The position numbers and the translations under genes are program-made. Under the pieces are notes generated by a model, which saw nothing but the letters and a program-made list of their open reading frames with translations, had not been told where the DNA came from and searched no databases. 64,000 bases of DNA from Rothia sp. (in: high G+C Gram-positive bacteria) (lineage in GTDB: Bacteria > Actinomycetota > Actinomycetes > Actinomycetales > Micrococcaceae). Shown here piece by piece: positions 1 to 64,000 of this stretch. Each line of letters begins with the position of its first letter. Within the stretch, counting starts at the first letter, position 1. The stretch lies in contig JAUNHE010000004.1 in assembly GCA_030524105.1 (NCBI GenBank), forward strand, positions 146,075 to 210,074, written 5' to 3'.

Positions 1-2663
1 CGACGAGGCGGCTCATCCCCGACTACGCGGGGAGCACCGGGGGTTGAGGAAGAAGCGCACATGCTCTTGGGGCTCATCCCCGACTACGCGGGGAGCACTT
101 TAACAATCTCAAAGCCACTGTGGAAGGCGTGGGCTCATCCCCGACTACGCGGGGAGCACAGGTAGGAACACCTGGCATCCCAGACAGACTGCGGCTCATC
201 CCCGACTACGCGGGGAGCACCACCACAGGTCGGTGACCAAACTGACGTGGGACGGCTCATCCCCGACTACGCGGGGAGCACACCGATTTGGACGCGGCGT
301 TAGCTCGTGCGCAGGGCTCATCCCCGACTACGCGGGGAGCACTCTGATCGATACCCCCGATGGGGAGGCGCTGCGGGCTCATCCCCGACTACGCGGGGAG
401 CACTTATACGGATACGACCCATATCTCTTAGTGACCGGCTCATCCCCGACTACGCGGGGAGCACCGCATGTGCCAGGGCTAGATTATAGCCAATGGCGGC
501 TCATCCCCGACTACGCGGGGAGCACACCGGTAAAGTCCAGTTAGACTTCCCTATGTTGGGCTCATCCCCGACTACGCGGGGAGCACTTAGAGGACAGAGG
601 ACCAGAGCACCTCAAGGGCGGCTCATCCCCGACTACGCGGGGAGCACAAGACGTCGTACCCTCGGGGACTGTGATGACCCGGCTCATCCCCGACTACGCG
701 GGGAGCACACCAATACAGCCCCTACAAAGCCAGGAGTAAAAGGCTCATCCCCGACTACGCGGGGAGCACGTATCCCCAACCGCATATGAGGTGTCGAGCT
801 CCGGCTCATCCCCGACTACGCGGGGAGCACAAGGCTCTTGACGCCGCCGGACTCTCGGACCTAGGCTCATCCCCGACTACGCGGGGAGCACCTAAGAACG
901 TGAAGCTCAGCTAGGCTCACGGGCGGCTCATCCCCGACTACGCGGGGAGCACCTCGCTTTGGTATCACTCGGTAGCCGAGCGCCCGGCTCATCCCCGACT
1001 ACGCGGGGAGCACCTTCATTTCGTAGATGTCCACGACATCGCCAGCGGCTCATCCCCGACTACGCGGGGAGCACGGATGACGAGTCGGCTCTGATCCCGT
1101 CATCGCGGGCTCATCCCCGACTACGCGGGGAGCACTGGTGGGCGTGGCATAGAGTACCATATAGTGAGAGGCTCATCCCCGACTACGCGGGGAGCACGAT
1201 GATTGGGAAAGAATACCCATGATTTTCTCCTGGCTCATCCCCGACTACGCGGGGAGCACATCGGCCAGACCGTCAGTCGCACTAGAGTCTACGGCTCATC
1301 CCCGACTACGCGGGGAGCACTCGCTACCCTGCAGGATAATGACGTGATCCCACGGCTCATCCCCGACTACGCGGGGAGCACCCGGTGTAGATCTCACCAG
1401 TCGCGGCAATAGTGGGCTCATCCCCGACTACGCGGGGAGCACTTAACCTTCGTTGCTAGCCTCAAGGGCCAGAACGGCTCATCCCCGACTACGCGGGGAG
1501 CACCCCACTTTTAGTGACGGATATTTCGTAGCGGACTGGCTCATCCCCGACTACGCGGGGAGCACGAGCTGCGGTTTGACGACCTGGCTAAATCGATCGG
1601 CTCATCCCCGACTACGCGGGGAGCACTACTCTACCAACTGCGCTGTATGGGCCGATGAAGGCTCATCCCCGACTACGCGGGGAGCACCCGACGCATGACC
1701 TGCAGGCGTCGCTATCGAGCGGCTCATCCCCGACTACGCGGGGAGCACTCTGACCCTGTAGGTGGGCACCGTGCTACGGCGGGCTCATCCCCGACTACGC
1801 GGGGAGCACGATTAGTAATAGTGGGTATGGTTCTGGTTCTGAGGCTCATCCCCGACTACGCGGGGAGCACTTTCTCAGGAGGCTATTAAGGCTGCGATTG
1901 AGCGGCTCATCCCCGACTACGCGGGGAGCACCATATCTCCGGGACCCAGGAAAGTTCCTGGCCGGGCTCATCCCCGACTACGCGGGGAGCACCATACGTA
2001 ACATTACGTAACAATAGCGACACGGGGCTCATCCCCGACTACGCGGGGAGCACGTTTTTCCTGCGAAATCGGCAAGGTAATAGACGGGCTCATCCCCGAC
2101 TACGCGGGGAGCACGTGACCAGCTAAAAGACCAGCTAGAAGGTGCCGGGCTCATCCCCGACTACGCGGGGAGCACTGATGTGAGCTCGAACTGCTTTCAG
2201 CTCGACGGGGCTCATCCCCGACTACGCGGGGAGCACATTTCCTCAATGAAGGGGCGGAATTTTTGGGCCGGCTCATCCCCGACTACGCGGGGAGCACCCA
2301 TCGAATTTAGCCCAGTCGTAGTGGGCCGGCGGCTCATCCCCGACTACGCGGGGAGCACAAAAGCAGGATGGGTCGGCACCCAATGGGTTACGGCTCATCC
2401 CCGACTACGCGGGGAGCACCACGGTGCTATCGATGCATCAGGCAGGTGGACAGGCTCATCCCCGACTACGCGGGGAGCACGCCCCGAGGCTCACTGGGCT
2501 GTACTGGTCCTAGGGCTCATCCCCGACTACGCGGGGAGCACATTTTGTTGATCGAGTCACTGACCGCAGCGGTGGGCTCATCCCCGACTACGCGGGGAGC
2601 ACTGCTCGAGCACAGCAGCAGGCTAGGCTACAGCGGGCTCATCCCCGACTACGCGGGGAGCAC
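1..2663 (-). CRISPR. Type I-E CRISPR array, 44 repeats in view, clipped at left edge
   Basis: A 28-nt repeat starting GGCTCATCCCC and ending GGGGAGCAC recurs from position 10 to 2663. I counted 44 copies by position and saw no base change in them. There are 43 complete spacers: 40 of 33 nt (61-nt period) and three of 34 nt. Bases 1-9 are the tail of a further spacer, so the array continues outside the window. The reverse complement (GTGCTCCCCGCG...GGATGAGCC) is the usual reading direction of actinobacterial I-E repeats, and its inverted CCCCG/CGGGG arms can form the Cas6e hairpin. Transcription is therefore probably on the minus strand, with the newest spacers near 2636. Adjacent cas genes of type I-E agree. 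Confidence 0.98.
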
Positions 2664-2759
2664 ACTTGTTGACTAGGGCAAAATCCCGGTCAGCAAGTCA
2701 TTTTTATTCAGTTTAACTTAAACCAGCAGTAAAGCTAGTCAAGGAAGAGCCTTAAGTCC
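2664..2759 (-). promoter_or_regulatory. CRISPR leader with promoter
   Basis: These 96 bp lie between the last repeat and the cas3 stop codon and are richer in A/T than their neighbours. On the minus strand there is TTGACT (complement 2737-2742), then 16 nt, then TAAGTT (complement 2715-2720), a reasonable sigma-70-like promoter pointing into the array. A perfect palindrome GCCTTAAG-TC-CTTAAGGC (2749-2766) overlaps the cas3 stop. Leader identity is inferred from repeat orientation and position. Confidence 0.6.
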
Positions 2760-5732
2760 TTAAGGCTTCTCCACCTGCAAGCCGTACTCCCGCGAATACC
2801 TGACCCGGTAACCAGCCAGCTGGCACTCCATATTCTCGTCCAGCACCATAGCCAGCTGCCCCTTCAGCAAAAAATGGTTCTGCCACGAGGCAATATAGTT
2901 CTTCTCCAGCTCCCCTAGGGCCTGGTCAAACATGTTGCGCCCCCGCTCATAACGGTCTGCAAACTGAAAAGGCAGGCGAATCGTAGAAGCAGCTAAAACA
3001 TTAGCCAGCTTGCTACAGGGCTTATCCGCATCATCCATAGCAAAATACTCCCCCTCACACCCTGGCAGCAGAGGGGTGTAGGTTTGACCGCCATCAAGAG
3101 ACTGAATCACAATAACCTCTAAGGTCTCATCCGTATCTCTCACCTTAGCCTGGGCCTGCAGCTCATCCTTATCCGCCCTCTGCAAACGGTTAGCCATATA
3201 GTCAAACATAGTGGGTTTTGGCCTGCCACCCATAGAAAAAAAGTCAGCCTTGCCTCTACTCTGGCTCACCTGCTCCAAGCGCTCATTCTCCGCCTCCCGC
3301 CAGGGCTGCTCCCAGGTGGCAGGCAAACGAGGATCGGTCGCGTAGGCGCACTGCACCAGCCGGCTTATATGCTGTGGAAGCTGCAGCGCCTCCCCCTCAA
3401 AAAAGGGCAGCAAAACAGCATAGCTACTCAACAGCACAGCCCTCTGATAGATCAGCTCAGCCACCTTAACAAACTCCGGCACCCTAGCCTCATCCCCGTG
3501 ACTCTCTACACCGCGCACATAGCAGATGGGCTGGGCAAACCTAGCCGGACGCTGCCCCTCACGATCATGCCGATGCAGCCGGCCCATACGTTGCAAGATC
3601 AAATCAACCGGGGCAAAATCCGTTATCATCACATCAAAATCAATGTCTAAAGACTGCTCAATCACCTGGGTTCCCACCACAATCATCCGGTAAGGCCGCT
3701 CCTGGCCAGGCTTAGCCTTTTTACCCAGGGCATCCAGCAGCCGCTTCTCCATATCAACCCGGTCCCCCGCCAAAAAACGTGAATGAACAAGCAGCAGCTC
3801 CTCGGCAGCAAACTGGCCGGACAGATGCTCATAAACCTCCTGCGCCCTAGCCACCGTATTACAAATCACTGCCGCGCAACCGCCGTCTTGCTCCAAGGCA
3901 GCTAGCACAGTATCCAAGTCTGCAAAAGAATCCCCCACAGGATGCACCGTCACCGCCTGCTGCCCTTGCCCCTGCTCCACCTCCCAGCGACGCGCCTGCC
4001 CCCGACTAGCAGCAGAAACCGTATGGATAACCGGGTAACTAAAATCTAGCTCCGAAGAGGTAGCCCCAGCAGACTCAGCCGGCTCAGCCCTAGCAGAACG
4101 CAAAAACCCAAAAGTATTTTTACTACTCACAGCCCCGCCATAACCCAAACCTCGAGCATAAGCGGCACACAGCTGCCGGCGCAAATTAGCGGGCAAAGTA
4201 GCAGACATCAAAACAACCGGAGCACCCATCCGCCCCAACCAGAAGAGAGCATCCTGCAAATACACGTTCATGTAGGCGTCATAGGCGTGCACCTCGTCAA
4301 TCACCACCACCTTCTGGCCCAAACCAAGATGACGCAGCATCACATGCCTGGCAGCCAAAGCCAGCATAAGAACCTGGTCCACGGTCCCCACCACAAAATT
4401 TGCAAGAACCCCCTTCTTACGGGAAAACCACTGGTGAGCAATCACATTAGCCCGCCCCGTTCTCTGCCCGCCCTCCTCATCAAAAGTTTGAATCGGCCTG
4501 CTACTAAAACGCATGTTACTAAAACGCATGTCCATAAAATCCCGGTTTAAGGCAGCCTTACTGTGGCCCAAAAACATAGAGACCACCCCAGAGCCAGCAG
4601 CCGCCTGCTCCGCCCACTGCTTCACCCTGGTAAAAAGAGCATCCGCAGTGGCCTGCGTTGGGGCAGCAAACATTAGCCCACTCTTACCCGCCTGGGCCGC
4701 CAAAACCTCAGCAACAATAAGGCCAGCCTCCGTTTTACCCTGCCCCATGGGGGCCTCAATACAGACCAAGGCAGCCCCCTCAACAGAAGCGGCAGCCTCA
4801 AGAGCAACCCGCTGCATAGGCCTCAACCGGGCCTGCCCGCCCCAAGCAAAACGCTGGCGGTAGAAGCCCAAGGGATCTAGCTGCCCCTGGCCCAGCGGCT
4901 GCCAAGGCTGCGGCAAATCCAACGTAGCCACAGCAGCTGCAAACCGCTGCTGCTGGTCCAAGGGACGCCCATAAGGAAAAAAATCCGGGTTCGAAGCAAT
5001 CCAATCCGCCATAATAGTGGCACCCGTCATAAAAAACTGGGCCTCAGCCGCAAGAGCCCCACCAGCTAGAATCCTCTCCAGCCCAGGCTTAGCCCCCGTA
5101 TAATCCAGCACAAAAGTCAGCAGCTCATCCCAAACCTGCCACCAGTTAGCCAGTGGCCGGCCCGGCCGGGCATCCTTAAGCAACTGCTTATCCATACGAG
5201 TAGAATCCGCATCCAACCTAAAATCAGCCGGAAGCCCGTGGTGAGCCCCGCTAATCTGCGCCAAACTCTGCACCGTCTCAGAATCCGCCCCAACAAAACG
5301 CTGCTGCAACCAGGCAGCGATAATGCTTTGGCTATAAACAGAATGTGGGCAACGCCGATCTGGAGAAGTCTTATCCACCGGAAAATCAAAACCAGCATCC
5401 ACAATTTTTTGCCGGTAACCAAAAAGATCCGGGTTATTTCTAGCATCCAGCTGCCCGGCAAACTCAGGGCTAGCCTTACCCACATCGTGGCTGGCAACCA
5501 GCCAGGCAAACACCGCCTTAGCCTGCGCCAAAGGTAAAGCCAACTGCCCAGCAAGCCATTTTTTACTGCCAGGAGCCAGCCAATGCTCCCACAAATACTC
5601 GGCAGTCATAGCGCTATCGAGCATATGCTGCGGCAAACTCATTCCCACTGCCGGATTATCCTCAGCACCGGTTTTAGCCCAAAAAGCTTGAGCCTGCTCC
5701 GAAAGAGCTAGCACAGGATTTTTCATCAGCAA
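2760..5732 (-). CDS. cas3: CRISPR-associated helicase-nuclease Cas3 (type I-E)
   Basis: Effector nuclease-helicase that is recruited by Cascade to degrade invading DNA. The N-terminal HD nuclease domain shows H36, the pair H82-D83 in SHDVGK, H130 and H164-H165. The SF2 helicase follows, with Walker A APMGQGKTE (about 327-335), DEVH (479-482), SAT (510-512) and a motif VI region with QRMGRLHRH. At 990 aa it has the usual full length. The start could be TTG at 5732 or ATG two codons later; the sequence GGAGAAAGG upstream suits the ATG. It is transcribed away from the Cascade operon, and the array follows its stop by 96 bp. An in-frame 15-bp tandem duplication (NMRFS-type) lies at 4502-4530. Confidence 0.97.
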   Translation of the reverse strand: MLMKNPVLALSEQAQAFWAKTGAEDNPAVGMSLPQHMLDSAMTAEYLWEHWLAPGSKKWLAGQLALPLAQAKAVFAWLVASHDVGKASPEFAGQLDARNNPDLFGYRQKIVDAGFDFPVDKTSPDRRCPHSVYSQSIIAAWLQQRFVGADSETVQSLAQISGAHHGLPADFRLDADSTRMDKQLLKDARPGRPLANWWQVWDELLTFVLDYTGAKPGLERILAGGALAAEAQFFMTGATIMADWIASNPDFFPYGRPLDQQQRFAAAVATLDLPQPWQPLGQGQLDPLGFYRQRFAWGGQARLRPMQRVALEAAASVEGAALVCIEAPMGQGKTEAGLIVAEVLAAQAGKSGLMFAAPTQATADALFTRVKQWAEQAAAGSGVVSMFLGHSKAALNRDFMDMRFSNMRFSSRPIQTFDEEGGQRTGRANVIAHQWFSRKKGVLANFVVGTVDQVLMLALAARHVMLRHLGLGQKVVVIDEVHAYDAYMNVYLQDALFWLGRMGAPVVLMSATLPANLRRQLCAAYARGLGYGGAVSSKNTFGFLRSARAEPAESAGATSSELDFSYPVIHTVSAASRGQARRWEVEQGQGQQAVTVHPVGDSFADLDTVLAALEQDGGCAAVICNTVARAQEVYEHLSGQFAAEELLLVHSRFLAGDRVDMEKRLLDALGKKAKPGQERPYRMIVVGTQVIEQSLDIDFDVMITDFAPVDLILQRMGRLHRHDREGQRPARFAQPICYVRGVESHGDEARVPEFVKVAELIYQRAVLLSSYAVLLPFFEGEALQLPQHISRLVQCAYATDPRLPATWEQPWREAENERLEQVSQSRGKADFFSMGGRPKPTMFDYMANRLQRADKDELQAQAKVRDTDETLEVIVIQSLDGGQTYTPLLPGCEGEYFAMDDADKPCSKLANVLAASTIRLPFQFADRYERGRNMFDQALGELEKNYIASWQNHFLLKGQLAMVLDENMECQLAGYRVRYSREYGLQVEKP

Positions 5733-6067
5733 ATCTACCTTTCTCCGCTACCGCTACCACCCAAAGGAGCTAGCCAAAGAAACCTACTTAAAATTAGAAA
5801 AATTTTACCCGACGCCCAGCCCACAGAAACAAAAATAACCATGATTACTCCACAGTAATTTTATTCACCCCTCTAAAGTATAGGTAGAAAACCCTGTATA
5901 TTTGTCCGTCTATGTCTATACATAAATAGTTTCTACCGGACACGTAATATTTATTAATATTTACCGCCTGGCTACCTTAAGCAAATAGAAAGCTTTACCA
6001 TGTAATTAATTACCGCTTGGTAATTAATGTCTAGTTGTCACCTACTTACATAAACCAAGAGGATGCG
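5733..6067. promoter_or_regulatory. Divergent cas3 / cas8e regulatory region
   Basis: An AT-rich 335-bp spacer between the divergent cas3 and cas8e genes. It holds a perfect inverted repeat, ATTAATTACC (6005-6014) and GGTAATTAAT (6019-6028), with a 4-nt centre. A direct repeat TTACCGCYTGG occurs at 5961-5971 and 6010-6020. A wider inverted pair GGTAGAAA (5883-5890) and TTTCTACC (5930-5937) encloses TATGT-ctat-ACATA (5911-5924). These are candidate operator sites for a transcriptional regulator. No gene is seen here. Confidence 0.55.
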
Positions 6068-7756
6068 ATGTTAACATCATCCGAGCCTGAGGACTTTAAC
6101 CTAATTGATTCCCCCTGGATCACGGTAAAAAAACTTAACCATGAAGAGTTAACGCTTTCCCTCAAAGAAACCCTGGCACAGGCAGGCTCCATTCGAGCCC
6201 TAGCCCACGAAGATGCCCTCATGGATACCGCAATTCTTGGTGTACTCCAGGTCTGCTTTATGCGCGGACACCTAGCCAAGATTGCCCAAACCCAGGCCAT
6301 AGACACCTTTAGACCCACCAGCTGGATCAAAGAACAGCTTAAAACAGAAACAGCAAGTCAGCAGCCGGTTTTAGACTATCTTAATATTCCAGAGATTAAA
6401 GAAAGATTTAATCTTTTTGATAAAACTCGCCCCTTTATGCAAGTGGCAGGTCTGCAAACAAGCAACGGGAAATCTAAACCAATTTCAACCATTATTTATG
6501 ATTCTAATTCAGATCACTTTTCTATGCGGGCCAGCAAAGGTAAAGAATCTATTAGCTATGCAGAAGCAGCCTGCCGGCTCATTACCGCCCAAGCCTACGA
6601 TTACTCCGGTATTAAATCCGGCGCCCTAGGAGATCCCCGCGTTAAAGGCGGCAGAGGCTACCCCATTGGCACAGGCTGGTACGGCAACACCGGCAAGATT
6701 ATTATCCACGGGCAAAACCTACTGGAAACCCTGATCTTTAACAGTCCTATCGACAGCATGTTTGCCCTAGCCTACGATGCCACCGGCAACCCCTACTACG
6801 CCCTCTTTGACGACGCCCCCGTCTGGGAGCGCAGCCCAGATACCTCTAGCAGCAGAAATAGCGAGGGTGATCCGGTCACCCCCACCGGCCCCTGCGATGT
6901 ACTGACCTGGCAGTCCCGCCGTATCCGGCTTATCCCAAATCGGGGCCGGGTAGAGTCTGTTCTTGTCTGCAATGGAGATAAAATCTCAGACCGCTTTATT
7001 GACGCAGCCAACCGCTACGACCCCTGGACAGGCTACCGCTACAGCAAAAACCAGTCCAGCAAAACCCAAGAAGTCTGGATGCCCCTACACCACAGCCCGG
7101 AACGTACCCTCTGGCGGGGTCTAGAAGCGCTGATCACCCTCAAAGATCAGTCAGAGGGCAGCCAGCAGCCCAAAAAACCAGAAACTATCAGCCAGCTAGG
7201 CAAGTATTTTCCAGCCGAGCACCCCATTAAAGTACAGCTGGTGGGCGCAGTCTACGGAACACAAAACGCTCTCATCGAGGGGAGCATCAACCAGATCCTC
7301 CCCCTTGAGTTAGCCAGCCTGTCCGAAAACTACCCAGAACACCAGAGCTGCATTCTTGAATCTGCCCGTAAAACCATGGATGCCGCCGTCCTGCTTGGCC
7401 AGTACGCCGGCCAGCTGCTTCGAGCCGCGGGGGCAGAATACAGCTTTCAGCCCAAGCCCACAGAAGCCGTACTCCACCGGCTAGAAAACGACTTTCGCAG
7501 CTGGCTAGCTAGCATCAGCAGCCAGCAATCAACAGAAGAGAACAAAAAGTCCTGGCAGCTTATAGCCAGCGCAGTCCTCAGCCAAGAAATAGAACGCTTA
7601 GCGGCCGGGGCAGGAAGAAAAGCAGCAATTGGAACCATCGATAGCACGGGCAAACTGCTCAACACTGCCACCGCCCAAGGCTACGCCTACCGTTCGCTCA
7701 AAAAAATCTTTCCCCTGGCTTATCCAAAACCGGCAGCAAAGGAGGCTAGCCAATGA
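6068..7756 (+). CDS. cas8e: Cascade large subunit Cas8e (CasA/Cse1)
   Basis: Large subunit of the type I-E Cascade complex, which reads the PAM and helps recruit Cas3. The family start is recognisable in FNLIDSPWITV, and GWYGNTGKIIIHGQNLLETL matches the conserved central Cse1 region. I place the start at ATG 6068 because AGAGGA lies just upstream; an earlier in-frame TTG (6035) has no ribosome-binding site. The length is then 562 aa, in the normal range. It is the first gene of the seven-gene plus-strand operon and overlaps cse2 by 4 bp (ATGA). Confidence 0.95.
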   Translation: MLTSSEPEDFNLIDSPWITVKKLNHEELTLSLKETLAQAGSIRALAHEDALMDTAILGVLQVCFMRGHLAKIAQTQAIDTFRPTSWIKEQLKTETASQQPVLDYLNIPEIKERFNLFDKTRPFMQVAGLQTSNGKSKPISTIIYDSNSDHFSMRASKGKESISYAEAACRLITAQAYDYSGIKSGALGDPRVKGGRGYPIGTGWYGNTGKIIIHGQNLLETLIFNSPIDSMFALAYDATGNPYYALFDDAPVWERSPDTSSSRNSEGDPVTPTGPCDVLTWQSRRIRLIPNRGRVESVLVCNGDKISDRFIDAANRYDPWTGYRYSKNQSSKTQEVWMPLHHSPERTLWRGLEALITLKDQSEGSQQPKKPETISQLGKYFPAEHPIKVQLVGAVYGTQNALIEGSINQILPLELASLSENYPEHQSCILESARKTMDAAVLLGQYAGQLLRAAGAEYSFQPKPTEAVLHRLENDFRSWLASISSQQSTEENKKSWQLIASAVLSQEIERLAAGAGRKAAIGTIDSTGKLLNTATAQGYAYRSLKKIFPLAYPKPAAKEASQ

Positions 7757-8358
7757 CCAGCACGGCTCAAGCAGACAGCGGGGGTATCTACGAGTTTGTG
7801 GCCCAGAAAGTGCACCTACTCTACACCGCTATCAGCAGCAATAACCCTACGGCAAAAGCTCAGCTGAGCAACCTAAGAAAAGCGGTCGGCAAAAACCCGG
7901 CCCACAACCCGCTGGCCTGGCAGTACGTCATTAGTGACCAGGAGCAGGCCCGCTTTCCAGAGCGGCTACGCGGCAGAGGCGATCAGCCCTCAGCATCAGA
8001 GAATGCTATCTACCTTGCACTTACCCTCTACGCAGTGCACCAGCAGGCGGAGCAAAAAATGATGCACCAGCCCCAAACCAGCTTTGGTTACGCAGTGGGC
8101 CAGCTAGTGGCCCAGCACACACCATCCATTAAAAAACGTTTTGATGCCATGCTCCAGGCACGAACCTTTGCGGCGCTTACCTACCATGCCAGAAACCTCA
8201 TTCAGCTACTCAAGCAAGAAGCAATAGGTTTTAACTACGGAAAATTTGCCCAGGATCTTGCCCTCTTACAGCATCCTCAATACAAAACAAAAATTATTAC
8301 CCGCTGGAGCCGGGACTTTGTTATCGGCTACCAGTCCCACCGCACACCATCAAACTAA
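7753..8358 (+). CDS. cse2: Cascade small subunit Cse2 (CasB)
   Basis: Small helical subunit that stabilises the R-loop in type I-E Cascade. It is 201 aa long. Family resemblance is seen in the NPLAWQYV stretch and the Arg-rich C-terminal helical part (KIITRWSRDF). The start codon ATG overlaps the cas8e stop in ATGA and is preceded by AAAGGAGG, so translation is coupled. Its position between cas8e and cas7e is the standard I-E order. Confidence 0.93.
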   Translation: MTSTAQADSGGIYEFVAQKVHLLYTAISSNNPTAKAQLSNLRKAVGKNPAHNPLAWQYVISDQEQARFPERLRGRGDQPSASENAIYLALTLYAVHQQAEQKMMHQPQTSFGYAVGQLVAQHTPSIKKRFDAMLQARTFAALTYHARNLIQLLKQEAIGFNYGKFAQDLALLQHPQYKTKIITRWSRDFVIGYQSHRTPSN

Positions 8359-8367
8359 GGAGTAACG

Positions 8368-9495
8368 ATGAGCCTCTATCTCGATATCCATGCCCTGCAC
8401 ACCCTGCCGCCGTCCAATATTAACCGCGACGATACCGGCGCCCCCAAAACTGCCAGCTTTGGCGGAGTTCCCCGCCAGCGTGTCTCCTCCCAGGCCTGGA
8501 AATCGGCTATCCGCCGGGATTTTGCCCAAACTCAGGAGCTAGAAAAGCTAGGGATCCGCACCCGCAGGGTAGCCCAAAAGGTGCTGGAGAAAATCCTGGA
8601 GCTAGAGCCCGGGTATGACCAGCTACAGGCTGAGCAAGAAATTATTGCCGCCTTTAAAACCCTTAAGATCAAGCTGGAGCCAGTCAAGTCTACACAAGAG
8701 GAAGGAGGTAGCGGGCAGCGAAAGGCTGAATCCAGTTACCTGCTTTTGCTCAGTGTCCAGCAGATCACCCGGCTAGCTCAGGCTATTGTTCAGGTTCGGG
8801 GAGAAAAAATCAGCAAGGCAGATCTCAGTAAGATTCTTGACCAGCAGCACAGTCTGGATATAGCCCTCTTTGGCCGTATGCTGGCAGACGCACCGGACTT
8901 TAACGTTGACGCCTCCTGCCAGGTAGCCCACGCTATTGGAGTGCACGAATCCGAGCCAGAGTTTGACTACTTTACTGCCGTTGATGACGTGGTTCAGGCC
9001 TCCGAGGAAAGCGGAGCCGGCATGATTGGCACCATCGAGATGATGTCCTCCACCCTCTACCGGTACGCAACCGTCAACCTTAAGGCCCTGCAGGCCAACC
9101 TGGATAGTGCAGAGGCGGCCCTGGCTGGGGCTACTGCCTTTCTGAAGAGTTTTATTAGCGCTATGCCCACCGGCAAACAAAACACTTTTGCCAACCACAC
9201 CCTTCCCGAAGCTGTGCTGGTCACCCTCCGGGATGATCGGCCTGTCTCCTACGTTAATGCCTTTGAAACCCCCGTTACTGCCGATACCCAGCGGGGCCGC
9301 AGGTACCGGGCCGCTCAAGCCCTGGCCCAGGAAGCCCAGCAGCTGAGCCAAACCTACGGCCTTAAACCCAGGGCTAGCTACGTCTTGGCAGTAGGAGAGC
9401 TCCAAGAAGCCCTGGCAGAGCTAGGCCAGAGTGTTAGCCTAGCCAGCTTAGAAACTCGTATAGCGGAAGATATTAGTGAAGCGCTGGTGGACTAA
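8368..9495 (+). CDS. cas7e: Cascade backbone subunit Cas7e (CasC/Cse4)
   Basis: Backbone protein, present in several copies per Cascade, that binds the crRNA spacer. The start MSLYLDIHALHTLPPSNINRD and the following GVPRQRVSSQAWKSAIR are highly typical of Cas7e. It is 375 aa long. The AAGGAG ribosome-binding site sits 9 bp behind the cse2 stop, and the TAA stop shares its last base with the ATG of cas5e (TAATG). Confidence 0.96.
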   Translation: MSLYLDIHALHTLPPSNINRDDTGAPKTASFGGVPRQRVSSQAWKSAIRRDFAQTQELEKLGIRTRRVAQKVLEKILELEPGYDQLQAEQEIIAAFKTLKIKLEPVKSTQEEGGSGQRKAESSYLLLLSVQQITRLAQAIVQVRGEKISKADLSKILDQQHSLDIALFGRMLADAPDFNVDASCQVAHAIGVHESEPEFDYFTAVDDVVQASEESGAGMIGTIEMMSSTLYRYATVNLKALQANLDSAEAALAGATAFLKSFISAMPTGKQNTFANHTLPEAVLVTLRDDRPVSYVNAFETPVTADTQRGRRYRAAQALAQEAQQLSQTYGLKPRASYVLAVGELQEALAELGQSVSLASLETRIAEDISEALVD

Positions 9496-10196
9496 TGCAC
9501 TCCCTGCTACTCAAATTTAAGGCGCCCCTACAGGCTTGGGGGGCTGAAAGCCGTTATAAGACCCGGGCTAGCAACCCAGAGCCCACTAAATCTGGTGTTA
9601 TTGGCCTTCTTGCCGCAGCCCAGGGGCGAGCGCGCCAGCAGCCTCTGGCAGATTTAGCCGCCTTAAGTTTTGCGGTGCGGGTGGATTACCCCGGTCAGCT
9701 GCTGCGGGATTTTCATACGGCACGCAACTGGTTTTCTTCCAAGGATCAGTCGCAGCTGAGCAATCGTTATTATTTGTCGGACGCTGTTTTTTTGGTGGCT
9801 TTGGCCGGTGAGCAGTCTTTCTTGGCTGAGCTGGAGTCCAGTTTGCTCCATCCTGCTTTTCCTCTTTACCTGGGGCGTAGGTCTTGTCCGGCTGGGCCCG
9901 ATCTGGTTATGGGGATTCGTCCGGGAGATGCTGAGCAGGTTTTACGGGCTGAAAAGACCTGGTATGCCCCGGCCTGGGTGCAGCGTCAGCAGGGACCGCA
10001 GGTTGCCCTGCCCCTGATCCGCGATGCCTTAGCGGGTGAAGCTGGTGATACGATCCGGGATCTACCTCTTAGTTTTGATCCCGAGTATCGCCAGTATGGG
10101 CTGCGTTCTGTGGTTCGGGCTGAACCGGTGGAGCTGGTTAATCCTATGGGGCAGCAGGATGAGGACCTATTTTTTAAGGAGGTGCGTCAGGCATGA
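9495..10196 (+). CDS. cas5e: Cascade subunit Cas5e (CasD)
   Basis: Binds the 5' handle of the crRNA and caps the Cas7 filament. The N-terminus (LLLKFKAPLQAWGAESRYKTR) and the EPTKSGVIGLLAAAQGR motif are characteristic of Cas5e. It is 233 aa. The gene overlaps both neighbours by a few bases (TAATG at the front, ATGA at the back), which shows tight coupling in the Cascade operon. From about 9650 the third-position base use shifts from C/A-rich to T/G-rich, although the reading frame is intact. Confidence 0.95.
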   Translation: MHSLLLKFKAPLQAWGAESRYKTRASNPEPTKSGVIGLLAAAQGRARQQPLADLAALSFAVRVDYPGQLLRDFHTARNWFSSKDQSQLSNRYYLSDAVFLVALAGEQSFLAELESSLLHPAFPLYLGRRSCPAGPDLVMGIRPGDAEQVLRAEKTWYAPAWVQRQQGPQVALPLIRDALAGEAGDTIRDLPLSFDPEYRQYGLRSVVRAEPVELVNPMGQQDEDLFFKEVRQA

Positions 10197-10861
10197 CCTA
10201 CCTGTCGCAGTTGCTGCTTAATCCGCAGCGTCGAGCAAGTAGAAAGCTTTTTGCCAGTGCCCAGGCTATGCATGCTGCTGTGCTGTCTTGTTTTGCACCG
10301 GATGTGGATCCTGGCCGGGTTTTGTGGCGTTTGGATTCGCAGCATCCTAGCCACAGGCTTTATGTGCTCAGTGGTGCAGAGCCAGATTTTTCTCATCTGC
10401 AGGAGTCTGCCGGTTGGGCCAGTAGCCCCGGCCAGAGCGCCTCGATGGAGCGGCTGCTAGCTAGCTTGGATCAGCAGCAGCTTTGGGCTTTTCGTTTGGC
10501 TGCTAACCCGGTGCGGCATCTGCCCCTTGGCCCGGCTGGCCGGCGCGGCAAGCTGGTGCCGCATGTGACGGTTGAGCAGCAGAAGCAGTGGCTTATCCAT
10601 AAGGGGCCGCAGTGGGGTTTTGAGGTGCTCAGCCAGGAGCAGGAGCAGTATCAGCTGCTGGTCAGTAAGCGGGAGGATTTGACTTTCTCCCGCAAGAATC
10701 CGCTGCAGCCGACGGGCTCAGATAGGGTGACGCTGCGCCGGGTCCAGTTTGACGGTGTGCTGCGCATCCAGGATGCGGACTTGCTGCGTCAGTCTTTGCA
10801 GGCTGGTTTGGGCCGGGCTAAGTCCTACGGCTGTGGTCTGCTAACCCTACGGAGTCTTTAA
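10193..10861 (+). CDS. cas6e: crRNA-processing endoribonuclease Cas6e (CasE)
   Basis: Cuts the pre-crRNA within each repeat and stays bound to the 3' hairpin. The protein is 222 aa. The C-terminal glycine-rich loop is clear in GLGRAKSYGCGLLTL, and the N-terminal MTYLSQLLLNPQRRASRK is typical of the family. It follows a good AAGGAGGTG ribosome-binding site located inside cas5e. Its substrate is presumably the hairpin-forming repeat of the neighbouring array. Confidence 0.95.
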   Translation: MTYLSQLLLNPQRRASRKLFASAQAMHAAVLSCFAPDVDPGRVLWRLDSQHPSHRLYVLSGAEPDFSHLQESAGWASSPGQSASMERLLASLDQQQLWAFRLAANPVRHLPLGPAGRRGKLVPHVTVEQQKQWLIHKGPQWGFEVLSQEQEQYQLLVSKREDLTFSRKNPLQPTGSDRVTLRRVQFDGVLRIQDADLLRQSLQAGLGRAKSYGCGLLTLRSL

Positions 10862-10884
10862 GGCCGGGCTGAGAGGAGCTAGCT

Positions 10885-11814
10885 ATGATGGGTGCCAGCC
10901 CACCACGGGCCCAGGAGTTGACTCGCACCGCCGAGAGGCTCTCTTTTATTTATCTTGAGCACTGTGTTGTGCATCGGGAGGACAGCGCTATTACCGCAAC
11001 GGATTCTCGAGGCACGGTGCATATTCCGGTTGCTTCGCTGGGGGCTTTACTTTTGGGGCCTGGTACGCGAGTTACCCATCATGCCATGATGCTCTTGGGT
11101 GAGTGCGGTGCTACTGCTGTTTGGGTGGGTGAGCGTGGGGTTCGCTATTATGCGCACGGGACTTCTTTGGCCCGCTCGGCCCGGCTGACTCTGGCCCAGG
11201 CAGAGCTGGTTAGTAACAGGCATAAGCGCCTAGAAGTTGCCCGGCAGATGTACAGTATGCGTTTTCCCGATGAGGATGTTGCTGATTTGACCATGCAGCA
11301 GCTACGGGGCAAGGAGGGGGCCCGGGTGCGCCGGATTTACCGGCAGCATGCTGATAGGACCGGTGTTTTGTGGCAGAGCCGCCGGTATGATCCGCAGAAT
11401 TTTGAGGGGTCAGATCCTATTAATCAGGCTCTTTCTGCCGCCCACGCCTGCCTCTATGGGATTGTGCATGCCGTGGTGGTTTCTTTGGGTTGTGTGCCCG
11501 GTTTAGGTTTTGTTCATACGGGGCATTCGCGAGCCTTTGTCTATGATATTGCAGATCTTTACAAGGCTCAGGTCACTATTCCGGTTGCTTTTGATGTGGT
11601 GGCTGAGAGTGAGCAGGATGTTGCTGGGCGGACACGGCGGGCGGTGCGCCAGCAGGTGCGTGATGGAAAGCTTATGCAGCAGTGTGCCCAGGATGTTCAG
11701 CGCCTGCTTTTGCCCCATGACCTGGATGAGAGTGAATGGTATGCGGATGTGATTTCCCTCTGGGGTGAGGATGGTCAGCTTGTGGAGGCTGGCCAAAATT
11801 ATGGTGAGAGCTGA
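10885..11814 (+). CDS. cas1: CRISPR adaptation integrase Cas1 (type I-E)
   Basis: Catalytic subunit of the Cas1-Cas2 spacer integrase. The catalytic residues known from E. coli Cas1 (E141, H208, D221) correspond to E144 in RGKEGAR, H211 in GFVHTGH and D224 in VYDIADLYK, so the enzyme looks active. It is 309 aa. The start is ATG 10885 or the next codon, 10888; GAGAGGAG lies upstream. It is separated from cas6e by 23 bp and sits 2 bp before cas2. Confidence 0.96.
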   Translation: MMGASPPRAQELTRTAERLSFIYLEHCVVHREDSAITATDSRGTVHIPVASLGALLLGPGTRVTHHAMMLLGECGATAVWVGERGVRYYAHGTSLARSARLTLAQAELVSNRHKRLEVARQMYSMRFPDEDVADLTMQQLRGKEGARVRRIYRQHADRTGVLWQSRRYDPQNFEGSDPINQALSAAHACLYGIVHAVVVSLGCVPGLGFVHTGHSRAFVYDIADLYKAQVTIPVAFDVVAESEQDVAGRTRRAVRQQVRDGKLMQQCAQDVQRLLLPHDLDESEWYADVISLWGEDGQLVEAGQNYGES

Positions 11815-11816
11815 AC

Positions 11817-12167
11817 ATGCTTGTTGTGGTTCTTTCCAGTTGTCCGCCAGCCTTGCGTGGGGATTTGACCCGCTGGTTGTTAGAGATTAGTGCCGGCGTC
11901 TATGTGGGTAAGGTGAGCGCCCGGGTTCGGGAGCATCTGTGGGAGCGGATTACAAGCTCGGTGCAGACGGGCCGGGCACTCATGGTTTTTTCAACCAACA
12001 ATGAGCAGGGCCTGGATTTTAAGGTGCACCGGCATCAGTGGCAGCCGGTCGATTTTGATGGAGTCAGCCTTATGCGCCGGCCCAGTGCTGCTGCCCAAAA
12101 GCAGGTTCAGCTTAAGCAGGGTTGGTCTAAGGCCAGTAAGTATCGCAGGGCTAGGCGGCCTTCCTAA
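11817..12167 (+). CDS. cas2: CRISPR adaptation protein Cas2 (type I-E)
   Basis: Partner of Cas1 in spacer acquisition. This is the E. coli-type Cas2 family: MLVVVLSSCPPALRGDLTRWL followed by GVYVGKVSARVREHLW is diagnostic. It is 116 aa long, with a basic C-terminal tail (SKASKYRRARRP). It is the last gene of the cas operon. The next gene is convergent, and a hairpin (12197-12223) lies between them. Confidence 0.95.
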   Translation: MLVVVLSSCPPALRGDLTRWLLEISAGVYVGKVSARVREHLWERITSSVQTGRALMVFSTNNEQGLDFKVHRHQWQPVDFDGVSLMRRPSAAAQKQVQLKQGWSKASKYRRARRPS

Positions 12168-12196
12168 CCCTGCTCTTTGCCCGGGTGAAGGCAGGC

Positions 12197-12223
12197 CTGG
12201 GGCCAGTTCTTGTAGAACCCCAG
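12197..12223. terminator. Hairpin between convergent cas2 and secreted-protein gene
   Basis: CTGGGG (12197-12202) pairs with CCCCAG (12218-12223), and inside it TTCT (12207-12210) pairs with AGAA (12214-12217), leaving a CCAG bulge. There is no U-run, so this is a hairpin-type terminator candidate only. Its place between two convergent genes supports the role. Confidence 0.45.
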
Positions 12224-12249
12224 CGCTCTGCCCGCCCTCTCAGGGCTGC

Positions 12250-12678
12250 CTAGCTGTAGAAGAAGCCGCTAGCAAGAACAGTACCCCAGAGGTAGGGTCC
12301 CTCACCTTGGGTAACCAGCTGCCAGTGGTAGCCGGAGTCTTCGTAGGCTCTAGCTAGGCTAGCCGTGTGGCTTTCGTACATGTACCTGTTCAGCCCGTCC
12401 CTATACTGGATGGGATTTTCTGTTACGACCAGAGAAGGCCCCCTAAAAAAGCTCTCCGGTACCAGCCGGATAAAGCAGTTGTTTTGAAGGCGGTAAGAGA
12501 TAAAGTCGTTTGTTAGGTCGTCGTAGCCAACGGAAACATAACCGCAGTAGCCTGCGTCACTGGATACCAGGGTAAAGGGGATATCATTTGCGGAAGCTGC
12601 CGGTAGGCTACTAGCGCTGATGGCTGCTGCTGCAAGGAGGGTTGCTGCGGCACGAGCAATTCTTGATTTTTTAAACAT
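12250..12678 (-). CDS. Small secreted protein of unknown function
   Basis: I do not recognise the family. The start ATG 12678 is chosen because AAGGGAA lies about 7 nt upstream and an ideal signal peptide follows: basic MFKKSRIAR, a run of Ala/Leu, then SLPAASA before the likely cleavage near residue 35. The mature part is about 107 aa, with two cysteines (in YCGYV and NNCFI) that could form a disulfide, and it is rich in Tyr, Ser and aromatic residues. The 142-aa gene stands alone and is convergent to cas2. A secreted peptide, toxin-like or surface role is possible but unproven. Confidence 0.6.
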   Translation of the reverse strand: MFKKSRIARAAATLLAAAAISASSLPAASANDIPFTLVSSDAGYCGYVSVGYDDLTNDFISYRLQNNCFIRLVPESFFRGPSLVVTENPIQYRDGLNRYMYESHTASLARAYEDSGYHWQLVTQGEGPYLWGTVLASGFFYS

Positions 12679-13034
12679 GTGTTTTCCCTTAAACATTAAT
12701 ATGGTTCTGTACCACCCATTGAGTGGTTTAAATTGACCCAAAAATGCACCCCCCATTTAAACTGGATGGGGGGTGCATGTAATCATTTTGTGGTTCAAAT
12801 AATTCTTTGTGAAGAACTATTCATAAGTATAGATGATAACACATTTCCCAGGGGTAATTCACGGTTAACAGGCTAAAACTCACCCTCTTTGATGAGCTCT
12901 ACTAACAAGAAGAACCCAATAATAACCGCCTTTGAAAATTAAAACTAACGTATATACATTTATCGAATACCCGGCAGCTTTTAATAACCACTTCTATACT
13001 ATTTAGTTAGACAAGGCAGATAACTATTACTAGT
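12679..13034. other. AT-rich intergenic region with a 13-bp hairpin
   Basis: No gene is seen. A perfect inverted repeat of 13 bp occupies 12744-12756 and 12766-12778 (ATGCACCCCCCAT / ATGGGGGGTGCAT) with a 9-nt loop. It lies upstream of the secreted-protein gene. It could be the terminator of a lost gene, an operator or an RNA hairpin in the 5' leader. The rest (12800-13030) is AT-rich and probably contains the promoters of the two divergent genes. Confidence 0.5.
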
Positions 13035-13592
13035 ATGCTGTGTATGTCAACCTTAACCTGGCCTATTTCAACACCCCAGCTACACTCCCAAGAGCTCACC
13101 CTCCTACCCTGGAAGCAGGCAGCAGAGTTACCCAACATCCTTGAAGACCTGGTCAGCTCCTGCCAGGACAGCGCCATGCAAGAATTCACCCAGGTGCCCC
13201 ACCCCTACACCCCGGACATGGCCCGCAGTTTTTTAGCAGACCAACAGTCAGTACGCTGGGCCCTAAAAACCAAAAACCGCTACTGCGGCAGCATTGAGCT
13301 ACGTCTAGAATCATTAACAAACCTCACCGCCAGCCTGGGCTACAACACAGCCCCCTGGGCTAGAGGCCAAGGACTCATGAAGCAGGCCCTACCCCTAGTC
13401 ATCAACCACGCCCTCAGCCAGGGACTCTACCGAATAGAACTACACGCCGCCACAACCAACACCGCCTCACGCCGCGTAGCAGAAGCCTGCGGCCTCACCT
13501 TTGAAGGCATAGCCCGCGGAGCAGAACACCTAGGGTCCCGAATCCACGACCTAGCCCTCTACTCTGCCCTAGCAGGAGAAAAAATAGGTTAA
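13035..13592 (+). CDS. GNAT-family N-acetyltransferase (RimJ/RimL-like)
   Basis: A 185-aa acetyl-CoA-dependent acetyltransferase. The fold is shown by the N-terminal beta strands, GYNTAPWARGQGLMKQAL (acetyl-CoA-binding motif A, with RGQG) and TNTASRRVAEACGLTFEGIAR (motif B, close to RimJ/RimL proteins). Substrate is unknown; relatives acetylate ribosomal protein N-termini or small amines. Two start codons are possible, ATG 13035 and ATG 13044, neither with a ribosome-binding site, so translation may be leaderless. Confidence 0.85.
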   Translation: MLCMSTLTWPISTPQLHSQELTLLPWKQAAELPNILEDLVSSCQDSAMQEFTQVPHPYTPDMARSFLADQQSVRWALKTKNRYCGSIELRLESLTNLTASLGYNTAPWARGQGLMKQALPLVINHALSQGLYRIELHAATTNTASRRVAEACGLTFEGIARGAEHLGSRIHDLALYSALAGEKIG

Positions 13593-13658
13593 ATTCACGG
13601 CAGACTATACAAGACAAAGCCCCCAGCCCCAAGATACTGCACTAAAATATAAGCCAGT

Positions 13659-16600
13659 ATGTCTAGCACAAAACACAGTCAGCAGCAGGCGACAAGAACC
13701 AGACCCCCTGCCCCCAAGACCATCCACTACCCCAGCCAACTACCGGTCAGCCGGCAACGCCAGCAGATTATGCAGGCCATTAAAAACAACCAGGTTGTTA
13801 TTATTGCCGGAGAAACCGGATCCGGTAAAACCACCCAAATCCCCAAAATGTGCCTAGAACTAGGACTGGCAGAAAAAGGGCTCATAGGTCACACACAACC
13901 GCGGCGCCTAGCAGCCCGCACCGTCGCCGAACGCATCGCCCAAGAGCTAGGCCAAAAACTAGGCCAAACCGTAGGCTACCAGGTGCGCTTCAACTCAGAA
14001 GTCAGCCGGCACTCAGCTATCAAACTCATGACCGACGGCATCCTACTAGCAGAAATCAAAGACGACCCCCTCCTCAAACGCTACTCAGTGCTGATCATAG
14101 ACGAAGCACACGAACGCAGCCTCAACATCGACTTCCTGCTAGGCTACCTCAAAGGCATCATGGCCCAACGGCCAGACTTAAAAATCATTATTACCTCAGC
14201 AACCATCGACCCCCAAAGCTTTGCCCGCCACTTTAGCCCCAGCCACAAGCCCACCCAATCCAAGCCAGAACAGCAAAAACAAACACTACCCGATGACTCC
14301 CCACCCATCATCGAAGTTTCTGGACGAACCTACCCGGTTGAAATCCGCTACCGCCCCCTCACCCAACCAAAAACAGAAAACCAAACCCACGAAAGCAACC
14401 AAACCAGCCAGAATCTGACCGACCAAGACCCCATCGAAGGCATCCTAGCGGGCATCCAAGAACTAGCCAGCGAAGAACCCGGAGACATCCTCATCTTCTT
14501 CTCCGGTGAACGCGAAATACGCGACGCCGCAGAAGCCATCCAAGGCATGCTCACCCAAAAGAAAAACCGCCTCCCCCACTACCAGATACTCCCCCTCTAC
14601 GCCCGGCTCTCCTTAGCAGAACAGGCCAAAGTCTTTAAAACCGGCAAAGAAGCAAAAATAGTCTTAGCAACCAACGTCGCAGAAACCTCCCTCACCGTGC
14701 CCGGCATCAAATACGTTATCGATACCGGCACCGCCCGCATCTCCCGCTACTCCACCCGAACCAAGGTACAGCGCCTACCCATCGAAGCTATCTCACAGGC
14801 CAGCGCCAACCAGCGCTCTGGCCGCTGCGGACGCGTCAGCAACGGCATCGCCATCCGCCTCTACTCCCAAGAAGACTACGAAAACCGGGCACAATATACA
14901 GACCCAGAGATCCTACGCACCCACCTGGCAGCGGTCATCCTCCACATGCTAGCCAGCGGAGTAGCACAATCAGCAGCAGACATCCAAAACTTCCCCTTTG
15001 TACAACCACCCGAAACCAGAGCCATCAAAGACGGCCTCAACCTACTGCGCGAACTCGGCGCCCTCACACAAGACCCACAGCAAAGCACCCACCACAAGGG
15101 CAGAGCCAAAAAACCGGCCAAGGCCCTCAACGCCACCGGCCAAGCTATGGCCCTGCTTCCAGTAGACCCACGGCTAGCCCGAATGATCATCGAGGCCAGC
15201 CGGCGCGGCTGCAGCAAAGAAATCCTGGTACTAGCAGCCGCCCTGACCATCCAAGACCCCCGAGAACGCCCCAGCCAAGAACGAGCAGAAGCAGACCAAC
15301 TCCACGCCCGCTTCAAAGACGACAAATCCGACTTCACCAGTTTTCTTTTACTCTGGAACTACCTACACAGCAAACAGCAAGAACTCTCCTCAAACCAGTT
15401 CCGCAAACTATGCCGGCGCGAATACATCAACTTTCTACGCGTTCGCGAATGGCAGGACCTCTTTACCCAACTAAGCAGCATAGCCCCAGAAGCCGGCATC
15501 CGCCTGCCCTCGGGTAAAGAGCTGGATCCAGCCGGCCAAGAAACCAACATCCACCGCTGCATTCTCACCGGCTTCCTCTCCCAGATAGGCCTCAAAGACC
15601 AACGCGCTAAGGGGGAGTACCTGGGCGCTCGCGGCAGCCGTTTTCACATTTTTCCCGGCTCAGCACTCTTTAAAAAAAGACCAGAGTGGCTTGTTGCCGC
15701 AGAACTGGTTGAAACATCCAAACTTTGGGCCAGGGTTAATGCAGCAGTTGAACCGGAATGGATAGAGCAGGCAGCACCCCACCTGGTTAAATCCACTTAT
15801 TCCCAGCCGCATTGGTCCAGCCGTCAAGGGGCGGTACTAGCCCAGCAAAAAGTTCTCCTTTTTGGCCTACCCCTGATCACGGATCGCACCGTGCAATACT
15901 GGCGAGTTGATGCCGCCGCAGCCAGAGACATTTTTATTCGCTCCGCCCTGGTAGAAGGTGACTGGAAAACCAGGCATGCCTTTTTCCGCCGTAACCAACG
16001 CACCCTAGCCCAAGTAGAAGAACTAGAAGCCAGGCTCCGCCGGCGGGATCTACGCCTGGACGACCAAACCCTCTTTGATTTCTACGATGCCCGGCTACCC
16101 CAAGACATCTACTCCCAAGCCCACTTTGACCGCTGGTGGAAGCAGGCCAGCAAAACCAAGCCACACTTGCTCGATTTTAAAGCAGAACAAGTGATGGATC
16201 AAAGCGCCGCAGACTTTGACCACAACCAGTTTCCCCGCACCTGGACAGCACAAACCCCCCAAGGTGAACTGGTACTGGACTTACGTTATGAGTTTGCTCC
16301 CGTTAGCGGGCAAAGCAGCAGGGATCAGACCAGCGACGGTATTAGCGTCCAGGTTCCGCTCCTGTTTCTTAACCAGTTAGAGCAGGCACCCTTTGACTGG
16401 ATGATACCGGGCCGACGCTTAGAACTCATTACCGCTCTCATCAAATCCTTACCTAAGCACCTCAGAAAACACTGTGTACCGGCACCGGATGTAGCCCAGG
16501 CAGCCTTAGCTGCTCTTACCCAGAACTACAGCCCAGCCAGCCATGAGCTGCTTCCAGCGCTTGCCCGCATACTGCAAAAGCTGCGGGCTGTAAACATTAG

Positions 16601-17753
16601 GCCAGAAGACTTCAACTGGCAGGCTCTACCGGCGCATCTAAGGTTTACCTTTGTGGTTCGTGATGCCAAAAATAAGATCCTGGCTGAATCCAAAAGCCTC
16701 AGCCAGCTCCAGGACCAGCTCCAGGGCCAGATACGTACAGCCCTGGCCGCATCCTTAGGGGCCTCCACCACAACCCTGGCCGGAATAGAAAACCTTGCCG
16801 CCGGCCGCAACCATCAGCAGCCCCGGCCCCCACAGGGCCAGCTCAAGGCCAGCACACCCAGCCGGGCCGGGCAGCCGGCCGGGCTCAAAGAAAGAACCGG
16901 CCTCACAGCCTGGCCCGGCCAGGATATACCCACCAAAATTGAAAGAGTTATAGCCTCCCAGCAGGTAAGCGGCTACCCCGCCCTGGTTGACGAAGGTGAA
17001 AGCCTTGGCTTACGCATCTTTGCTGACCAGGCCCAGGCCCGCAGCCAGCACCGGGCCGGGCTGATCCGCCTCCTGAAACTCCAGCTACCCTCCCCGGTCC
17101 GTTACGTCAGCGAACACCTGTCCCACCAGGAAAAACTTGTTTTTACTCAGAACCCGCACGGTTCGGTAGCAAAAATTGTTGAGGACTGCACCCTGGCCGC
17201 TATAGACCGCCTCCTAGCCCAGGAACTCCCCTATGACCAGCAGGCCTACCGGAAAGTCTATGAGCACGTCCGGGCCGAACTGATCGAAACAGTTTTTGAG
17301 ATCACCAGCCTGGTTGCCCAAATCCTGCAAGAAGCGGCAGCGGTGCGTAAACTCATCAAAAAATCAAGCTCCCTAGCCACCGTACACACTATGTCCGACC
17401 TCAAAACCCAGCTTGATCTGCTCATCTACCCGGGTTTTATTAGCAGAACTCCCGCTAACCAGCTGACCGAGCTGCCCCGCTATCTCAAGGCCATGCTCCT
17501 ACGCATGGACAGGCTAGGCCCGCAGCTGCACCGCGACAGGCAGCTGATGCTCACCGTCCAAGCCCTGGAACAAACCCTGGCCCAGGAGAAAGAAAGGAGT
17601 CGGGCAAACCAGCTAGATCAGGCTGAATTAACCAGAATCAGCTGGATGCTCCAGGAGCTTCGGGTCAGCTTCTTCGCCCAGGACTTAGGCACAGCCTACA
17701 CCGTGTCCGAGAAACGAATCCGCAAGGCCCTAGCAGACCTGCATAAAAACTAG
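13659..17753 (+). CDS. hrpA: ATP-dependent RNA helicase HrpA
   Basis: DEAH-box helicase of 1364 aa. Motifs are Walker A GETGSGKTTQ (about residues 50-59), DEAHERS, SATIDP, NVAETSLTVPG and QRSGRCGR, followed by the helicase-associated domain and the long C-terminal DUF3418-type region that marks bacterial HrpA. In E. coli HrpA resolves stalled ribosomes on mRNA; the role here is inferred. No ribosome-binding site precedes the ATG, but ATATAA ends 7 nt before it, which suggests a leaderless transcript. The 5' half uses many A/C-ending codons, while the part after about 15600 resembles the neighbours. Confidence 0.95.
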   Translation: MSSTKHSQQQATRTRPPAPKTIHYPSQLPVSRQRQQIMQAIKNNQVVIIAGETGSGKTTQIPKMCLELGLAEKGLIGHTQPRRLAARTVAERIAQELGQKLGQTVGYQVRFNSEVSRHSAIKLMTDGILLAEIKDDPLLKRYSVLIIDEAHERSLNIDFLLGYLKGIMAQRPDLKIIITSATIDPQSFARHFSPSHKPTQSKPEQQKQTLPDDSPPIIEVSGRTYPVEIRYRPLTQPKTENQTHESNQTSQNLTDQDPIEGILAGIQELASEEPGDILIFFSGEREIRDAAEAIQGMLTQKKNRLPHYQILPLYARLSLAEQAKVFKTGKEAKIVLATNVAETSLTVPGIKYVIDTGTARISRYSTRTKVQRLPIEAISQASANQRSGRCGRVSNGIAIRLYSQEDYENRAQYTDPEILRTHLAAVILHMLASGVAQSAADIQNFPFVQPPETRAIKDGLNLLRELGALTQDPQQSTHHKGRAKKPAKALNATGQAMALLPVDPRLARMIIEASRRGCSKEILVLAAALTIQDPRERPSQERAEADQLHARFKDDKSDFTSFLLLWNYLHSKQQELSSNQFRKLCRREYINFLRVREWQDLFTQLSSIAPEAGIRLPSGKELDPAGQETNIHRCILTGFLSQIGLKDQRAKGEYLGARGSRFHIFPGSALFKKRPEWLVAAELVETSKLWARVNAAVEPEWIEQAAPHLVKSTYSQPHWSSRQGAVLAQQKVLLFGLPLITDRTVQYWRVDAAAARDIFIRSALVEGDWKTRHAFFRRNQRTLAQVEELEARLRRRDLRLDDQTLFDFYDARLPQDIYSQAHFDRWWKQASKTKPHLLDFKAEQVMDQSAADFDHNQFPRTWTAQTPQGELVLDLRYEFAPVSGQSSRDQTSDGISVQVPLLFLNQLEQAPFDWMIPGRRLELITALIKSLPKHLRKHCVPAPDVAQAALAALTQNYSPASHELLPALARILQKLRAVNIRPEDFNWQALPAHLRFTFVVRDAKNKILAESKSLSQLQDQLQGQIRTALAASLGASTTTLAGIENLAAGRNHQQPRPPQGQLKASTPSRAGQPAGLKERTGLTAWPGQDIPTKIERVIASQQVSGYPALVDEGESLGLRIFADQAQARSQHRAGLIRLLKLQLPSPVRYVSEHLSHQEKLVFTQNPHGSVAKIVEDCTLAAIDRLLAQELPYDQQAYRKVYEHVRAELIETVFEITSLVAQILQEAAAVRKLIKKSSSLATVHTMSDLKTQLDLLIYPGFISRTPANQLTELPRYLKAMLLRMDRLGPQLHRDRQLMLTVQALEQTLAQEKERSRANQLDQAELTRISWMLQELRVSFFAQDLGTAYTVSEKRIRKALADLHKN

Positions 17754-17774
17754 GTCTTAGCCGGCCCCAACTGC

Positions 17775-18176
17775 CTAAAGCTCTTCAAAGGCCCGACGCA
17801 GCTTCTGGGCCGCATCATCTAATTCTTGAATAGAGGCATCGTGATTAATAGCTTGGGGACTAAAATCCTCCAAACTAGCAGCTGGAAAAACGTGTAGGTG
17901 TGTATGGGCAACCTCAAAACCGGCAATCATCATGCCCACCCGAGGTGGATCAAAGGCAGCCTTAATAGCCTGCCCAATTTTTTGGGCAAGAGAAAAAAGG
18001 TGCTGGGCTGTCTCTTGAGGCAGATCCAGCCAGTGATCTATCTCTGCCTTAGGAACCACCAAAGTATGGCCGGGGCCCACAGGTTCAATCGTCAAAAATG
18101 CTGCGGCAAGCTCATCCTCATAAATCATGCGTCCAGGAAGTTCACCCTGAATAATCTTGGTAAAAACTGTAGCCAT
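17775..18176 (-). CDS. HIT-family nucleotide-binding hydrolase
   Basis: A 133-aa histidine-triad protein with the signature AHTHLHVFP (HxHxH) and the N-terminal MATVFTKIIQGELPGRMIYED typical of the HINT/HIT branch. Such proteins cleave nucleoside phosphoramidates or similar nucleotides; the physiological substrate is unknown. It is convergent to hrpA (21 bp apart). It lies 16 bp downstream of the MBL-fold gene, so both may form one minus-strand operon. GAGAGGGA precedes the start. Confidence 0.9.
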   Translation of the reverse strand: MATVFTKIIQGELPGRMIYEDELAAAFLTIEPVGPGHTLVVPKAEIDHWLDLPQETAQHLFSLAQKIGQAIKAAFDPPRVGMMIAGFEVAHTHLHVFPAASLEDFSPQAINHDASIQELDDAAQKLRRAFEEL

Positions 18177-18192
18177 AGTAAAAATCCCTCTC

Positions 18193-18843
18193 TTATATCT
18201 CTAGGCTCTGCCCGGCTGGCAAGTGTGAATACTGGGTCCCATACTTTTGACCAAAGTTGCTCAACTGACCTTCAATAATGGTATGGCCGTTGTCAGAAAG
18301 CAAAGCGTTATGGATGGGATAAGCCCGCGGCGCCTTAACCGCCAGCATAAAATCAATCACTTCTTGAATCTTATTCCAGGGTGCGTGAATAGGCAGGAGC
18401 AGCACCTCAGGAGTAAGGTCATGAGGAACAACCAGGCTATCACCGGGATGGTAGACCTTGCCATTAATCAAATAACCCACATTAGCGATGGTAGGGATCA
18501 GCGGATGAATCAAGGCATGCTGGCCTCCATAGGTTTTAACAGCAAAGCCAGGTAAATCCAGGTCTTCTTCCCCCAGGCAGGGCTGGGCTGACGCTTGGGG
18601 CAGCTGGGAAAGAATCTCATCGACCACCGGCTGCGGGGCAAAAACCTGCACCTCAGGATGCTCCGCCAAATAGGCTAAGACCTTCTGGGGCTGAAAGTGA
18701 TCCGGATGGGCGTGGGTGATAAGCAGATAGTCTGCTCCCGTTAAGGCCTCTTCCACCTCAGAAAAACCACCGGGATCTATCACAAGAACCTTAGCTTGAT
18801 TCTCTAGCCGAACACAGGAATGGGTGTATTTTGTAAGCTTCAT
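18193..18843 (-). CDS. MBL-fold metallo-hydrolase (UlaG-like)
   Basis: A 216-aa metallo-beta-lactamase-fold hydrolase. The start MKLTKYTHSCVRLE and the metal-binding motif THAHPDH are clear, and further ligands are offered by GDSLVVPHD and the late PIHNALLS. The compact form without extra domains resembles the UlaG/YtnP-like group often annotated only as MBL-fold protein. Substrate unknown. It begins 127 bp from zur, which is divergently transcribed. Confidence 0.85.
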   Translation of the reverse strand: MKLTKYTHSCVRLENQAKVLVIDPGGFSEVEEALTGADYLLITHAHPDHFQPQKVLAYLAEHPEVQVFAPQPVVDEILSQLPQASAQPCLGEEDLDLPGFAVKTYGGQHALIHPLIPTIANVGYLINGKVYHPGDSLVVPHDLTPEVLLLPIHAPWNKIQEVIDFMLAVKAPRAYPIHNALLSDNGHTIIEGQLSNFGQKYGTQYSHLPAGQSLEI

Positions 18844-18970
18844 ATTTCTACCCTAGTCCCCCAAGACTGCCTGTGCTAGCTAGAACTAACAAATACCCGG
18901 GTTTTAACTGGTGTATGGTGTTGAAAGACCTCATTAAAATGTCTACGCCAGAGGGAAAGGACGGTCAGCA

Positions 18971-19411
18971 ATGGCAGCAGCTGCTAGCCAGCCAGCAAAA
19001 CCTGAGGTAAGGAACACTAGGCAGCGACGGGTAGTTAAAGCTACCCTGGAGCAGCTAGAAGACTTTATATCAGCCCAGGACCTCCACCAGCTCATGAGTT
19101 CTCGGGGTGAGTCAGTATCCTTAGCCACCACCTACCGCATCCTGCAATCCTTAGCTGAGACTCAGGAGGTAGACGTCCTTAAAACCGCTGATGGCCAAGC
19201 TATCTACCGGCAGTGCCTGGTTCAGCAGCACCACCACCATCTGCTGTGCCGCTCCTGCGGTGCAGCCAAAGAACTAGAAGTACCACAGCTAGAGCAGTGG
19301 GCCAAAGACATTGGCCGCAACTACGGCTACCAGCAGGTTGATCACGTCATTGAAATCACCGGAATCTGCTCCAGCTGCCAGCTCAAAGAGGACCAAGGCC
19401 AAACCGGCTAG
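18971..19411 (+). CDS. zur: Zinc uptake regulator Zur (Fur family)
   Basis: Zinc-sensing repressor of 146 aa. The winged helix is seen in RNTRQRRVVKATLEQL and SLATTYRILQSL. The metal sites include the His-rich QQHHHHLLCRSCG, a later H in DHVIEITG and the CSSC pair. Assignment to Zur rather than Fur rests on the adjoining zinc transporter genes. It ends 4 bp inside the 3' end of the convergent znuB. The start ATG 18971 has AAAGGA about 10 nt upstream. Confidence 0.88.
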   Translation: MAAAASQPAKPEVRNTRQRRVVKATLEQLEDFISAQDLHQLMSSRGESVSLATTYRILQSLAETQEVDVLKTADGQAIYRQCLVQQHHHHLLCRSCGAAKELEVPQLEQWAKDIGRNYGYQQVDHVIEITGICSSCQLKEDQGQTG

Positions 19412-20277
19412 TAGACCCTAGAACGCCTCCACAGTTTAAGACAGCGGCAGATCAGATAAATCATAAAAGAAATACTGGTCACGTAAGGGCTAATGGGCAG
19501 GGAACCGGCTAAAGCCAGCAGGATCCCACCCAGGATAGCTAACTCAGCAAAAATAACGGACCAGACCAGCACCCGCACTGGGGAAGCCGTAAGCTGCACG
19601 GCCGCGGCAGAGGGAGTCACCAGAAGAGCCAGCACCAGCAAAGAACCTACAATCTGAACAGAAAGGGCCACTGCTACCGCCAGGACAATCATAAAAATGA
19701 GTGCCAACCTGCCCATGGGCAGTCCCCTGGCCTGGGCAACCTCCGGATCTAAGGAAGCAAAAGTAAGCGGGCGCCAAACCAGCACTAAAACCGTTAGCAC
19801 AAATAAGGCCCCTATAAGCATCTCTGCCAGCTGAGATTGATCTACCGAAACAATCTGGCCGGTCAGTAACGAAAACTTGTTGGCAGAACGGCCCTGGTAC
19901 AGCGACAAAAACAAGATACCCAGCCCTAAACCAAAGGGCATGAGGGCGCCAATCACCGCATTAGATTCACTACGTTTAACACCCAAAAGGCCAATAAGTA
20001 CCGCCGAAGCAATAGAGCCCAGCAGAGAACCCGTAATCACATCCAACCCAAGCAGAAGAAAAAGGGCTGCCCCGGCAAAAGACATTTCTGCAATACCGTG
20101 CACCGCAAACGCGTGATCTCGCATGATCACAAAAGTGCCGGCAACACCGCCAATCAAACCTAAGAGGGCAGCAGCCAAAATAGACTGCTTAAGCAGGTCA
20201 AGCAGTTCTGCATAACGGTCAAAAACAAAAATTCTGTTCCACAGGTCAGTGGCGGCAAGCAGACTAGTAAGACCCAT
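19408..20277 (-). CDS. znuB: Zinc ABC transporter permease ZnuB
   Basis: Integral membrane subunit of the ABC-3 family for metal import; 289 aa with about eight hydrophobic segments. Early motifs ILAAALLGLIGGVAGTFVIMRDHAFAVHGIAEMSFAG and the later LVTPSAAAVQL are typical. The ATG overlaps the stop of the ATPase gene in TAATG, so it is translationally coupled. It is third in the znuA-znuC-znuB operon. Zinc rather than manganese is inferred from the zur neighbour and the His-rich ZnuA. Confidence 0.92.
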   Translation of the reverse strand: MGLTSLLAATDLWNRIFVFDRYAELLDLLKQSILAAALLGLIGGVAGTFVIMRDHAFAVHGIAEMSFAGAALFLLLGLDVITGSLLGSIASAVLIGLLGVKRSESNAVIGALMPFGLGLGILFLSLYQGRSANKFSLLTGQIVSVDQSQLAEMLIGALFVLTVLVLVWRPLTFASLDPEVAQARGLPMGRLALIFMIVLAVAVALSVQIVGSLLVLALLVTPSAAAVQLTASPVRVLVWSVIFAELAILGGILLALAGSLPISPYVTSISFMIYLICRCLKLWRRSRVY

Positions 20278-21104
20278 TACCCTAGCAGCTCCTGCCCGCA
20301 GTGTGGCTGGTCGTTATCGCCACCAACAACCACGTAACGCCCCTGGGCCCGCAAAACCGTCACCGGGCTCTGGTAAAGCTCACTCAGCACCTCACTACGC
20401 ATCACTTCTGCCACGCTACCAACAGTAAAGCGGCCATGAGCCAAGTAGAGTACCCTATCAACGTGATCAATAATGGGGTTAATCTCGTGAGTTACAAAAA
20501 TAACGGTGCCGCCCTCTTCCTTATTAAAGTTTCGGATCAGCTCTGCAACGGCGTACTGGTGGTTAATATCCAAGGAAAGCAGGGCCTCATCAGCCAAAAG
20601 AATCTTTGGCCTGTGGGCTAGGGCCTGGGCAATACGCAGGCGCTGCTGCTCCCCACCGGAGAGCAAACCAACCGGGCTATTGCCGTAATGGCTGGCCCCC
20701 ACAGCTTCAAGTAACTCATCCACCCTTGCCCGGTGCTTGGCCGAGGGCAAGCGAGGCCCCCAGCGATGCCCGTCCAGGCCCATAGCCACCAGATCCCTAG
20801 CCCGCAAGGGCGTGTTAGCCGGTAAGGCCCGCTGCTGCGGAATATAACCAATTTCAATCCGACCTTTACGGGCTGGCTGGCCCAAAACCTCTATGCTGCC
20901 CCCGCTCAGGGGCAGCAAACCCAAGATCACTTTTAAAAGAGTGGATTTTCCGGAGCCGTTAGGGCCCAGAACAGCAAAATATTCCCCCGCTTTAACAGCA
21001 AGATCCAAGTCCTGCCACAAAGTACGCTGCCCAAAGGAAAGGCTAGCTCCTTGGCTAGAAATCGCCAGGGGCTCTGCATAAGAACCCGTCGGTCTGCTCC
21101 TCAC
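20277..21104 (-). CDS. znuC: Zinc ABC transporter ATP-binding protein ZnuC
   Basis: ATPase subunit, 275 aa. It shows Walker A GPNGSGKST, signature LSGGEQQRLRIAQAL, Walker B ILLADEAL and the switch His in VTHEINP. The GTG start directly follows the znuA stop TAG, suggesting coupled translation. The C-terminal 35 residues extend past the core and end in a Gln/His/Cys-containing tail (DNDQPHCGQELLG). Confidence 0.92.
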   Translation of the reverse strand: MRSRPTGSYAEPLAISSQGASLSFGQRTLWQDLDLAVKAGEYFAVLGPNGSGKSTLLKVILGLLPLSGGSIEVLGQPARKGRIEIGYIPQQRALPANTPLRARDLVAMGLDGHRWGPRLPSAKHRARVDELLEAVGASHYGNSPVGLLSGGEQQRLRIAQALAHRPKILLADEALLSLDINHQYAVAELIRNFNKEEGGTVIFVTHEINPIIDHVDRVLYLAHGRFTVGSVAEVMRSEVLSELYQSPVTVLRAQGRYVVVGGDNDQPHCGQELLG

Positions 21105-22058
21105 CTAAGCTACTGCCTTCTTAATATTGCTGATGTTCTCTTCCATCCAGCCAAGGTAGGTTTGGCCTTCCGGCAGGGTTTCCGTAAAGGAAACATGAGC
21201 TGTCTTAGCCTCCTGGGCCGCCGCTAGAATCTGCTGGGTCTGGGCTGTTGCAGTCTGCTCGTTATAGGCCAGCAGGCTGACGCTACCGTCCTTGAGGGCG
21301 TCTTTAGCTTCCTGGAGGGTGAGCGGGGCGATGTCTGATCCGCTCTCAACCGCAGAGGTAAGATCTGCCGGGGTCTGATCTTGAAAACCTGCAGCATCAA
21401 GCAAGTAGGCTGGAACAGGTTCGGTTGCCAGGTAGGATTTACCCTGGGCAGCTATCTGGCTACACTGCTCCTCTAAGTCGGTCAGTTTTTTGTTAAGATC
21501 CTCTGCTGCCTGCCTAAAGTTCTCTTCTTCTTGAGGTAGCAGCTGGCTAAGCTGGTCAGCTAGGCTAGCAACCAGCTTTTTCATGCTAGGAAGGTCGTAC
21601 CAGAGGTGCTCATTAAAATCCGCATGATCGTGGTCCTGGTGCTCCTGCTCTGTGTGAGCCTGGGTTAGCTGCTCGTATTCTTCCTCAGTCACCTTGCCCG
21701 AGATCTTGACAACATTAAGAACGGCCTGATCCTGCCTATCTACCCCGGCCATGTCTTCCAAAAACTGGTCGTAGCCACCACCATTGAGCACCACCAGGTC
21801 AGCATCCTTAACTGCCAGCCGATCAGCTGAGCTAGCCTCATAGGAGTGAGGATCCTGGCTGCTGGAATTGATAATAGCTTTTACCTCTACTGCATCCTTT
21901 GCCACCTGGCGAACAAGATCAGCATACACATTTGTTGTTGTGAGCACCGTTACAGAAGCGGATTCATCTGCGCTGGAATCACCGGCTCCAGAACAGGAGG
22001 TAAGGGCCAGGGCAGCCAGCACCAGGCTGACTAAAGCGGGCAAAAACTTGATGTGCAT
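21105..22058 (-). CDS. znuA: Zinc-binding lipoprotein ZnuA (ABC substrate-binding)
   Basis: Extracellular zinc receptor of the cluster A-I (TroA-like) family. I start it at ATG 22058, giving 317 aa: MHIKFLPALVSLVLAALALT is followed by the lipobox LTSC, so it is a membrane-anchored lipoprotein. The family signature VLTTTNVYADLVRQVAKD and DPHSYEAS are present, and a His/Asp/Glu-rich loop (HTEQEHQDHDHADFNEH) is the usual zinc-specific loop. It leads the znuACB operon. A Zur-box-like palindrome lies 24 bp upstream. Confidence 0.92.
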   Translation of the reverse strand: MHIKFLPALVSLVLAALALTSCSGAGDSSADESASVTVLTTTNVYADLVRQVAKDAVEVKAIINSSSQDPHSYEASSADRLAVKDADLVVLNGGGYDQFLEDMAGVDRQDQAVLNVVKISGKVTEEEYEQLTQAHTEQEHQDHDHADFNEHLWYDLPSMKKLVASLADQLSQLLPQEEENFRQAAEDLNKKLTDLEEQCSQIAAQGKSYLATEPVPAYLLDAAGFQDQTPADLTSAVESGSDIAPLTLQEAKDALKDGSVSLLAYNEQTATAQTQQILAAAQEAKTAHVSFTETLPEGQTYLGWMEENISNIKKAVA

Positions 22059-22081
22059 CGGGGCGCTCCCAACCAGGCTTA

Positions 22082-22096
22082 CGAAAACGATTCTCA
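22082..22096 (-). promoter_or_regulatory. Candidate Zur operator of znuACB
   Basis: On the minus strand the sequence TGAGAATCGTTTTCG is an imperfect palindrome that closely resembles the Fur-family/Zur box with TGAAAAT-type half-sites. It sits 24 bp before the znuA start, where it would block transcription in the zinc-replete cell. The regulator gene zur is next to the operon. Confidence 0.6.
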
Positions 22097-22146
22097 ATAA
22101 GCCTACCTTCCTCCTCCAGCAAGTGCAAGAAAGCCGCTCGGGCAGC

Positions 22147-23238
22147 TCACCCCTGAGTGCCCATGCTACGGTTACTGGCCTCCTGGCGGCGGCGAACGTG
22201 CTCCTGGGTTGTATCTTTAATCTCGCCTACCAGCTGCTCCAAGATATCCTCCAAAAAGAGCACCCCCACCGATTCCGACTGGGCAGAAACCACGTGGGAA
22301 ACATGGGCCCGGTTACGCTGCATAATAGCTAGAGCATCGTCAATATCAAGATCTGGGCCCACCAAAGACATCTGCCGCAACTTACTCCAAGGAATAGGTT
22401 CTTGACGCTGCCGGCCGGTAAAACCCAGCACATCTTTAACGTGCAGATAACCCATATAGGTAGCGTCCTTAAGATCCTCAACCACAAAACGTGAAAACCC
22501 GGTTTGGGCAACAAGACGCTCTACGTCCTCGGGTGTGCAGGGAAACTTAAGGGTTACCAGCTGCTGGCGGGCAACCATAATTTCATGGACCTGCTTTTCT
22601 GAGAATTCCAGGGCACCGGAAAGCACACCGGAGCCGTCCTCAACCGTGCCTTCGGCCCTCGATTCAGCAATAACATTTTGTAACTCGTCCAGGGTAAAGG
22701 TAGAAGAAACCTCTGATTTAGGTTCAACCCGAAGCAGCCGCAAGGTGTGGTCTGCCAGCCAGTTAAGAACACCTACCACCGGCCCTAAAAGCCGGGATAT
22801 AGCCAGCAAAGGCGGGGCAATCCAGAGGGCAATCCCCCGGCTAGCTAAGGTGACGGTGGCGTTTTTAGGCAGCATCTCACCAAAAATAACGTGAAGATAG
22901 GTAACAAGGAGCAAAGCCAGCAAAAAACTGCTTGTATCGGCAAGAAGATCAGAGACGCCTAGCTTGCTCAAGGGACCAGAAAGCAGGTGATGTAGGGCAG
23001 GCTCAGAGACATTCAGGATCAGCAGGGAACATACCGTAATACCAAGCTGGCAGGTAGCCAGCATCAAAGAAACATTCTCCATGGCCTGCAGGGTGGTTTT
23101 TGCCCGCTTATTCCCGGCATCAGCCAGGGGCTCCACCTGCGAGCGGCGGGTAGACATAATGGCAAACTCGCCGGCCACAAAAAAAGCGTTGCCCAGCAGC
23201 AAAACAAGCAAGAGGCAGAGGGCTAACCAGTCATTCAT
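22147..23238 (-). CDS. CNNM/CorC-type membrane protein (DUF21 plus CBS)
   Basis: A 363-aa protein with an N-terminal DUF21 transmembrane domain (about residues 1-190, including GNAFFVAGEFAIMSTRRSQ) and a pair of CBS domains after it. It lacks the C-terminal CorC_HlyC domain found in its upstream neighbour. Family members influence magnesium or cobalt efflux; the exact role here is not shown. It overlaps the upstream paralogue by 4 bp (ATGA), so the two are probably co-translated and may work as a pair. Confidence 0.88.
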   Translation of the reverse strand: MNDWLALCLLLVLLLGNAFFVAGEFAIMSTRRSQVEPLADAGNKRAKTTLQAMENVSLMLATCQLGITVCSLLILNVSEPALHHLLSGPLSKLGVSDLLADTSSFLLALLLVTYLHVIFGEMLPKNATVTLASRGIALWIAPPLLAISRLLGPVVGVLNWLADHTLRLLRVEPKSEVSSTFTLDELQNVIAESRAEGTVEDGSGVLSGALEFSEKQVHEIMVARQQLVTLKFPCTPEDVERLVAQTGFSRFVVEDLKDATYMGYLHVKDVLGFTGRQRQEPIPWSKLRQMSLVGPDLDIDDALAIMQRNRAHVSHVVSAQSESVGVLFLEDILEQLVGEIKDTTQEHVRRRQEASNRSMGTQG

Positions 23239-24575
23239 GGCTGCCCGCTTTTCTGTCCGCTTAGCTCCCGCTGTCTAGTTCTGGGGCAGTAGCGGATCCG
23301 ATCAACACGACGCTGCTCCATGCTCTCTACCTTGAGCAGGCCGCTGGCTAAGGGAATCTGATCCCCCACCTCGGGGATCCTGCCTAAGCGGTCCATCATA
23401 TAACCGCCTACTGTCTCGTAGGCCGGATTATCCTCTAGCTCCAGCACATCAATATAGTCATTGACTTCATCGGGGCGCAGCAAACCCGAAAAAACCCAGT
23501 CGCCCGAGCCCAGCATCAGCGGCCGCTCTTCAACTCCGGCAAGTTCGTGCTCGTCGGAGACCTCTCCCACGATCTCCTCTACCAGGTCCTCCAGGGTGGT
23601 CATGCCAGCGGTTCCACCGTACTCGTCAAGCACAATGGCAAGCTGCAAGTTACCTTCTCGCAGCTGGAGCAGCAGGGAATCCAAGTGAACGGTTTCGGGC
23701 ACGTGAATGACTTCTTCCATCAGGGTTCCGGCTTCTAAGGTATGCCGCACCTGCACCGGGACGCTAACGGCCTTTTTGATGTGGACGGCACCAACCACGT
23801 TATCCTGATCTTCCCGGTAGAGCGGAAAGCGAGAGAAGCCAGTAGCTCGGGCAGCTTCAACAATATCGGCTACTGAAACCGTATCTTCTAGCATGGTTAC
23901 CTTGCGCCGGGGTGTCATGACGTCCGCTGCAGTCAGCTCTGCAAAAGAAAGGGTTTTATCCACAAAACGTGCAGTATCTGAGTCTAGGGTGCCCTGCTCG
24001 GCAGAGCGACGTACCATGGAGGAAAGTTCTTCTGGTGAACGCGCTCCGGACAGTTCCTCTTTGGCTTCCATGCCAAAGAGATTAAGGATTTTATTAGCGG
24101 AACCGTTCATGAGCCGCACAACGGGCCCCATGATTTTGGTAAAAAGCAGCTGGGCCGGCGCAAGAAGCCTGGCAAGAGCATAGGGCTCTGCAATAGCAAG
24201 GTTTTTAGGTACAAGTTCACCAATAATCATGGATAAAAAGGTTGCTATTCCCATGGAGAGTAGCAGAATTACTAACCTAGCTAAACTCGGAGAAAGCCCC
24301 CAGGCAGAGACGGTTTCAACGGCCAGGTGCTGGATGGCATAGTCCAGGGTATAGCCGGTCAGTAAGGTGGTAATAGTAATGCCAATCTGGCAACTAGAAA
24401 GCTGGGTAGATAAAGACTTAAGACAGTGCAGAACCTTCACCCCGGCTTGGTCTCCACCAGCAATAGCCTGCTGCACCGTTGATTGGTCCAAGGCAACAAG
24501 CGAGAATTCTACGGCAACAAAAAATCCGGTTCCAAGGATCAGTAGTAACCCTATGGCCAGTAGGAGCCATTCCAC
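23235..24575 (-). CDS. CNNM/CorC-type membrane protein (DUF21-CBS-CorC_HlyC)
   Basis: A 446-aa paralogue of the next gene. It has DUF21 (FFVAVEFSLVALDQSTVQQA, four hydrophobic segments), a CBS pair (DVMTPRRKVTMLEDTVSVADIVEAA) and a C-terminal CorC_HlyC transporter-associated domain with LVEEIVGEV. It likely takes part in divalent-cation homeostasis at the membrane. The tandem arrangement of a long and a short CNNM protein is common in Actinobacteria. The promoter should lie in the 470-bp region upstream. Confidence 0.9.
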   Translation of the reverse strand: MEWLLLAIGLLLILGTGFFVAVEFSLVALDQSTVQQAIAGGDQAGVKVLHCLKSLSTQLSSCQIGITITTLLTGYTLDYAIQHLAVETVSAWGLSPSLARLVILLLSMGIATFLSMIIGELVPKNLAIAEPYALARLLAPAQLLFTKIMGPVVRLMNGSANKILNLFGMEAKEELSGARSPEELSSMVRRSAEQGTLDSDTARFVDKTLSFAELTAADVMTPRRKVTMLEDTVSVADIVEAARATGFSRFPLYREDQDNVVGAVHIKKAVSVPVQVRHTLEAGTLMEEVIHVPETVHLDSLLLQLREGNLQLAIVLDEYGGTAGMTTLEDLVEEIVGEVSDEHELAGVEERPLMLGSGDWVFSGLLRPDEVNDYIDVLELEDNPAYETVGGYMMDRLGRIPEVGDQIPLASGLLKVESMEQRRVDRIRYCPRTRQRELSGQKSGQP

Positions 24576-25045
24576 TAGGTAAGCACCGCCCTAACTGCCG
24601 GCCCTATAGGCCGTAGCAGACTGCCTCTGAAGGCTAAAGAATAAGAACTGTAGGGGTCATCCATGGCAGAACATTCTAGCAAAAACAGCCTTAGCAGGGC
24701 CGAAGGTGCAGGCCTTATCCAGCTATTTGATCACGCCTTGAGAGAAATATGTTTTTAAGACGCGCGGCGGTTTTTGCCCCCGCTAGCCAGCAAAAGGAGT
24801 AAAAATGGTAAGGATAACCCTAAGTTAGCTTTAACCGAGGTATCTTACCGGAAGGTCATCTCATGTCACTATATCGATTGAGCTGGAAAGTAAGGGTAAA
24901 AGGTTACTAAACTAGGCACATAGCTGGGCTTAAACTCCTGTTGACGCCCTAGCACAATACCGTGCCCACTCAGGTTGGTTTTACGAAGCCGACAAGGGCT
25001 GGGGCACTACAGTATTAACAACACTACGGAAGAGGCGTACAGACT
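24576..25045. other. 470-bp region upstream of kgd, with one possible 31-codon ORF
   Basis: Two divergent promoters should be here (CNNM operon on the minus strand, kgd on the plus strand). A short plus-strand ORF at 24663-24758 encodes MAEHSSKNSLSRAEGAGLIQ and 11 more residues; GTAGGGG lies about 6 nt upstream of its ATG. I cannot assign it. The remainder shows no RNA gene or repeat that I can recognise. Confidence 0.35.
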
Positions 25046-28000
25046 GTGCCCAATCAGCCAGAACACCACGTGCCCGAAGAATTTGCTGGCAACGAATGGC
25101 TCGTTGAGGAGCTATTTGAGCAGTACCAGCAGGACAAAGATTCGGTAGAGAAAAAGTGGTGGCCCATCTTTGAAAAGATGCAGGCCGCTGTAGGCAGCAC
25201 ACCGCAGTCCCCCCAAGAAAGTCCTTCAAGGCCAACCCAAGACCGGCCTAAAGCTCAGCCTGCACCTGCAGCAGACCTGCCAGCGCCCGCTCCGGCCAGT
25301 CCCAGCCAGCCAGCAAAGAAGCCGGCTCCAGCTGCACAGGCCGCAAAAGCTAGCAGCAAGCAAACAGCCAAACCGGCTGGTCAGGCTCAAGCTGCACAGG
25401 AGCAAGAGCAGCAGGTTGTGCTTCGTGGCCCGGCAAAGGCCGTTGTCAGCACCATGGAGGAATCTTTAGAGGTACCCACTGCTACAACGGTGCGGGCCGT
25501 TCCGGCTAAGCTGCTCATTGATAACCGCCTAGCCATTAACGCTTACCTTAAGCGAACCCGCGGTGGCAAGATTTCCTTTACCCACATCATCGGTTACGCC
25601 GTTATTCGAGCCGCGGCAGCTATTCCGTCTATGAACGTCGTCTACGGCACTAACGACAAAGGCAAACCCGTTGCCATCCACCCGGCCCACATCAATTTTG
25701 GTTTAGCTATTGACCTGCCCCGGCCCGACGGCTCTCGTAACCTGGTGGTACCCAATGTTAAAGGTGCTGAAGAGCTAACCTTCTCGCAGTTCTGGAAAGA
25801 ATACGACGATATCGTCAAGCGTGGTAGGGAAGGCAAACTTGGTGTTGAGGATTTTAAGGGCACCACAATCTCGCTGACCAACCCGGGTGGCATCGGCACC
25901 GTTCATTCGGTACCGCGGCTTTCCAAGGGCCAGGCCTGCATTGTGGGTGTTGGCGCCCTCAACTACCCGGCCGAGTTCCGGGGCTCTTCCGAGAAAACGG
26001 TTGCCCAGCACGGTATCTCTAAGATCATTACCCTGACATCAACCTATGACCATCGGGTTATTCAGGGTGCTGGCTCGGGTGAATTCCTGCGCCAGATTGA
26101 GCACTATCTGCTAGGTGGAGACGGTTTTTACGATCAGATTTTTGAGGACCTGCGTATCCCCTTTGAACCGGTACGCTGGGCCATTGATAATCAGGTTGAC
26201 CCCGGGGTAGAGGTTTCTAAGGTTGCCCGTATCCAGCAGCTTATCCATGCCTTTAGGGTGCGCGGCCACCTTGTTGCCGAGACCAACCCCCTGGGTTATC
26301 AGATGCTCTCCCACCCAGATCTACGAATCGAAAACTATGGGTTAACGCTCTGGGATCTTGACCGTTACTGGCCTACCGGTGGTTTTGGAGATTCAGACTC
26401 ACTGTCCTTACGAACCATTTTGGACCTGCTCCAGGAAGCCTACTGCCGCACCTTAAGCGTGGAGTACATGTATGTGGAGAATCCCCAGGAGCGCCAGTGG
26501 TTCCAAGACAAGCTTGAACACGGCTACACCAAACCTACCCGTGAAGAGCAGTTTAGGGTACTGGGCAAGCTTAACGCTGCTGAAGCTTTTGAAACCTTCT
26601 TGCAAACAAAGTATCTAGGCCAAAAACGTTTCTCCCTGGAAGGTGGAGAATCCCTCATTCCGCTGCTTGATTCTATTATTTCTGAAGCGGCCGACGAGGG
26701 CCTTAACGGTGTTGGTATTGGAATGGCCCACCGTGGCCGGCTTAATGTGCTCACGAATATTGCCGGTAAATCCTACGACCAAATTTTCCGGGAATTTGAC
26801 GGTGAGCTTGATCCTCGCCTGCACAGTGGTTCTGGAGACGTCAAATACCATCTGGGAACTGAAGGTATTTTTACCTCCGACAACGGCAATCAAACCCAGG
26901 TTTATCTGGCTGCTAACCCTTCCCATCTGGAGGCAGCTAACACGGTTTTGGAGGGCATTGTTCGCGCCAAACAGGATACTCTTGCAGATCAGGGCAAGAC
27001 TAAAGAGTTCCCGGTTCTGCCTATCCTGGTTCATGGGGATGCTGCCTTTGCCGGCCAGGGTGTTGTGATGGAAACCCTGCAGATGTCCCAGCTAGAAGGC
27101 TATAAGGTGGGCGGCACCGTCCATATTATTGTCAATAACCAGATTGGTTTTACCACCTCCCCGCAGGACGCCCGCTCTTCAACCTACGCCACCGATCTAG
27201 CCAGGATGATTCAGGCCCCGGTCTTCCACGTCAATACGGACGATCCGGAGGCAGTGGTCCGGGCGGGCCGCCTGGCCTTTGAGTACCGGCAAAAGTTTAA
27301 GAAGGATGTTCTTATTGACCTCATCTGCTATCGGCGTCGCGGTCATAACGAGGCCGACGACCCCTCGATGACTCAACCGCAGATGTATAGCATCATCAAT
27401 GAGCACAGCTCCACCCGCAAGATCTATACCGAGGCCTTGGTGGGCCGCGGTGACATCTCGCAGGAAGAAGCCGAGCGAGCTTTGAAGGACTACCAGCAGC
27501 GCCTGGAGCAGATCTTTACCGAAACCCACGAGGCCCAGGCCTCTAAGATGCCCCTGGTTACTGCCGATGCTGCCGCGGTTTCTAATATTGAGCGCCCCTT
27601 GGCCCAGCAGGGTGAGGATGTTGTTAACATTCCAGAGACAACCGCGGTTTCTGCCGAGACTATTGAGCAGATTGGCGCTGCCTTTGTTAACTATCCAGAG
27701 GGTTTCACCCCGCACAAGAAGCTGGCTAAGCTGATGGAGCAGCGTCAGGCTATGGCCAGCCAGGGCGGCATTAACTGGGGCTTTGGCGAGCTTGCTGCCT
27801 TTGCTTCCCTCCTCCTCGAAGGTGTTGATGTGCGCATCACCGGCCAAGATGTTCAGCGCGGTACCTTTGTTCAGCGTCATACGGTGCTTCACGATGCTCT
27901 GACCGATGCCCGTTGGAACCCCTTGGAGCACCTGTCTGCTTCGCAGGGTAAGTTTAGTATCTATAATTCTTTGCTCTCTGAGTACGGGGTCATGGGTTTT

Positions 28001-28792
28001 GAGTACGGTTACTCTGTTGAGCGGCCGGATTCGCTGGTTCTCTGGGAGGCTCAGTTTGGTGATTTTGCCAACGGCGCCCAGACTCTGGTGGACGAGTTTA
28101 TTTCTTCGGCAGAGCAGAAATGGGCCCAGCGGTCTTCTTTGGTTCTGCTGCTACCCCACGGTTTTGAGGGCCAGGGCCCAGACCACTCGTCGGCCCGCCA
28201 GGAACGTTACCTGCAGCTGTGCGCCGAAAATAATATGACGGTTGCGGTGCCTTCTACCCCGGCTTCCTATTTTCACCTGCTGCGACGCCAGGCCCTCTCC
28301 CGGCCTCATAAGCCTTTGATCGTTTTCACGCCCAAACAGCTCCTGCGCTTAAAGGCAGCTTCTTCCGCTGTTGAAGACTTTACCCAGGGTGGTTTTGAGC
28401 CCGTGATTGCCGATACCGCCGGGCTGGATGAGGCTGAGGTAACCCGGGTAGTGATGGTCTCCGGCCGGCTCTACTATGATCTTGAGTCCCAGCGGGAGCG
28501 CTTCCACGACCAGCAGACGGCTATTGTGAGGTTAGAGCAGCTTTATCCCCTGCCCTTAGAGCAGATCCAGGCTCAGCTGGCCCGTTACAGCAAGGCCCGT
28601 GATTTTGTTTGGGCTCAGGATGAACCCGCTAACCAGGGCCAGTGGCCTTTCTTAGCCGTTAATCTTCTTCCTGACTTAGAGCAGAAGTTCCGGCTTGCTT
28701 CCAGGCCGGCAGCAGCTTCTCCGGCAACCGGTACCGGAAAGCGGCACGCAGCAGAGCTAGAAAGCTTGATTGCTGAAGTTTTTGACCGCTAA
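25046..28792 (+). CDS. kgd: Multifunctional 2-oxoglutarate decarboxylase/dehydrogenase (E1-E2 fusion)
   Basis: TCA-cycle enzyme of the actinobacterial type (also called SucA or OdhA). The 1248-aa protein has an N-terminal segment NEWLVEELFEQYQQD, an Ala/Pro-rich linker (about 50-115), an E2-like acyltransferase domain without a lipoyl domain (TSTYDHRVIQGAGSGEF), and the thiamine-diphosphate E1 part. The E1 part shows GMAHRGRLNVL, GDAAFAGQGVVMETLQMS and PHGFEGQGPDHSSAR. It would act with a separate lipoyl E2 and E3, not in this window. The GTG start lies 13 nt after GGAAGAGG. A strong hairpin follows the stop. Confidence 0.96.
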   Translation: MPNQPEHHVPEEFAGNEWLVEELFEQYQQDKDSVEKKWWPIFEKMQAAVGSTPQSPQESPSRPTQDRPKAQPAPAADLPAPAPASPSQPAKKPAPAAQAAKASSKQTAKPAGQAQAAQEQEQQVVLRGPAKAVVSTMEESLEVPTATTVRAVPAKLLIDNRLAINAYLKRTRGGKISFTHIIGYAVIRAAAAIPSMNVVYGTNDKGKPVAIHPAHINFGLAIDLPRPDGSRNLVVPNVKGAEELTFSQFWKEYDDIVKRGREGKLGVEDFKGTTISLTNPGGIGTVHSVPRLSKGQACIVGVGALNYPAEFRGSSEKTVAQHGISKIITLTSTYDHRVIQGAGSGEFLRQIEHYLLGGDGFYDQIFEDLRIPFEPVRWAIDNQVDPGVEVSKVARIQQLIHAFRVRGHLVAETNPLGYQMLSHPDLRIENYGLTLWDLDRYWPTGGFGDSDSLSLRTILDLLQEAYCRTLSVEYMYVENPQERQWFQDKLEHGYTKPTREEQFRVLGKLNAAEAFETFLQTKYLGQKRFSLEGGESLIPLLDSIISEAADEGLNGVGIGMAHRGRLNVLTNIAGKSYDQIFREFDGELDPRLHSGSGDVKYHLGTEGIFTSDNGNQTQVYLAANPSHLEAANTVLEGIVRAKQDTLADQGKTKEFPVLPILVHGDAAFAGQGVVMETLQMSQLEGYKVGGTVHIIVNNQIGFTTSPQDARSSTYATDLARMIQAPVFHVNTDDPEAVVRAGRLAFEYRQKFKKDVLIDLICYRRRGHNEADDPSMTQPQMYSIINEHSSTRKIYTEALVGRGDISQEEAERALKDYQQRLEQIFTETHEAQASKMPLVTADAAAVSNIERPLAQQGEDVVNIPETTAVSAETIEQIGAAFVNYPEGFTPHKKLAKLMEQRQAMASQGGINWGFGELAAFASLLLEGVDVRITGQDVQRGTFVQRHTVLHDALTDARWNPLEHLSASQGKFSIYNSLLSEYGVMGFEYGYSVERPDSLVLWEAQFGDFANGAQTLVDEFISSAEQKWAQRSSLVLLLPHGFEGQGPDHSSARQERYLQLCAENNMTVAVPSTPASYFHLLRRQALSRPHKPLIVFTPKQLLRLKAASSAVEDFTQGGFEPVIADTAGLDEAEVTRVVMVSGRLYYDLESQRERFHDQQTAIVRLEQLYPLPLEQIQAQLARYSKARDFVWAQDEPANQGQWPFLAVNLLPDLEQKFRLASRPAAASPATGTGKRHAAELESLIAEVFDR

Positions 28793-28800
28793 CTAACTGG

Positions 28801-28829
28801 CAGGCCCCGGCATCCTAGGCCGGGGCCTG
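28801..28829 (+). terminator. Terminator hairpin after kgd
   Basis: Perfect 11-bp stem CAGGCCCCGGC (28801-28811) and GCCGGGGCCTG (28819-28829) with a 7-nt loop, starting 9 bp after the kgd stop codon. There is no uninterrupted U-run, only a weak CATTTTTC further on, as is frequent in Actinobacteria. Confidence 0.75.
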
Positions 28830-28992
28830 GCGCTCTAGTTCATTTTTCTGTGCTTTATATGATTGGATTCTTTGAATTTTGATCTTTTCTGTGCTGCTGT
28901 GGCACGGTAGACTGACGCAGAGCTTATTCTTTAAGTGAAGATTGAACGGTAGAGCCCGTTTTCTCTAGAGGTTTCCAAGCAGAAAGATTCTT

Positions 28993-29592
28993 GTGGATCA
29001 ACGAAATATTCGACTTGTGGCTGTCGGCGATGACCTTCTGGCCGGTGTGGGCGACCCGCGTGCCTTAGGTTGGTTTGGGCGTGTTATGGCTCGTACACCC
29101 CAAAATTCTGCCAGTATAGCCGCCTATAATCTTGCGGCACCGGGTGAAGGTAGCGAACTGTTAAATTCCCGCTGGTTTGAAGAGGCAAGCAGGCGTTTTG
29201 GCCAGGGGACCGAAAACCGGTTGATTATTGCTCCATCAACTTTTGATATTGATCTAGAAATCACCAGTGCCCGCAGTAGGCTAAACCTGGCTAATATGGT
29301 TGATTTGGCTTCGCAGAATAATGTCAAGGTTTTGGTGGTGGGCCCACCGGCTACCTTAGACACAGAACGTAACCGGCATATTGCCGATCTTAACGCGGCC
29401 TATGCGGATGTTGTGACCCGCCGTAACCATGTCTATGTTGACACTTTTAATCCGCTCTTGCACCACGAACAGTGGCGTAATGATCTTGCCAGTAATGAGG
29501 GCCGGCCCGGCCAATCCGGTTACGGTCTGATCGCCTGGCTGGTCTTACACCGGGGTTGGTATAGTTGGCTTAACCTTCCAGAACCTTTCTAG
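28993..29592 (+). CDS. SGNH-fold protein without the catalytic serine
   Basis: A 199-aa protein with the outline of a GDSL/SGNH esterase: block I VGDDLLAGVGDPRALGW, then an NLAAPGE region and a C-terminal SGYGLIAWLVLHRGW. The usual nucleophile in GDSL is replaced by Asp (GDDL), and the His of the DxxH motif is not seen (SNEGRPGQSGYG). It may therefore be a catalytically inactive relative. Cytoplasmic, with no signal peptide. The GTG start is preceded by AGAAAGA. Confidence 0.7.
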   Translation: MDQRNIRLVAVGDDLLAGVGDPRALGWFGRVMARTPQNSASIAAYNLAAPGEGSELLNSRWFEEASRRFGQGTENRLIIAPSTFDIDLEITSARSRLNLANMVDLASQNNVKVLVVGPPATLDTERNRHIADLNAAYADVVTRRNHVYVDTFNPLLHHEQWRNDLASNEGRPGQSGYGLIAWLVLHRGWYSWLNLPEPF

Positions 29593-29719
29593 GTGGGGTA
29601 AGGTTGTGCATTCTCTCTTTCTTTGTGTCAGAATAGTGCACGGTGTCTTTATCCGATAAAGGCAGTTTGATTCATTGATTTACCGGGCCGGTGCGCGGTG
29701 AAGTCTAAAGGAGGCTGGC

Positions 29720-29794
29720 ATGAGCAAGCGTGGTCGTAAGCGTAAGGACCGTCGCAAGAATAGCGCAAACCACGGTAAGCGCCCTAATTCTTAA
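29720..29794 (+). CDS. Ribosomal protein bL37 (24 aa)
   Basis: A 24-codon gene, MSKRGRKRKDRRKNSANHGK followed by RPNS, which matches the very basic actinobacterial large-subunit protein bL37 seen in mycobacterial ribosome structures. AAAGGAGG lies 8 nt upstream, and an intrinsic terminator follows the TAA directly. It is often missed in annotation because of its size. A small palindrome CTTTATC-C-GATAAAG occurs in its leader (29647-29661). Confidence 0.92.
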   Translation: MSKRGRKRKDRRKNSANHGKRPNS

Positions 29795-29801
29795 GAAACA
29801 A

Positions 29802-29830
29802 GGCTCCGGGCACCCGCTCGGAGCCTTTTT
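29802..29830 (+). terminator. Intrinsic terminator after bL37
   Basis: GGCTCCG (29802-29808) pairs with CGGAGCC (29819-29825), followed immediately by TTTTT. It also separates the convergent rsrA gene. Confidence 0.9.
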
Positions 29831-29842
29831 AATGCAGCATTT

Positions 29843-30109
29843 TTAGGCCTGCTCCTCCTTGGAGCGCAGGTGTTCTAGCCTGCCTAGGATCTTGTTTTTG
29901 AGGTCGCTAGGAGCCTGCTCACAGCAAGAGCGTTTAACCACTGAGCGGATAAGGCATTCTAGGTCGTATTCTTTAGCGCATTCTTGGCACTGGGCTAAGT
30001 GTTCCTGGAGTTCTTGAAGCTCCTGCTGGGAGAGCACCCCGTCCAGGTAGTCGTAGATTCTGTCTAGATCGGCCTGGCAGCGGCCGGTTTCTGTCTCTGC
30101 TGCCGTCAT
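29843..30109 (-). CDS. rsrA: Zinc-binding anti-sigma factor RsrA
   Basis: Redox-sensitive antagonist of SigR. The 88-aa protein carries the ZAS signature H37-x3-C41-x2-C44 together with C11, and further cysteines C52, C62 and C63. In the known family, oxidation of the zinc-site thiols releases the sigma factor. The start codon overlaps the sigR stop by 4 bp (ATGA), so both are made together. It is convergent to bL37. Confidence 0.93.
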
Positions 30110-30762
30110 TGTTCTTTTCCTTTCCCTACTGAACTTTTACCCATGCCGTAGTCGCGGGCATAGTCTGCCAGCTTATCTCGTAAAAGTTTGCGGCCCCGAT
30201 GCAGCCGGGACATCACCGTTCCTATGGGCGTGTTCATAATCTCCGATATTTCTTTATAGGAGAAGCCTTCTACGTCTGAGTAATAGACGGCCATGCGAAA
30301 TTCGTCCGGGATGGACTGGAGGGCCTCTTTGATGTCCTGGTCTGGCAGCCTATTGAGGGCCTGAGTTTCTGCAGAGGGCAGGCCGGTTGAATCGTGGGAG
30401 CTGGCCTGGGCTAACTGCCAGTCCGCTATGGTCTCTGTGTTTGCCTGTTGCGGTTCACGTTGCCTTTTACGGTAGAGGTTGATGTAGGTGTTGGTCAGGA
30501 TGCGGTAGAGCCAGGCCTTAAGGTTGCTACCGGCCTGGTATTGGTGAAAGGCTGAGAAGGCTTTAGTGTAGGCCTCTTGCACCAAATCTTCGGCGTCAGC
30601 CTGGTTACGTGTCATCCTCAGGGCTGCTGCGTAGAGCTGATCCACGTATTGCATTGCGTCGCGTTCAAAGCGGGCTTTACGCTGGGCAGCACTTTCTTGG
30701 CTACCATCCAAGGACGACTGGTCGTTGGGGGCCTGGGCCTGGGTCGGTGCTGCTGCTCTCAT
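30106..30762 (-). CDS. sigR: RNA polymerase sigma factor SigR/SigH (ECF family, thiol-oxidative stress)
   Basis: ECF sigma factor of 218 aa. Region 2 is [27 protein letters not shown] and region 4 contains [25 protein letters not shown]. Both, together with rsrA downstream, define the SigR/SigH group that controls thioredoxin and protein-quality genes. AAAAAGG precedes the ATG. A SigR-type promoter stands upstream at 30864-30890, which implies autoregulation. Confidence 0.93.
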
Positions 30763-30863
30763 GCTGGCCTTTTTCTGCTGGTCTTGCTTGTTTTCTTCTG
30801 CTAATAACCCTACACCGCGCCTTCCTAGGCGAGGGGGCTCTTCTTCTTACTGACACAGGTAAA

Positions 30864-30890
30864 AACTGCGGCAGCTGCCCGTTTATTCCC
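30864..30890 (-). promoter_or_regulatory. SigR-dependent autoregulatory promoter of sigR-rsrA
   Basis: On the minus strand GGGAAT (complement 30885-30890) is followed after exactly 18 nt by GTT (complement 30864-30866). This is the published SigR consensus GGGAAT-N18-GTT. It lies about 100 bp before the sigR start. Confidence 0.8.
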
Positions 30891-31059
30891 GGCTATCCAA
30901 TCTTCTCCCCAGTCTCGGCCTCGGCCGGCTTACTGCTCATCCTGCCTTGTACTTTTACTTGGGTTAAGACACAGCCTTGCCAGCCCTGAAGTTTCTGGGT
31001 TTTTCTTTTCCTGTGCTTAGTATTGGTTAAAGAAGTTTTTTAAACCTCCGGGAGGACTT

Positions 31060-31572
31060 ATGTCTGTTGTTCGTCGTTTTGCTCGCCCTCTACTAGCTTC
31101 AAGTTTTATTATTTCCGGTGTAGAGCGGCTACGAGATCCTGATTCAACGGCTCATATTGCTAAAGCTCTGGAACTGGCCTCTGCTACGGTTCCGCAACTG
31201 GCTCTTGTTAAGGGACAGGAGCGGCTGGTGGGGCAGGCTATTGCCGCCAAACAGGTTTTTGCAGCTGGTCTTTTTGCCCTGGGTAAGTTTCCGCGTTTAT
31301 CTTCTGCGATCTTGGTGGGAACGGGAGTTGTTAACGCCTACATTGAGTTTGCGGCAGCCAAGGCAGACAGCCCAGAAGAAAAATCTGCCCGTCAGCAGGC
31401 TGCACTTAAAAATGTTTCACTCTTGGGTGCCCTTGCTTTAGCTTCTGTAGATACAGCGGGTAATCCTTCGCTGGCTTGGCGAGCAGGTAAGTTGTCACAA
31501 AAGGCAGCTAAAAAGTCTTCTCAGCTGAGCGCCGATGTTCAGGCCAAGGCCGAGGACCTCTTCAGCAAGTAG
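31060..31572 (+). CDS. DoxX-family membrane protein
   Basis: A 170-aa protein with the DoxX start ARPLLASSFIISGVERLRDP and about three to four hydrophobic segments (ALFALGKFPRLSSAILVGTG, VSLLGALALASVD). The C-terminus is a Lys/Ala/Gln-rich tail. Mycobacterial DoxX is linked to thiol-stress membrane complexes, which would suit the adjacent sigR locus, but the link is only inferred. CGGGAGG precedes the ATG. Confidence 0.85.
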   Translation: MSVVRRFARPLLASSFIISGVERLRDPDSTAHIAKALELASATVPQLALVKGQERLVGQAIAAKQVFAAGLFALGKFPRLSSAILVGTGVVNAYIEFAAAKADSPEEKSARQQAALKNVSLLGALALASVDTAGNPSLAWRAGKLSQKAAKKSSQLSADVQAKAEDLFSK

Positions 31573-31633
31573 GCAGCTTCCTGCTTATTCCTGGAGCTGA
31601 ACTCAGCCCTGTTCACTCAGCTTTAAGTTTGCT

Positions 31634-31659
31634 CAAAAAGTACAGACAAAAAGTACAGA
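31634..31659. repeat. Tandem 13-bp repeat
   Basis: CAAAAAGTACAGA occurs twice without interruption at 31634-31646 and 31647-31659. It lies between doxX and the bacteriocin gene, next to the shared terminator, and supplies an oligo-U stretch to minus-strand transcripts. Confidence 0.85.
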
Positions 31660-31660
31660 G

Positions 31661-31693
31661 TGTGGCCCCCCAAACAATTGTTTCGGGGCCACA
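31661..31693. terminator. Bidirectional terminator between doxX and bacteriocin gene
   Basis: TGTGGCCCC (31661-31669) pairs perfectly with GGGGCCACA (31685-31693), and the loop contains the inner palindrome AAACAATTGTTT. On the minus strand a CTTTTT run follows about 8 nt later. It lies 56 bp after the bacteriocin stop. Confidence 0.75.
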
Positions 31694-31748
31694 AACTATA
31701 CCCTTCATAAGAAGTTAGGCACGGTGTCGCCAGACTATTATTTATTTT

Positions 31749-32102
31749 TTATCCACGAACGTAACTGGAAACCTTTGAACCTGCGCTACTAGGACTAATA
31801 GCAGTTGCCGTTACTCCCGGCTGCTTCCAGCCAGAAAAATTAGTGTTTGCAGAAGCGCCGTGTTCATAGCTTGCATTCTGTGCTGAGGAAAATACATAGG
31901 CAGAATTTCCAGAAAAAAGAATCCCGTATCTCCAGGTTACGGGACTGCTCTTATAGTAATAAACTTTTGTAAAAACAGTTCCAATAGCACTGGTATCAAC
32001 AGCCTGGGTTGAGCTTACCGCCTGAGCAGTCGTGCCAACGCCCAAACTGGCTACTGCTGCCAGCATAACTCCAGCAGCAGCCTTCCTTAGACTATTCTTC
32101 AT
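31749..32102 (-). CDS. Lactococcin 972-type bacteriocin precursor
   Basis: A 117-aa secreted peptide precursor. The start ATG 32102 follows AAAGGAG by 7 nt. A signal peptide MKNSLRKAAAGVMLAAVASL leads to a likely cleavage after TTAQA. The mature part contains VTWRYGI, SAYVFSS, ASYEHGAS and NFSGWKQPGVTATA, in the order of the WxYG...H...W pattern of lactococcin 972, whose known member inhibits septum formation through lipid II. The assignment is supported by the ABC ATPase and the large permease directly upstream, the standard trio of this class. Confidence 0.75.
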   Translation of the reverse strand: MKNSLRKAAAGVMLAAVASLGVGTTAQAVSSTQAVDTSAIGTVFTKVYYYKSSPVTWRYGILFSGNSAYVFSSAQNASYEHGASANTNFSGWKQPGVTATAISPSSAGSKVSSYVRG

Positions 32103-32300
32103 AATCGTACTCCTTTGTAAATTTATCAATGCCAGCAACACCGTGCTTGTGAAATATAATAACTTAATTAAATAATTAATTTTCCGTTTTTCAACTCGAC
32201 ACAGATTTAATTTTTATTTGTACGTTATTATATAGAAAAGTACTTAATGAGATATACAACATATATTCCAATCTGCAAAGTAATCCCTATAAACCCTAGC

Positions 32301-32972
32301 CTACCCTTGGGCCTGTATCTGCCCGCGCTCCAAATCAAAAATATAGTCACAACCGCTAGCAAGCTCTAAGTCGTGGGTTACCAGCACCAAGGTTTTTCCA
32401 TGTTCGCTGTTAAGATTCAGTATCTGGGCCATGGCTGCCGCAGCTAATTCTTTATCCAAAGAACCGGTCGGTTCATCCGCTAAAATCAGATCCCCCGGCT
32501 TCAGCAAACAACGGGCCAGGGCCGTTCGCTGCTGTTCCCCACCAGAGAGGCTGGCTACTTTTTGGTCAGCCAGGTGCTCAAGCTCAAGTGTGCGCAGAGT
32601 CTGCCTTACAAGAGCGTCCTTTTGGCTGGCAGAAGCCTTTACATACTCCATTCCCAGCAGAATATTTTGCATGATCGTTTGTGACGGAATCAGAGCAAAA
32701 CTCTGAAAAAGATAATTAATAGTTGTACGACGCAGCAGCATAGCCTGGCGGCTTTTAACAGCGGGAATAGGGTTTCCGGCCACAGTGATGCGGCCGGAGT
32801 CCGCCGATTCAAGTAAACCAATAATATTAAGCAAGGTTGATTTTCCCGACCCCGACTTACCCACGATAGCCAGGGAACTGCCGGTAGGAACCTGCAAGGA
32901 AATATTATTAAGTACTGTTCTGCGGCCAAAGGCCTTAGAAAGGTTGGATACTTCTACAAAGTTGTTCACCAT
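32301..32972 (-). CDS. Bacteriocin-associated ABC transporter ATPase
   Basis: A 223-aa ATPase of the LolD/MacB-like group: Walker A GKSGSGKSTLLN, signature SLSGGEQQRTALARCLL, Walker B LILADEPTGSLD and switch VTHD. Its product would pair with the large permease encoded just upstream (8 bp gap) and serve export of, or immunity to, the lactococcin-like peptide. Confidence 0.85.
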   Translation of the reverse strand: MVNNFVEVSNLSKAFGRRTVLNNISLQVPTGSSLAIVGKSGSGKSTLLNIIGLLESADSGRITVAGNPIPAVKSRQAMLLRRTTINYLFQSFALIPSQTIMQNILLGMEYVKASASQKDALVRQTLRTLELEHLADQKVASLSGGEQQRTALARCLLKPGDLILADEPTGSLDKELAAAAMAQILNLNSEHGKTLVLVTHDLELASGCDYIFDLERGQIQAQG

Positions 32973-32980
32973 TCACCTTC

Positions 32981-35182
32981 TTAAGATTCTTTAATGAGAT
33001 TTACTGTATTTGCGTCTGCAAATTTTTTGGCGACAAGGTACAGAAGAAGGTACTGGATAAGCAGGAACCCCAAGGAAACCACCATTCCAAGCTGCGAACC
33101 AAGCAGAGTTAGTACCCCTAAAGCAGCTAGGTTTGTAACAGAGATTAAAAGGAAAGCGGGTTTGTATGAAGCCCCCAGCGGATGGCCAAGAAACCTTAAA
33201 ACCGCTATCTTGTTGTGATTGAGCAGGGAGTAGATGCTGGTAAAGGACAGCAGGGCCCCTACAGCCAGCAGTCCCAAGAAACCCATCAGCAGGCCACAAA
33301 TTTGCAGGTAGTCCTGGATGCTTTTCTGCAAACCAGCAACAAAAGTTGCTGAAGATTCAAAGACTGGCTGATTATCGGCTAGGTTGTAGCTAGCTAAATA
33401 GGTGGAAGCTGTGTATCGCTCTGCTGCCGCCGAGGATAACTTAATGTAGCTATTGCCCAACCCCGTGGCAGCTAGACTCTCAGATTCAAAATAGGTCATA
33501 TTTGCTGTTGTGGCTAGATAGATAAGAACGTCTTGACTGCGAAAATCTTGGCCAGGCTCACTGTTCCAGGTAAAGAGGCCGGCAGCTGCATCGTAGTTAG
33601 CGGTTGCTGTGACCGGATCTTGGGTAAAGGCAGTACTAATACTTTGCTCAGCTTTACCCCGGCGCACAGCATTGTTCTGCGCCCAGCTGGCAATAGACTC
33701 CTGGTCGCTCTGGCTAAAATGCTGGGGTAGTAAAAATACCTGCTGGCCAGACTTAGCCCGTTTTACGGCCTCCTCAGGCACAGCAATTCCCACCTGCTGT
33801 AGGTAACTGGGTGACGCCGCCATGTACCAAAATTCCCGGTTGGGAACCTGCTCACCAAGAGAGCGCCAGTGGGCTAAGATCTGCTGATTAACGTAATAGG
33901 TATTAACCAGCGAAACCCCCTCTTGATCTTCAATAGACCGATACCAGCGGTAAAAATCTGTGACATAGCTGCTAGACTGCCCGCTAAAACTGGCAGCATC
34001 CTCCCCTGTCTGCTGCGAGTAAAGAATACGTTGGTCGGCAACTTGCTGCCACTCCTTTTTTACCCTGGTAAGATTCTGCATTTCTTGCAAAGGGGTCTCA
34101 AGGTAGGCTGCTGCCGTATAAAGGCCGGCGCTAGAGCCCAGAAAGGCTAGAGCCAGCAGCACGGTAAAGAGTTTTTGCGGCCGGTAGCCGGCTAAGGCAT
34201 GAATAGGTTGCATGCCCACCAGCACCAGGCAGGCCAGGGCGAAGGCTAGCCCGGTCACACAGACTGTCAGTGCAAAAGGGTAAAGCATATGCATGAACAG
34301 CTCAAGGGTTAAGCTCATATTGCTGACCGTCAACCAGCTACCGGCAAGTGATATCAGTAAAGCTAAAACCAGGCTACAGAAAATAGGCAGCAGCAGTTTG
34401 GTAAAGTAATCCGTTTTAGACCAGCCCAGGATCAGGTGGGTGCCCAGCTCTTTTGCCCCCAGGCTCAGGTAGATCAAGAAGACAAGACAGAGCAGGGCGC
34501 TCAGCCCCAGCGCCGCAAATAGCATCAGTTGTGGCAGCAGGCTATCTACCGTATTTGATTCTGCCGTGGACTGTAACAGGTCTTCTTTGCTTTTTTGAGT
34601 GACCTCGGCTAAGCCATCTAAAAAGGCCGTGCTCTGCTGCTGATCAAGACCGTACAGGCTGTAGTTGCCGTTGATAGTGCCGGTATTTTCTACCAGGTCA
34701 GATAATTTTCCCACACTCAGACTGGGCCCAAATCTTTCTTGGGGAAGCTGCTCTAGAACATCTGCCTCAACCTGGTAGAGCCCCAAGGTTTTGCCCTGCC
34801 CTGCTTCAAGGAGCAGGGAAAGGTTGTCCTGATTCAGCAGGTTGTTGCCCAGGTAGGATAAGTCGGGCAGGCTGGCAAGAGCAGCTGGGTCTGCCATGAT
34901 ACCCAGGTGGATGCTACCGGCGCCCCCGTCTAGGGCAGAAAACTTATCATCGGCTCGTATCAGTACTGCCTGATGCTGACTCAGTTGGGACTGCAGATAG
35001 GCCTGCACCTGCTGAGTCTTATCTTGGCCAATATCAGCCAGGGTGAAGTTTTCCCCTGCCGTCAGATACTGATCGAGCCTGTCCTCATAGTGCTGGGATC
35101 TGTTTAAAGCCAGCAGCAGAACGAAGCTTGCAGCGAGCAGCAGCACTAAGGCACAGGAACAATATTTAAGGACGGTACGCAC
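32981..35182 (-). CDS. Bacteriocin-associated integral membrane protein (FtsX-like permease)
   Basis: A 733-aa permease with an N-terminal membrane anchor (VLKYCSCALVLLLAASFVLL), an extracellular domain of about 200 residues, three membrane segments, a second long extracellular domain and further segments at the C-terminus. This layout and the companion genes match the 'bacteriocin-associated integral membrane protein' family found with lactococcin 972 peptides, thought to give immunity or export. It is the first gene of the minus-strand trio. Confidence 0.8.
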   Translation of the reverse strand: MRTVLKYCSCALVLLLAASFVLLLALNRSQHYEDRLDQYLTAGENFTLADIGQDKTQQVQAYLQSQLSQHQAVLIRADDKFSALDGGAGSIHLGIMADPAALASLPDLSYLGNNLLNQDNLSLLLEAGQGKTLGLYQVEADVLEQLPQERFGPSLSVGKLSDLVENTGTINGNYSLYGLDQQQSTAFLDGLAEVTQKSKEDLLQSTAESNTVDSLLPQLMLFAALGLSALLCLVFLIYLSLGAKELGTHLILGWSKTDYFTKLLLPIFCSLVLALLISLAGSWLTVSNMSLTLELFMHMLYPFALTVCVTGLAFALACLVLVGMQPIHALAGYRPQKLFTVLLALAFLGSSAGLYTAAAYLETPLQEMQNLTRVKKEWQQVADQRILYSQQTGEDAASFSGQSSSYVTDFYRWYRSIEDQEGVSLVNTYYVNQQILAHWRSLGEQVPNREFWYMAASPSYLQQVGIAVPEEAVKRAKSGQQVFLLPQHFSQSDQESIASWAQNNAVRRGKAEQSISTAFTQDPVTATANYDAAAGLFTWNSEPGQDFRSQDVLIYLATTANMTYFESESLAATGLGNSYIKLSSAAAERYTASTYLASYNLADNQPVFESSATFVAGLQKSIQDYLQICGLLMGFLGLLAVGALLSFTSIYSLLNHNKIAVLRFLGHPLGASYKPAFLLISVTNLAALGVLTLLGSQLGMVVSLGFLLIQYLLLYLVAKKFADANTVNLIKES

Positions 35183-35548
35183 GGTACTGCCGCCTCCCTT
35201 GCAGTAAGCCTTATTATAATTTCTTTCAATTTATTAAAATTGAATATAAAGTAACTTCAACCCTACAAAAAGGGTACTCTACTGGCCAAAATTTAATAAA
35301 TTATGAAGAAGATTTATTCAAAATGCTTCGTACTTGTACAGCATTTTTAATGTAATGTATCCACTAAGACATAGACAATATAAAAATAATGCGGCTTACG
35401 AATTATCCTTATACAACCTTCAACAATAGGCTTAATGTGATTCATATCTTATATACAAATATATTTTATTATTTTTGTACTTGCTGGGGGGCTGGGCTAG
35501 CCAGAATGTGCCCCTAGCGGCCTAAATAAACCCGGGCCTGGGGCCAAT
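35183..35548. other. AT-rich intergenic region upstream of the bacteriocin cluster
   Basis: Position 35210-35480 is strikingly AT-rich compared with neighbouring genes. It presumably contains the promoter of the bacteriocin transporter genes on the minus strand and of aroA on the plus strand. No ORF, RNA gene or clear repeat was recognised. The composition suggests acquired DNA. Confidence 0.5.
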
Positions 35549-36967
35549 GTGCGTAGAATGGGAGGCAGTAAGCCGGATCCTACTCTCGGAAAGAAAAATT
35601 TGCAGCAGAACGCACACCGGGCTGAAGCGCAGACAGCCTGGCCAGCACCCCAGATCACAGCAGAACCCGGAGCCACAGCCAGCGTTGCCATTCCCGGCTC
35701 TAAATCCCTTACCAACCGCTACCTTATTCTGGCCGCCCTAGCGAGCAGCCCCTCCCGGCTCTATAGCCTGCTTGATTCCAGGGATTCGGCTCTCATGATC
35801 AAAGCCCTTGAGAGCCTGGGAGCCAGTTTTACTCCCCTTGGCCCCTCCACCGGCTCTCAGCTAAACCTTGAGGTTACCCCCCTCCGCCGCGAGCGCCCTG
35901 CCCAAAACAAACAAATTGATGTTGGCCTAGCCGGAACCGTGATGCGTTTTGTACCTGCTCTGGCTGCCCTTATTCCGGGAAGTTACCATTTTGACGGTGA
36001 CCCTCATGCCCGGCAGCGGCCCATGGCGCCGGTTATAGCTGCCCTCAAAACCCTGGGTATTCGTATTGAGGATGGGGGTAGGGCCAGCCTGCCCTTTAGT
36101 CTGCACTCCAGCGGTAGAGTCCAGGGTGGCCCTTTAGAGCTGGATGCTTCTGCTTCTTCCCAGTTTGTTTCTGCCCTTTTGCTGGCGGGCTGCCATTTTG
36201 ATCGGGGCCTCGATTTGTCCCATGTTGGGCCTTCTTTGCCTTCCCTGCCTCATATTCAGATGACTATCCAGACTCTGGCAGAGGTTGGGGTTAGTGTTCG
36301 GGAGCCCGGCCCTAATCGTTGGCTGCTGGAACCGACTAGCTACCCCGGTTTTGAGGCAACTGTTGAACCGGATCTGTCCAATGCCGGCCCGTTTTTAGCA
36401 GCTGCTCTTGTGCTGGGGGTTAGTGTGAGTATTCCCGACTGGCCCCAGAAGACCAGCCAGGTTGGGGCACACTGGCTGGATATTTTGCCCCGGTTTGGGG
36501 CGCGGGTGCACTATGAGCAGCAAAGCCTAACCGTCACTGGCCCACCGGGGGGTGTAGGGGCTGGCCTGCCCGGTGTGGACCTGGATTTGAGTGAGGCTGG
36601 CGAGCTGGCACCAACGGTAGCGGCCCTCTGTGCTCTGGCTAGCTCACCTAGCCGGCTCAGCGGTATTGGCCATTTGCGTGGGCATGAGACCAACCGTTTG
36701 GCTGCGCTGACGCAGGAAATAAACCGGCTGGGTGGCAGTGCCCAGGAAACTGCAGACGGTATTCGTATCAGTTCGCCTGTTAGCCGGGGCGGGCCGATGC
36801 GCACCTACCAGGATCACCGTATGGCCACGGCTGCAGCTATTATCGGTTTATCTCTGCCGGGGGTTCACATAGAGAATGTAGCTACCACCGGTAAAACCTT
36901 GCCTAACTTCACCGGCCTATGGCAGACAATGTTGGATGACCTGCAAAAGAGCCAGAAGCATGCCTAG
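35549..36967 (+). CDS. aroA: 3-phosphoshikimate 1-carboxyvinyltransferase (EPSP synthase)
   Basis: Shikimate pathway enzyme that joins shikimate-3-phosphate and PEP. Motifs are IPGSKSLTNRYLILAAL, GLAGTVMRF, DGDPHARQRPMAP, EPDLSNAGPF and YQDHRMA. The 472-aa length includes an N-terminal extension of about 35 residues before the conserved core. GTG 35549 (GGGG just upstream) and ATG 35558 are both possible starts. It overlaps rsgA by 8 bp and heads an aroA-rsgA-hisN run, an order common in Actinobacteria. Confidence 0.95.
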   Translation: MRRMGGSKPDPTLGKKNLQQNAHRAEAQTAWPAPQITAEPGATASVAIPGSKSLTNRYLILAALASSPSRLYSLLDSRDSALMIKALESLGASFTPLGPSTGSQLNLEVTPLRRERPAQNKQIDVGLAGTVMRFVPALAALIPGSYHFDGDPHARQRPMAPVIAALKTLGIRIEDGGRASLPFSLHSSGRVQGGPLELDASASSQFVSALLLAGCHFDRGLDLSHVGPSLPSLPHIQMTIQTLAEVGVSVREPGPNRWLLEPTSYPGFEATVEPDLSNAGPFLAAALVLGVSVSIPDWPQKTSQVGAHWLDILPRFGARVHYEQQSLTVTGPPGGVGAGLPGVDLDLSEAGELAPTVAALCALASSPSRLSGIGHLRGHETNRLAALTQEINRLGGSAQETADGIRISSPVSRGGPMRTYQDHRMATAAAIIGLSLPGVHIENVATTGKTLPNFTGLWQTMLDDLQKSQKHA

Positions 36968-38048
36968 GGTTTGGGATGAAGCAGCTGTACGGGTTCGCCC
37001 CAGCAAAAAGGGTTCCCGGCCCCGTACTAAGGAAAGGCCCAGCCACGATAAGGCTCAGATTGGCCGCGTCATTACGGTGGATCGTGGCCGTTACCGGGTT
37101 ATTTTGGACGAGGGTAGCCCCCGGGAAAGAACCGTCACCGCTGTGCGGGCTAAGGAGCTGCGCCGCCAGGGTATTGTTGTGGGAGACAGGGTTGGTCTGG
37201 TTGGTGATACCAGTGCTCATCCGGGTAGCCTGGCCCGTCTGGTGAGAATTGAGCAGCGGAAGACCCTGCTGCGTCGTAGTGCCGACGACACCGACCCCTA
37301 CGAGCGGATGGTGGTAGCCAATGCCAGCCAGCTTATGATTGTGGTTGCTGCTGCTAATCCTCAGCCTCGTACCGGTTTTATAGACCGTTCTTTGGTTGCT
37401 GCTTTTGAGGCTGGTCTGCACCCGGTCCTCTGTATTAGTAAGACTGATTTGGCCAGCCCGCAGCCTCTGCTGGACTACTATGCTAGAGCTGAGCTGAGCA
37501 TTCTTTTTTCCCGGCCGGCCAGTCGCCCGGAGCCGACCGCTGGGGATCTTACTGCCTTGGACCCCCAGCTTATTGAGCGCTTGCAGCAGGTGCTGGCTGG
37601 GGAAGTGACTGTGCTATTGGGCCATTCCGGTGTTGGAAAGTCCACCCTGGTTAATGCGCTGACCGGTGCACAGCGCGATACTGGGGTGGTTAATGCTGTT
37701 ACCGGCCGGGGTAGGCATACTTCCTCTTCAGCTTTTGCCCTTCAGCCCAGTGCCTGCCCGGCAGGAACCTGGATTATTGATACACCGGGTATTCGTTCCT
37801 TGGGTCTGGCCCATGTAAAGCCGGCTAATATAGTGGCTGCTTTCACGGAATTAGCGCCGGCTTCTGCCGATTGCCCCAGGGGCTGCCGTCATGACCAAAC
37901 AGCCCAAGGCTGCGCAATTTCTGCCTACGTTGCCCAGGGTTATGCCGGCCAATGCGGTCCGGCTCGTTTAGAATCTTTGCGCAGGCTTTTAGGTGTTCAT
38001 CAGCCTCCAGGAGCCCAGGCAGAGACAGAAACTGGCGTCATCGAGTGA
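36960..38048 (+). CDS. rsgA: Ribosome small-subunit maturation GTPase RsgA
   Basis: Circularly permuted GTPase acting late in 30S assembly. The OB-fold N-terminus is followed by G4 SKTDLA, G1 GHSGVGKST and G3 DTPGIRS, then the zinc motif CPRGCRHDQTAQGCAI. I use ATG 36960 (MPRVWDEAAVRVRP, the usual family start), giving 362 aa. The start lies within the last codons of aroA, so the two are coupled. Confidence 0.94.
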   Translation: MPRVWDEAAVRVRPSKKGSRPRTKERPSHDKAQIGRVITVDRGRYRVILDEGSPRERTVTAVRAKELRRQGIVVGDRVGLVGDTSAHPGSLARLVRIEQRKTLLRRSADDTDPYERMVVANASQLMIVVAAANPQPRTGFIDRSLVAAFEAGLHPVLCISKTDLASPQPLLDYYARAELSILFSRPASRPEPTAGDLTALDPQLIERLQQVLAGEVTVLLGHSGVGKSTLVNALTGAQRDTGVVNAVTGRGRHTSSSAFALQPSACPAGTWIIDTPGIRSLGLAHVKPANIVAAFTELAPASADCPRGCRHDQTAQGCAISAYVAQGYAGQCGPARLESLRRLLGVHQPPGAQAETETGVIE

Positions 38049-38076
38049 TACCAAGAAAAGATACGGATACTAATTT

Positions 38077-38865
38077 ATGAATGCTAACCCCTATACCGAC
38101 GATTTACGTTTGGCTCATATTCTTGCCGACTCCGTAGATCGTCTTACCCTGGGCAGGTTTATTGCTCAGGATTTTTCCGTAGAAACTAAACCGGATCTTA
38201 CCCCGGTCACCGATGCCGATGTTGAGGCTGAGCGGCTTATCAGAGCCCAGCTTTCTAGGGTCCGCACCCGGGATTCTATTTCTGGTGAAGAGTTTGGAGA
38301 TACCGGTTCCTCCCCTAGGCGCTGGGTGATTGATCCTATTGATGGAACTAAAAATTTTGTGCGCGGTGTGCCTGTTTGGGCAACTTTGATTGCTTTGTTG
38401 GAGGAGGATCAGCCGGTTGTTGGTGTGGTCTCTGCTCCGGCGCTGCAGCGTCGTTGGTGGGCTGCTGCCGGGGCTGGAGCCTATACCGGCCGTTCGCTGG
38501 CTAAGGCAACCCGGCTTGAGGTTTCTAAGGTGCGTTCCTTGCGGGATGCTTCTTTTTCTTATTCGTCTATCAGCGGCTGGAATAAGCTGGGTAAGCGCAA
38601 AAAGTTTTTGGAATTGACCGATACTGTGTGGCGGACTAGGGCCTACGGGGATTTTTGGTCTTACTGCATGGTTGCTGAAGGAGCGGTAGATATTGCCGCT
38701 GAGCCCGAGCTTAACCTTTATGACATGGCGGCTTTGGCACCTATTGTTACTGAAGCTGGGGGGCGGTTTAGCTCTCTCACGGGTGAAGACGGCCCCCAGG
38801 GGGGTAATGCTTTGGCCAGCAACATGCTTTTGCACAATGCGGCCCTTCGCTATTTGGGCTTATAG
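38077..38865 (+). CDS. hisN: Histidinol-phosphatase, inositol-monophosphatase family
   Basis: A 262-aa phosphatase with the metal-binding motifs SGEEFG, WVIDPIDGTKNFVRG and EPELNLYDMAAL of the inositol-monophosphatase fold. In Actinobacteria the member located next to aroA/rsgA is the histidine-pathway enzyme HisN; that function is inferred from context. It ends 6 bp inside the 3' end of the convergent DUF4190 gene. Confidence 0.9.
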   Translation: MNANPYTDDLRLAHILADSVDRLTLGRFIAQDFSVETKPDLTPVTDADVEAERLIRAQLSRVRTRDSISGEEFGDTGSSPRRWVIDPIDGTKNFVRGVPVWATLIALLEEDQPVVGVVSAPALQRRWWAAAGAGAYTGRSLAKATRLEVSKVRSLRDASFSYSSISGWNKLGKRKKFLELTDTVWRTRAYGDFWSYCMVAEGAVDIAAEPELNLYDMAALAPIVTEAGGRFSSLTGEDGPQGGNALASNMLLHNAALRYLGL

Positions 38866-39294
38866 CCTGTTGAGGCAGCTATAGTAACCTAGGCGCTCCG
38901 ATTCACAGTCCATCACTAAAGCAAGTTCTTGGGCAAGTAAACTTACTAGCACTAGGTAGGCCAGCATAAGGAGCAGGGCTACTATGCTACAGGCCAGGCC
39001 CCCAACTGCTAGGCGCACTGCTTGAGCGGAGTAGGTGGTCAGTTGGGGTTTTTTAGCATTTTTGATGGCAAGGATGGCGCAGTAGATGCCTAGCAGGGCC
39101 GGGACCGTGGCTAGGCCGAGCAGCCCGAAGAAAAAAAGGGTGGCTACAAGAGCTAAAAGACCGGAAGTCAGTGAACCAACAGCATAAAAGTAACCCCTGC
39201 CGCGAATATCGCTGCTGGGCTGGCCATAGCCCCTGTTAAACTCTTGCGGCACCCAGTACTGGGCATAGTTCTTCGGGCTTGGACTACCTGTCAC
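38860..39294 (-). CDS. DUF4190-type small membrane protein
   Basis: A 144-aa protein with a polar N-terminus rich in Pro, Gln and Tyr (about 40 residues), then membrane segments ALVATLFFFGLLGLATVPALL and LACSIVALLLMLAYLVLV. This tail-plus-two-helices design matches DUF4190. A second one occurs at 48803-49336. Function unknown. The GTG start follows AAAGGAG. A small hairpin GGTCAC-ctggct-GTGACC (39314-39331) lies in the leader. Confidence 0.7.
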   Translation of the reverse strand: MTGSPSPKNYAQYWVPQEFNRGYGQPSSDIRGRGYFYAVGSLTSGLLALVATLFFFGLLGLATVPALLGIYCAILAIKNAKKPQLTTYSAQAVRLAVGGLACSIVALLLMLAYLVLVSLLAQELALVMDCESERLGYYSCLNRL

Positions 39295-39548
39295 GTGTAG
39301 CTCCTTTCTCTGCGGTCACCTGGCTGTGACCACGGCTTTCTTCATTGAACCATATTTTTATAGGTTTTTTATACAAGCTACTTACCTGTATATCTTGAGA
39401 CTAGGGCCGGATCTCTAAGGGAAGCAGCGGCTTTCAATAAATAAAACAAGAACCTTAAACTGCTGCCTATCCGACGCTGTCGGGCCGGTAGAGCTTAACA
39501 AAGTATGTAAAAGGGCGGGCCGCTCTTGGCCTTGAGTAAGCTAAGAGC

Positions 39549-41168
39549 GTGAGGAACCTACTAAATATATGCCTGGCCCTTGTTCTTGCTGTACTCAGCC
39601 AGTTCAGCCTTCTAGCGGGCCCGACCACAGCTACTTCAGTATCAGAAACCCAGCTTGCCAGCAACGGACCACATGCCCCTCAAGACCGCCAGCTTGAACC
39701 AACTCAAGTCTCTAGCACAGCAAAAACGCAGAGTGCGTTGGTTGATTTAGGTAACACCAATCTGGGCCCCTATAGTATGCCCGTTCGGGGCCTACTGGTT
39801 ACCCCGCAGGCTAGAGCAAGTACAGCGCAGCAGGCCCGGTGGCCGCTGATTGTCATTAATCATCTGCGGGCACCCAATTGTTCTGATAACAGTTTTGCCT
39901 ACCCCTGCCCTAGCGGCACCAGTGAGCGCCGGTTTGACCTTGGCATGGCCTATCTGGGTGAAGAACTAGCTCAGCAGGGCTACGCCGTCCTGATTCCGGA
40001 TCTTTCTACCAGCTGGATTGGGGCAGATGTGACGGTGCCCTATGATCAGAGGCAGGCCTGGCGGCAGATTGTTGGCAGGTTAACCGAGGCTATTGCCCGT
40101 GATGCTCAGGGTGGCAGCAAAGTATTTGGTGGGCTTAAGACAGCTGCTATTGACCAGTCTCGGGTTGGTCTGGTGGTGCATTCCCGGTCTGCTTCTATCG
40201 TTAATACGGCAGTGGATTTTTTTGGCAGCCGGGCGGTCCGTGCGGTGCTAGCCTACGGGCCGGCCTACAATACTTTCGATGAGCAGCATTTTAGCCCGGA
40301 TATAGCAGCAGACCTGCCCTATCTTTCCCTAGCTGGAGACCTGGATCAGGATGTAGGCCCGTCTGCAAACCTTTGGTTGGGTAAGTATCTTTCTAAGGAG
40401 CGCACTGCACCGGCTTTGGTGGCTAACCTTGCCGGTTTTGGGCATATGTATGTTAATAGGGCCCTTTCCCAAGAGGGCTTTGACGACCGCCGCGGCTGTG
40501 ACCTATTGGACTGCCGTAATGAAGAAGAACACGAGAAGTTGCTTATCTCTGCCAGCAAAGACTGGTTTGCTACTTTTATTCGTGGCCAGCAGAGCGGCCT
40601 ACCTATTGACAGGGACAGCCAGCTCCCTCAAGAACTTTATGGGTATAAAGCTCGCTGGTTAGCGGCAACTACCGGTTCTGCTGTTACTCACCTGTCTGCT
40701 GACCGCTTTAAGCCGCTGACCGCTGGTTCGGCCAGAACCTGTAGGGTGGCTGACCCGGTTGCGCCTGCTGCCCTTGAGGATGCCTGCCCGGATCCTGAGC
40801 TTGGTTATACGGAGGTTTCGCCGGTTGTTCCGGTTACCTATATGAAGGCTGCTGGGGCACAGGTGCAGTTTGAGGGTCTGAGCCAGATTAACCTGCATCT
40901 GGCACCTTTTGGGTCTTCGCCCAAGCAGGAGGATGGCCGGCTGGTGCTTAAGCTTGTTTTTTCGGACGGTAGTAGCTGGTCTCATACGCTAGCTGGCCAG
41001 GACTCTGTGCTGGCTAATCGGGCTGATGAGACAACAAACGGCCATTATTTGCTGGCTAGTGAACGCATTGATGTGCCCGATTGGGTGGCTCATAAAAAGC
41101 TGGTGAAGGTTCAGCTTCGAGCACCCGGGCAGCCGGTGCTGCTGCATTCGCTTGATCTGCTCAGCTAG
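39549..41168 (+). CDS. Secreted alpha/beta hydrolase
   Basis: A 539-aa exported protein. The signal peptide is LLNICLALVLAVLSQFSLLA, with probable cleavage around residue 29. The hydrolase domain contains PLIVINHLRAP (oxyanion region), then GLVVHSRSASIVNT with a nucleophile Ser in HSRS, acidic DLDQDVGP and GFGHMYVN as the likely His. This resembles the dienelactone hydrolase/chlorophyllase-like group. The C-terminal 150 residues form an extra, probably beta-rich domain. The substrate is unknown. GTG start; weak upstream signals. Confidence 0.75.
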   Translation: MRNLLNICLALVLAVLSQFSLLAGPTTATSVSETQLASNGPHAPQDRQLEPTQVSSTAKTQSALVDLGNTNLGPYSMPVRGLLVTPQARASTAQQARWPLIVINHLRAPNCSDNSFAYPCPSGTSERRFDLGMAYLGEELAQQGYAVLIPDLSTSWIGADVTVPYDQRQAWRQIVGRLTEAIARDAQGGSKVFGGLKTAAIDQSRVGLVVHSRSASIVNTAVDFFGSRAVRAVLAYGPAYNTFDEQHFSPDIAADLPYLSLAGDLDQDVGPSANLWLGKYLSKERTAPALVANLAGFGHMYVNRALSQEGFDDRRGCDLLDCRNEEEHEKLLISASKDWFATFIRGQQSGLPIDRDSQLPQELYGYKARWLAATTGSAVTHLSADRFKPLTAGSARTCRVADPVAPAALEDACPDPELGYTEVSPVVPVTYMKAAGAQVQFEGLSQINLHLAPFGSSPKQEDGRLVLKLVFSDGSSWSHTLAGQDSVLANRADETTNGHYLLASERIDVPDWVAHKKLVKVQLRAPGQPVLLHSLDLLS

Positions 41169-41198
41169 GCTGGGGGCTTCTAGAGAAGAAGGTGTTCA

Positions 41199-41230
41199 CC
41201 GCCCCGTTCCTTTCTCATGGAGCGGGGCGG
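41199..41230 (+). terminator. Strong hairpin after the secreted hydrolase
   Basis: CCGCCCCGTTCC (41199-41210) pairs with GGAGCGGGGCGG (41219-41230) over 12 bp with one G-T pair and an 8-nt loop. No U-run follows, which is typical for many actinobacterial terminators. Confidence 0.7.
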
Positions 41231-41447
41231 ATTGGTCAGCAGGCTGGGCAAGAATAGGGCAGCCCCGGTTTGTCCCTTGCCTTGTTCTTTTTCTTGCCCT
41301 ACTATAGCCGGTATGGCTAGCAGCAATGAAGTCGATTGTTCTTCACCAGTTAACCTGCCGGCAAATCGGCTGACGGATGCTGGTTAAGTTTCTGGTGCAG
41401 AGTTTAGTCAGCACACAGTAAACCATTCTTGAAGGGAAAACTCTCCC

Positions 41448-43505
41448 ATGGTCTTGCACCTCCCACTTCTGATGAAAGATCACGTCGTTGGCAAACGTTC
41501 AGCTGTCACTTGCGCTCTGAAGTGCGCTAACCAGTGCCTGAGCCCGGTTTGTAATACCAGCGATTCTACTTATTTTGGCGATATTGCCCGGGAAGCCATC
41601 AGCCGTCGAGCCTTGTTGGGTGCAGCCGGTGCTGCCGGTTTCTTTGTGGTGGCAGGTAGCAAGGCTGACGCAGCTCCTGCCGACTCAAATCTAGAGGCCC
41701 TAGCGCAGGCACCGGGTAAATCTCCGCTACGTTTTAAGCCCATTAAGCCGGTGGCCCACACCCAGGATAGTTTTGTAGTTCCTAAGGGTTATGACTGGCA
41801 TACCCTGATCCGGTGGGGGGATCCTCTCTTTAAGGATTCTCCTGGTTTTGACTGGAAGAATCAGACGGTTGCCTCCCAGGAAGCCCAGTTTGGTTATAAC
41901 AACGATTTCACGGCCGTTCTTGAGATGCACGGTGAAGAGGAGACTCGGGCCCTGCTTTTTATTAATCACGAGTACACTAACCCTGCCATTATGTTTCCGG
42001 ATGATATGCCTGAGCAGGATCAGATTGCAGTGAGCATGGCCGCCCACGGTCTTTCTGTGGTGGAGCTTAAGCGTAAGGATCCTTCTAGCCCTTATTCTTA
42101 TGTGCAGGGTGCCCCCTTAAATCGGCGTTTCTTGCTGTCGACAGAGTATGAGCTGACCGGACCGGCTGCTGGGGACGACTTGGTGAAGACCGTTGAGGAC
42201 CCCCAGGGAAATACCATCAAGGGAACCTTTGCCAACTGTTCGGGCGGTGTGACGCCCTGGGGGACTATCCTCACCGGGGAGGAGAATTTTCACGGCTACT
42301 TCTTAGCTGACGAGAACATCCCTGCCAATAAGCGGCTGGGGCTAAAATCCGGGGAAGAATCCAGTAATAAATGGGAGAAGGTTGATCCTCGCTTTAACAC
42401 GCTTAAGGCCGGTTACGAGAACGAAGCTAACCGTTTTGGCTATATTGTGGAGGTTGATCCTTGGGATCCAGATTCTAAGCCGCGTAAGCACTCCATGCTG
42501 GGCCGTTTTAAGCATGAAGGGGCTAACGTTATTATTGCTGAGGATAGCCGGGTTGTTGCCTACAGCGGGGATGACGAACGTTTTGAATATATTTATAAGT
42601 TTGTCTCTAAGAATAAGTACCGTGAATACGACCGGGAGCATAATATGACCCTGCTAACTGAGGGCTCCCTCTATGTGGCTCGCTTTGAGGGCAACTCCCC
42701 CGCGGAAGAGATTGACGGTAGCGGCAAGGTTCCTTCTGATGGGGCTTTTGATGGTAAGGGGCAGTGGCTGGCACTGATTGTGGATGGTCAGTCTCAGGTG
42801 GAGGGAATGAGTGCAGCGGAAGTCTGCATTAATACCCGCCTGGCAGCAGATAAGCTTCAGCCAACTAAAATGGACCGGCCGGAGGATGTTGAGCCTTCTT
42901 TGCATTCTCGTAAGGTCTATGCTGCTTTGACTAACAACACCAATCGTGGCAAGGATTCCTCCTATGCGGGGGCGGATGAGGCTAATCCGCGTACTATCAA
43001 CCGGGACGGGCATGTCTTAGAAATCGATGAGCTGGGCGATCAGACCGGTACAGATTTTGCCTGGACTTTGCTGCTGGTAGCCGGGGATCCTGCCCAGGGT
43101 GATCAGACTTTCTTTAGTGGCTACCCCGCCCATAAGGTCTCTCCTATTTCCTGCCCAGATAACCTTGCTTTTGATTCCAGCGGTAACCTGTGGATTTCAA
43201 CCGATGGTGCCCCGGACGGTATCGGCTATAACGACGGTCTTTTTAGGGTCTGCCTTGAGGGTAAGAATCGTGGCCGGGTGGAGCAGTTCCTTTCCGTACC
43301 TCAGGATGCAGAAACCTGCGGCCCGGTGATTCGGGATAAGGAAAACTCTGTTTTTGTTTCTGTCCAGCACCCGGGTGAAGATGGCAGTTTTGCCAGCCCC
43401 CGCTCCTACTTCCCAGACTATGACGGCAGCGGGCCTAGGCCTTCAGTGGTTCAGGTCCTGCCTAAGAGGAAGCCGGGCAAGGGGCCGCGCTCAAGCCAGG
43501 GCTAA
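41448..43505 (+). CDS. phoX: PhoX-type secreted phosphatase (DUF839, Tat-exported)
   Basis: A 685-aa enzyme of the PhoX family (calcium/iron-dependent phosphatases). A twin-arginine signal SRRALLGAAGAAGFFVVAG lies at about residues 52-70, after a long N-terminal region as usual for PhoX. Family motifs include NNDFTAVLEM, FINHEYTNP, NCSGGVTPWGTILTGEENF, HGYF and PDNLAFDSSGNLWISTDG. GAAGGGAA precedes the ATG. It probably releases phosphate outside the cell. Its end overlaps the convergent DUF1304 gene by 15 bp. Confidence 0.9.
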   Translation: MVLHLPLLMKDHVVGKRSAVTCALKCANQCLSPVCNTSDSTYFGDIAREAISRRALLGAAGAAGFFVVAGSKADAAPADSNLEALAQAPGKSPLRFKPIKPVAHTQDSFVVPKGYDWHTLIRWGDPLFKDSPGFDWKNQTVASQEAQFGYNNDFTAVLEMHGEEETRALLFINHEYTNPAIMFPDDMPEQDQIAVSMAAHGLSVVELKRKDPSSPYSYVQGAPLNRRFLLSTEYELTGPAAGDDLVKTVEDPQGNTIKGTFANCSGGVTPWGTILTGEENFHGYFLADENIPANKRLGLKSGEESSNKWEKVDPRFNTLKAGYENEANRFGYIVEVDPWDPDSKPRKHSMLGRFKHEGANVIIAEDSRVVAYSGDDERFEYIYKFVSKNKYREYDREHNMTLLTEGSLYVARFEGNSPAEEIDGSGKVPSDGAFDGKGQWLALIVDGQSQVEGMSAAEVCINTRLAADKLQPTKMDRPEDVEPSLHSRKVYAALTNNTNRGKDSSYAGADEANPRTINRDGHVLEIDELGDQTGTDFAWTLLLVAGDPAQGDQTFFSGYPAHKVSPISCPDNLAFDSSGNLWISTDGAPDGIGYNDGLFRVCLEGKNRGRVEQFLSVPQDAETCGPVIRDKENSVFVSVQHPGEDGSFASPRSYFPDYDGSGPRPSVVQVLPKRKPGKGPRSSQG

Positions 43506-43871
43506 AAACAGTAAGGCCAGTAGAGGGGTGCTGCCTTGTTTTATAGCTGCCGGCCGGTGCGGTGGTGAAGCTATAAAAAGGACCAGGGCAGCACCCAGCA
43601 TGGAGCCCAACCCTGCCAGCATGAGGGCACTACCTGTCTCCCGGCTGCCTGCCAGTAGTAGAAGGACACCGGCTAAGGCAATGCCGGCTAAAAAGAGATT
43701 GTAAAACCCCTGGTTAAAAGCAAAAAACTTGCTGTCCCGGGCAGCTTGGACGCTAGGAGTTTTAAAGGTTTTTCTTGCTAGTTCTCCTTCCCAGGCCAAG
43801 GATTCAAGATAAAAAATAAAAATGTGCAGGGCAATAGCGGCGCAGGAGAAGATAAGGCATAGGATGATCAT
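43491..43871 (-). CDS. DUF1304-family membrane protein
   Basis: A 126-aa protein with four hydrophobic segments. The N-terminal HIFIFYLESLAWE and FFAFNQGFYNLFLAGIAL are typical of DUF1304 proteins. The function of the family is unknown. It stands alone; its 3' end overlaps phoX. The region upstream (43872-43992) shows no clear promoter. Confidence 0.8.
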   Translation of the reverse strand: MIILCLIFSCAAIALHIFIFYLESLAWEGELARKTFKTPSVQAARDSKFFAFNQGFYNLFLAGIALAGVLLLLAGSRETGSALMLAGLGSMLGAALVLFIASPPHRPAAIKQGSTPLLALLFLALA

Positions 43872-43992
43872 TGTCTGATTGTAAGCTGCAGTTCCCCTTT
43901 AAAGTCGACCACACATCTTGTGATTTTAGATAGGTCTGCTGTGCGAGGTCGGCGTATGATGCTCTTGGGCAGCCTGCTGTACAGGCCCCTGT

Positions 43993-44235
43993 GTGGTCTG
44001 GCTTGATGAGGAACGAGCCTGTCTTTTTGGTGGGGACGTCACCTACGATCAAGAACTGCTGGATCAGGAACTTACTGATGGCGTGAATAAGAGACCGAAG
44101 CAGGCGGTTGAACAGCTGCGTCTCATTAAGCAGCTCGCGGCGTCGCGAGATGTCATCCTGCTTCCCGCGCACGACCCTCTCGCTGAGAAGCGTTTGCAAG
44201 CAGCGGAACCCTACCGACCGTCGGCTTTACGCTAA
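43993..44235 (+). pseudogene. 3' fragment of a metallo-beta-lactamase (lactonase-like) gene
   Basis: The 80 codons VVWLDEERACLFGGDVTYDQ to LLPAHDPLAEKR match the C-terminal third of AHL-lactonase-type MBL proteins (GGD ligand, late PAHDP ligand). The HxHxDH core and the middle of the enzyme are missing. In the same frame a stop occurs at 43957-43959, and the bases before about 43985 do not continue the fold in any frame. I read this as a 5'-truncated relic. Confidence 0.65.
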
Positions 44236-44285
44236 GGGGACGGGTAACAGATACAGTCCGTACGCCAGTCGTACTCGGCCCTCGC

Positions 44286-44756
44286 CTAGCTCTCTAGCTG
44301 CTGTTTGAGCTTTGCCAGGCCTCGGTCAAAGTCCTGGGAGATGCTCTTCTTCATACGAAAAACGATAAACATCACTTTCATGATCAGGTTTTGTTTGCCC
44401 GTCATCTCCCAGCGCACCAGGGTTTTCTCGCTATCATGGGCGGCCGGTAAAAGACGAAAATGGGAGCGGTTTTTAGCAGGAAAAGGCTGACGAAACTCAA
44501 TATCTACCTCTACAAGATCATCCTGATCGGTCACTACCCGCATGCTACCAGCCCCGGCTTTCTTATTACCTTCCCAGCTCATGCTGGCACCAACACCCTC
44601 CTGGGGGCCGGTATAGGTTTGAGACATGGCCGGGTCTAGTTCCTGCCAAGGAGACCAGCCCTCCCAGGAGTGAAGGTTACGAAGGTAGTCCCGGACACGG
44701 GCTGGGGAAGCAGCAATAGTGGTCTCACGTGCCACAAGAAAATCAGGGTTTTGCAT
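44286..44756 (-). CDS. SRPBCC/polyketide-cyclase-like protein
   Basis: A 156-aa protein of the START/Bet v1-like SRPBCC superfamily: RETTIAASPARVRDYLRNLHSWEGWSPWQELDP is the usual beginning, and the C-terminal amphipathic helix DFDRGLAKLKQQL closes the cavity. The ligand is unknown. A GTG two codons upstream (44762) is an alternative start; neither has a clear ribosome-binding site. It is divergent from yefM. Confidence 0.75.
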   Translation of the reverse strand: MQNPDFLVARETTIAASPARVRDYLRNLHSWEGWSPWQELDPAMSQTYTGPQEGVGASMSWEGNKKAGAGSMRVVTDQDDLVEVDIEFRQPFPAKNRSHFRLLPAAHDSEKTLVRWEMTGKQNLIMKVMFIVFRMKKSISQDFDRGLAKLKQQLES

Positions 44757-44891
44757 TGGCACAGTTTACACCAAACCACCGGGCCTTATTGAGTCAAGCA
44801 GGCTAAACACGGCGGGTGTTGTTCTGTCTTTTTGCCGGTGGTATTCATGGTTGTGTCTTTTTGAGCTACTGCACCGCGAATTTGGGCAAGA

Positions 44892-44930
44892 TTGACAGCG
44901 CACCGCCGGCAGCGTACAGTTTTCTGTACA
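44892..44930 (+). promoter_or_regulatory. yefM-yoeB promoter and operator
   Basis: TTGACA (44892-44897), a 17-nt spacer and TACAGT (44915-44920) form a good sigma-70-type promoter. Overlapping its -10 box is a perfect palindrome GTACAG-tttt-CTGTAC (44914-44929), including TGTACA, the core of the known YefM operator. This supports autorepression by the YefM-YoeB complex. Confidence 0.75.
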
Positions 44931-44941
44931 GGAGGTGGATC

Positions 44942-45196
44942 GTGAAAACACTCAGCTATACCGAGTCCCGCGCCAACTACGCCCAAGTACTCGACGAGGT
45001 CGTCAATAACCGTGAGGAAACCATCATCACGCGCGCCGGCCGTGAGCCCGTCGTGATTGTCTCACTCGCTGACTACGAGTCTCTGCGAGAAACAGCCTAC
45101 CTACTCCGTTCCCCCGCCAACGCCCGGCGGCTGCTCGACTCCATCGAGAATCTAGAAAACGGCGGCGGGACCCACCGCAGTCTCGTCGAAGACTGA
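44942..45196 (+). CDS. yefM: Antitoxin YefM (Phd/YefM family)
   Basis: An 84-aa antitoxin beginning at GTG 44942, 6 nt after AGGAGG. The N-terminal DNA-binding part MKTLSYTESRANYAQVLDEV and the central REPVVIVSLADYESLRETAYLL are classical for YefM. It neutralises the toxin through its disordered C-terminus (SIENLENGGGTHRSLVED) and represses its own operon. The toxin gene begins 3 bp downstream. Confidence 0.93.
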   Translation: MKTLSYTESRANYAQVLDEVVNNREETIITRAGREPVVIVSLADYESLRETAYLLRSPANARRLLDSIENLENGGGTHRSLVED

Positions 45197-45199
45197 GAC

Positions 45200-45460
45200 G
45201 TGATCCTCACCTGGGATGAGGCCGCCTGGGAAGACTACCTATGGTGGCAGACTGCGGATCGACGCACGCTCAAGCGTATCAACCGGCTCATTAAGGATAT
45301 TGCCCGTAACGGCAACGAGGGCATGGGTAAGCCCGAAGCACTCAAGTATGGCCTGTCCGGTTACTGGTCACGGCGTATCAGCGACGAGCACCGGTTGGTC
45401 TACAAAATTGTCGACAACGAGATCCGCATCGCCGCCTGCCGCTACCACTACGGCCAATAA
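45200..45460 (+). CDS. yoeB: Toxin YoeB (ribosome-dependent mRNase)
   Basis: An 86-aa RelE-superfamily toxin. It has MILTWDEAAWEDYLWWQ, NRLIKDIAR, PEALKYGLSGYWSRRISDEHRLVY and the C-terminal AACRYHYGQ, which contains the conserved His-Tyr pair at the active end. The expected catalytic Glu, Arg and His positions appear present, so it is probably functional. GTG start, co-transcribed with yefM. Confidence 0.93.
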   Translation: MILTWDEAAWEDYLWWQTADRRTLKRINRLIKDIARNGNEGMGKPEALKYGLSGYWSRRISDEHRLVYKIVDNEIRIAACRYHYGQ

Positions 45461-45505
45461 CACGGGTTTTTGCCTCCCGAAGAGCTGCCACAGTGAGGAA
45501 GTCTG

Positions 45506-45745
45506 TCACCAGCCCAGCCGCTCAATAAGGTCGGCGTAGCGAGCCCGAACACGCCGTGACGCATCAGCGACTCGCGCCTTGTGCCCGCGACGCGCGGCCA
45601 TCTCATGGATCGCGCGGGTTCTTGCCTCCTGCTTGCTCACACCGTCAGCCTCAGCAAAGCGCGACCTGCCGCGCTCAACAATCTGTGCCGCCTCCCGAAG
45701 AGCCGCCACAGATTCACGATGAGGCTCACCGTGGCTAAGCTTCAT
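45506..45745 (-). CDS. Small basic protein, unknown
   Basis: A 79-aa protein starting at ATG 45745, inside the last codons of the GyrI-like gene and so possibly coupled to it. It is rich in Arg, Ala and Glu and predicted all-helical (RESVAALREAAQIVERGRS, EARTRAIHEMAARRG). I do not recognise the family. No independent ribosome-binding site is seen, so it may also be a spurious or degenerate frame. Confidence 0.4.
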   Translation of the reverse strand: MKLSHGEPHRESVAALREAAQIVERGRSRFAEADGVSKQEARTRAIHEMAARRGHKARVADASRRVRARYADLIERLGW

Positions 45746-46217
45746 GGGCAAGCGGGATGCAGGCCTCAGTTACCAGCTGGTCTGCTGGCACTTGCCCTGG
45801 CGTTGTCAGGTAGAGGTTGAAGGCATTTGCCGCCGGACTTCCGTCGGCAGGCGAGCTTAAACCCTCACTGGCCATCCGCTCCATCAGCAATTCGTATGCT
45901 CGCGAGATCTGCTCATAGGGGCCTACGATGCGTGCAACCAAACAGTCCCGCGCGGGCAGCTCGTGAATCACCAAGGGTTCCTCAACCACCGTACCCGGCG
46001 CGACAGGCAGAAAGATTTCCTCGTCAACGTCATGCGCGGTGTAGCCATCGTTGTGGTCGATGACGCCGCCCGGACCGGTAGGCCTAATCTGCTGCCGGGT
46101 GATCTCGGGCAGCATTCGCTCCCACAGCAGGTGCTCGTCGGAATAGGTGGGAATAATGCCGCGCAGCGCAACAAGGGTCATGGCGTCAACAGTACGACGC
46201 TCAATAGTGATAGACAT
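45735..46217 (-). CDS. GyrI-like/effector-binding domain protein
   Basis: A 160-aa protein starting at ATG 46217, preceded by GGAGGAG. It has MSITIERRTVDAMTLVALRG, then LPVAPGTVVEEPLVIHELPARDCLVARIVGPYEQISRAYELLMERM. This is the fold of the GyrI-like small-molecule-binding domain found in AraC/MerR-type regulators and in stand-alone proteins, here without a DNA-binding part. Its ligand is unknown. Confidence 0.75.
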   Translation of the reverse strand: MSITIERRTVDAMTLVALRGIIPTYSDEHLLWERMLPEITRQQIRPTGPGGVIDHNDGYTAHDVDEEIFLPVAPGTVVEEPLVIHELPARDCLVARIVGPYEQISRAYELLMERMASEGLSSPADGSPAANAFNLYLTTPGQVPADQLVTEACIPLAHEA

Positions 46218-46402
46218 ACCTAGTTCTCCTCCAATGAGACCTGTAGTCAGAGTCGGCCGGGCATAGCCAGCATGCCTAACAATACAACAAAATACCTGCT
46301 GGTGCGTCAAGATATCAAGGCCAGCAGGCACTTAGTGGACCTCAGGGGTATGTATCGAACTCATCCCTACAGGTGAGCACCTATTCCTTCGCGCTTGCAC
46401 TA

Positions 46403-46431
46403 TTGCCTAATAGTATCCAGCAGGATACAAT
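46403..46431 (+). promoter_or_regulatory. Promoter and operator of the HigBA-like module
   Basis: TTGCCT (46403-46408), 17 nt, TACAAT (46426-46431) is a good promoter. Within the spacer and reaching the -10 box lies the perfect palindrome GTATCC-agca-GGATAC (46413-46428), a plausible autorepression operator. The predicted transcription start is close to 46438. Confidence 0.7.
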
Positions 46432-46458
46432 TGCTTCCTGGAGATCAAGCAAACCGCG

Positions 46459-46752
46459 GTGTACGTGCGCTGGTTTCGCAAGCTCTCAGACCCGCAGGGT
46501 AGGGCGCGTATCAATATCGCGATACGGCGCTGCGAAGTTGCTGGAAAAATGGTGGGCGACATCAAGCCTATTGGAGGCGGCGTCTCTGAATTGCGCATTC
46601 ATCTTGGCCCCGGTTACCGAATCTACTACATGACAAAGGACAACGAGATCATGCTGTTGCTCATCGGAGGCGACAAGTCCACCCAGCAACGAGACATTGC
46701 AAAGGCCAGGCGATTGGCCGCAGAAATTATCGAGGAGGGATTATGGCAGTGA
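46459..46752 (+). CDS. HigB/RelE-type toxin (phage Gp49-like, addiction module killer)
   Basis: A 97-aa toxin. Motifs VRWFRKLSDPQGRARINIAIRRCEVAGKMVGDIKPIGGGVSELRIHLGPGYRIYYM are typical of the toxin that is encoded before its antitoxin in these modules. GTG 46459 lacks a ribosome-binding site. Reading from an in-frame CTG at 46438 adds LEIKQTA, which fits the usual family N-terminus and coincides with the predicted transcription start, so translation may be leaderless. It overlaps the antitoxin gene by 10 bp. Confidence 0.88.
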   Translation: MYVRWFRKLSDPQGRARINIAIRRCEVAGKMVGDIKPIGGGVSELRIHLGPGYRIYYMTKDNEIMLLLIGGDKSTQQRDIAKARRLAAEIIEEGLWQ

Positions 46753-47036
46753 AAATCAGCACCTGGGATGCTAGCGAATATCTTGAAACCGAAGAAGACA
46801 TCGCAGCCTACCTCAATGCAGCTCTCGAAGATGGTGATCCATCTCTACTTCAAGCAGCACTTGGCGATGTCGCCAAAGCACGTGGAATGTCTGTCATTTC
46901 ACGGGAAGCCGGCGTCGGACGCGAGTCCCTCTATAAGTCTTTGTCCGAATCTGGTAACCCATCATGGCAGACGATGTCCAAGGTTATTACGGCGCTCGGA
47001 CTCAAAGTTGAATTCAAGGTAGCGCCTGCGCCGTGA
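46743..47036 (+). CDS. HigA-like antitoxin (addiction module antidote)
   Basis: A 97-aa protein with the family start STWDASEYLETEEDIAAYLNAALEDGDPSLLQAALGDVAKARGMS and a helix-turn-helix in SVISREAGVGRESLYKSLS. It would neutralise the toxin encoded just before and bind the GTATCC palindrome. GAGGAGG precedes the ATG inside the toxin gene. Confidence 0.9.
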   Translation: MAVKISTWDASEYLETEEDIAAYLNAALEDGDPSLLQAALGDVAKARGMSVISREAGVGRESLYKSLSESGNPSWQTMSKVITALGLKVEFKVAPAP

Positions 47037-47157
47037 CCTTGCATATCTGCCCCACCACCGTCGCCGAGTGGCGTGCCGGGCACGAACGGTTCTGGCAGTT
47101 ATTCCACCTGCCTACGCCGCCGTTAGCCCCAATCCCGTAGACCTCCGCACAGCAGAA

Positions 47158-47208
47158 AACCCCTCGCATACCGCGCCTTACCGGGTAAAACGCGGAACCC
47201 GAGGGGTT
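47158..47208 (-). terminator. Intrinsic terminator of ssrA
   Basis: AACCCCTCG (47158-47166) pairs with CGAGGGGTT (47200-47208), with further pairing inside (CCGCG/CGCGG and TTAC/GTAA). On the minus strand TTTTC follows the stem, so it ends the tmRNA transcript. It may also stop the converging HigBA transcript. Confidence 0.8.
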
Positions 47209-47249
47209 ATGTTCGTACCCAATCCTTTGTATCCAAAGGTGAGTACTAA

Positions 47250-47623
47250 TGGTGGAGATGCGGGGAATCGAACCCCGGTCCGATGAGCCTTCGTCAGGGC
47301 TTCTCCGTGCGCAGTTTACGGGTCGGTATTTTTCGGCTCCAGCACTTGCGTAAACACTGATGCTGCCAAACCTATTCGTATAAACGTCCCTTACTCCCCT
47401 ACGACCAGGAAGCAAGGCAGTGGCCTTTTAAACTGATACCAGGAAACTGAGTCAAAGGCTAACTCAGGCCGGCAGATTCGCTAGTCGCGCTTAAGCAGCG
47501 AGAGCGAAATCAGTGCGCTTAGATTCTGCACTTATTGTTTTGCAGAGGGTATTAACGAGTGTCCTCTACATCCTCGGCACGCTTCACCTGTCTCAAATCA
47601 CATCGTCGAAACCGATCATCCCC
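47250..47623 (-). ncRNA. ssrA: Transfer-messenger RNA (tmRNA)
   Basis: A 374-nt tmRNA for ribosome rescue. The 5' end GGGGATG pairs with the 3' CATCTCC before A-CCA, including the G3-U70 pair that specifies alanine. The T-arm GGTTCGATTCC and the conserved GGTTTCGACG near the 5' end are present. The tag reading frame (complement 47491-47529) begins with resume codon GCA and encodes AESKRTDFALAA followed by TAA, a tag of the Micrococcus/Arthrobacter type. It acts with SmpB, encoded 1.8 kb upstream beyond the Abi_2 cassette. Confidence 0.97.
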
Positions 47624-47677
47624 TTATGCTTCTATCAAAGAAACCCGCCAAAATCACGACGGAGCATTAAATATACA

Positions 47678-47717
47678 CCCCCCAGGCCCAAAAGCCAAGG
47701 GGGTGCCCCAATCCTAG
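47678..47717 (-). terminator. Terminator repeat copy A (end of abi)
   Basis: The C6-AGGCCCAAAAGCC-AAG5 hairpin followed by TGCCCC and ATCCTAG. It is nearly identical to copy B at 48750-48790, differing in one G of the G-run and one A/G. Here it overlaps the abi stop codon. On the minus strand the stem is CCCCC/GGGGG plus GGC/GCC around a TTTTG-type loop. Confidence 0.8.
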
Positions 47718-48631
47718 TCCCAGAGACTGGACAACTGCCAGTCCTCGGGTGCTCCAGTTCGCGAAAATGGAACCAGGTCATTGTGGGGGTATGCCTTTAA
47801 TAGGTTCGGCAGGGCTGCCCCGTCCGATATTTTAAGCGTGCGCAATAGATACTGAACCATAGTAGCCTGCCCAAAAAAACGAGATTTTGTCTGATTAAGA
47901 ATACGCAATTCTTCGCGGTTACTTTCCTTGGGATTCATATCAAAAACACGGTTAAAAACCCGGGCATTATGCGCTGCATAATTACGCAACACGTTCAGAG
48001 ACCGCATCCAAGACTCAAATTGCGGTGCAGACAAACCAGCCTCCTGTGCAACTGTATCTCGCGCACGCCGCGGAGAGAACCTATACAAGTGGGAGAGCAT
48101 GCCCCAGTCCATAACCTCCACAGCAGCCCAAACCGGCAATCTGCCAGCATACTGATATCTATGATGCTTTACAAAATCTTCCCGAGATTTTTTTACAGCG
48201 GCATCAAAAGTCCCCTTCCATACGTCAAAATTAGTCCGGTTTTTCTCACTAGGGTGAGGTTGCTTGGCCAATTTTGATTTCTGGTCAAGGATTTCGTGCA
48301 CATACGGGTCAATACGGCCAAGTTCATGCCCAAGTAGAGCACGTATCGCCAGTTCAATCCCGGTGAGCTCACAAAAAAGGAGGTGCCTAAGCTGCTCATC
48401 AAAACGATAAAGTTTAACCACCAGCTCAAAGCTTGCCCCCGGCTTAAAACTATCTTGGGCTTTACCATCCCGAAACTCTCGCATGGGATACCAGTATCCA
48501 GAAAGCCTATAGTAATTGAGGTGATGTAGCTGTTCAATGGCCTTACCCTTGTCAGCAACTTCCATCCCCCGGCAAGTCAATAACTCAACCTGCTCCGCGT
48601 AGGTACGAAAAGTTTTGTAATCAGCTGTCAT
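47714..48631 (-). CDS. Abi_2-family abortive infection protein (AbiD/AbiF-like, HEPN-type)
   Basis: A 305-aa protein of the Abi_2 family: HLNYYRLSGYWYPMRE near the N-terminus, LYRFDEQLRHLLFCELTGIELAIRALL in the centre and SLNVLRNYAAHNARVFNR towards the end. The last contains R216-N-x3-H221 (RNYAAH), the RNase signature of HEPN proteins, so RNA cleavage during phage infection is a reasonable inference. The start ATG 48631 follows GAGGAG. The gene separates the smpB operon from ssrA and carries a structured RNA element upstream. Confidence 0.88.
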   Translation of the reverse strand: MTADYKTFRTYAEQVELLTCRGMEVADKGKAIEQLHHLNYYRLSGYWYPMREFRDGKAQDSFKPGASFELVVKLYRFDEQLRHLLFCELTGIELAIRALLGHELGRIDPYVHEILDQKSKLAKQPHPSEKNRTNFDVWKGTFDAAVKKSREDFVKHHRYQYAGRLPVWAAVEVMDWGMLSHLYRFSPRRARDTVAQEAGLSAPQFESWMRSLNVLRNYAAHNARVFNRVFDMNPKESNREELRILNQTKSRFFGQATMVQYLLRTLKISDGAALPNLLKAYPHNDLVPFSRTGAPEDWQLSSLWD

Positions 48632-48649
48632 AGGCACTCCTCAGTACAG

Positions 48650-48700
48650 CAAAAACCGGCCCTGGACTCTTGTGCAACTGCACAAGGAGCGGAACCGGTC
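48650..48700 (-). ncRNA. Structured U-tailed RNA upstream of abi (abiF-motif candidate)
   Basis: On the minus strand an inner hairpin CTTGTGC-AGTT-GCACAAG (complement 48669-48686, perfect 7-bp stem) is enclosed by ACCGG (complement 48695-48699) and CCGGT (complement 48655-48659), then a T-run. The unpaired stretches TTCCGCTC and AGTCCAGGG leave room for further pairing. It ends 20 nt before the abi start. A conserved 'abiF' RNA motif upstream of Abi_2 genes has been described; whether this is a member cannot be decided here. A premature terminator is the alternative. Confidence 0.55.
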
Positions 48701-48749
48701 GTGTTACTCACATACTACCATCTGACAGCGAGAAGTCAATAAAAATAAA

Positions 48750-48790
48750 CCCCCCAGGCCCAAAAGCCAAGGGGGGTGCCCCGATCCTAG
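48750..48790 (-). terminator. Terminator repeat copy B (end of prfB-smpB operon)
   Basis: C6-AGGCCCAAAAGCC-AAG6 followed by TGCCCCGATCCTAG. Read on the minus strand, the 6-bp C/G stem plus GGC/GCC pairs is followed by TTTATTTTTATT, a proper intrinsic terminator starting 13 bp after the DUF4190 gene. It is the near-identical partner of 47678-47717. Confidence 0.85.
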
Positions 48791-48802
48791 AGGTAAAAGC
48801 TC

Positions 48803-49336
48803 CTAGCGGCTCAGATTATCATTAGTCCATTCAGTCACGCACTGCTCAAAGGCCGCATTATCGTTAACGTACTGGGAGCAGTGCTGCATGGCATCACTGC
48901 CAACCCTAAACAGGAAGATTGTGAAAATCGCCATCATAATGCCCAGCACCAGGGAGATAGACCCCAAAACAATACCTGTAATAGCCATGCCTTTTTTAGC
49001 GGCAGCAACCTTGCGCAGCTTCACGAAGGCCACAATACCCAAGATGATAGCTAGCAGGCCCAGAATACCACCAGTACCAAAAACAAAGGACAGGGGCAGC
49101 CCAACAATGCCCAGGATCATCGAAGCCAAGGCCAGGCCTGAACCGGCAGGTTTAGCAGCTGGCTCATACCCTACGGGGGAACTATAAGCATAGGAAGAAT
49201 CATAGTTCTGCACCGGGGGCGCAGGGGGCGTATTCTGTCCTTGCTGAGCGGGAGCCGCCCAGGATCCAGACTGCCCCTCTGACCCCTGTCCAGTAGGATT
49301 ACCCTGATTATTCTGACCGTATCCGTTCTCAGACAT
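48803..49336 (-). CDS. DUF4190-type membrane protein
   Basis: A 177-aa protein with a Gly/Gln/Pro-rich tail of about 65 residues (NGYGQNNQGNPTGQGSEG...), membrane segments LALASMILGIVGLPLSFVFG and LGLLAIILGIVAFVKLRKVA, a third segment, and a C-terminal part with a Cys pair (MQHCSQYVNDNAAFEQCVTEW). Function unknown. It is 46 bp behind smpB and shares its terminator, so it is probably in the same operon. Confidence 0.75.
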   Translation of the reverse strand: MSENGYGQNNQGNPTGQGSEGQSGSWAAPAQQGQNTPPAPPVQNYDSSYAYSSPVGYEPAAKPAGSGLALASMILGIVGLPLSFVFGTGGILGLLAIILGIVAFVKLRKVAAAKKGMAITGIVLGSISLVLGIMMAIFTIFLFRVGSDAMQHCSQYVNDNAAFEQCVTEWTNDNLSR

Positions 49337-49382
49337 TACCGTCCTCTTCTCTTCTCTGGAGAGCCCGTGAGCCCACTTTTTA

Positions 49383-49874
49383 TTAGCCTAGGTTTCTATA
49401 CCGCATAGCACGCGCCGCCTCAAGATTATCTTGACGCTCACGCAGGGCCTGCCGCTTGTCGTATTCACGTTTACCGGTAGCTAAAGCAATCTCAACCTTT
49501 GCCCGCCCCGAACTAAAATACAGTTTAAGCGGTACAACCGTATAGCCACTCTCTTTAAGCTTTTGTTCTAGCTTATTAATTTCTGAACGATGCAGCAAGA
49601 GTTTACGCTTACGGCGCGCAGAATGATTAGTCCAAGATCCTCGGCCATACTCTGCAATATGAATCCCTTCCAACCAGAGTTCGCCCTGGTAAACCTGGCA
49701 AAAACCGTCTGTCAGTGAAGCTCCACCGTCTCGTAGGGATTTAACTTCGGTTCCCTGCAACACAATACCGGCCTCAAATGTTTCTACAATATTATAGTTG
49801 TGGCGAGCCCGCCTATTTGATGCAATAACCTGATTATTAGGGTCAGTTTCTTTCTTTTTCTTTTTTGTTGCCAT
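49383..49874 (-). CDS. smpB: tmRNA-binding protein SmpB
   Basis: Binds tmRNA and brings it to stalled ribosomes. The 163-aa protein has [34 protein letters not shown] and, near the end, [17 protein letters not shown], both hallmark SmpB sequences. It overlaps prfB by 32 bp. In most Actinobacteria ftsE and ftsX stand between prfB and smpB; they are absent here. Confidence 0.97.
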
Positions 49875-50991
49875 ATTCCTTATCTTCTACGGTTCGCTGG
49901 CTTGCACGCCAACGTATTCCTGCATCAATAAATTTTTCTAAAGCCCCGTCAAATACGGCGCTGGGATTGCCCTCTTCGTGGTTGGTGCGTAGATCTTTAA
50001 CCATCTGGTAAGGGTTCAGCACATAGGAGCGCATCTGATCCCCCCAGCTGGCTTTAACATCTCCGGCTAATTCCTTTTTTCTGGCATCGTCTTCTTCTTT
50101 TTTGAGCAGCAGCAGCCGGGACTGAAGCACCCGTAAAGCCGCTGCCCGGTTTTGCAGCTGAGATTTTTCATTCTGCATAGAGACAACAATGCCGGTAGGC
50201 AGGTGAGTAAGACGAACAGCAGAGTCAGTGGTGTTAACGGACTGCCCGCCCGGGCCTGAACTGCGAAAAACATCTACTTTGAGGTCTGAATCGGGTATCT
50301 CAAGAGTATCTCCGGTTTCAATCAGAGGAATCACCTCCACTGCAGCAAAAGAGGTCATCCGTTTGCCCTGGGAATTAAAGGGTGAGATACGCACAAGCCG
50401 GTGTGTTCCCGCCTCAACAGATAGCCGGCCGTAAGAATAGGGAGCCTTAACCTCAAAGGTTGTGGATTTAAGCCCGGCTTCTTCAGCGTAGGAAGTATCA
50501 AGGATGCTGGTAGCATAATTATTTCTTTCAGCCCACCGTAGGTACATGCGCTGAAGCATCTCGGCAAAATCAGCTGCGTCTACCCCTCCTGCACCCGCTC
50601 TAATAGTAACAACAGCTTCCCGCTGGTCGTATTCGCCAGAAAGCAGAGTAACGATCTCTAACTCAGCTAGTTTCTTATGAATATGCGCCTGCTCTATCTC
50701 TGCCTCTGCCAGCAGGTCTGCAGCATTCTCTTCCTGAGCTAATTCCACCATGGTCTCTAGATCGTCAATACTGCTTTTAAGAGTAGTCAGTTTTTCTAGC
50801 TGCGCCTGCTTATGGGATAAACTGGCGGTTACCCCTTGAGCCTGCTCAGGGTTGTCCCACAGGTTTGGTGCCGCAGCATCCTGCGAGAGCTGGGCTATTG
50901 CACGCTTAATCCCTTCGAGGTCGCTGACGGCAGCTATGGAAGCATAGGTTGCGCGAAGTTCTTTAATACGTGCGGGAAAGTCTGTAGCCAT
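49843..50991 (-). CDS. prfB: Peptide chain release factor 2
   Basis: Recognises UGA and UAA and triggers peptide release. The 382-aa protein is in one frame, with no programmed frameshift. It shows the GGQ loop in [20 protein letters not shown] and the family regions [19 protein letters not shown] and [13 protein letters not shown]. The Lys/Glu-rich C-terminus (GNKKEKERN) comes from the long overlap with smpB. Confidence 0.97.
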
Positions 50992-51076
50992 GACTCTTAA
51001 GATTAGCTCATGTGAAGGCCTTCTAGGTAGCTCTGAGTGGTTTTAAATCAGCCCAAAAAGTAGCCTCATCAGCAGC

Positions 51077-51535
51077 CTAGCGGCTAAAAATTGTTCGGGC
51101 CGAACTCGTAACCCTTATGGGCACTTCCACCGGAACCACCGAAGAGACCAAGGGCAGCTGAGCCCGGGCGCTAAGGTTAACAGTCGCGGTGGAACCATCC
51201 TCAGTGCTGGTTCCCTCTTCAAGAGCCAACCCCGTAAACTCCTGATAGGCCCCACTCTGCCTCAAAAAATTTTCCGCCTGAACCTGAACCCTGCTACTGG
51301 TTAAGATCACTTGTGGCCCAGCGTCATCCACCTCTAACCCCTCTAAATTTCCGGCCACCGCAGTACTGGTCTGGTCAGCCAAACTCTGCAGGCGCTGGCG
51401 CTCAATATGCACCGCAGTCACCCCAATAACAACAGAAGCTAACAAGAGCAGCAGCAGGCACAAGCCCAGCAAAAAAAGACTCATACTACCCTGCTCCGGA
51501 TCCAAGCTAGCAGGCTTTGGCCGCTCTTTTATCAT
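51077..51535 (-). CDS. TadG/Rv3655c-like pilus-assembly protein
   Basis: A 152-aa protein with a short cytoplasmic N-terminus ending EQGSMSLFLLGLCLLLLLLASVVIGVTAV (one membrane helix) and then VHIERQRLQSLADQTSTAVAGNLEG. This matches the TadG-like proteins at the end of actinobacterial Tad operons (helicase/secretion neighbourhood). It overlaps the preceding gene by 4 bp. It is the last gene of the operon. Confidence 0.75.
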   Translation of the reverse strand: MIKERPKPASLDPEQGSMSLFLLGLCLLLLLLASVVIGVTAVHIERQRLQSLADQTSTAVAGNLEGLEVDDAGPQVILTSSRVQVQAENFLRQSGAYQEFTGLALEEGTSTEDGSTATVNLSARAQLPLVSSVVPVEVPIRVTSSARTIFSR

Positions 51536-51987
51536 TGATACTTACCCACCCAGCTTGTTGCATGCGAATGAAGCTGAGCCATCGAACCCGGCCCCTCCCC
51601 CGGCAGCAGCGGCAGGGTAAGCGACACGGTTACCTCAACACGGATGCTAGCCTGGGCGCTACAATCACCCAAACAGCTGGCCGCTATAGTCACCCTATCT
51701 GCCGGCACACCGTAATCCGACGCTGCAAAAACGGCCGCCTGCTGCAACTGTGCCTGCTCAATAGAACGATAACCAGCAGCTTGAATCAGCTGAATAGCCT
51801 GATGGCTTGCCGCATTAGCAGCCATAGCGCCAGACTGTAGCGAAAAAACAGCCAGTAAAAAATAGAGCGTTGGCACCAGCAGCAGCAAACCCAAGGCCAG
51901 AAATTCCAGCAGAGCCGAACCAGACTCCTTATCATCCACCTGCTGGCCAGGAACGGCAGCCTCCGCCGTGTCAAAGAGTAAGGGCAT
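51532..51987 (-). CDS. TadE-family minor pilin
   Basis: A 151-aa protein. The feature ESGSALLEFLALGLLLLVPTLYFLLAVF is the TadE-type prepilin helix with a Glu after the Gly, followed by a periplasmic-type domain with two Cys (SCLGDCSA). It lies in the Tad operon between two other TadE-like genes. Confidence 0.8.
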   Translation of the reverse strand: MPLLFDTAEAAVPGQQVDDKESGSALLEFLALGLLLLVPTLYFLLAVFSLQSGAMAANAASHQAIQLIQAAGYRSIEQAQLQQAAVFAASDYGVPADRVTIAASCLGDCSAQASIRVEVTVSLTLPLLPGEGPGSMAQLHSHATSWVGKYQ

Positions 51988-51992
51988 CTCTT

Positions 51993-52412
51993 CTAACCCT
52001 CAGCCTGTCTCAGCGCGTGGCCGCTAACAGTGATAGCCCGATCAAAGCCAAAAGGACCCACCACCGGTAGCGTTCCCTCCACCGTGATCTCCAGACTTTC
52101 CACACCCCGGTAGCTACCTTGCTGGGCGCTAATATGGGTCACGTAGGTATCCGGCAGGGAACGATCAATAATTTGCTGGGTTCTTTCAAGACCATCTGCA
52201 CTGCTACGATCCAGCAAAGTTGCATACCGTGCCCCCGAGGCTGCCGCATCAATCAGGATGTTTCTGGTGTAGATGGCAAAAGCCACCTGCAGGACAAGAG
52301 CAAAAAGAAGCAAGGTTAAAGAGGTAACCATAACAAACTCTGCACTGGCGTTGCCGGCCTCAGGCTCAGCTGCCCGTCCCGTAAAACTCTTATACAAGCG
52401 CATCATAAGCAC
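51993..52412 (-). CDS. TadE-family minor pilin
   Basis: A 139-aa protein with GNASAEFVMVTSLTLLLFALVLQVAFAIYTRNILIDAAASGARYA, the standard TadE signature (AEF, then a hydrophobic helix and a conserved Ala/Arg region). It presumably co-assembles with the Flp-like pilin. Confidence 0.85.
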   Translation of the reverse strand: MLMMRLYKSFTGRAAEPEAGNASAEFVMVTSLTLLLFALVLQVAFAIYTRNILIDAAASGARYATLLDRSSADGLERTQQIIDRSLPDTYVTHISAQQGSYRGVESLEITVEGTLPVVGPFGFDRAITVSGHALRQAEG

Positions 52413-52419
52413 CGAAAAA

Positions 52420-52647
52420 CTACTGGCCTATTTTAGCCATAGCATTATTAAACATAGTGATCAAAGCATCCTGGGCTACAACCAGCAGGGCAGCTACCAA
52501 AATAGCTGTCATCATAGTGATCATGACCCAGCCGGGCACGTCACCGCGGTCCCCCTTTTTGACCGGCACCGCTTGTAGCTGCCAGTTACCCAAGAAAAGG
52601 GACTGAACCCAGGCCAGTAGCCGCTGCGCAAGACTAATAATTTTCAT
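52420..52647 (-). CDS. Flp-pilin-like small membrane protein
   Basis: A 75-aa protein with a basic segment PVKKGDRGDV followed by the hydrophobic helix PGWVMITMMTAILVAALLVVAQDAL and a short tail. Position and layout suit the major pilin of this locus. The Glu+5 of classical Flp prepilins is not seen after the Gly, so processing may differ. It follows tadC after 44 bp with TGGAGGTAA in front of the start. Confidence 0.65.
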   Translation of the reverse strand: MKIISLAQRLLAWVQSLFLGNWQLQAVPVKKGDRGDVPGWVMITMMTAILVAALLVVAQDALITMFNNAMAKIGQ

Positions 52648-52691
52648 TTGTTTACCTCCAATAGACCTTTTAGCAGGCTGTCAAGCTCTCA

Positions 52692-53621
52692 CTAAAAATT
52701 GACATTAATCAGGGATAGCCCCGGAAAAATAGCGAACACCACGGTGAGGGGCAGAATAAGAAAAACAATGGGGGCCAGCATGGCAATCTCTTTTTTACCG
52801 GCCGTCTCCATCAGCTCCCGTTTGGCGTTATCTCTCACATCCTGCGCCTGAGCCCGTAATACTTCAGCCAGAGGCGTTCCCCGCTCCACCGCCACAACAA
52901 TGCCAGCCACAAACCGAGACAGGGCCTGCACCTGGGTCCGGGAGGCAAAATCCTGCAGAGCAGTAACAAGCCCGTCCCCCGCCCGAGTTTGCGAAAGGAT
53001 CTTATGAAACTCAGCAGAAAGCTCACCCCGGGAGCTGGAACAAACCCTCTCTATGGCAGCAACAGCAGACTCCCCAGCGGTGACGGACAAGGCCAGCAAT
53101 TCTGCCAGGGCAGGGAATTCTGCCAGCATGGCCTTCTCCCGCTGAGCTATAGTTCTGCCCAGCCACCAGTCTCGAGCCAGGTAGCCACAAACACTACACA
53201 AGAGAACCAAAAGTAAGGCAGGCAGAGGGTCTAGCTGCTGGCCAAGCACAGCAAAACCCAGCACAAAACCGCTACTAGCCATAGCAGCCATAGCCCAAAC
53301 CAGCTGTTGCGCCCTAAAATCCGTTACCGATAGCTTGTCACCGGCCTGGACCAAACGTTTAGCTAAACCAGCCGTACTAGCTTGACGGGCAAAGCGAGTA
53401 GTCCAACTATTGATCAGAGGCTTCAAAAGGTCGTAGCAGGCTGCCAAAAGCCCAGCATCCTTGTCCGCCTGAGACAGGCTAACCCTTCTCTCCAGTTCTT
53501 GGCTGCGCAGCTGCGGGGCAATCCGATCCGCAAAATTAATGTGACTATGACGGTAGATTGCCTCCCCCAGCAACCATAAGCCGGCCGCCAAGGTAAGCCC
53601 TAAGAGTAGATAAAGGATCAT
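52692..53621 (-). CDS. tadC: Tad pilus inner-membrane protein TadC
   Basis: A 309-aa type II secretion F-domain protein with membrane segments at the N-terminus, around residues 110-150 and at the C-terminus (APIVFLILPLTVVFAIFPGLSLI). The motif LLALSVTAGESAVAAIERV is conserved in TadC. It forms the inner-membrane platform together with TadB; the genes overlap by 4 bp. Confidence 0.85.
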   Translation of the reverse strand: MILYLLLGLTLAAGLWLLGEAIYRHSHINFADRIAPQLRSQELERRVSLSQADKDAGLLAACYDLLKPLINSWTTRFARQASTAGLAKRLVQAGDKLSVTDFRAQQLVWAMAAMASSGFVLGFAVLGQQLDPLPALLLVLLCSVCGYLARDWWLGRTIAQREKAMLAEFPALAELLALSVTAGESAVAAIERVCSSSRGELSAEFHKILSQTRAGDGLVTALQDFASRTQVQALSRFVAGIVVAVERGTPLAEVLRAQAQDVRDNAKRELMETAGKKEIAMLAPIVFLILPLTVVFAIFPGLSLINVNF

Positions 53622-54469
53622 GCCAGCACCCGCTTCTGCGCAGGAAGTGCCCCCACTCTAAGCATCAGCCGGTAAGCCAGCACCGAAACAAGCAGCCCAC
53701 CAGCCATCACCATAAAACCAGCAAAACTGTTATAAACCTGAACGGTACCGGGCTGGGTTGCCATAAAACAAAGCACCACCCAAGGGGCAACAACCGCCAA
53801 TTTAGCGGTATTAACCGTCCAGGACTGCCGGGCCTCCAGCTCAGCCCTTGTTCTAGCCCGATCACGCAAAAAATCGCTTAAAGTTCCCAGCAGTCTACCT
53901 AAATCTGTTCCACCCACCTGCCGGGTTAGTTTAAGGGCCTCCACAATATCGTCAGCCACCGGGTCTGCCAGCCGCGCCTTAAGATTCTCTAAACTGGCCA
54001 AAAAATCACCGGTAGACCGGTAATCAGCCGCAAACTCTTCAAAGGCAGGTTGCAGCTGCTCCGGGCCCCGGTACTGCAGCTGCAGCAAAGCCTCGGGCAG
54101 GGACAAGCCAGCTCTAATACCGGACCTTAAATGGTCCACCACATCCGGCCAGAGCCCAGCTATCATAGCCTGCCTTTTGTGTGCCCGCTGGCCCAGCAGC
54201 ACCCTGGGTAGAAAAAACCCCACCAGCAAAACCAGTAAGGACAGGTTATAAAGACTGGTCAAGGCCAGGGTGAGGAGGGCAAGCAGCAAACCTGAGAAGA
54301 AAGAGAAGAGGTAAAACAAGCGGGGGCTAACCCGCCGCATATCGGCCTGCCTTAAAAGCAAAACCAGCTTAGATTCACCGGCTTTGTGCTGCTCCACCGG
54401 TTTAGGCCAGCAAGCCAGCCAAAGACTATTAAGCCCCAAACCCAGCAGTAGCCCTACCAGTACACTCAT
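53618..54469 (-). CDS. tadB: Tad pilus inner-membrane protein TadB
   Basis: A 283-aa F-domain protein. LWPDVVDHLRSGIRAGLSLPEALLQL is the recognisable cytoplasmic GspF motif, flanked by two membrane segments on each side. It overlaps tadA by 4 bp (ATGA). Together with TadC it anchors the ATPase TadA. Confidence 0.87.
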   Translation of the reverse strand: MSVLVGLLLGLGLNSLWLACWPKPVEQHKAGESKLVLLLRQADMRRVSPRLFYLFSFFSGLLLALLTLALTSLYNLSLLVLLVGFFLPRVLLGQRAHKRQAMIAGLWPDVVDHLRSGIRAGLSLPEALLQLQYRGPEQLQPAFEEFAADYRSTGDFLASLENLKARLADPVADDIVEALKLTRQVGGTDLGRLLGTLSDFLRDRARTRAELEARQSWTVNTAKLAVVAPWVVLCFMATQPGTVQVYNSFAGFMVMAGGLLVSVLAYRLMLRVGALPAQKRVLA

Positions 54470-55725
54470 GCTGCCACCCGCTCAGTAAGAGGCAGCACTT
54501 CTTCCAACCGGTAGCCGGCCCTAAGAAACTTCTCCGCAGCCGGAACCTCTGCAGCCTGGCACAGCAGATGCTGGCCTCTCCTAGCAAAAACCGTGGAGGT
54601 CTCAATCAGGCCGTTTTCTACCCTGCTACCCAAGGCAATAATCTCCTGCACCTGCCGCTGGCCCCGCCCATCGCGCTGACAATGCACCACCAAGTCAAAA
54701 CAGCTGGCAACCGTAGGCAGCACAAACTGGCTAGAAATATTGGTTCCAGCCAAGAGCGGCAAAGTACATATCTTGGTGATGGCGTCACGGCCAGAATTAG
54801 CGTGAATGGTGCACATGCCCGGCAAACCAGAGTTTAAAGCAATGAGCATGTCTAAAGCCTCTGCCTCTCGGACCTCACCAATCAGCAGTCTGTCCGGCCG
54901 CATGCGCAGGGCCTCCTTGACCAGCTTCCGCAAGGGAATTTCGCCCTTACCTTCCAAATTGGCCTGCCGGCACTGCATGGCTACGACATCTCGCAAGGGA
55001 ATGTTAAGCTCAAAGATTTCTTCGCAACTAAGAACCCTCTCCCGCTGGCCAATACTGGCTGCCAAGCAGTTAAGCATAGTAGTCTTACCGGCCTGCGTAG
55101 CCCCAGAAACCAAGATGTTAAGGCCAGCTGCCACCGCCGCATCCAAAAAATGGCTGGCTTCCGAAGTTAAAGAACCCAGCTTAACAAGATCAGATAATCT
55201 GCGAGCTCTGGCAATGAATTTTCGAATATTGACCGACCAGTGTTGGCGGGTAATATCTGGAATAACCACATGAAGCCTGCTGCCATCGGGTAAGGCCGCA
55301 TCCACAAAGGGACTGCTCAGATCTAGGCGCCGCCCCGAAATTTTAAGCATGCGTTCTACCAGATGCTTGACGGTCTCATCCGACAAATGCAAACCCGTTA
55401 GCTGGGATTCCCCGCCACGGGCAATAAAAACCTCTCGAGGAGAATTAATCCATATTTCTTCAATACTGGGGTCGTCTAAGAAGGGCTGCAAGGGGCCAAA
55501 ACCGCAGAAAGTATTAACAAGATAGTCGCTAGCTGCGGCCATATCCTCCAGCAGCGGTAAAGACCCACGGATCATCCGATGTTCGTAAGCTTGAAGGGCC
55601 TGGGCAATCACCTGCTTAGCTTGAGCCTGATCCACAACCGGGTCAAGCCCACTCTGACGGATAAGCTCACGCACGTCATCTTCGAGAATGACAAGTCCAC
55701 GAGGAAGTTGCTGATTTATGTCCAT
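54466..55725 (-). CDS. tadA: Tad pilus assembly ATPase TadA (CpaF)
   Basis: Secretion ATPase of 419 aa. The N-domain contains NTFCGFGPLQPFLDDPSIEEIWIN, followed by Walker A GATQAGKT (208-215), the Asp box RMRPDRLLIGEVREAEAL and the His box GMCTIHANSGRDA. It powers pilus extension. It is the first gene of the seven-gene operon tadA-tadB-tadC-flp-tadE-tadE-tadG-like. No TadZ/CpaE or prepilin peptidase gene is found here. Confidence 0.93.
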   Translation of the reverse strand: MDINQQLPRGLVILEDDVRELIRQSGLDPVVDQAQAKQVIAQALQAYEHRMIRGSLPLLEDMAAASDYLVNTFCGFGPLQPFLDDPSIEEIWINSPREVFIARGGESQLTGLHLSDETVKHLVERMLKISGRRLDLSSPFVDAALPDGSRLHVVIPDITRQHWSVNIRKFIARARRLSDLVKLGSLTSEASHFLDAAVAAGLNILVSGATQAGKTTMLNCLAASIGQRERVLSCEEIFELNIPLRDVVAMQCRQANLEGKGEIPLRKLVKEALRMRPDRLLIGEVREAEALDMLIALNSGLPGMCTIHANSGRDAITKICTLPLLAGTNISSQFVLPTVASCFDLVVHCQRDGRGQRQVQEIIALGSRVENGLIETSTVFARRGQHLLCQAAEVPAAEKFLRAGYRLEEVLPLTERVAA

Positions 55726-56026
55726 ATCTCTTGTCCTTCTTAGCAGGTAACCCCACCCTGGGCGGTCAAGAAAAGCTAGAGCCGGTAGGGCTCAAACAGA
55801 CAATAATGTATACACAAAATCAGAACTATTCAATTCAACCACATACAATCCAGCCTGTTTTTACAGGCCCTTCCCCCAATAAAAGAAGGCATGCAGAAAG
55901 AAAAGCCAAGAAAACCTAGCTATCGGCCAGCCAAGAACAGCCCCAGACAACAGAAAAGAAACAAACAAGAGCAAGTAACATTAAAGACACAAACCGGCCG
56001 CAAGGCTGGCAACCGGTGAACTCATA
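55726..56026. other. Intergenic region between wzt and tadA
   Basis: About 300 bp between two minus-strand operons. It probably contains the tadA promoter near 55740-55860 and the end of the wzt transcript. I see no RNA gene, and no hairpin or repeat that I can support. Confidence 0.4.
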
Positions 56027-56806
56027 TCAATCTAAAGTCTCGCCGCGCATCAGCTTAACCGCATCCTTGGTGGGACCGTCATAGACCAGCTGACCGTGAT
56101 CCAAAATAACACCGCGATCACAAATCTTAGAAACCAGATCCAAATCATGGCTAACAACCACCAGAGTTTTGCCCTGCCGGGCCAACTCCGCGATCTTATA
56201 AATACACTTCTTCTGAAAAGGCTCATCCCCAACAGCCAGAATCTCATCAATCAAAAAAATCTCTGGATCAGTGTGGATAGCCACAGCAAAAGCCAGACGC
56301 AAATACATGCCGGAGGAATAAAATTTAACCTCCGTATCAATAAACTCGCCAATCTCAGAAAAATCTAAAATCGACTCAAAACGCTCATCAATCTCATCCT
56401 TGGTCATACCCAAGATAGCGCCGTTCAAATAAACATTATCCCGGCCCGTCAGATCGGGGTGGAAACCAGCACCAACCTCAATCAAACCAGCGATCCGACC
56501 CCGCGTCAGCACCTTTCCACCGTCAGGATGCATCACACCAGAAATCAGCTTTAACAGCGTAGACTTGCCGGATCCGTTGTAACCAAGAAGAGCAACCCGC
56601 TCCCCCTCACGAATATCCAAGGTCACACCGTTGAGGGCATTAAACTTTTCGTTTAAGTCCCCCTTACGACCCTTAACCAGCCAGATAAAGGCCTCTTTCA
56701 TAGAACGCGTATGCCGTAAAACAAAACGCTTAAAAAGCTGATCAACCCGGATCACCACAGTGCCGTCAGGATTAACGGCCGGCAAATCAAGATTCTCAAT
56801 CTCCAC
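56027..56806 (-). CDS. wzt: Galactan/polysaccharide export ABC ATPase (Wzt-like)
   Basis: A 259-aa ATPase of the polysaccharide-export group: Walker A GYNGSGKSTLL, the characteristic VGAGFHPDLTGRDNVYLNGAILGM, then EFIDTEVKFYSSGMYLRLAFAVA and LIDEILAVGDEPFQKKC. It lacks a C-terminal carbohydrate-binding domain, like the mycobacterial galactan exporter Rv3781. It lies 6 bp after wzm. Confidence 0.92.
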   Translation of the reverse strand: MEIENLDLPAVNPDGTVVIRVDQLFKRFVLRHTRSMKEAFIWLVKGRKGDLNEKFNALNGVTLDIREGERVALLGYNGSGKSTLLKLISGVMHPDGGKVLTRGRIAGLIEVGAGFHPDLTGRDNVYLNGAILGMTKDEIDERFESILDFSEIGEFIDTEVKFYSSGMYLRLAFAVAIHTDPEIFLIDEILAVGDEPFQKKCIYKIAELARQGKTLVVVSHDLDLVSKICDRGVILDHGQLVYDGPTKDAVKLMRGETLD

Positions 56807-56812
56807 AAGACA

Positions 56813-57694
56813 TCAGAGCTCCTGAGCAAAGTTACCTTCAAACTTCCGGAACAAAAAGTCACCGATCAGCAAAAAGGCAAAAGAAATAACTAAAGCAAGC
56901 GGAGTCCACATGGACAGCAGGTGGGGCACAATCTCTGCCGTCGGCAAAGCCAAACCTTCAGCATCCAGGGTAGGTTTCCAAAATCCGTAATGGAAAAGCT
57001 CTACAGCCACCGTCAACGGATTCAGGTTGTAGACATTAATAACCCAAGGATAAAGGGTGTCACGTACCATGGTCCAGGAATAAAGCACCGGAGAAACCCA
57101 GGTAGCAACCATCAAAAACATCTCAACTAGGTTCTCAGAATCCCTAAAAAACACATTGGCGACACCAAAAATCAGGCCCAGGCCCAAGCCGGTAATGCCA
57201 ACAATCAGTGTCCCAACCACAATCGCAGCAAGCTGTTTAAAGTCCGGATGCCAGCCAACCCAAAAGCAGCCCACCAGTAAAACCAGCAGCTGCGGGAAAA
57301 AATGGATCAAGCCCACCCACACTGTCGAGACAGAAAAAAGTTCACGCGGCAAATATATTTTTTTGATCAGCGCCCCGTTAACCACCATAGCCTTGGCGCC
57401 ATTGCTAAAACACTCTGAGAAGAAGTTAATAGCAATCATGCCCGAAAACAGGTAGATAGAATAATTCTGCAGGCCCCGCTCCATACCCAAAAAAAGGCCT
57501 AAAGCAATATAAAAGACCGCAAATTGGATAGCCGGCTTAATGTACGACCAAACAATACCCAAGACAGACCCGCGGTAACGGACCTGAATCTCCTTATCCA
57601 CCAACAGTCGCAGTAGATACTTCTGTTTCCAAATGTCCCGCAGCCCACTGCCCTTGCCGGGGGCCACCAAAGGTTTACTAGCTATCTCACTCAT
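56813..57694 (-). CDS. wzm: Galactan/polysaccharide export ABC permease (Wzm-like)
   Basis: A 293-aa ABC-2-type permease with six hydrophobic segments. The beginning KQKYLLRLLVDKEIQVRYRGSVLGIVWSYIKP is typical of Wzm/RfbA-type exporters. With Wzt it would flip a lipid-linked polymer to the outer face. The 4-bp overlap with the galactofuranosyltransferase gene points to galactan as cargo. Confidence 0.9.
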   Translation of the reverse strand: MSEIASKPLVAPGKGSGLRDIWKQKYLLRLLVDKEIQVRYRGSVLGIVWSYIKPAIQFAVFYIALGLFLGMERGLQNYSIYLFSGMIAINFFSECFSNGAKAMVVNGALIKKIYLPRELFSVSTVWVGLIHFFPQLLVLLVGCFWVGWHPDFKQLAAIVVGTLIVGITGLGLGLIFGVANVFFRDSENLVEMFLMVATWVSPVLYSWTMVRDTLYPWVINVYNLNPLTVAVELFHYGFWKPTLDAEGLALPTAEIVPHLLSMWTPLALVISFAFLLIGDFLFRKFEGNFAQEL

Positions 57695-59700
57695 CGAGTA
57701 ATTTCTGACTCCGTATATTGGTCAAAAGTCTTTTTCCACTCATCCATGGATGTAATTCTGGCGGCAGCCTGCTGATACTGCTTACGCAGTTTAGGCCACT
57801 GCCGCAAAATCTGGGCCGTCAAACGGGTAGATTCTACCAGCTTCTCCCGCAGCTGCTCAGGGTCACGCTTATACCAGGAAACCGCAGACCCCTCAGCATT
57901 AGAGACAAGCGCTGAATCGTACTGAGACATACGCCACCAGCGGTTATCCTGGTGGGCAATATGAGCCTGCGGGTGCTGCTCATACTCGGGCTTCATAGGC
58001 TTAACCAGTTGCCGGGCCACGGTCTTCATAGCCCAGGGCACCAAAGTCTTATAGGAAGGAGCCGTAAACCCTCTGCCGTTACGCGGCGGCTTAGCCATCT
58101 TAGGCTCTGGGAAGGAGTCAATATCCTCGGCAAACTGCGCGTCCGAATACTGCTTAGTTAACTCCCGAATTTGCGGTAAGCGCTGCGGTTGCAGCTCATG
58201 CAGCTGATCTGGGCCCGCCAAGACATCCCGCAGGGCCATAATACGCCCGTGCTCAGTAAAGTACTGCATGGAAATAAGGTGCTTAACATCCGCATAGGAG
58301 GATTCTCGCAAGAGACGGCCACCGCGCTCATAAGGAGAGTGGATCAAGGAGGCAATAATACGGTTACGAATATGGAAATAAGCCTGCCAGCCCACTAAAT
58401 CATCTTTATCAATCCAGGAGACATGCCAGACGGCCGCCCCCGGCAAAGAAACCGTATAGTAGCCTGCCTTCTTAGCCCGCAGACCAAACTCAACGTCATC
58501 CCATTTGATAAAAATAGGCAGGGAAAGCCCAATCTCCTTAATAACCGATGTTGGAATCAAGTCCATCCACCAGCCGTTATAATCCACATCGGTGCGCCGA
58601 TGCAGCCAGGGGGTGCTGCGCAGATTAGCCTTCATAAAATCATGCCCCAGAGACTGATCTTGATGAGGAAGATCCGGCTGAAAACGGTAGGTATTAACAA
58701 CCTCACCAAAAGTATGCAGCACCGTCCTATTGTAAAGATCAAACATGTGTCCACCCACGATGGTAGGTTTACGACACATATCGGCAAAGGTAAGCAAACG
58801 AATAATGGACTCCGGCTCAACCACCACGTCATCGTCTAGAAGCAAGGCATAATCGCTACCGTTATTGACAGCCTCATACATGCCCCGCGAGAAGCCACCG
58901 GAGCCACCCAGGTTCCCCTGGTTAATAATCCGAAGCTTACCGGCCAGCAGGCTAGCAACCTCCTCAAACTCCGCCTCATCCTGAAGCTTCTTGCTGCCCT
59001 GATCAACAATGAGGATCTCCTGAAGATTCTCCAGCACTTCCGGATGCGCCGCCAGAGAGCGTAAATTGTTCAGACAGAATTCCTGCTTATTCATGGTGGT
59101 AATTTGCAGGGTAATTTTACCGGCCTTACGCCCCGTATCCTGCCCCTGCCATTCTGCCCAGTCAAGCACCAAAGACTCGTTGCCGGCTGCAAGTTCAAAC
59201 CAGTACCAGCCACCATCACCAAAAGGTTTTAAGGACAGGTCAAAGGTGGAGGTTTCTTGGCCAGAAACCCGCTTAGAATCCACGCGCTGCAAAGAACCCC
59301 GCGCATTGGATTTATAGACAATAATGGTGCCTTCACCTTGAGTTTGCACGCTTAAACGAACCGAAGTCAGATCGGTCCAGCGCTTCCAGTAAGAAGCCGG
59401 AAAAGCGTTAAAGTAGGTGGCAAAAGAAAGCCGGGAGCCTGAACGAATCAGGGTAGAGCGCCGGCCAATAAAGTCCTCCGTGTGAGCCTCACCGGTTGAG
59501 GAGGAACTTGTGCTGCTACTTGCCGGCTTCGACGACTGGGCAGCAAGAGAATCATTGGAGGTCAGCGCACCGTTCATGGTTGAAAGCTGCACACCGGTTG
59601 CTACACCGGAATCAACATACAAGGCTGCCGTGTCCATCTGTTCCCGCGCTGGAAAGATAACCCGTTGCAGAGTCTTTAACTGTGCTGTTTGAGCTTCCAT
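57691..59700 (-). CDS. glfT2: Galactofuranosyltransferase GlfT2-like
   Basis: A 669-aa GT2-family enzyme that polymerises galactofuranose from UDP-Galf. It has an N-terminal beta-rich domain (about 1-200, with a Ser-rich loop SKPASSSTSSSSTGE), then the GT-A core QITTMNKQEFCLNNLRSLAAH, the metal motif LLLDDDVV, the acceptor-site WDD in IKWDDVEFGLRAKKAGY, AVWHVSW and a long helical C-terminus. The gene starts 3 bp after glf, which supplies UDP-Galf. The C-terminus ends at the wzm overlap. Confidence 0.92.
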   Translation of the reverse strand: MEAQTAQLKTLQRVIFPAREQMDTAALYVDSGVATGVQLSTMNGALTSNDSLAAQSSKPASSSTSSSSTGEAHTEDFIGRRSTLIRSGSRLSFATYFNAFPASYWKRWTDLTSVRLSVQTQGEGTIIVYKSNARGSLQRVDSKRVSGQETSTFDLSLKPFGDGGWYWFELAAGNESLVLDWAEWQGQDTGRKAGKITLQITTMNKQEFCLNNLRSLAAHPEVLENLQEILIVDQGSKKLQDEAEFEEVASLLAGKLRIINQGNLGGSGGFSRGMYEAVNNGSDYALLLDDDVVVEPESIIRLLTFADMCRKPTIVGGHMFDLYNRTVLHTFGEVVNTYRFQPDLPHQDQSLGHDFMKANLRSTPWLHRRTDVDYNGWWMDLIPTSVIKEIGLSLPIFIKWDDVEFGLRAKKAGYYTVSLPGAAVWHVSWIDKDDLVGWQAYFHIRNRIIASLIHSPYERGGRLLRESSYADVKHLISMQYFTEHGRIMALRDVLAGPDQLHELQPQRLPQIRELTKQYSDAQFAEDIDSFPEPKMAKPPRNGRGFTAPSYKTLVPWAMKTVARQLVKPMKPEYEQHPQAHIAHQDNRWWRMSQYDSALVSNAEGSAVSWYKRDPEQLREKLVESTRLTAQILRQWPKLRKQYQQAAARITSMDEWKKTFDQYTESEITR

Positions 59701-59703
59701 TAT

Positions 59704-61301
<1,598 letters not shown>

Positions 61302-61679
61302 TTATCCCACTAAGTGTCGATTTACAGCAGAGGAAAACAAGAGTAAGAGGATTATTGCAGCAATGACCGCCACCAAGATACCCACAAGTAATTGACCAGC
61401 TAAGGCATTGTGAACACCCAGCATGATGGCAAATAGTTGCCAGACTAAAAGGATGGATCGCCCGCTGGGTTTACCCCTGCTCAACAGATTAATCCCCAGG
61501 GTCAGCAGGAGTGCCAGCAGCAGAAAAAATCCGCCCAGCATCAGGGAACTGAAGATCGAAAAATGGCCCTGGCTTAGTGCAACAACAGTCAGGCTGAACC
61601 CCAGTACTAGCAGCATCACCACCTCTAAATAGGCCAGGATACAGATCAACTTAACCGGTCCCAACCGCACTCGAGCCAT
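61302..61679 (-). CDS. Small integral membrane protein, unknown
   Basis: A 125-aa protein with four hydrophobic helices (ICILAYLEVVMLLVLGFSLTVVAL, SLMLGGFFLLLALLLTLGIN, ILLVWQLFAIMLGVHNA, LVGILVAVIAAIILLLLF). The start ATG 61679 follows GGTGG; a GTG four codons earlier is possible. It resembles actinobacterial four-helix hypothetical membrane proteins; no function can be given. Confidence 0.7.
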   Translation of the reverse strand: MARVRLGPVKLICILAYLEVVMLLVLGFSLTVVALSQGHFSIFSSLMLGGFFLLLALLLTLGINLLSRGKPSGRSILLVWQLFAIMLGVHNALAGQLLVGILVAVIAAIILLLLFSSAVNRHLVG

Positions 61680-62004
61680 AGTCCGCACCACCTTACTTTA
61701 TCTATACCTTTAGGAGGCTAGCCTCATCACCCTAGCCGACCAATCACTTCCCGTCATATCATAGAGCTCTCGCAAACCCCAGCAATCTATGGTCTATAAC
61801 ACTAGGAGTATTAATGTGATATATAACTCACGTTAGCGAAAAATTTTCTGGGCTAAACCTCTTGTTTAGTTATTCGTTACGTGCGAAAGTTATTTAGGTT
61901 GTTATATGAGCTCCCAGCATGGAGCTCATTTGTTGTGAAAGTACACCTGAGCAACATCAATAGGTGCTTTGTTTATTTTTAACCTCACAGAGGAGAGCAT
62001 GCTG
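61680..62004 (+). promoter_or_regulatory. whiB1 upstream region with hairpin
   Basis: The region contains TGTGA-tatataac-TCACG (61815-61832), a CRP-like inverted repeat but with an 8-nt instead of 6-nt spacer. It also holds a perfect hairpin TGAGCTCC-cagcat-GGAGCTCA (61907-61928) followed by TTTG. The hairpin may end an upstream transcript or sit in the whiB1 leader. Known whiB1 genes are under CRP control, so the first element is worth noting. Confidence 0.45.
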
Positions 62005-62253
62005 ATGGATTGGCGTAGCCGTGCTGCTTGCCTGGAGAAAGATCCCGAACTGTTTTTTCCCGTCGGAAATACTGGACCGGCTCTGATTCAGATCGAAGAA
62101 GCAAAAACGGTTTGCCGTAACTGCACGGTCATGGATACCTGCCTGCAGTGGGCAATAGAAACCGGGCAAGATTCCGGTGTGTGGGGTGGCATGAGCGAAG
62201 AGGAGCGTCGTGCCATGAAACGACGTGCAGCTCGGGCTCGTCGCGCATCGTAA
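62005..62253 (+). CDS. whiB1: Iron-sulfur transcription regulator WhiB1
   Basis: An 82-aa Wbl protein. Cluster ligands are C9, C37, C40 and C46, followed by the GVWGGM turn (58-63) and a basic tail ERRAMKRRAARARRAS. The start MDWRSRAACLEKDPELFFPVGN is close to M. tuberculosis WhiB1, an essential NO-sensitive regulator that binds the primary sigma factor. ATG 62005 is chosen because AGAGGAGAG lies at the proper distance; ATG 61999 is too close to it. Confidence 0.93.
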   Translation: MDWRSRAACLEKDPELFFPVGNTGPALIQIEEAKTVCRNCTVMDTCLQWAIETGQDSGVWGGMSEEERRAMKRRAARARRAS

Positions 62254-62271
62254 ATCACACAAAAGACAGCA

Positions 62272-62311
62272 TGGGTTCAGAAAGGGAAAAAGAAAACCTT
62301 TTCTGAGCCCA
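62272..62311. terminator. Bidirectional terminator between whiB1 and pdtaS
   Basis: TGGGTTCAGAAA (62272-62283) pairs with TTTCTGAGCCCA (62300-62311) over 12 positions with one G-T pair. A-rich and T-rich flanks lie inside the stem-loop. It lies between two convergent genes. Confidence 0.75.
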
Positions 62312-62330
62312 GGCCCTGTCAAGGCAGTTT

Positions 62331-63905
62331 TTAAGCCTTACTGCCCGTCAGCAGGGCTCGAATAGTCACCCGTGTGCCCTGTGGATCTACCGGCTCCCAG
62401 TTGATCGAACCATTAAGTTCGCTGGCTACCAGGGTCCGCACAATTTGCATGCCCAGCCCCTCTTTTTTCTCAGCCTGCCGCTGCTTTTGGGATCCTGCCC
62501 CTTCTCTAAGCTGCTGCCCCATCCCCAGGCCATCGTCTGTAACCGTTACCGTCAGAGTAGGTTCTCCCCGATCGTTATAGTGTCGTGCCCCAGCCAGGCG
62601 AACGGTACCGTCCCTGTCCTTCAGGCCATGCTCAACAGCGTTAGCCACCACCTCGTTAATAACCAGCGCCAAGGGAGTAGCAAATTGACTAGGCATTCTG
62701 CCAAAAGAACCTTCTAGAACCGTCATAACATTTTGGTTGGATGAGGCCAGCTCAGCGGCAATATGGAACTGTCGCTGAATAAGATCGTCAAAGTCAACTT
62801 CCTGAGACAAGCCCTGCGAAAGGGCCTCATGGACCATGGCAATGGTGGCCACCCGTCGCATGGCCTGCTCTAAACCCTCTTTTGCTTCCTTGCTATGCAT
62901 CCGTCGTGACTGTAGCCTCAGCAGAGCCGAGACTGTCTGCAAATTGTTCTTCACCCGGTGGTGAATCTCCCGAATGGTAGCGTCCTTGGTCATCAATTCC
63001 AGTTCACGCCGACGTAGCTCCGTCACGTCCCGGCACAGCAGCACTGCCCCAAAACGTTCTTCGCCCAAAGCAGTGCTCCGCCGCAGAGGAATGGCACGAA
63101 AAGTAACGCTAAAACGCCTGGCCTTAACCTCTCCTCGCCAGGGCATTCTGCCAGTGAGTACCAGTGGTAGAGTCTCATCGGCTTTACCGTCGCTAGGTTG
63201 GATCAAGGAACGTGTCACTTCATAAAGCTTGTGATCCTCAAGCTTTTGCTCATAACCCAGGCGCCGGTAGATAGAAGAAACATTGGGAGAAACAAACTCA
63301 ACCTTTCCTTCCGCATCCAAGGTAATAAGGCCGTCACCAACCCGGGGATTACCCCGGGCAGTTCCTACTGGAGCGGTGAATTCAGGCCAGACTCCCCGCG
63401 CAACCATTTGCAGAAGATTATCGGCCACCTTGCGGTAAACCACCTCTACCCGCGGTGGTTTCCGGGTACCAAAAACCGCCGTATGCAAGGAGAGCAGGGC
63501 AATGGTTCGCCCATTACGTACCAGGGGTATCAGCGTAGTATTCAGGCTGGTTTCTGGAGCACTCTGTTCATCTCTCAACCTAATAACCTGATGGCTCATC
63601 CAGGCGTCCCAGGCCCGTTCTTGAAGGTGAGGACTCATTTCTTGATCAACCATATCCCGATGAAAAACAGTATGCACGGTTGATGGGCGCACCTGGCCGG
63701 CACTGCGCAGCTGGCTTCCTTGAGCAAGACCGTAAATTCGCTGTCCCGGAAAATCCCTGTCTTCATCCGGGGTGATAGGCAACCACAAAAGCAAATCTCC
63801 GTGTGCCGTATCAGCAATAATCTGCCAATCGCCCATGAGCAAATGTAACCATTCGGTATCACCCGGGCCAAGATTTTTATCAAGCAAAATTGTATCGATC
63901 AGCAT
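62331..63905 (-). CDS. pdtaS: Sensor histidine kinase PdtaS
   Basis: A 524-aa cytoplasmic kinase. It has an N-terminal GAF-like domain (about 1-170), a PAS domain (about 185-300), then the HisKA_2 dimerisation helix REIHHRVKNNLQTVSALLRLQSRRM with phospho-acceptor His about 315 and a HATPase domain with VINEVVANAVEHGL and DDGLGM. In Actinobacteria PdtaS signals to the RNA-binding antiterminator PdtaR, which is not in the window. It is convergent to whiB1, a frequent arrangement. Confidence 0.93.
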   Translation of the reverse strand: MLIDTILLDKNLGPGDTEWLHLLMGDWQIIADTAHGDLLLWLPITPDEDRDFPGQRIYGLAQGSQLRSAGQVRPSTVHTVFHRDMVDQEMSPHLQERAWDAWMSHQVIRLRDEQSAPETSLNTTLIPLVRNGRTIALLSLHTAVFGTRKPPRVEVVYRKVADNLLQMVARGVWPEFTAPVGTARGNPRVGDGLITLDAEGKVEFVSPNVSSIYRRLGYEQKLEDHKLYEVTRSLIQPSDGKADETLPLVLTGRMPWRGEVKARRFSVTFRAIPLRRSTALGEERFGAVLLCRDVTELRRRELELMTKDATIREIHHRVKNNLQTVSALLRLQSRRMHSKEAKEGLEQAMRRVATIAMVHEALSQGLSQEVDFDDLIQRQFHIAAELASSNQNVMTVLEGSFGRMPSQFATPLALVINEVVANAVEHGLKDRDGTVRLAGARHYNDRGEPTLTVTVTDDGLGMGQQLREGAGSQKQRQAEKKEGLGMQIVRTLVASELNGSINWEPVDPQGTRVTIRALLTGSKA

Positions 63906-64000
63906 ATTAGTCTCTCTCGCAACTATTTGTTACTGATCTTAGCTGGATTTTCTGACCATACGGCGCACTATTTTTTGTGTTGCTGTTCCGTCGGGGTTTT

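What the first reader, a model, noticed from the sequence alone, without database searches (positions are those of the whole stretch)
47714..48700. Abi_2 HEPN gene with its own structured, U-tailed leader RNA, placed between smpB and ssrA
The Abi_2 protein carries the HEPN RNase motif R-N-x3-H. Directly upstream on the same strand is a compact RNA-like element: a perfect 7-bp hairpin enclosed by ACCGG/CCGGT and ending in a U-run. It fits a regulatory or antitoxin RNA. The cassette sits between the genes for the trans-translation partners SmpB and tmRNA. An RNase that stalls ribosomes during infection would be functionally tied to their rescue by tmRNA; that link is speculation. A conserved 'abiF' RNA motif near Abi_2 genes has been described, but membership is not shown here.
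Basis: partly seen in the sequence, partly recalled or inferred. Interest (0 to 1): 0.78.

Follow-up and report, generated by a model that had tools for sequence, protein, structure and literature searches.

The report
AbiF-type toxin with conserved RNA leader
A bacterial RNA-cutting defence protein is preceded by a small folded RNA that probably keeps it switched off; the same RNA is found in many actinobacteria and also, without the protein, in some phage genomes, in part right beside tRNA genes, where it may act as a decoy against the defence.

Summary

The hairpin does not match Rfam abiF (E<=10), but it belongs to a conserved actinobacterial RNA: core GACCGGUUCCGC...GUCCAGGGCCGGUC, covarying inner stem. 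Best reading: an AbiF-type, type III-like toxin with an RNA antitoxin/attenuator of a separate RNA lineage.

The tie to trans-translation is not supported: the cassette sits between two copies of the ssrA promoter/terminator hairpin, and ssrA adjacency is rare.

Unexpectedly, 15 phage records (11 lineages) carry the RNA with no Abi_2 found. In 5 of 11 lineages it lies within 6 nt of a tRNA gene (maximum 2 in 20,000 simulations), as does the published abiF RNA of cyanophage S-CREM1. These may be phage decoy RNAs against AbiF; function is untested.

The parts
48734..48739 (-). -35-like element TTGACT of the leader RNA promoter
   Evidence: Sequence; in 82 Abi_2-linked RNAs T/T/G at -42..-40 reach 51/72/54%; here it lies 2 nt closer to the RNA
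48712..48717 (-). -10-like element TAGTAT, 16-nt spacer; predicted start at A48705
   Evidence: Sequence; in 82 loci -18 is A or T only, -13 is T in 74%, -6 is A in 95%
48648..48705 (-). Leader RNA (actinobacterial AbiF-type RNA): 9-bp outer stem GACCGGUUC/GGGCCGGUU, 1-nt bulge, inner stem, CCA bulge, U-run 48655-48651
   Evidence: Model R2, 53.6 bits (the window is one of the 58 sequences R2 was built from); fold z -2.94; covariation
48669..48686 (-). Inner hairpin CUUGUGC-AGUU-GCACAAG (the part that covaries between relatives)
47714..48631 (-). Abi_2/AbiD/AbiF-type HEPN protein, 305 aa from ATG48631
   Evidence: Pfam, PADLOC, PDB 8vz6 E 9.7e-36, AlphaFold pLDDT 95.5, fold search
47969..47986 (-). 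HEPN catalytic motif R216-N217-Y-A-A-H221
   Evidence: R216, N217, H221 invariant in 58 aligned proteins; RN...H in 66 of 66 full-length linked proteins
48737..48790 (-). Upstream copy of a 54-nt direct repeat (90.7% identical): terminator-like hairpin after DUF4190
   Evidence: the 33-nt core has one match in the own genome at <=3 mismatches, the downstream copy having one C fewer
47665..47717 (-). Downstream repeat copy: terminator-like hairpin after Abi_2 and, at the same place, the likely ssrA promoter (TTGGCT 47698-47693, TATATT 47675-47670, my reading)
   Evidence: comparable single hairpin/promoter in congeners such as L062, L063, L065 (read by eye)
47250..47623 (-). ssrA (tmRNA), tag AESKRTDFALAA
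48803..49336 (-). DUF4190 protein gene between smpB and the cassette
49383..49874 (-). smpB (named by recall)
   Evidence: ORF; aligns at 61-89% identity in those congeners whose 1.5-kb flank reaches it

Best explanation
The locus is a two-part AbiF-type (type III-like) toxin-antitoxin/abortive-infection cassette. A sigma70-type promoter makes a ~55-60 nt hairpin RNA that mostly ends at its own U-tract. Read-through gives the Abi_2 mRNA. The RNA binds the HEPN ribonuclease dimer and blocks its active site; when phage infection or stress upsets RNA supply, free Abi_2 cuts RNA and stops growth. Shown here by computation: gene, fold, motif, promoter-like and U-tract conservation, conserved and covarying RNA, linkage. 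Inferred from PbAbiF and C. difficile AbiF/RCd22: transcript, binding, inhibition, trigger. Also inferred: the same RNA carried by phages without Abi_2 neutralises host AbiF.
Against: No RNA-seq, binding or toxicity data for this clade. The RNA fails the Rfam abiF model, and so do four relatives of its class (L002, L031, L032, L058; E<=5). Two of the five covariation measures do not exceed shuffles, because the outer stem hardly varies. 26 bacterial copies with at least 400 nt held have no Abi_2 within 250 nt, some visibly relics, so the RNA alone does not prove a working system. The U-tract might be only a terminator.
Confidence: 0.85

Rival explanations
1. The leader is purely a cis attenuator or phage-sensing 5' UTR (as described for lactococcal abiD1) and has no trans antitoxin role.
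For: Hairpin plus conserved U-tract directly before the gene; PMC12373285 (introduction passage) reports a structured abiD1 5' UTR bound by a phage protein.
Against: The outer stem is nearly invariant in letters while the inner stem varies with pairing kept, which suggests recognition by a protein; copies without Abi_2 are kept in phages; the closest solved homologue is an RNA-bound complex.
Confidence: 0.15
2. Phage orphan copies are counter-defence decoy RNAs that titrate AbiF-type HEPN toxins; in tRNA arrays their ends would be made by tRNA processing.
For: 15 records in 11 lineages carry the RNA and no Abi_2 was found in them; pairing kept, 12 double-change cells against 4.4 shuffled (alignment fitted to the model); 5 of 11 lineages within 6 nt of a same-strand tRNA, simulated mean 0.024, maximum 2 in 20,000. 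Within 8 nt: 0 of 85 linked bacterial, 0 of 8 linked viral, 0 of 26 orphan bacterial, 3 of 10 orphan viral pattern hits (which did not include L239, L244, L245). L239 holds two RNA classes in one tRNA array. S-CREM1 abiF lies 4 nt before tRNA-Gly. Precedents: pseudo-ToxI of a ToxIN-escape phage (PMC5086642, passage), Racrs (PMC10651486, listing and start of abstract).
Against: No functional data. 6 of 11 lineages are not beside tRNA genes. L209 lies 38 nt after an integrase gene (L213 shares 3.1 kb with it) and may be attachment-site or host-flank sequence. L223/L226 and L239, counted as two lineages, share 506 bp at about 71%. No virus record was rated 90% complete or more, and several are fragments.
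Confidence: 0.6
3. The cassette works together with tmRNA/SmpB (ribosome rescue), which explains its position.
For: Abi_2 is beside ssrA also in R. aerolata (G002, 3' side); tmRNA in 3 of 94 linked loci, more than my rough expectation of 0.25 (8 kb in 3 Mb).
Against: 28 of 30 Rothia ssrA loci examined have no Abi_2 within 1.5 kb, the two that have it differ in side, and 91 of 94 linked loci show no tmRNA. ssrA is a known integration hot spot (recalled).
Confidence: 0.04
4. The hairpin is an ordinary terminator of the upstream gene or a chance fold.
For: Hairpin plus U-run.
Against: DUF4190 has its own terminator-like hairpin (48737-48790) and a promoter-like sequence lies between it and the RNA; letters and pairing are conserved across genera.
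Confidence: 0.01

Closest known systems
PbAbiF with its ncRNA (PDB 8vz6; Zilberzwige-Tal et al. 2025 Cell, not held; known here only through PMC12373285 and PMC12737573)
   Different: 28-30% identity; its RNA was not compared here letter by letter
C. difficile AbiF/RCd22 (PMC12373285)
   Same: RNA directly upstream with own promoter and terminator, Abi_2 downstream
   Different: RCd22 has two Rfam abiF motifs; here one hairpin not matched by RF03085; model R2 does not find the phiC2 RNA
Rfam abiF RNA RF03085
   Same: Hairpin with a 5' one-nt bulge, a longer 3' bulge and an inner stem (structure line), upstream of Abi_2
   Different: Different conserved letters; no match at E<=10
ToxIN and its phage pseudo-ToxI escape (PMC5086642, passages)
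   Same: RNA antitoxin of an RNase toxin, and a phage-borne mimic
   Different: Another toxin and RNA family; there the mimic arose in escape mutants, here orphan copies recur in natural phage genomes, partly beside tRNA genes
abiF RNA of cyanophage S-CREM1 (PMC9964418, passages)
   Same: abiF RNA inside a phage tRNA array, no Abi_2 found in the 178-kb record
   Different: Rfam class; described there as likely functional in infection, with no decoy role proposed in the passages seen. That paper also counts three phage genomes among Rfam abiF members

Membership tests
Abi_2 (PF07751) / AbiD/F proteins | Score above Pfam gathering cut-off | tested here: met
   165.1 bits against 25.6; PADLOC AbiD E 6.4e-59
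Abi_2 (PF07751) / AbiD/F proteins | HEPN RNase motif R-[NHD]-x3-H | tested here: met
   RNYAAH; R, N, H invariant in 58 proteins
PbAbiF-type HEPN toxin | Same fold | tested here: met
PbAbiF-type HEPN toxin | RNase activity and toxicity | not testable with these tools
   Needs expression and RNA assays
Rfam abiF RNA (RF03085) | Covariance-model score at or above 37 bits | tested here: not met
   No match at E<=10 in 47600-48900; none in the own genome (where no control genome rang); positive control phiC2 37.6 bits
AbiF-type antitoxin RNA (works like) | Conserved structured RNA directly upstream of Abi_2, same strand, with promoter-like and terminator-like flanks | tested here: met
Type III toxin-antitoxin system | RNA neutralises the toxin protein by direct binding | not testable with these tools
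   Inferred from PbAbiF and RCd22 only
Phage RNA decoy (Racr/pseudo-ToxI-like) | Solitary RNA copy in phage without the toxin gene | tested here: met
   15 records without an Abi_2 match; two are complete phage genomes, several others fragments
Phage RNA decoy (Racr/pseudo-ToxI-like) | Blocks the defence during infection | not testable with these tools
   No infection data

The most novel reading that the evidence does not exclude
Phages of actinobacteria, and independently at least one cyanophage, carry solitary AbiF-type antitoxin RNAs, often between tRNA genes or inside structural operons, as a natural counter-defence: RNA decoys, released by tRNA processing or carried on phage transcripts, that keep host AbiF HEPN ribonucleases inactive. 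One viral contig (L239) carries two different RNA classes, i.e. a small decoy array.
Probability: 0.55. Interest if true: 0.86.

Novelty: new variant of a known kind. Interest (0 to 1): 0.72.

Why it matters
It extends RNA-partnered AbiF systems, a family linked to the origin of Cas13 (PMC12165695, PMC12737573, passages), to a set of actinobacterial systems whose RNA the Rfam abiF model did not match in the five cases tested, and gives a covariation-supported core to test. The phage orphans make it directly testable whether phages fight AbiF with RNA mimics, and offer one reason for non-tRNA RNAs in phage tRNA arrays.

Tried and rejected
Rfam abiF membership: rejected. A weak abiF match (29 bits, below 37) was seen in another Rothia Abi_2 locus, L024. 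Functional tie to tmRNA/SmpB: not supported. Lactococcal phage sk1, whose DNA region protecting phage 712 from AbiF I know only from a reference title in PMC12737573: no abiF match at E<=5 in sk1 or 712; the cognate lactococcal RNA was not tested (the pNP40 accession I tried, from memory, is not held), so this lead stays open. Viral scans for two other hairpin classes gave 1 and 0 contigs; the one (L269) has no tRNA gene in the stretch held and was not searched for Abi_2. Single-sequence AlphaFold failed (pLDDT 35.6) and was replaced by an alignment-based model. Model R1 was built with the 3' side of the structure one column off and not used; its pair counts came out against the structure for that reason, and the corrected count is. 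One pattern hit, L119 (Streptomyces), scores only 32.3 bits over part of the model, lacks the conserved flanks and is probably chance. Gordonia phage hit H8 lies in a coding gene and was not followed. Of five abiF-pattern contigs scanned with Rfam (L234, L236-L239), two reached the gathering score and L236, L237, L239 did not. Nine weak R2 matches (23-26 bits) were not followed.

Full report
What is there. On the minus strand of the window a 305-aa Abi_2 protein (ATG 48631 behind AGGAG, stop 47714) follows a compact hairpin RNA. Pfam Abi_2 scores 165.1 bits and PADLOC AbiD E 6.4e-59. The tmRNA gene (47250-47623) is confirmed. Between smpB (named by recall) and the cassette lies a DUF4190 gene. 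The genus is Rothia: genome G002, given as same genus, has the contig length of Rothia aerolata NZ_BMDC01000001.

The RNA is a conserved family of its own. Rfam abiF does not match at E<=10, although it finds the RNA of C. difficile phage phiC2 at 37.6 bits, just above its 37-bit cut-off. Four relatives of the same class (L002, L031, L032, L058) gave no abiF match at E<=5 either. Upstream of Abi_2 homologues in the same family the same core recurs: 18 sequences give 94.3% of cells paired against 88.8% shuffled. IMG/VR gave 18, the window 1 with 0 expected. With 58 distinct Abi_2-linked copies, the window included, 95.3% of cells pair (shuffled 88.5%), 73 cells change on both sides (shuffled 22.2), and slid controls pair 28-57%. 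In both counts two of the five measures (pairs with a double change; further pair types) do not exceed shuffles, because the outer stem hardly varies. The outer stem is almost invariant in letters; the inner stem varies with pairing kept.

Linkage. Of the 136 copies, 94 have an Abi_2 ORF on the same strand within 1.6 kb (93 of them within 250 nt), 8 have less than 400 nt held, and 34 have none; a six-frame search of the whole loci of these 34 found none either. All 66 full-length linked proteins carry RN...H; 27 further linked ORFs are truncated by a stop or by the edge of the stretch. 82 linked copies show moderately conserved promoter positions (T 72% at -41, A or T only at -18, T 74% at -13), a CA start (A 95% at -6) and a U-tract (T 70-85% at +5..+9). 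In the window this is TTGACT-16-TAGTAT, predicted start A48705. In 295 genomes of the family, 40 have a match to model R2 at E<=0.001, nine matches of them weak (23-26 bits); the own genome has one. Twelve strong matches that did not lie beside an Abi_2 hit were fetched: the HMM finds a remnant beside the RNA in one (L257) and nothing in the other 11; Abi_2-like starts that soon break off are visible by eye in L262, L265 and L266. A second RNA copy upstream of one Abi_2 gene was seen in G044 and G015.

Mechanism. By analogy with RCd22/AbiF of C. difficile (PMC12373285: abstract, sections 6, 7, 11 and the first part of 13 read), the RNA is most likely a short antitoxin and attenuator: it ends mostly at its U-tract, binds the HEPN dimer and blocks it; read-through gives toxin. 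None of the biochemical steps was tested here.

Position beside ssrA. A 54-nt repeat (90.7% identical) flanks the cassette. In several congeners, for example L062, L063 and L065, I read a single terminator-like hairpin between DUF4190 and ssrA that contains the ssrA promoter; here one copy ends DUF4190 and the other ends Abi_2 and holds TTGGCT-17-TATATT before ssrA. This fits insertion of the cassette with duplication of that element. Of 30 Rothia ssrA loci held (35 found), Abi_2 lies within 1.5 kb of ssrA in two, on opposite sides. tmRNA occurs in 3 of 94 linked loci, one of them R. aerolata again. So adjacency is mildly enriched but not conserved.

Orphans in phages. Whole-record searches for Abi_2 in the 17 IMG/VR records with the RNA and two Curtobacterium phages (Olliecat, Buldak; complete genomes) found none in 12 of 19; the 7 others have Abi_2, three of them only as a short fragment with a stop inside. 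A looser pattern and R2 added L239, L244 and L245, also without a match: 15 records, 11 lineages by DNA similarity; L223/L226 and L239 share 506 bp at about 71% and were kept apart. A third Curtobacterium phage, Squircle, was only seen in listings. No IMG/VR record was rated 90% complete or more. The orphan stems covary among themselves (94.0% paired against 88.0%; 12 double-change cells against 4.4; one double change in the outer stem, in L239; this alignment was fitted to the model). In Olliecat and Buldak the RNA lies between the major tail protein and tail assembly chaperone genes, with different inner stems. In Curtobacterium genomes the RNA precedes a full-length Abi_2 in L168, a 259-aa ORF in L108 and a broken one in L139. 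Of 20 neighbour proteins scanned with PHROGs, 6 had no match; the others include portal (L211), major head and head-tail adaptor (L212), integrase (L209) and, for Rfam-type orphans, major head (L238), portal and head protease (L243).

tRNA arrays. In 5 of 11 lineages the RNA is within 6 nt of a same-strand tRNA gene: L212 (after tRNA-Ala), L218 and L244/L245 (before tRNA-Met), L221 (between tRNA-Trp and tRNA-Asn), L239 (between two tRNA-Ser). Random placement gives a mean of 0.024 and at most 2 in 20,000 trials. No linked bacterial (0 of 85), orphan bacterial (0 of 26) or linked viral copy (0 of 8) has a tRNA within 8 nt, against 3 of 10 orphan viral pattern hits. The published abiF RNA of cyanophage S-CREM1 lies between tRNA-Asn and tRNA-Gly, 4 nt before the latter, in a record without an Abi_2 match. 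L239 also has an abiF-type pattern match 2 nt before tRNA-Pro, not at Rfam's cut-off. None of the ten IMG/VR contigs with the abiF pattern has an Abi_2 match, some being short fragments; apart from L239 none of these ten has the RNA beside a tRNA gene. The decoy reading has precedents in pseudo-ToxI (PMC5086642, passage), Racrs (PMC10651486, listing and start of abstract) and phage tRNAs that defeat RNase defences (PMC11555353, abstract and outline). My nine paper searches listed no paper that I recognised as describing phage-borne AbiF decoy RNAs or this actinobacterial RNA; abiF RNA in phages as such is in print (PMC9964418). The library is partial and lacks the Cell 2025 paper and the paper that described the abiF motif.

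Verdict. The finding is a new variant of a known kind, well supported as an RNA-Abi_2 cassette; the phage orphans are the surprising part and are testable.

Noticed in passing
window 44816-45460 and 46459-47036: A YoeB-type toxin gene with a possible partner before it, and a Gp49/HI1420-type pair, lie downstream of ssrA, so ssrA is flanked by toxin modules on both sides.
   Followed up: no
L239:650-1500: An 89-kb viral contig with two AbiF-type RNA classes in one tRNA array and no Abi_2 match.
   Followed up: partly
L110, L139, L153, L200, L201, L257, L265: Bacterial loci with an intact leader RNA but an Abi_2-like start that soon breaks off: toxin lost, RNA kept (L139, L153, L200 by regular expression, L257 by HMM, the rest by eye).
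   Followed up: partly
L058, L059 (IMGVR_UViG_2872069584_000006): One 39.5-kb viral contig holds two RNA+Abi_2 cassettes, 55% and 49% identical to the window protein.
   Followed up: no
L005, L013, L024, L044, L047, L050, L051 upstream regions: More distant Abi_2 genes of the family have other upstream hairpins of similar build (e.g. GAUCAGCCCG..CGGGCUGAUUUUC, GUUCAGCCCGC..GUGGGCUGGAU); not tested statistically.
   Followed up: partly
L268:1966-2019 with L045:1411-1467, and L003:1202-1377: Two RNA copies in tandem before one Abi_2 gene, as RCd22 has two motifs.
   Followed up: no
L209:10442-10481 (L213:7326-7364 is related): RNA 38 nt after a phage integrase gene: possible attachment site inside the RNA gene.
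   Followed up: no
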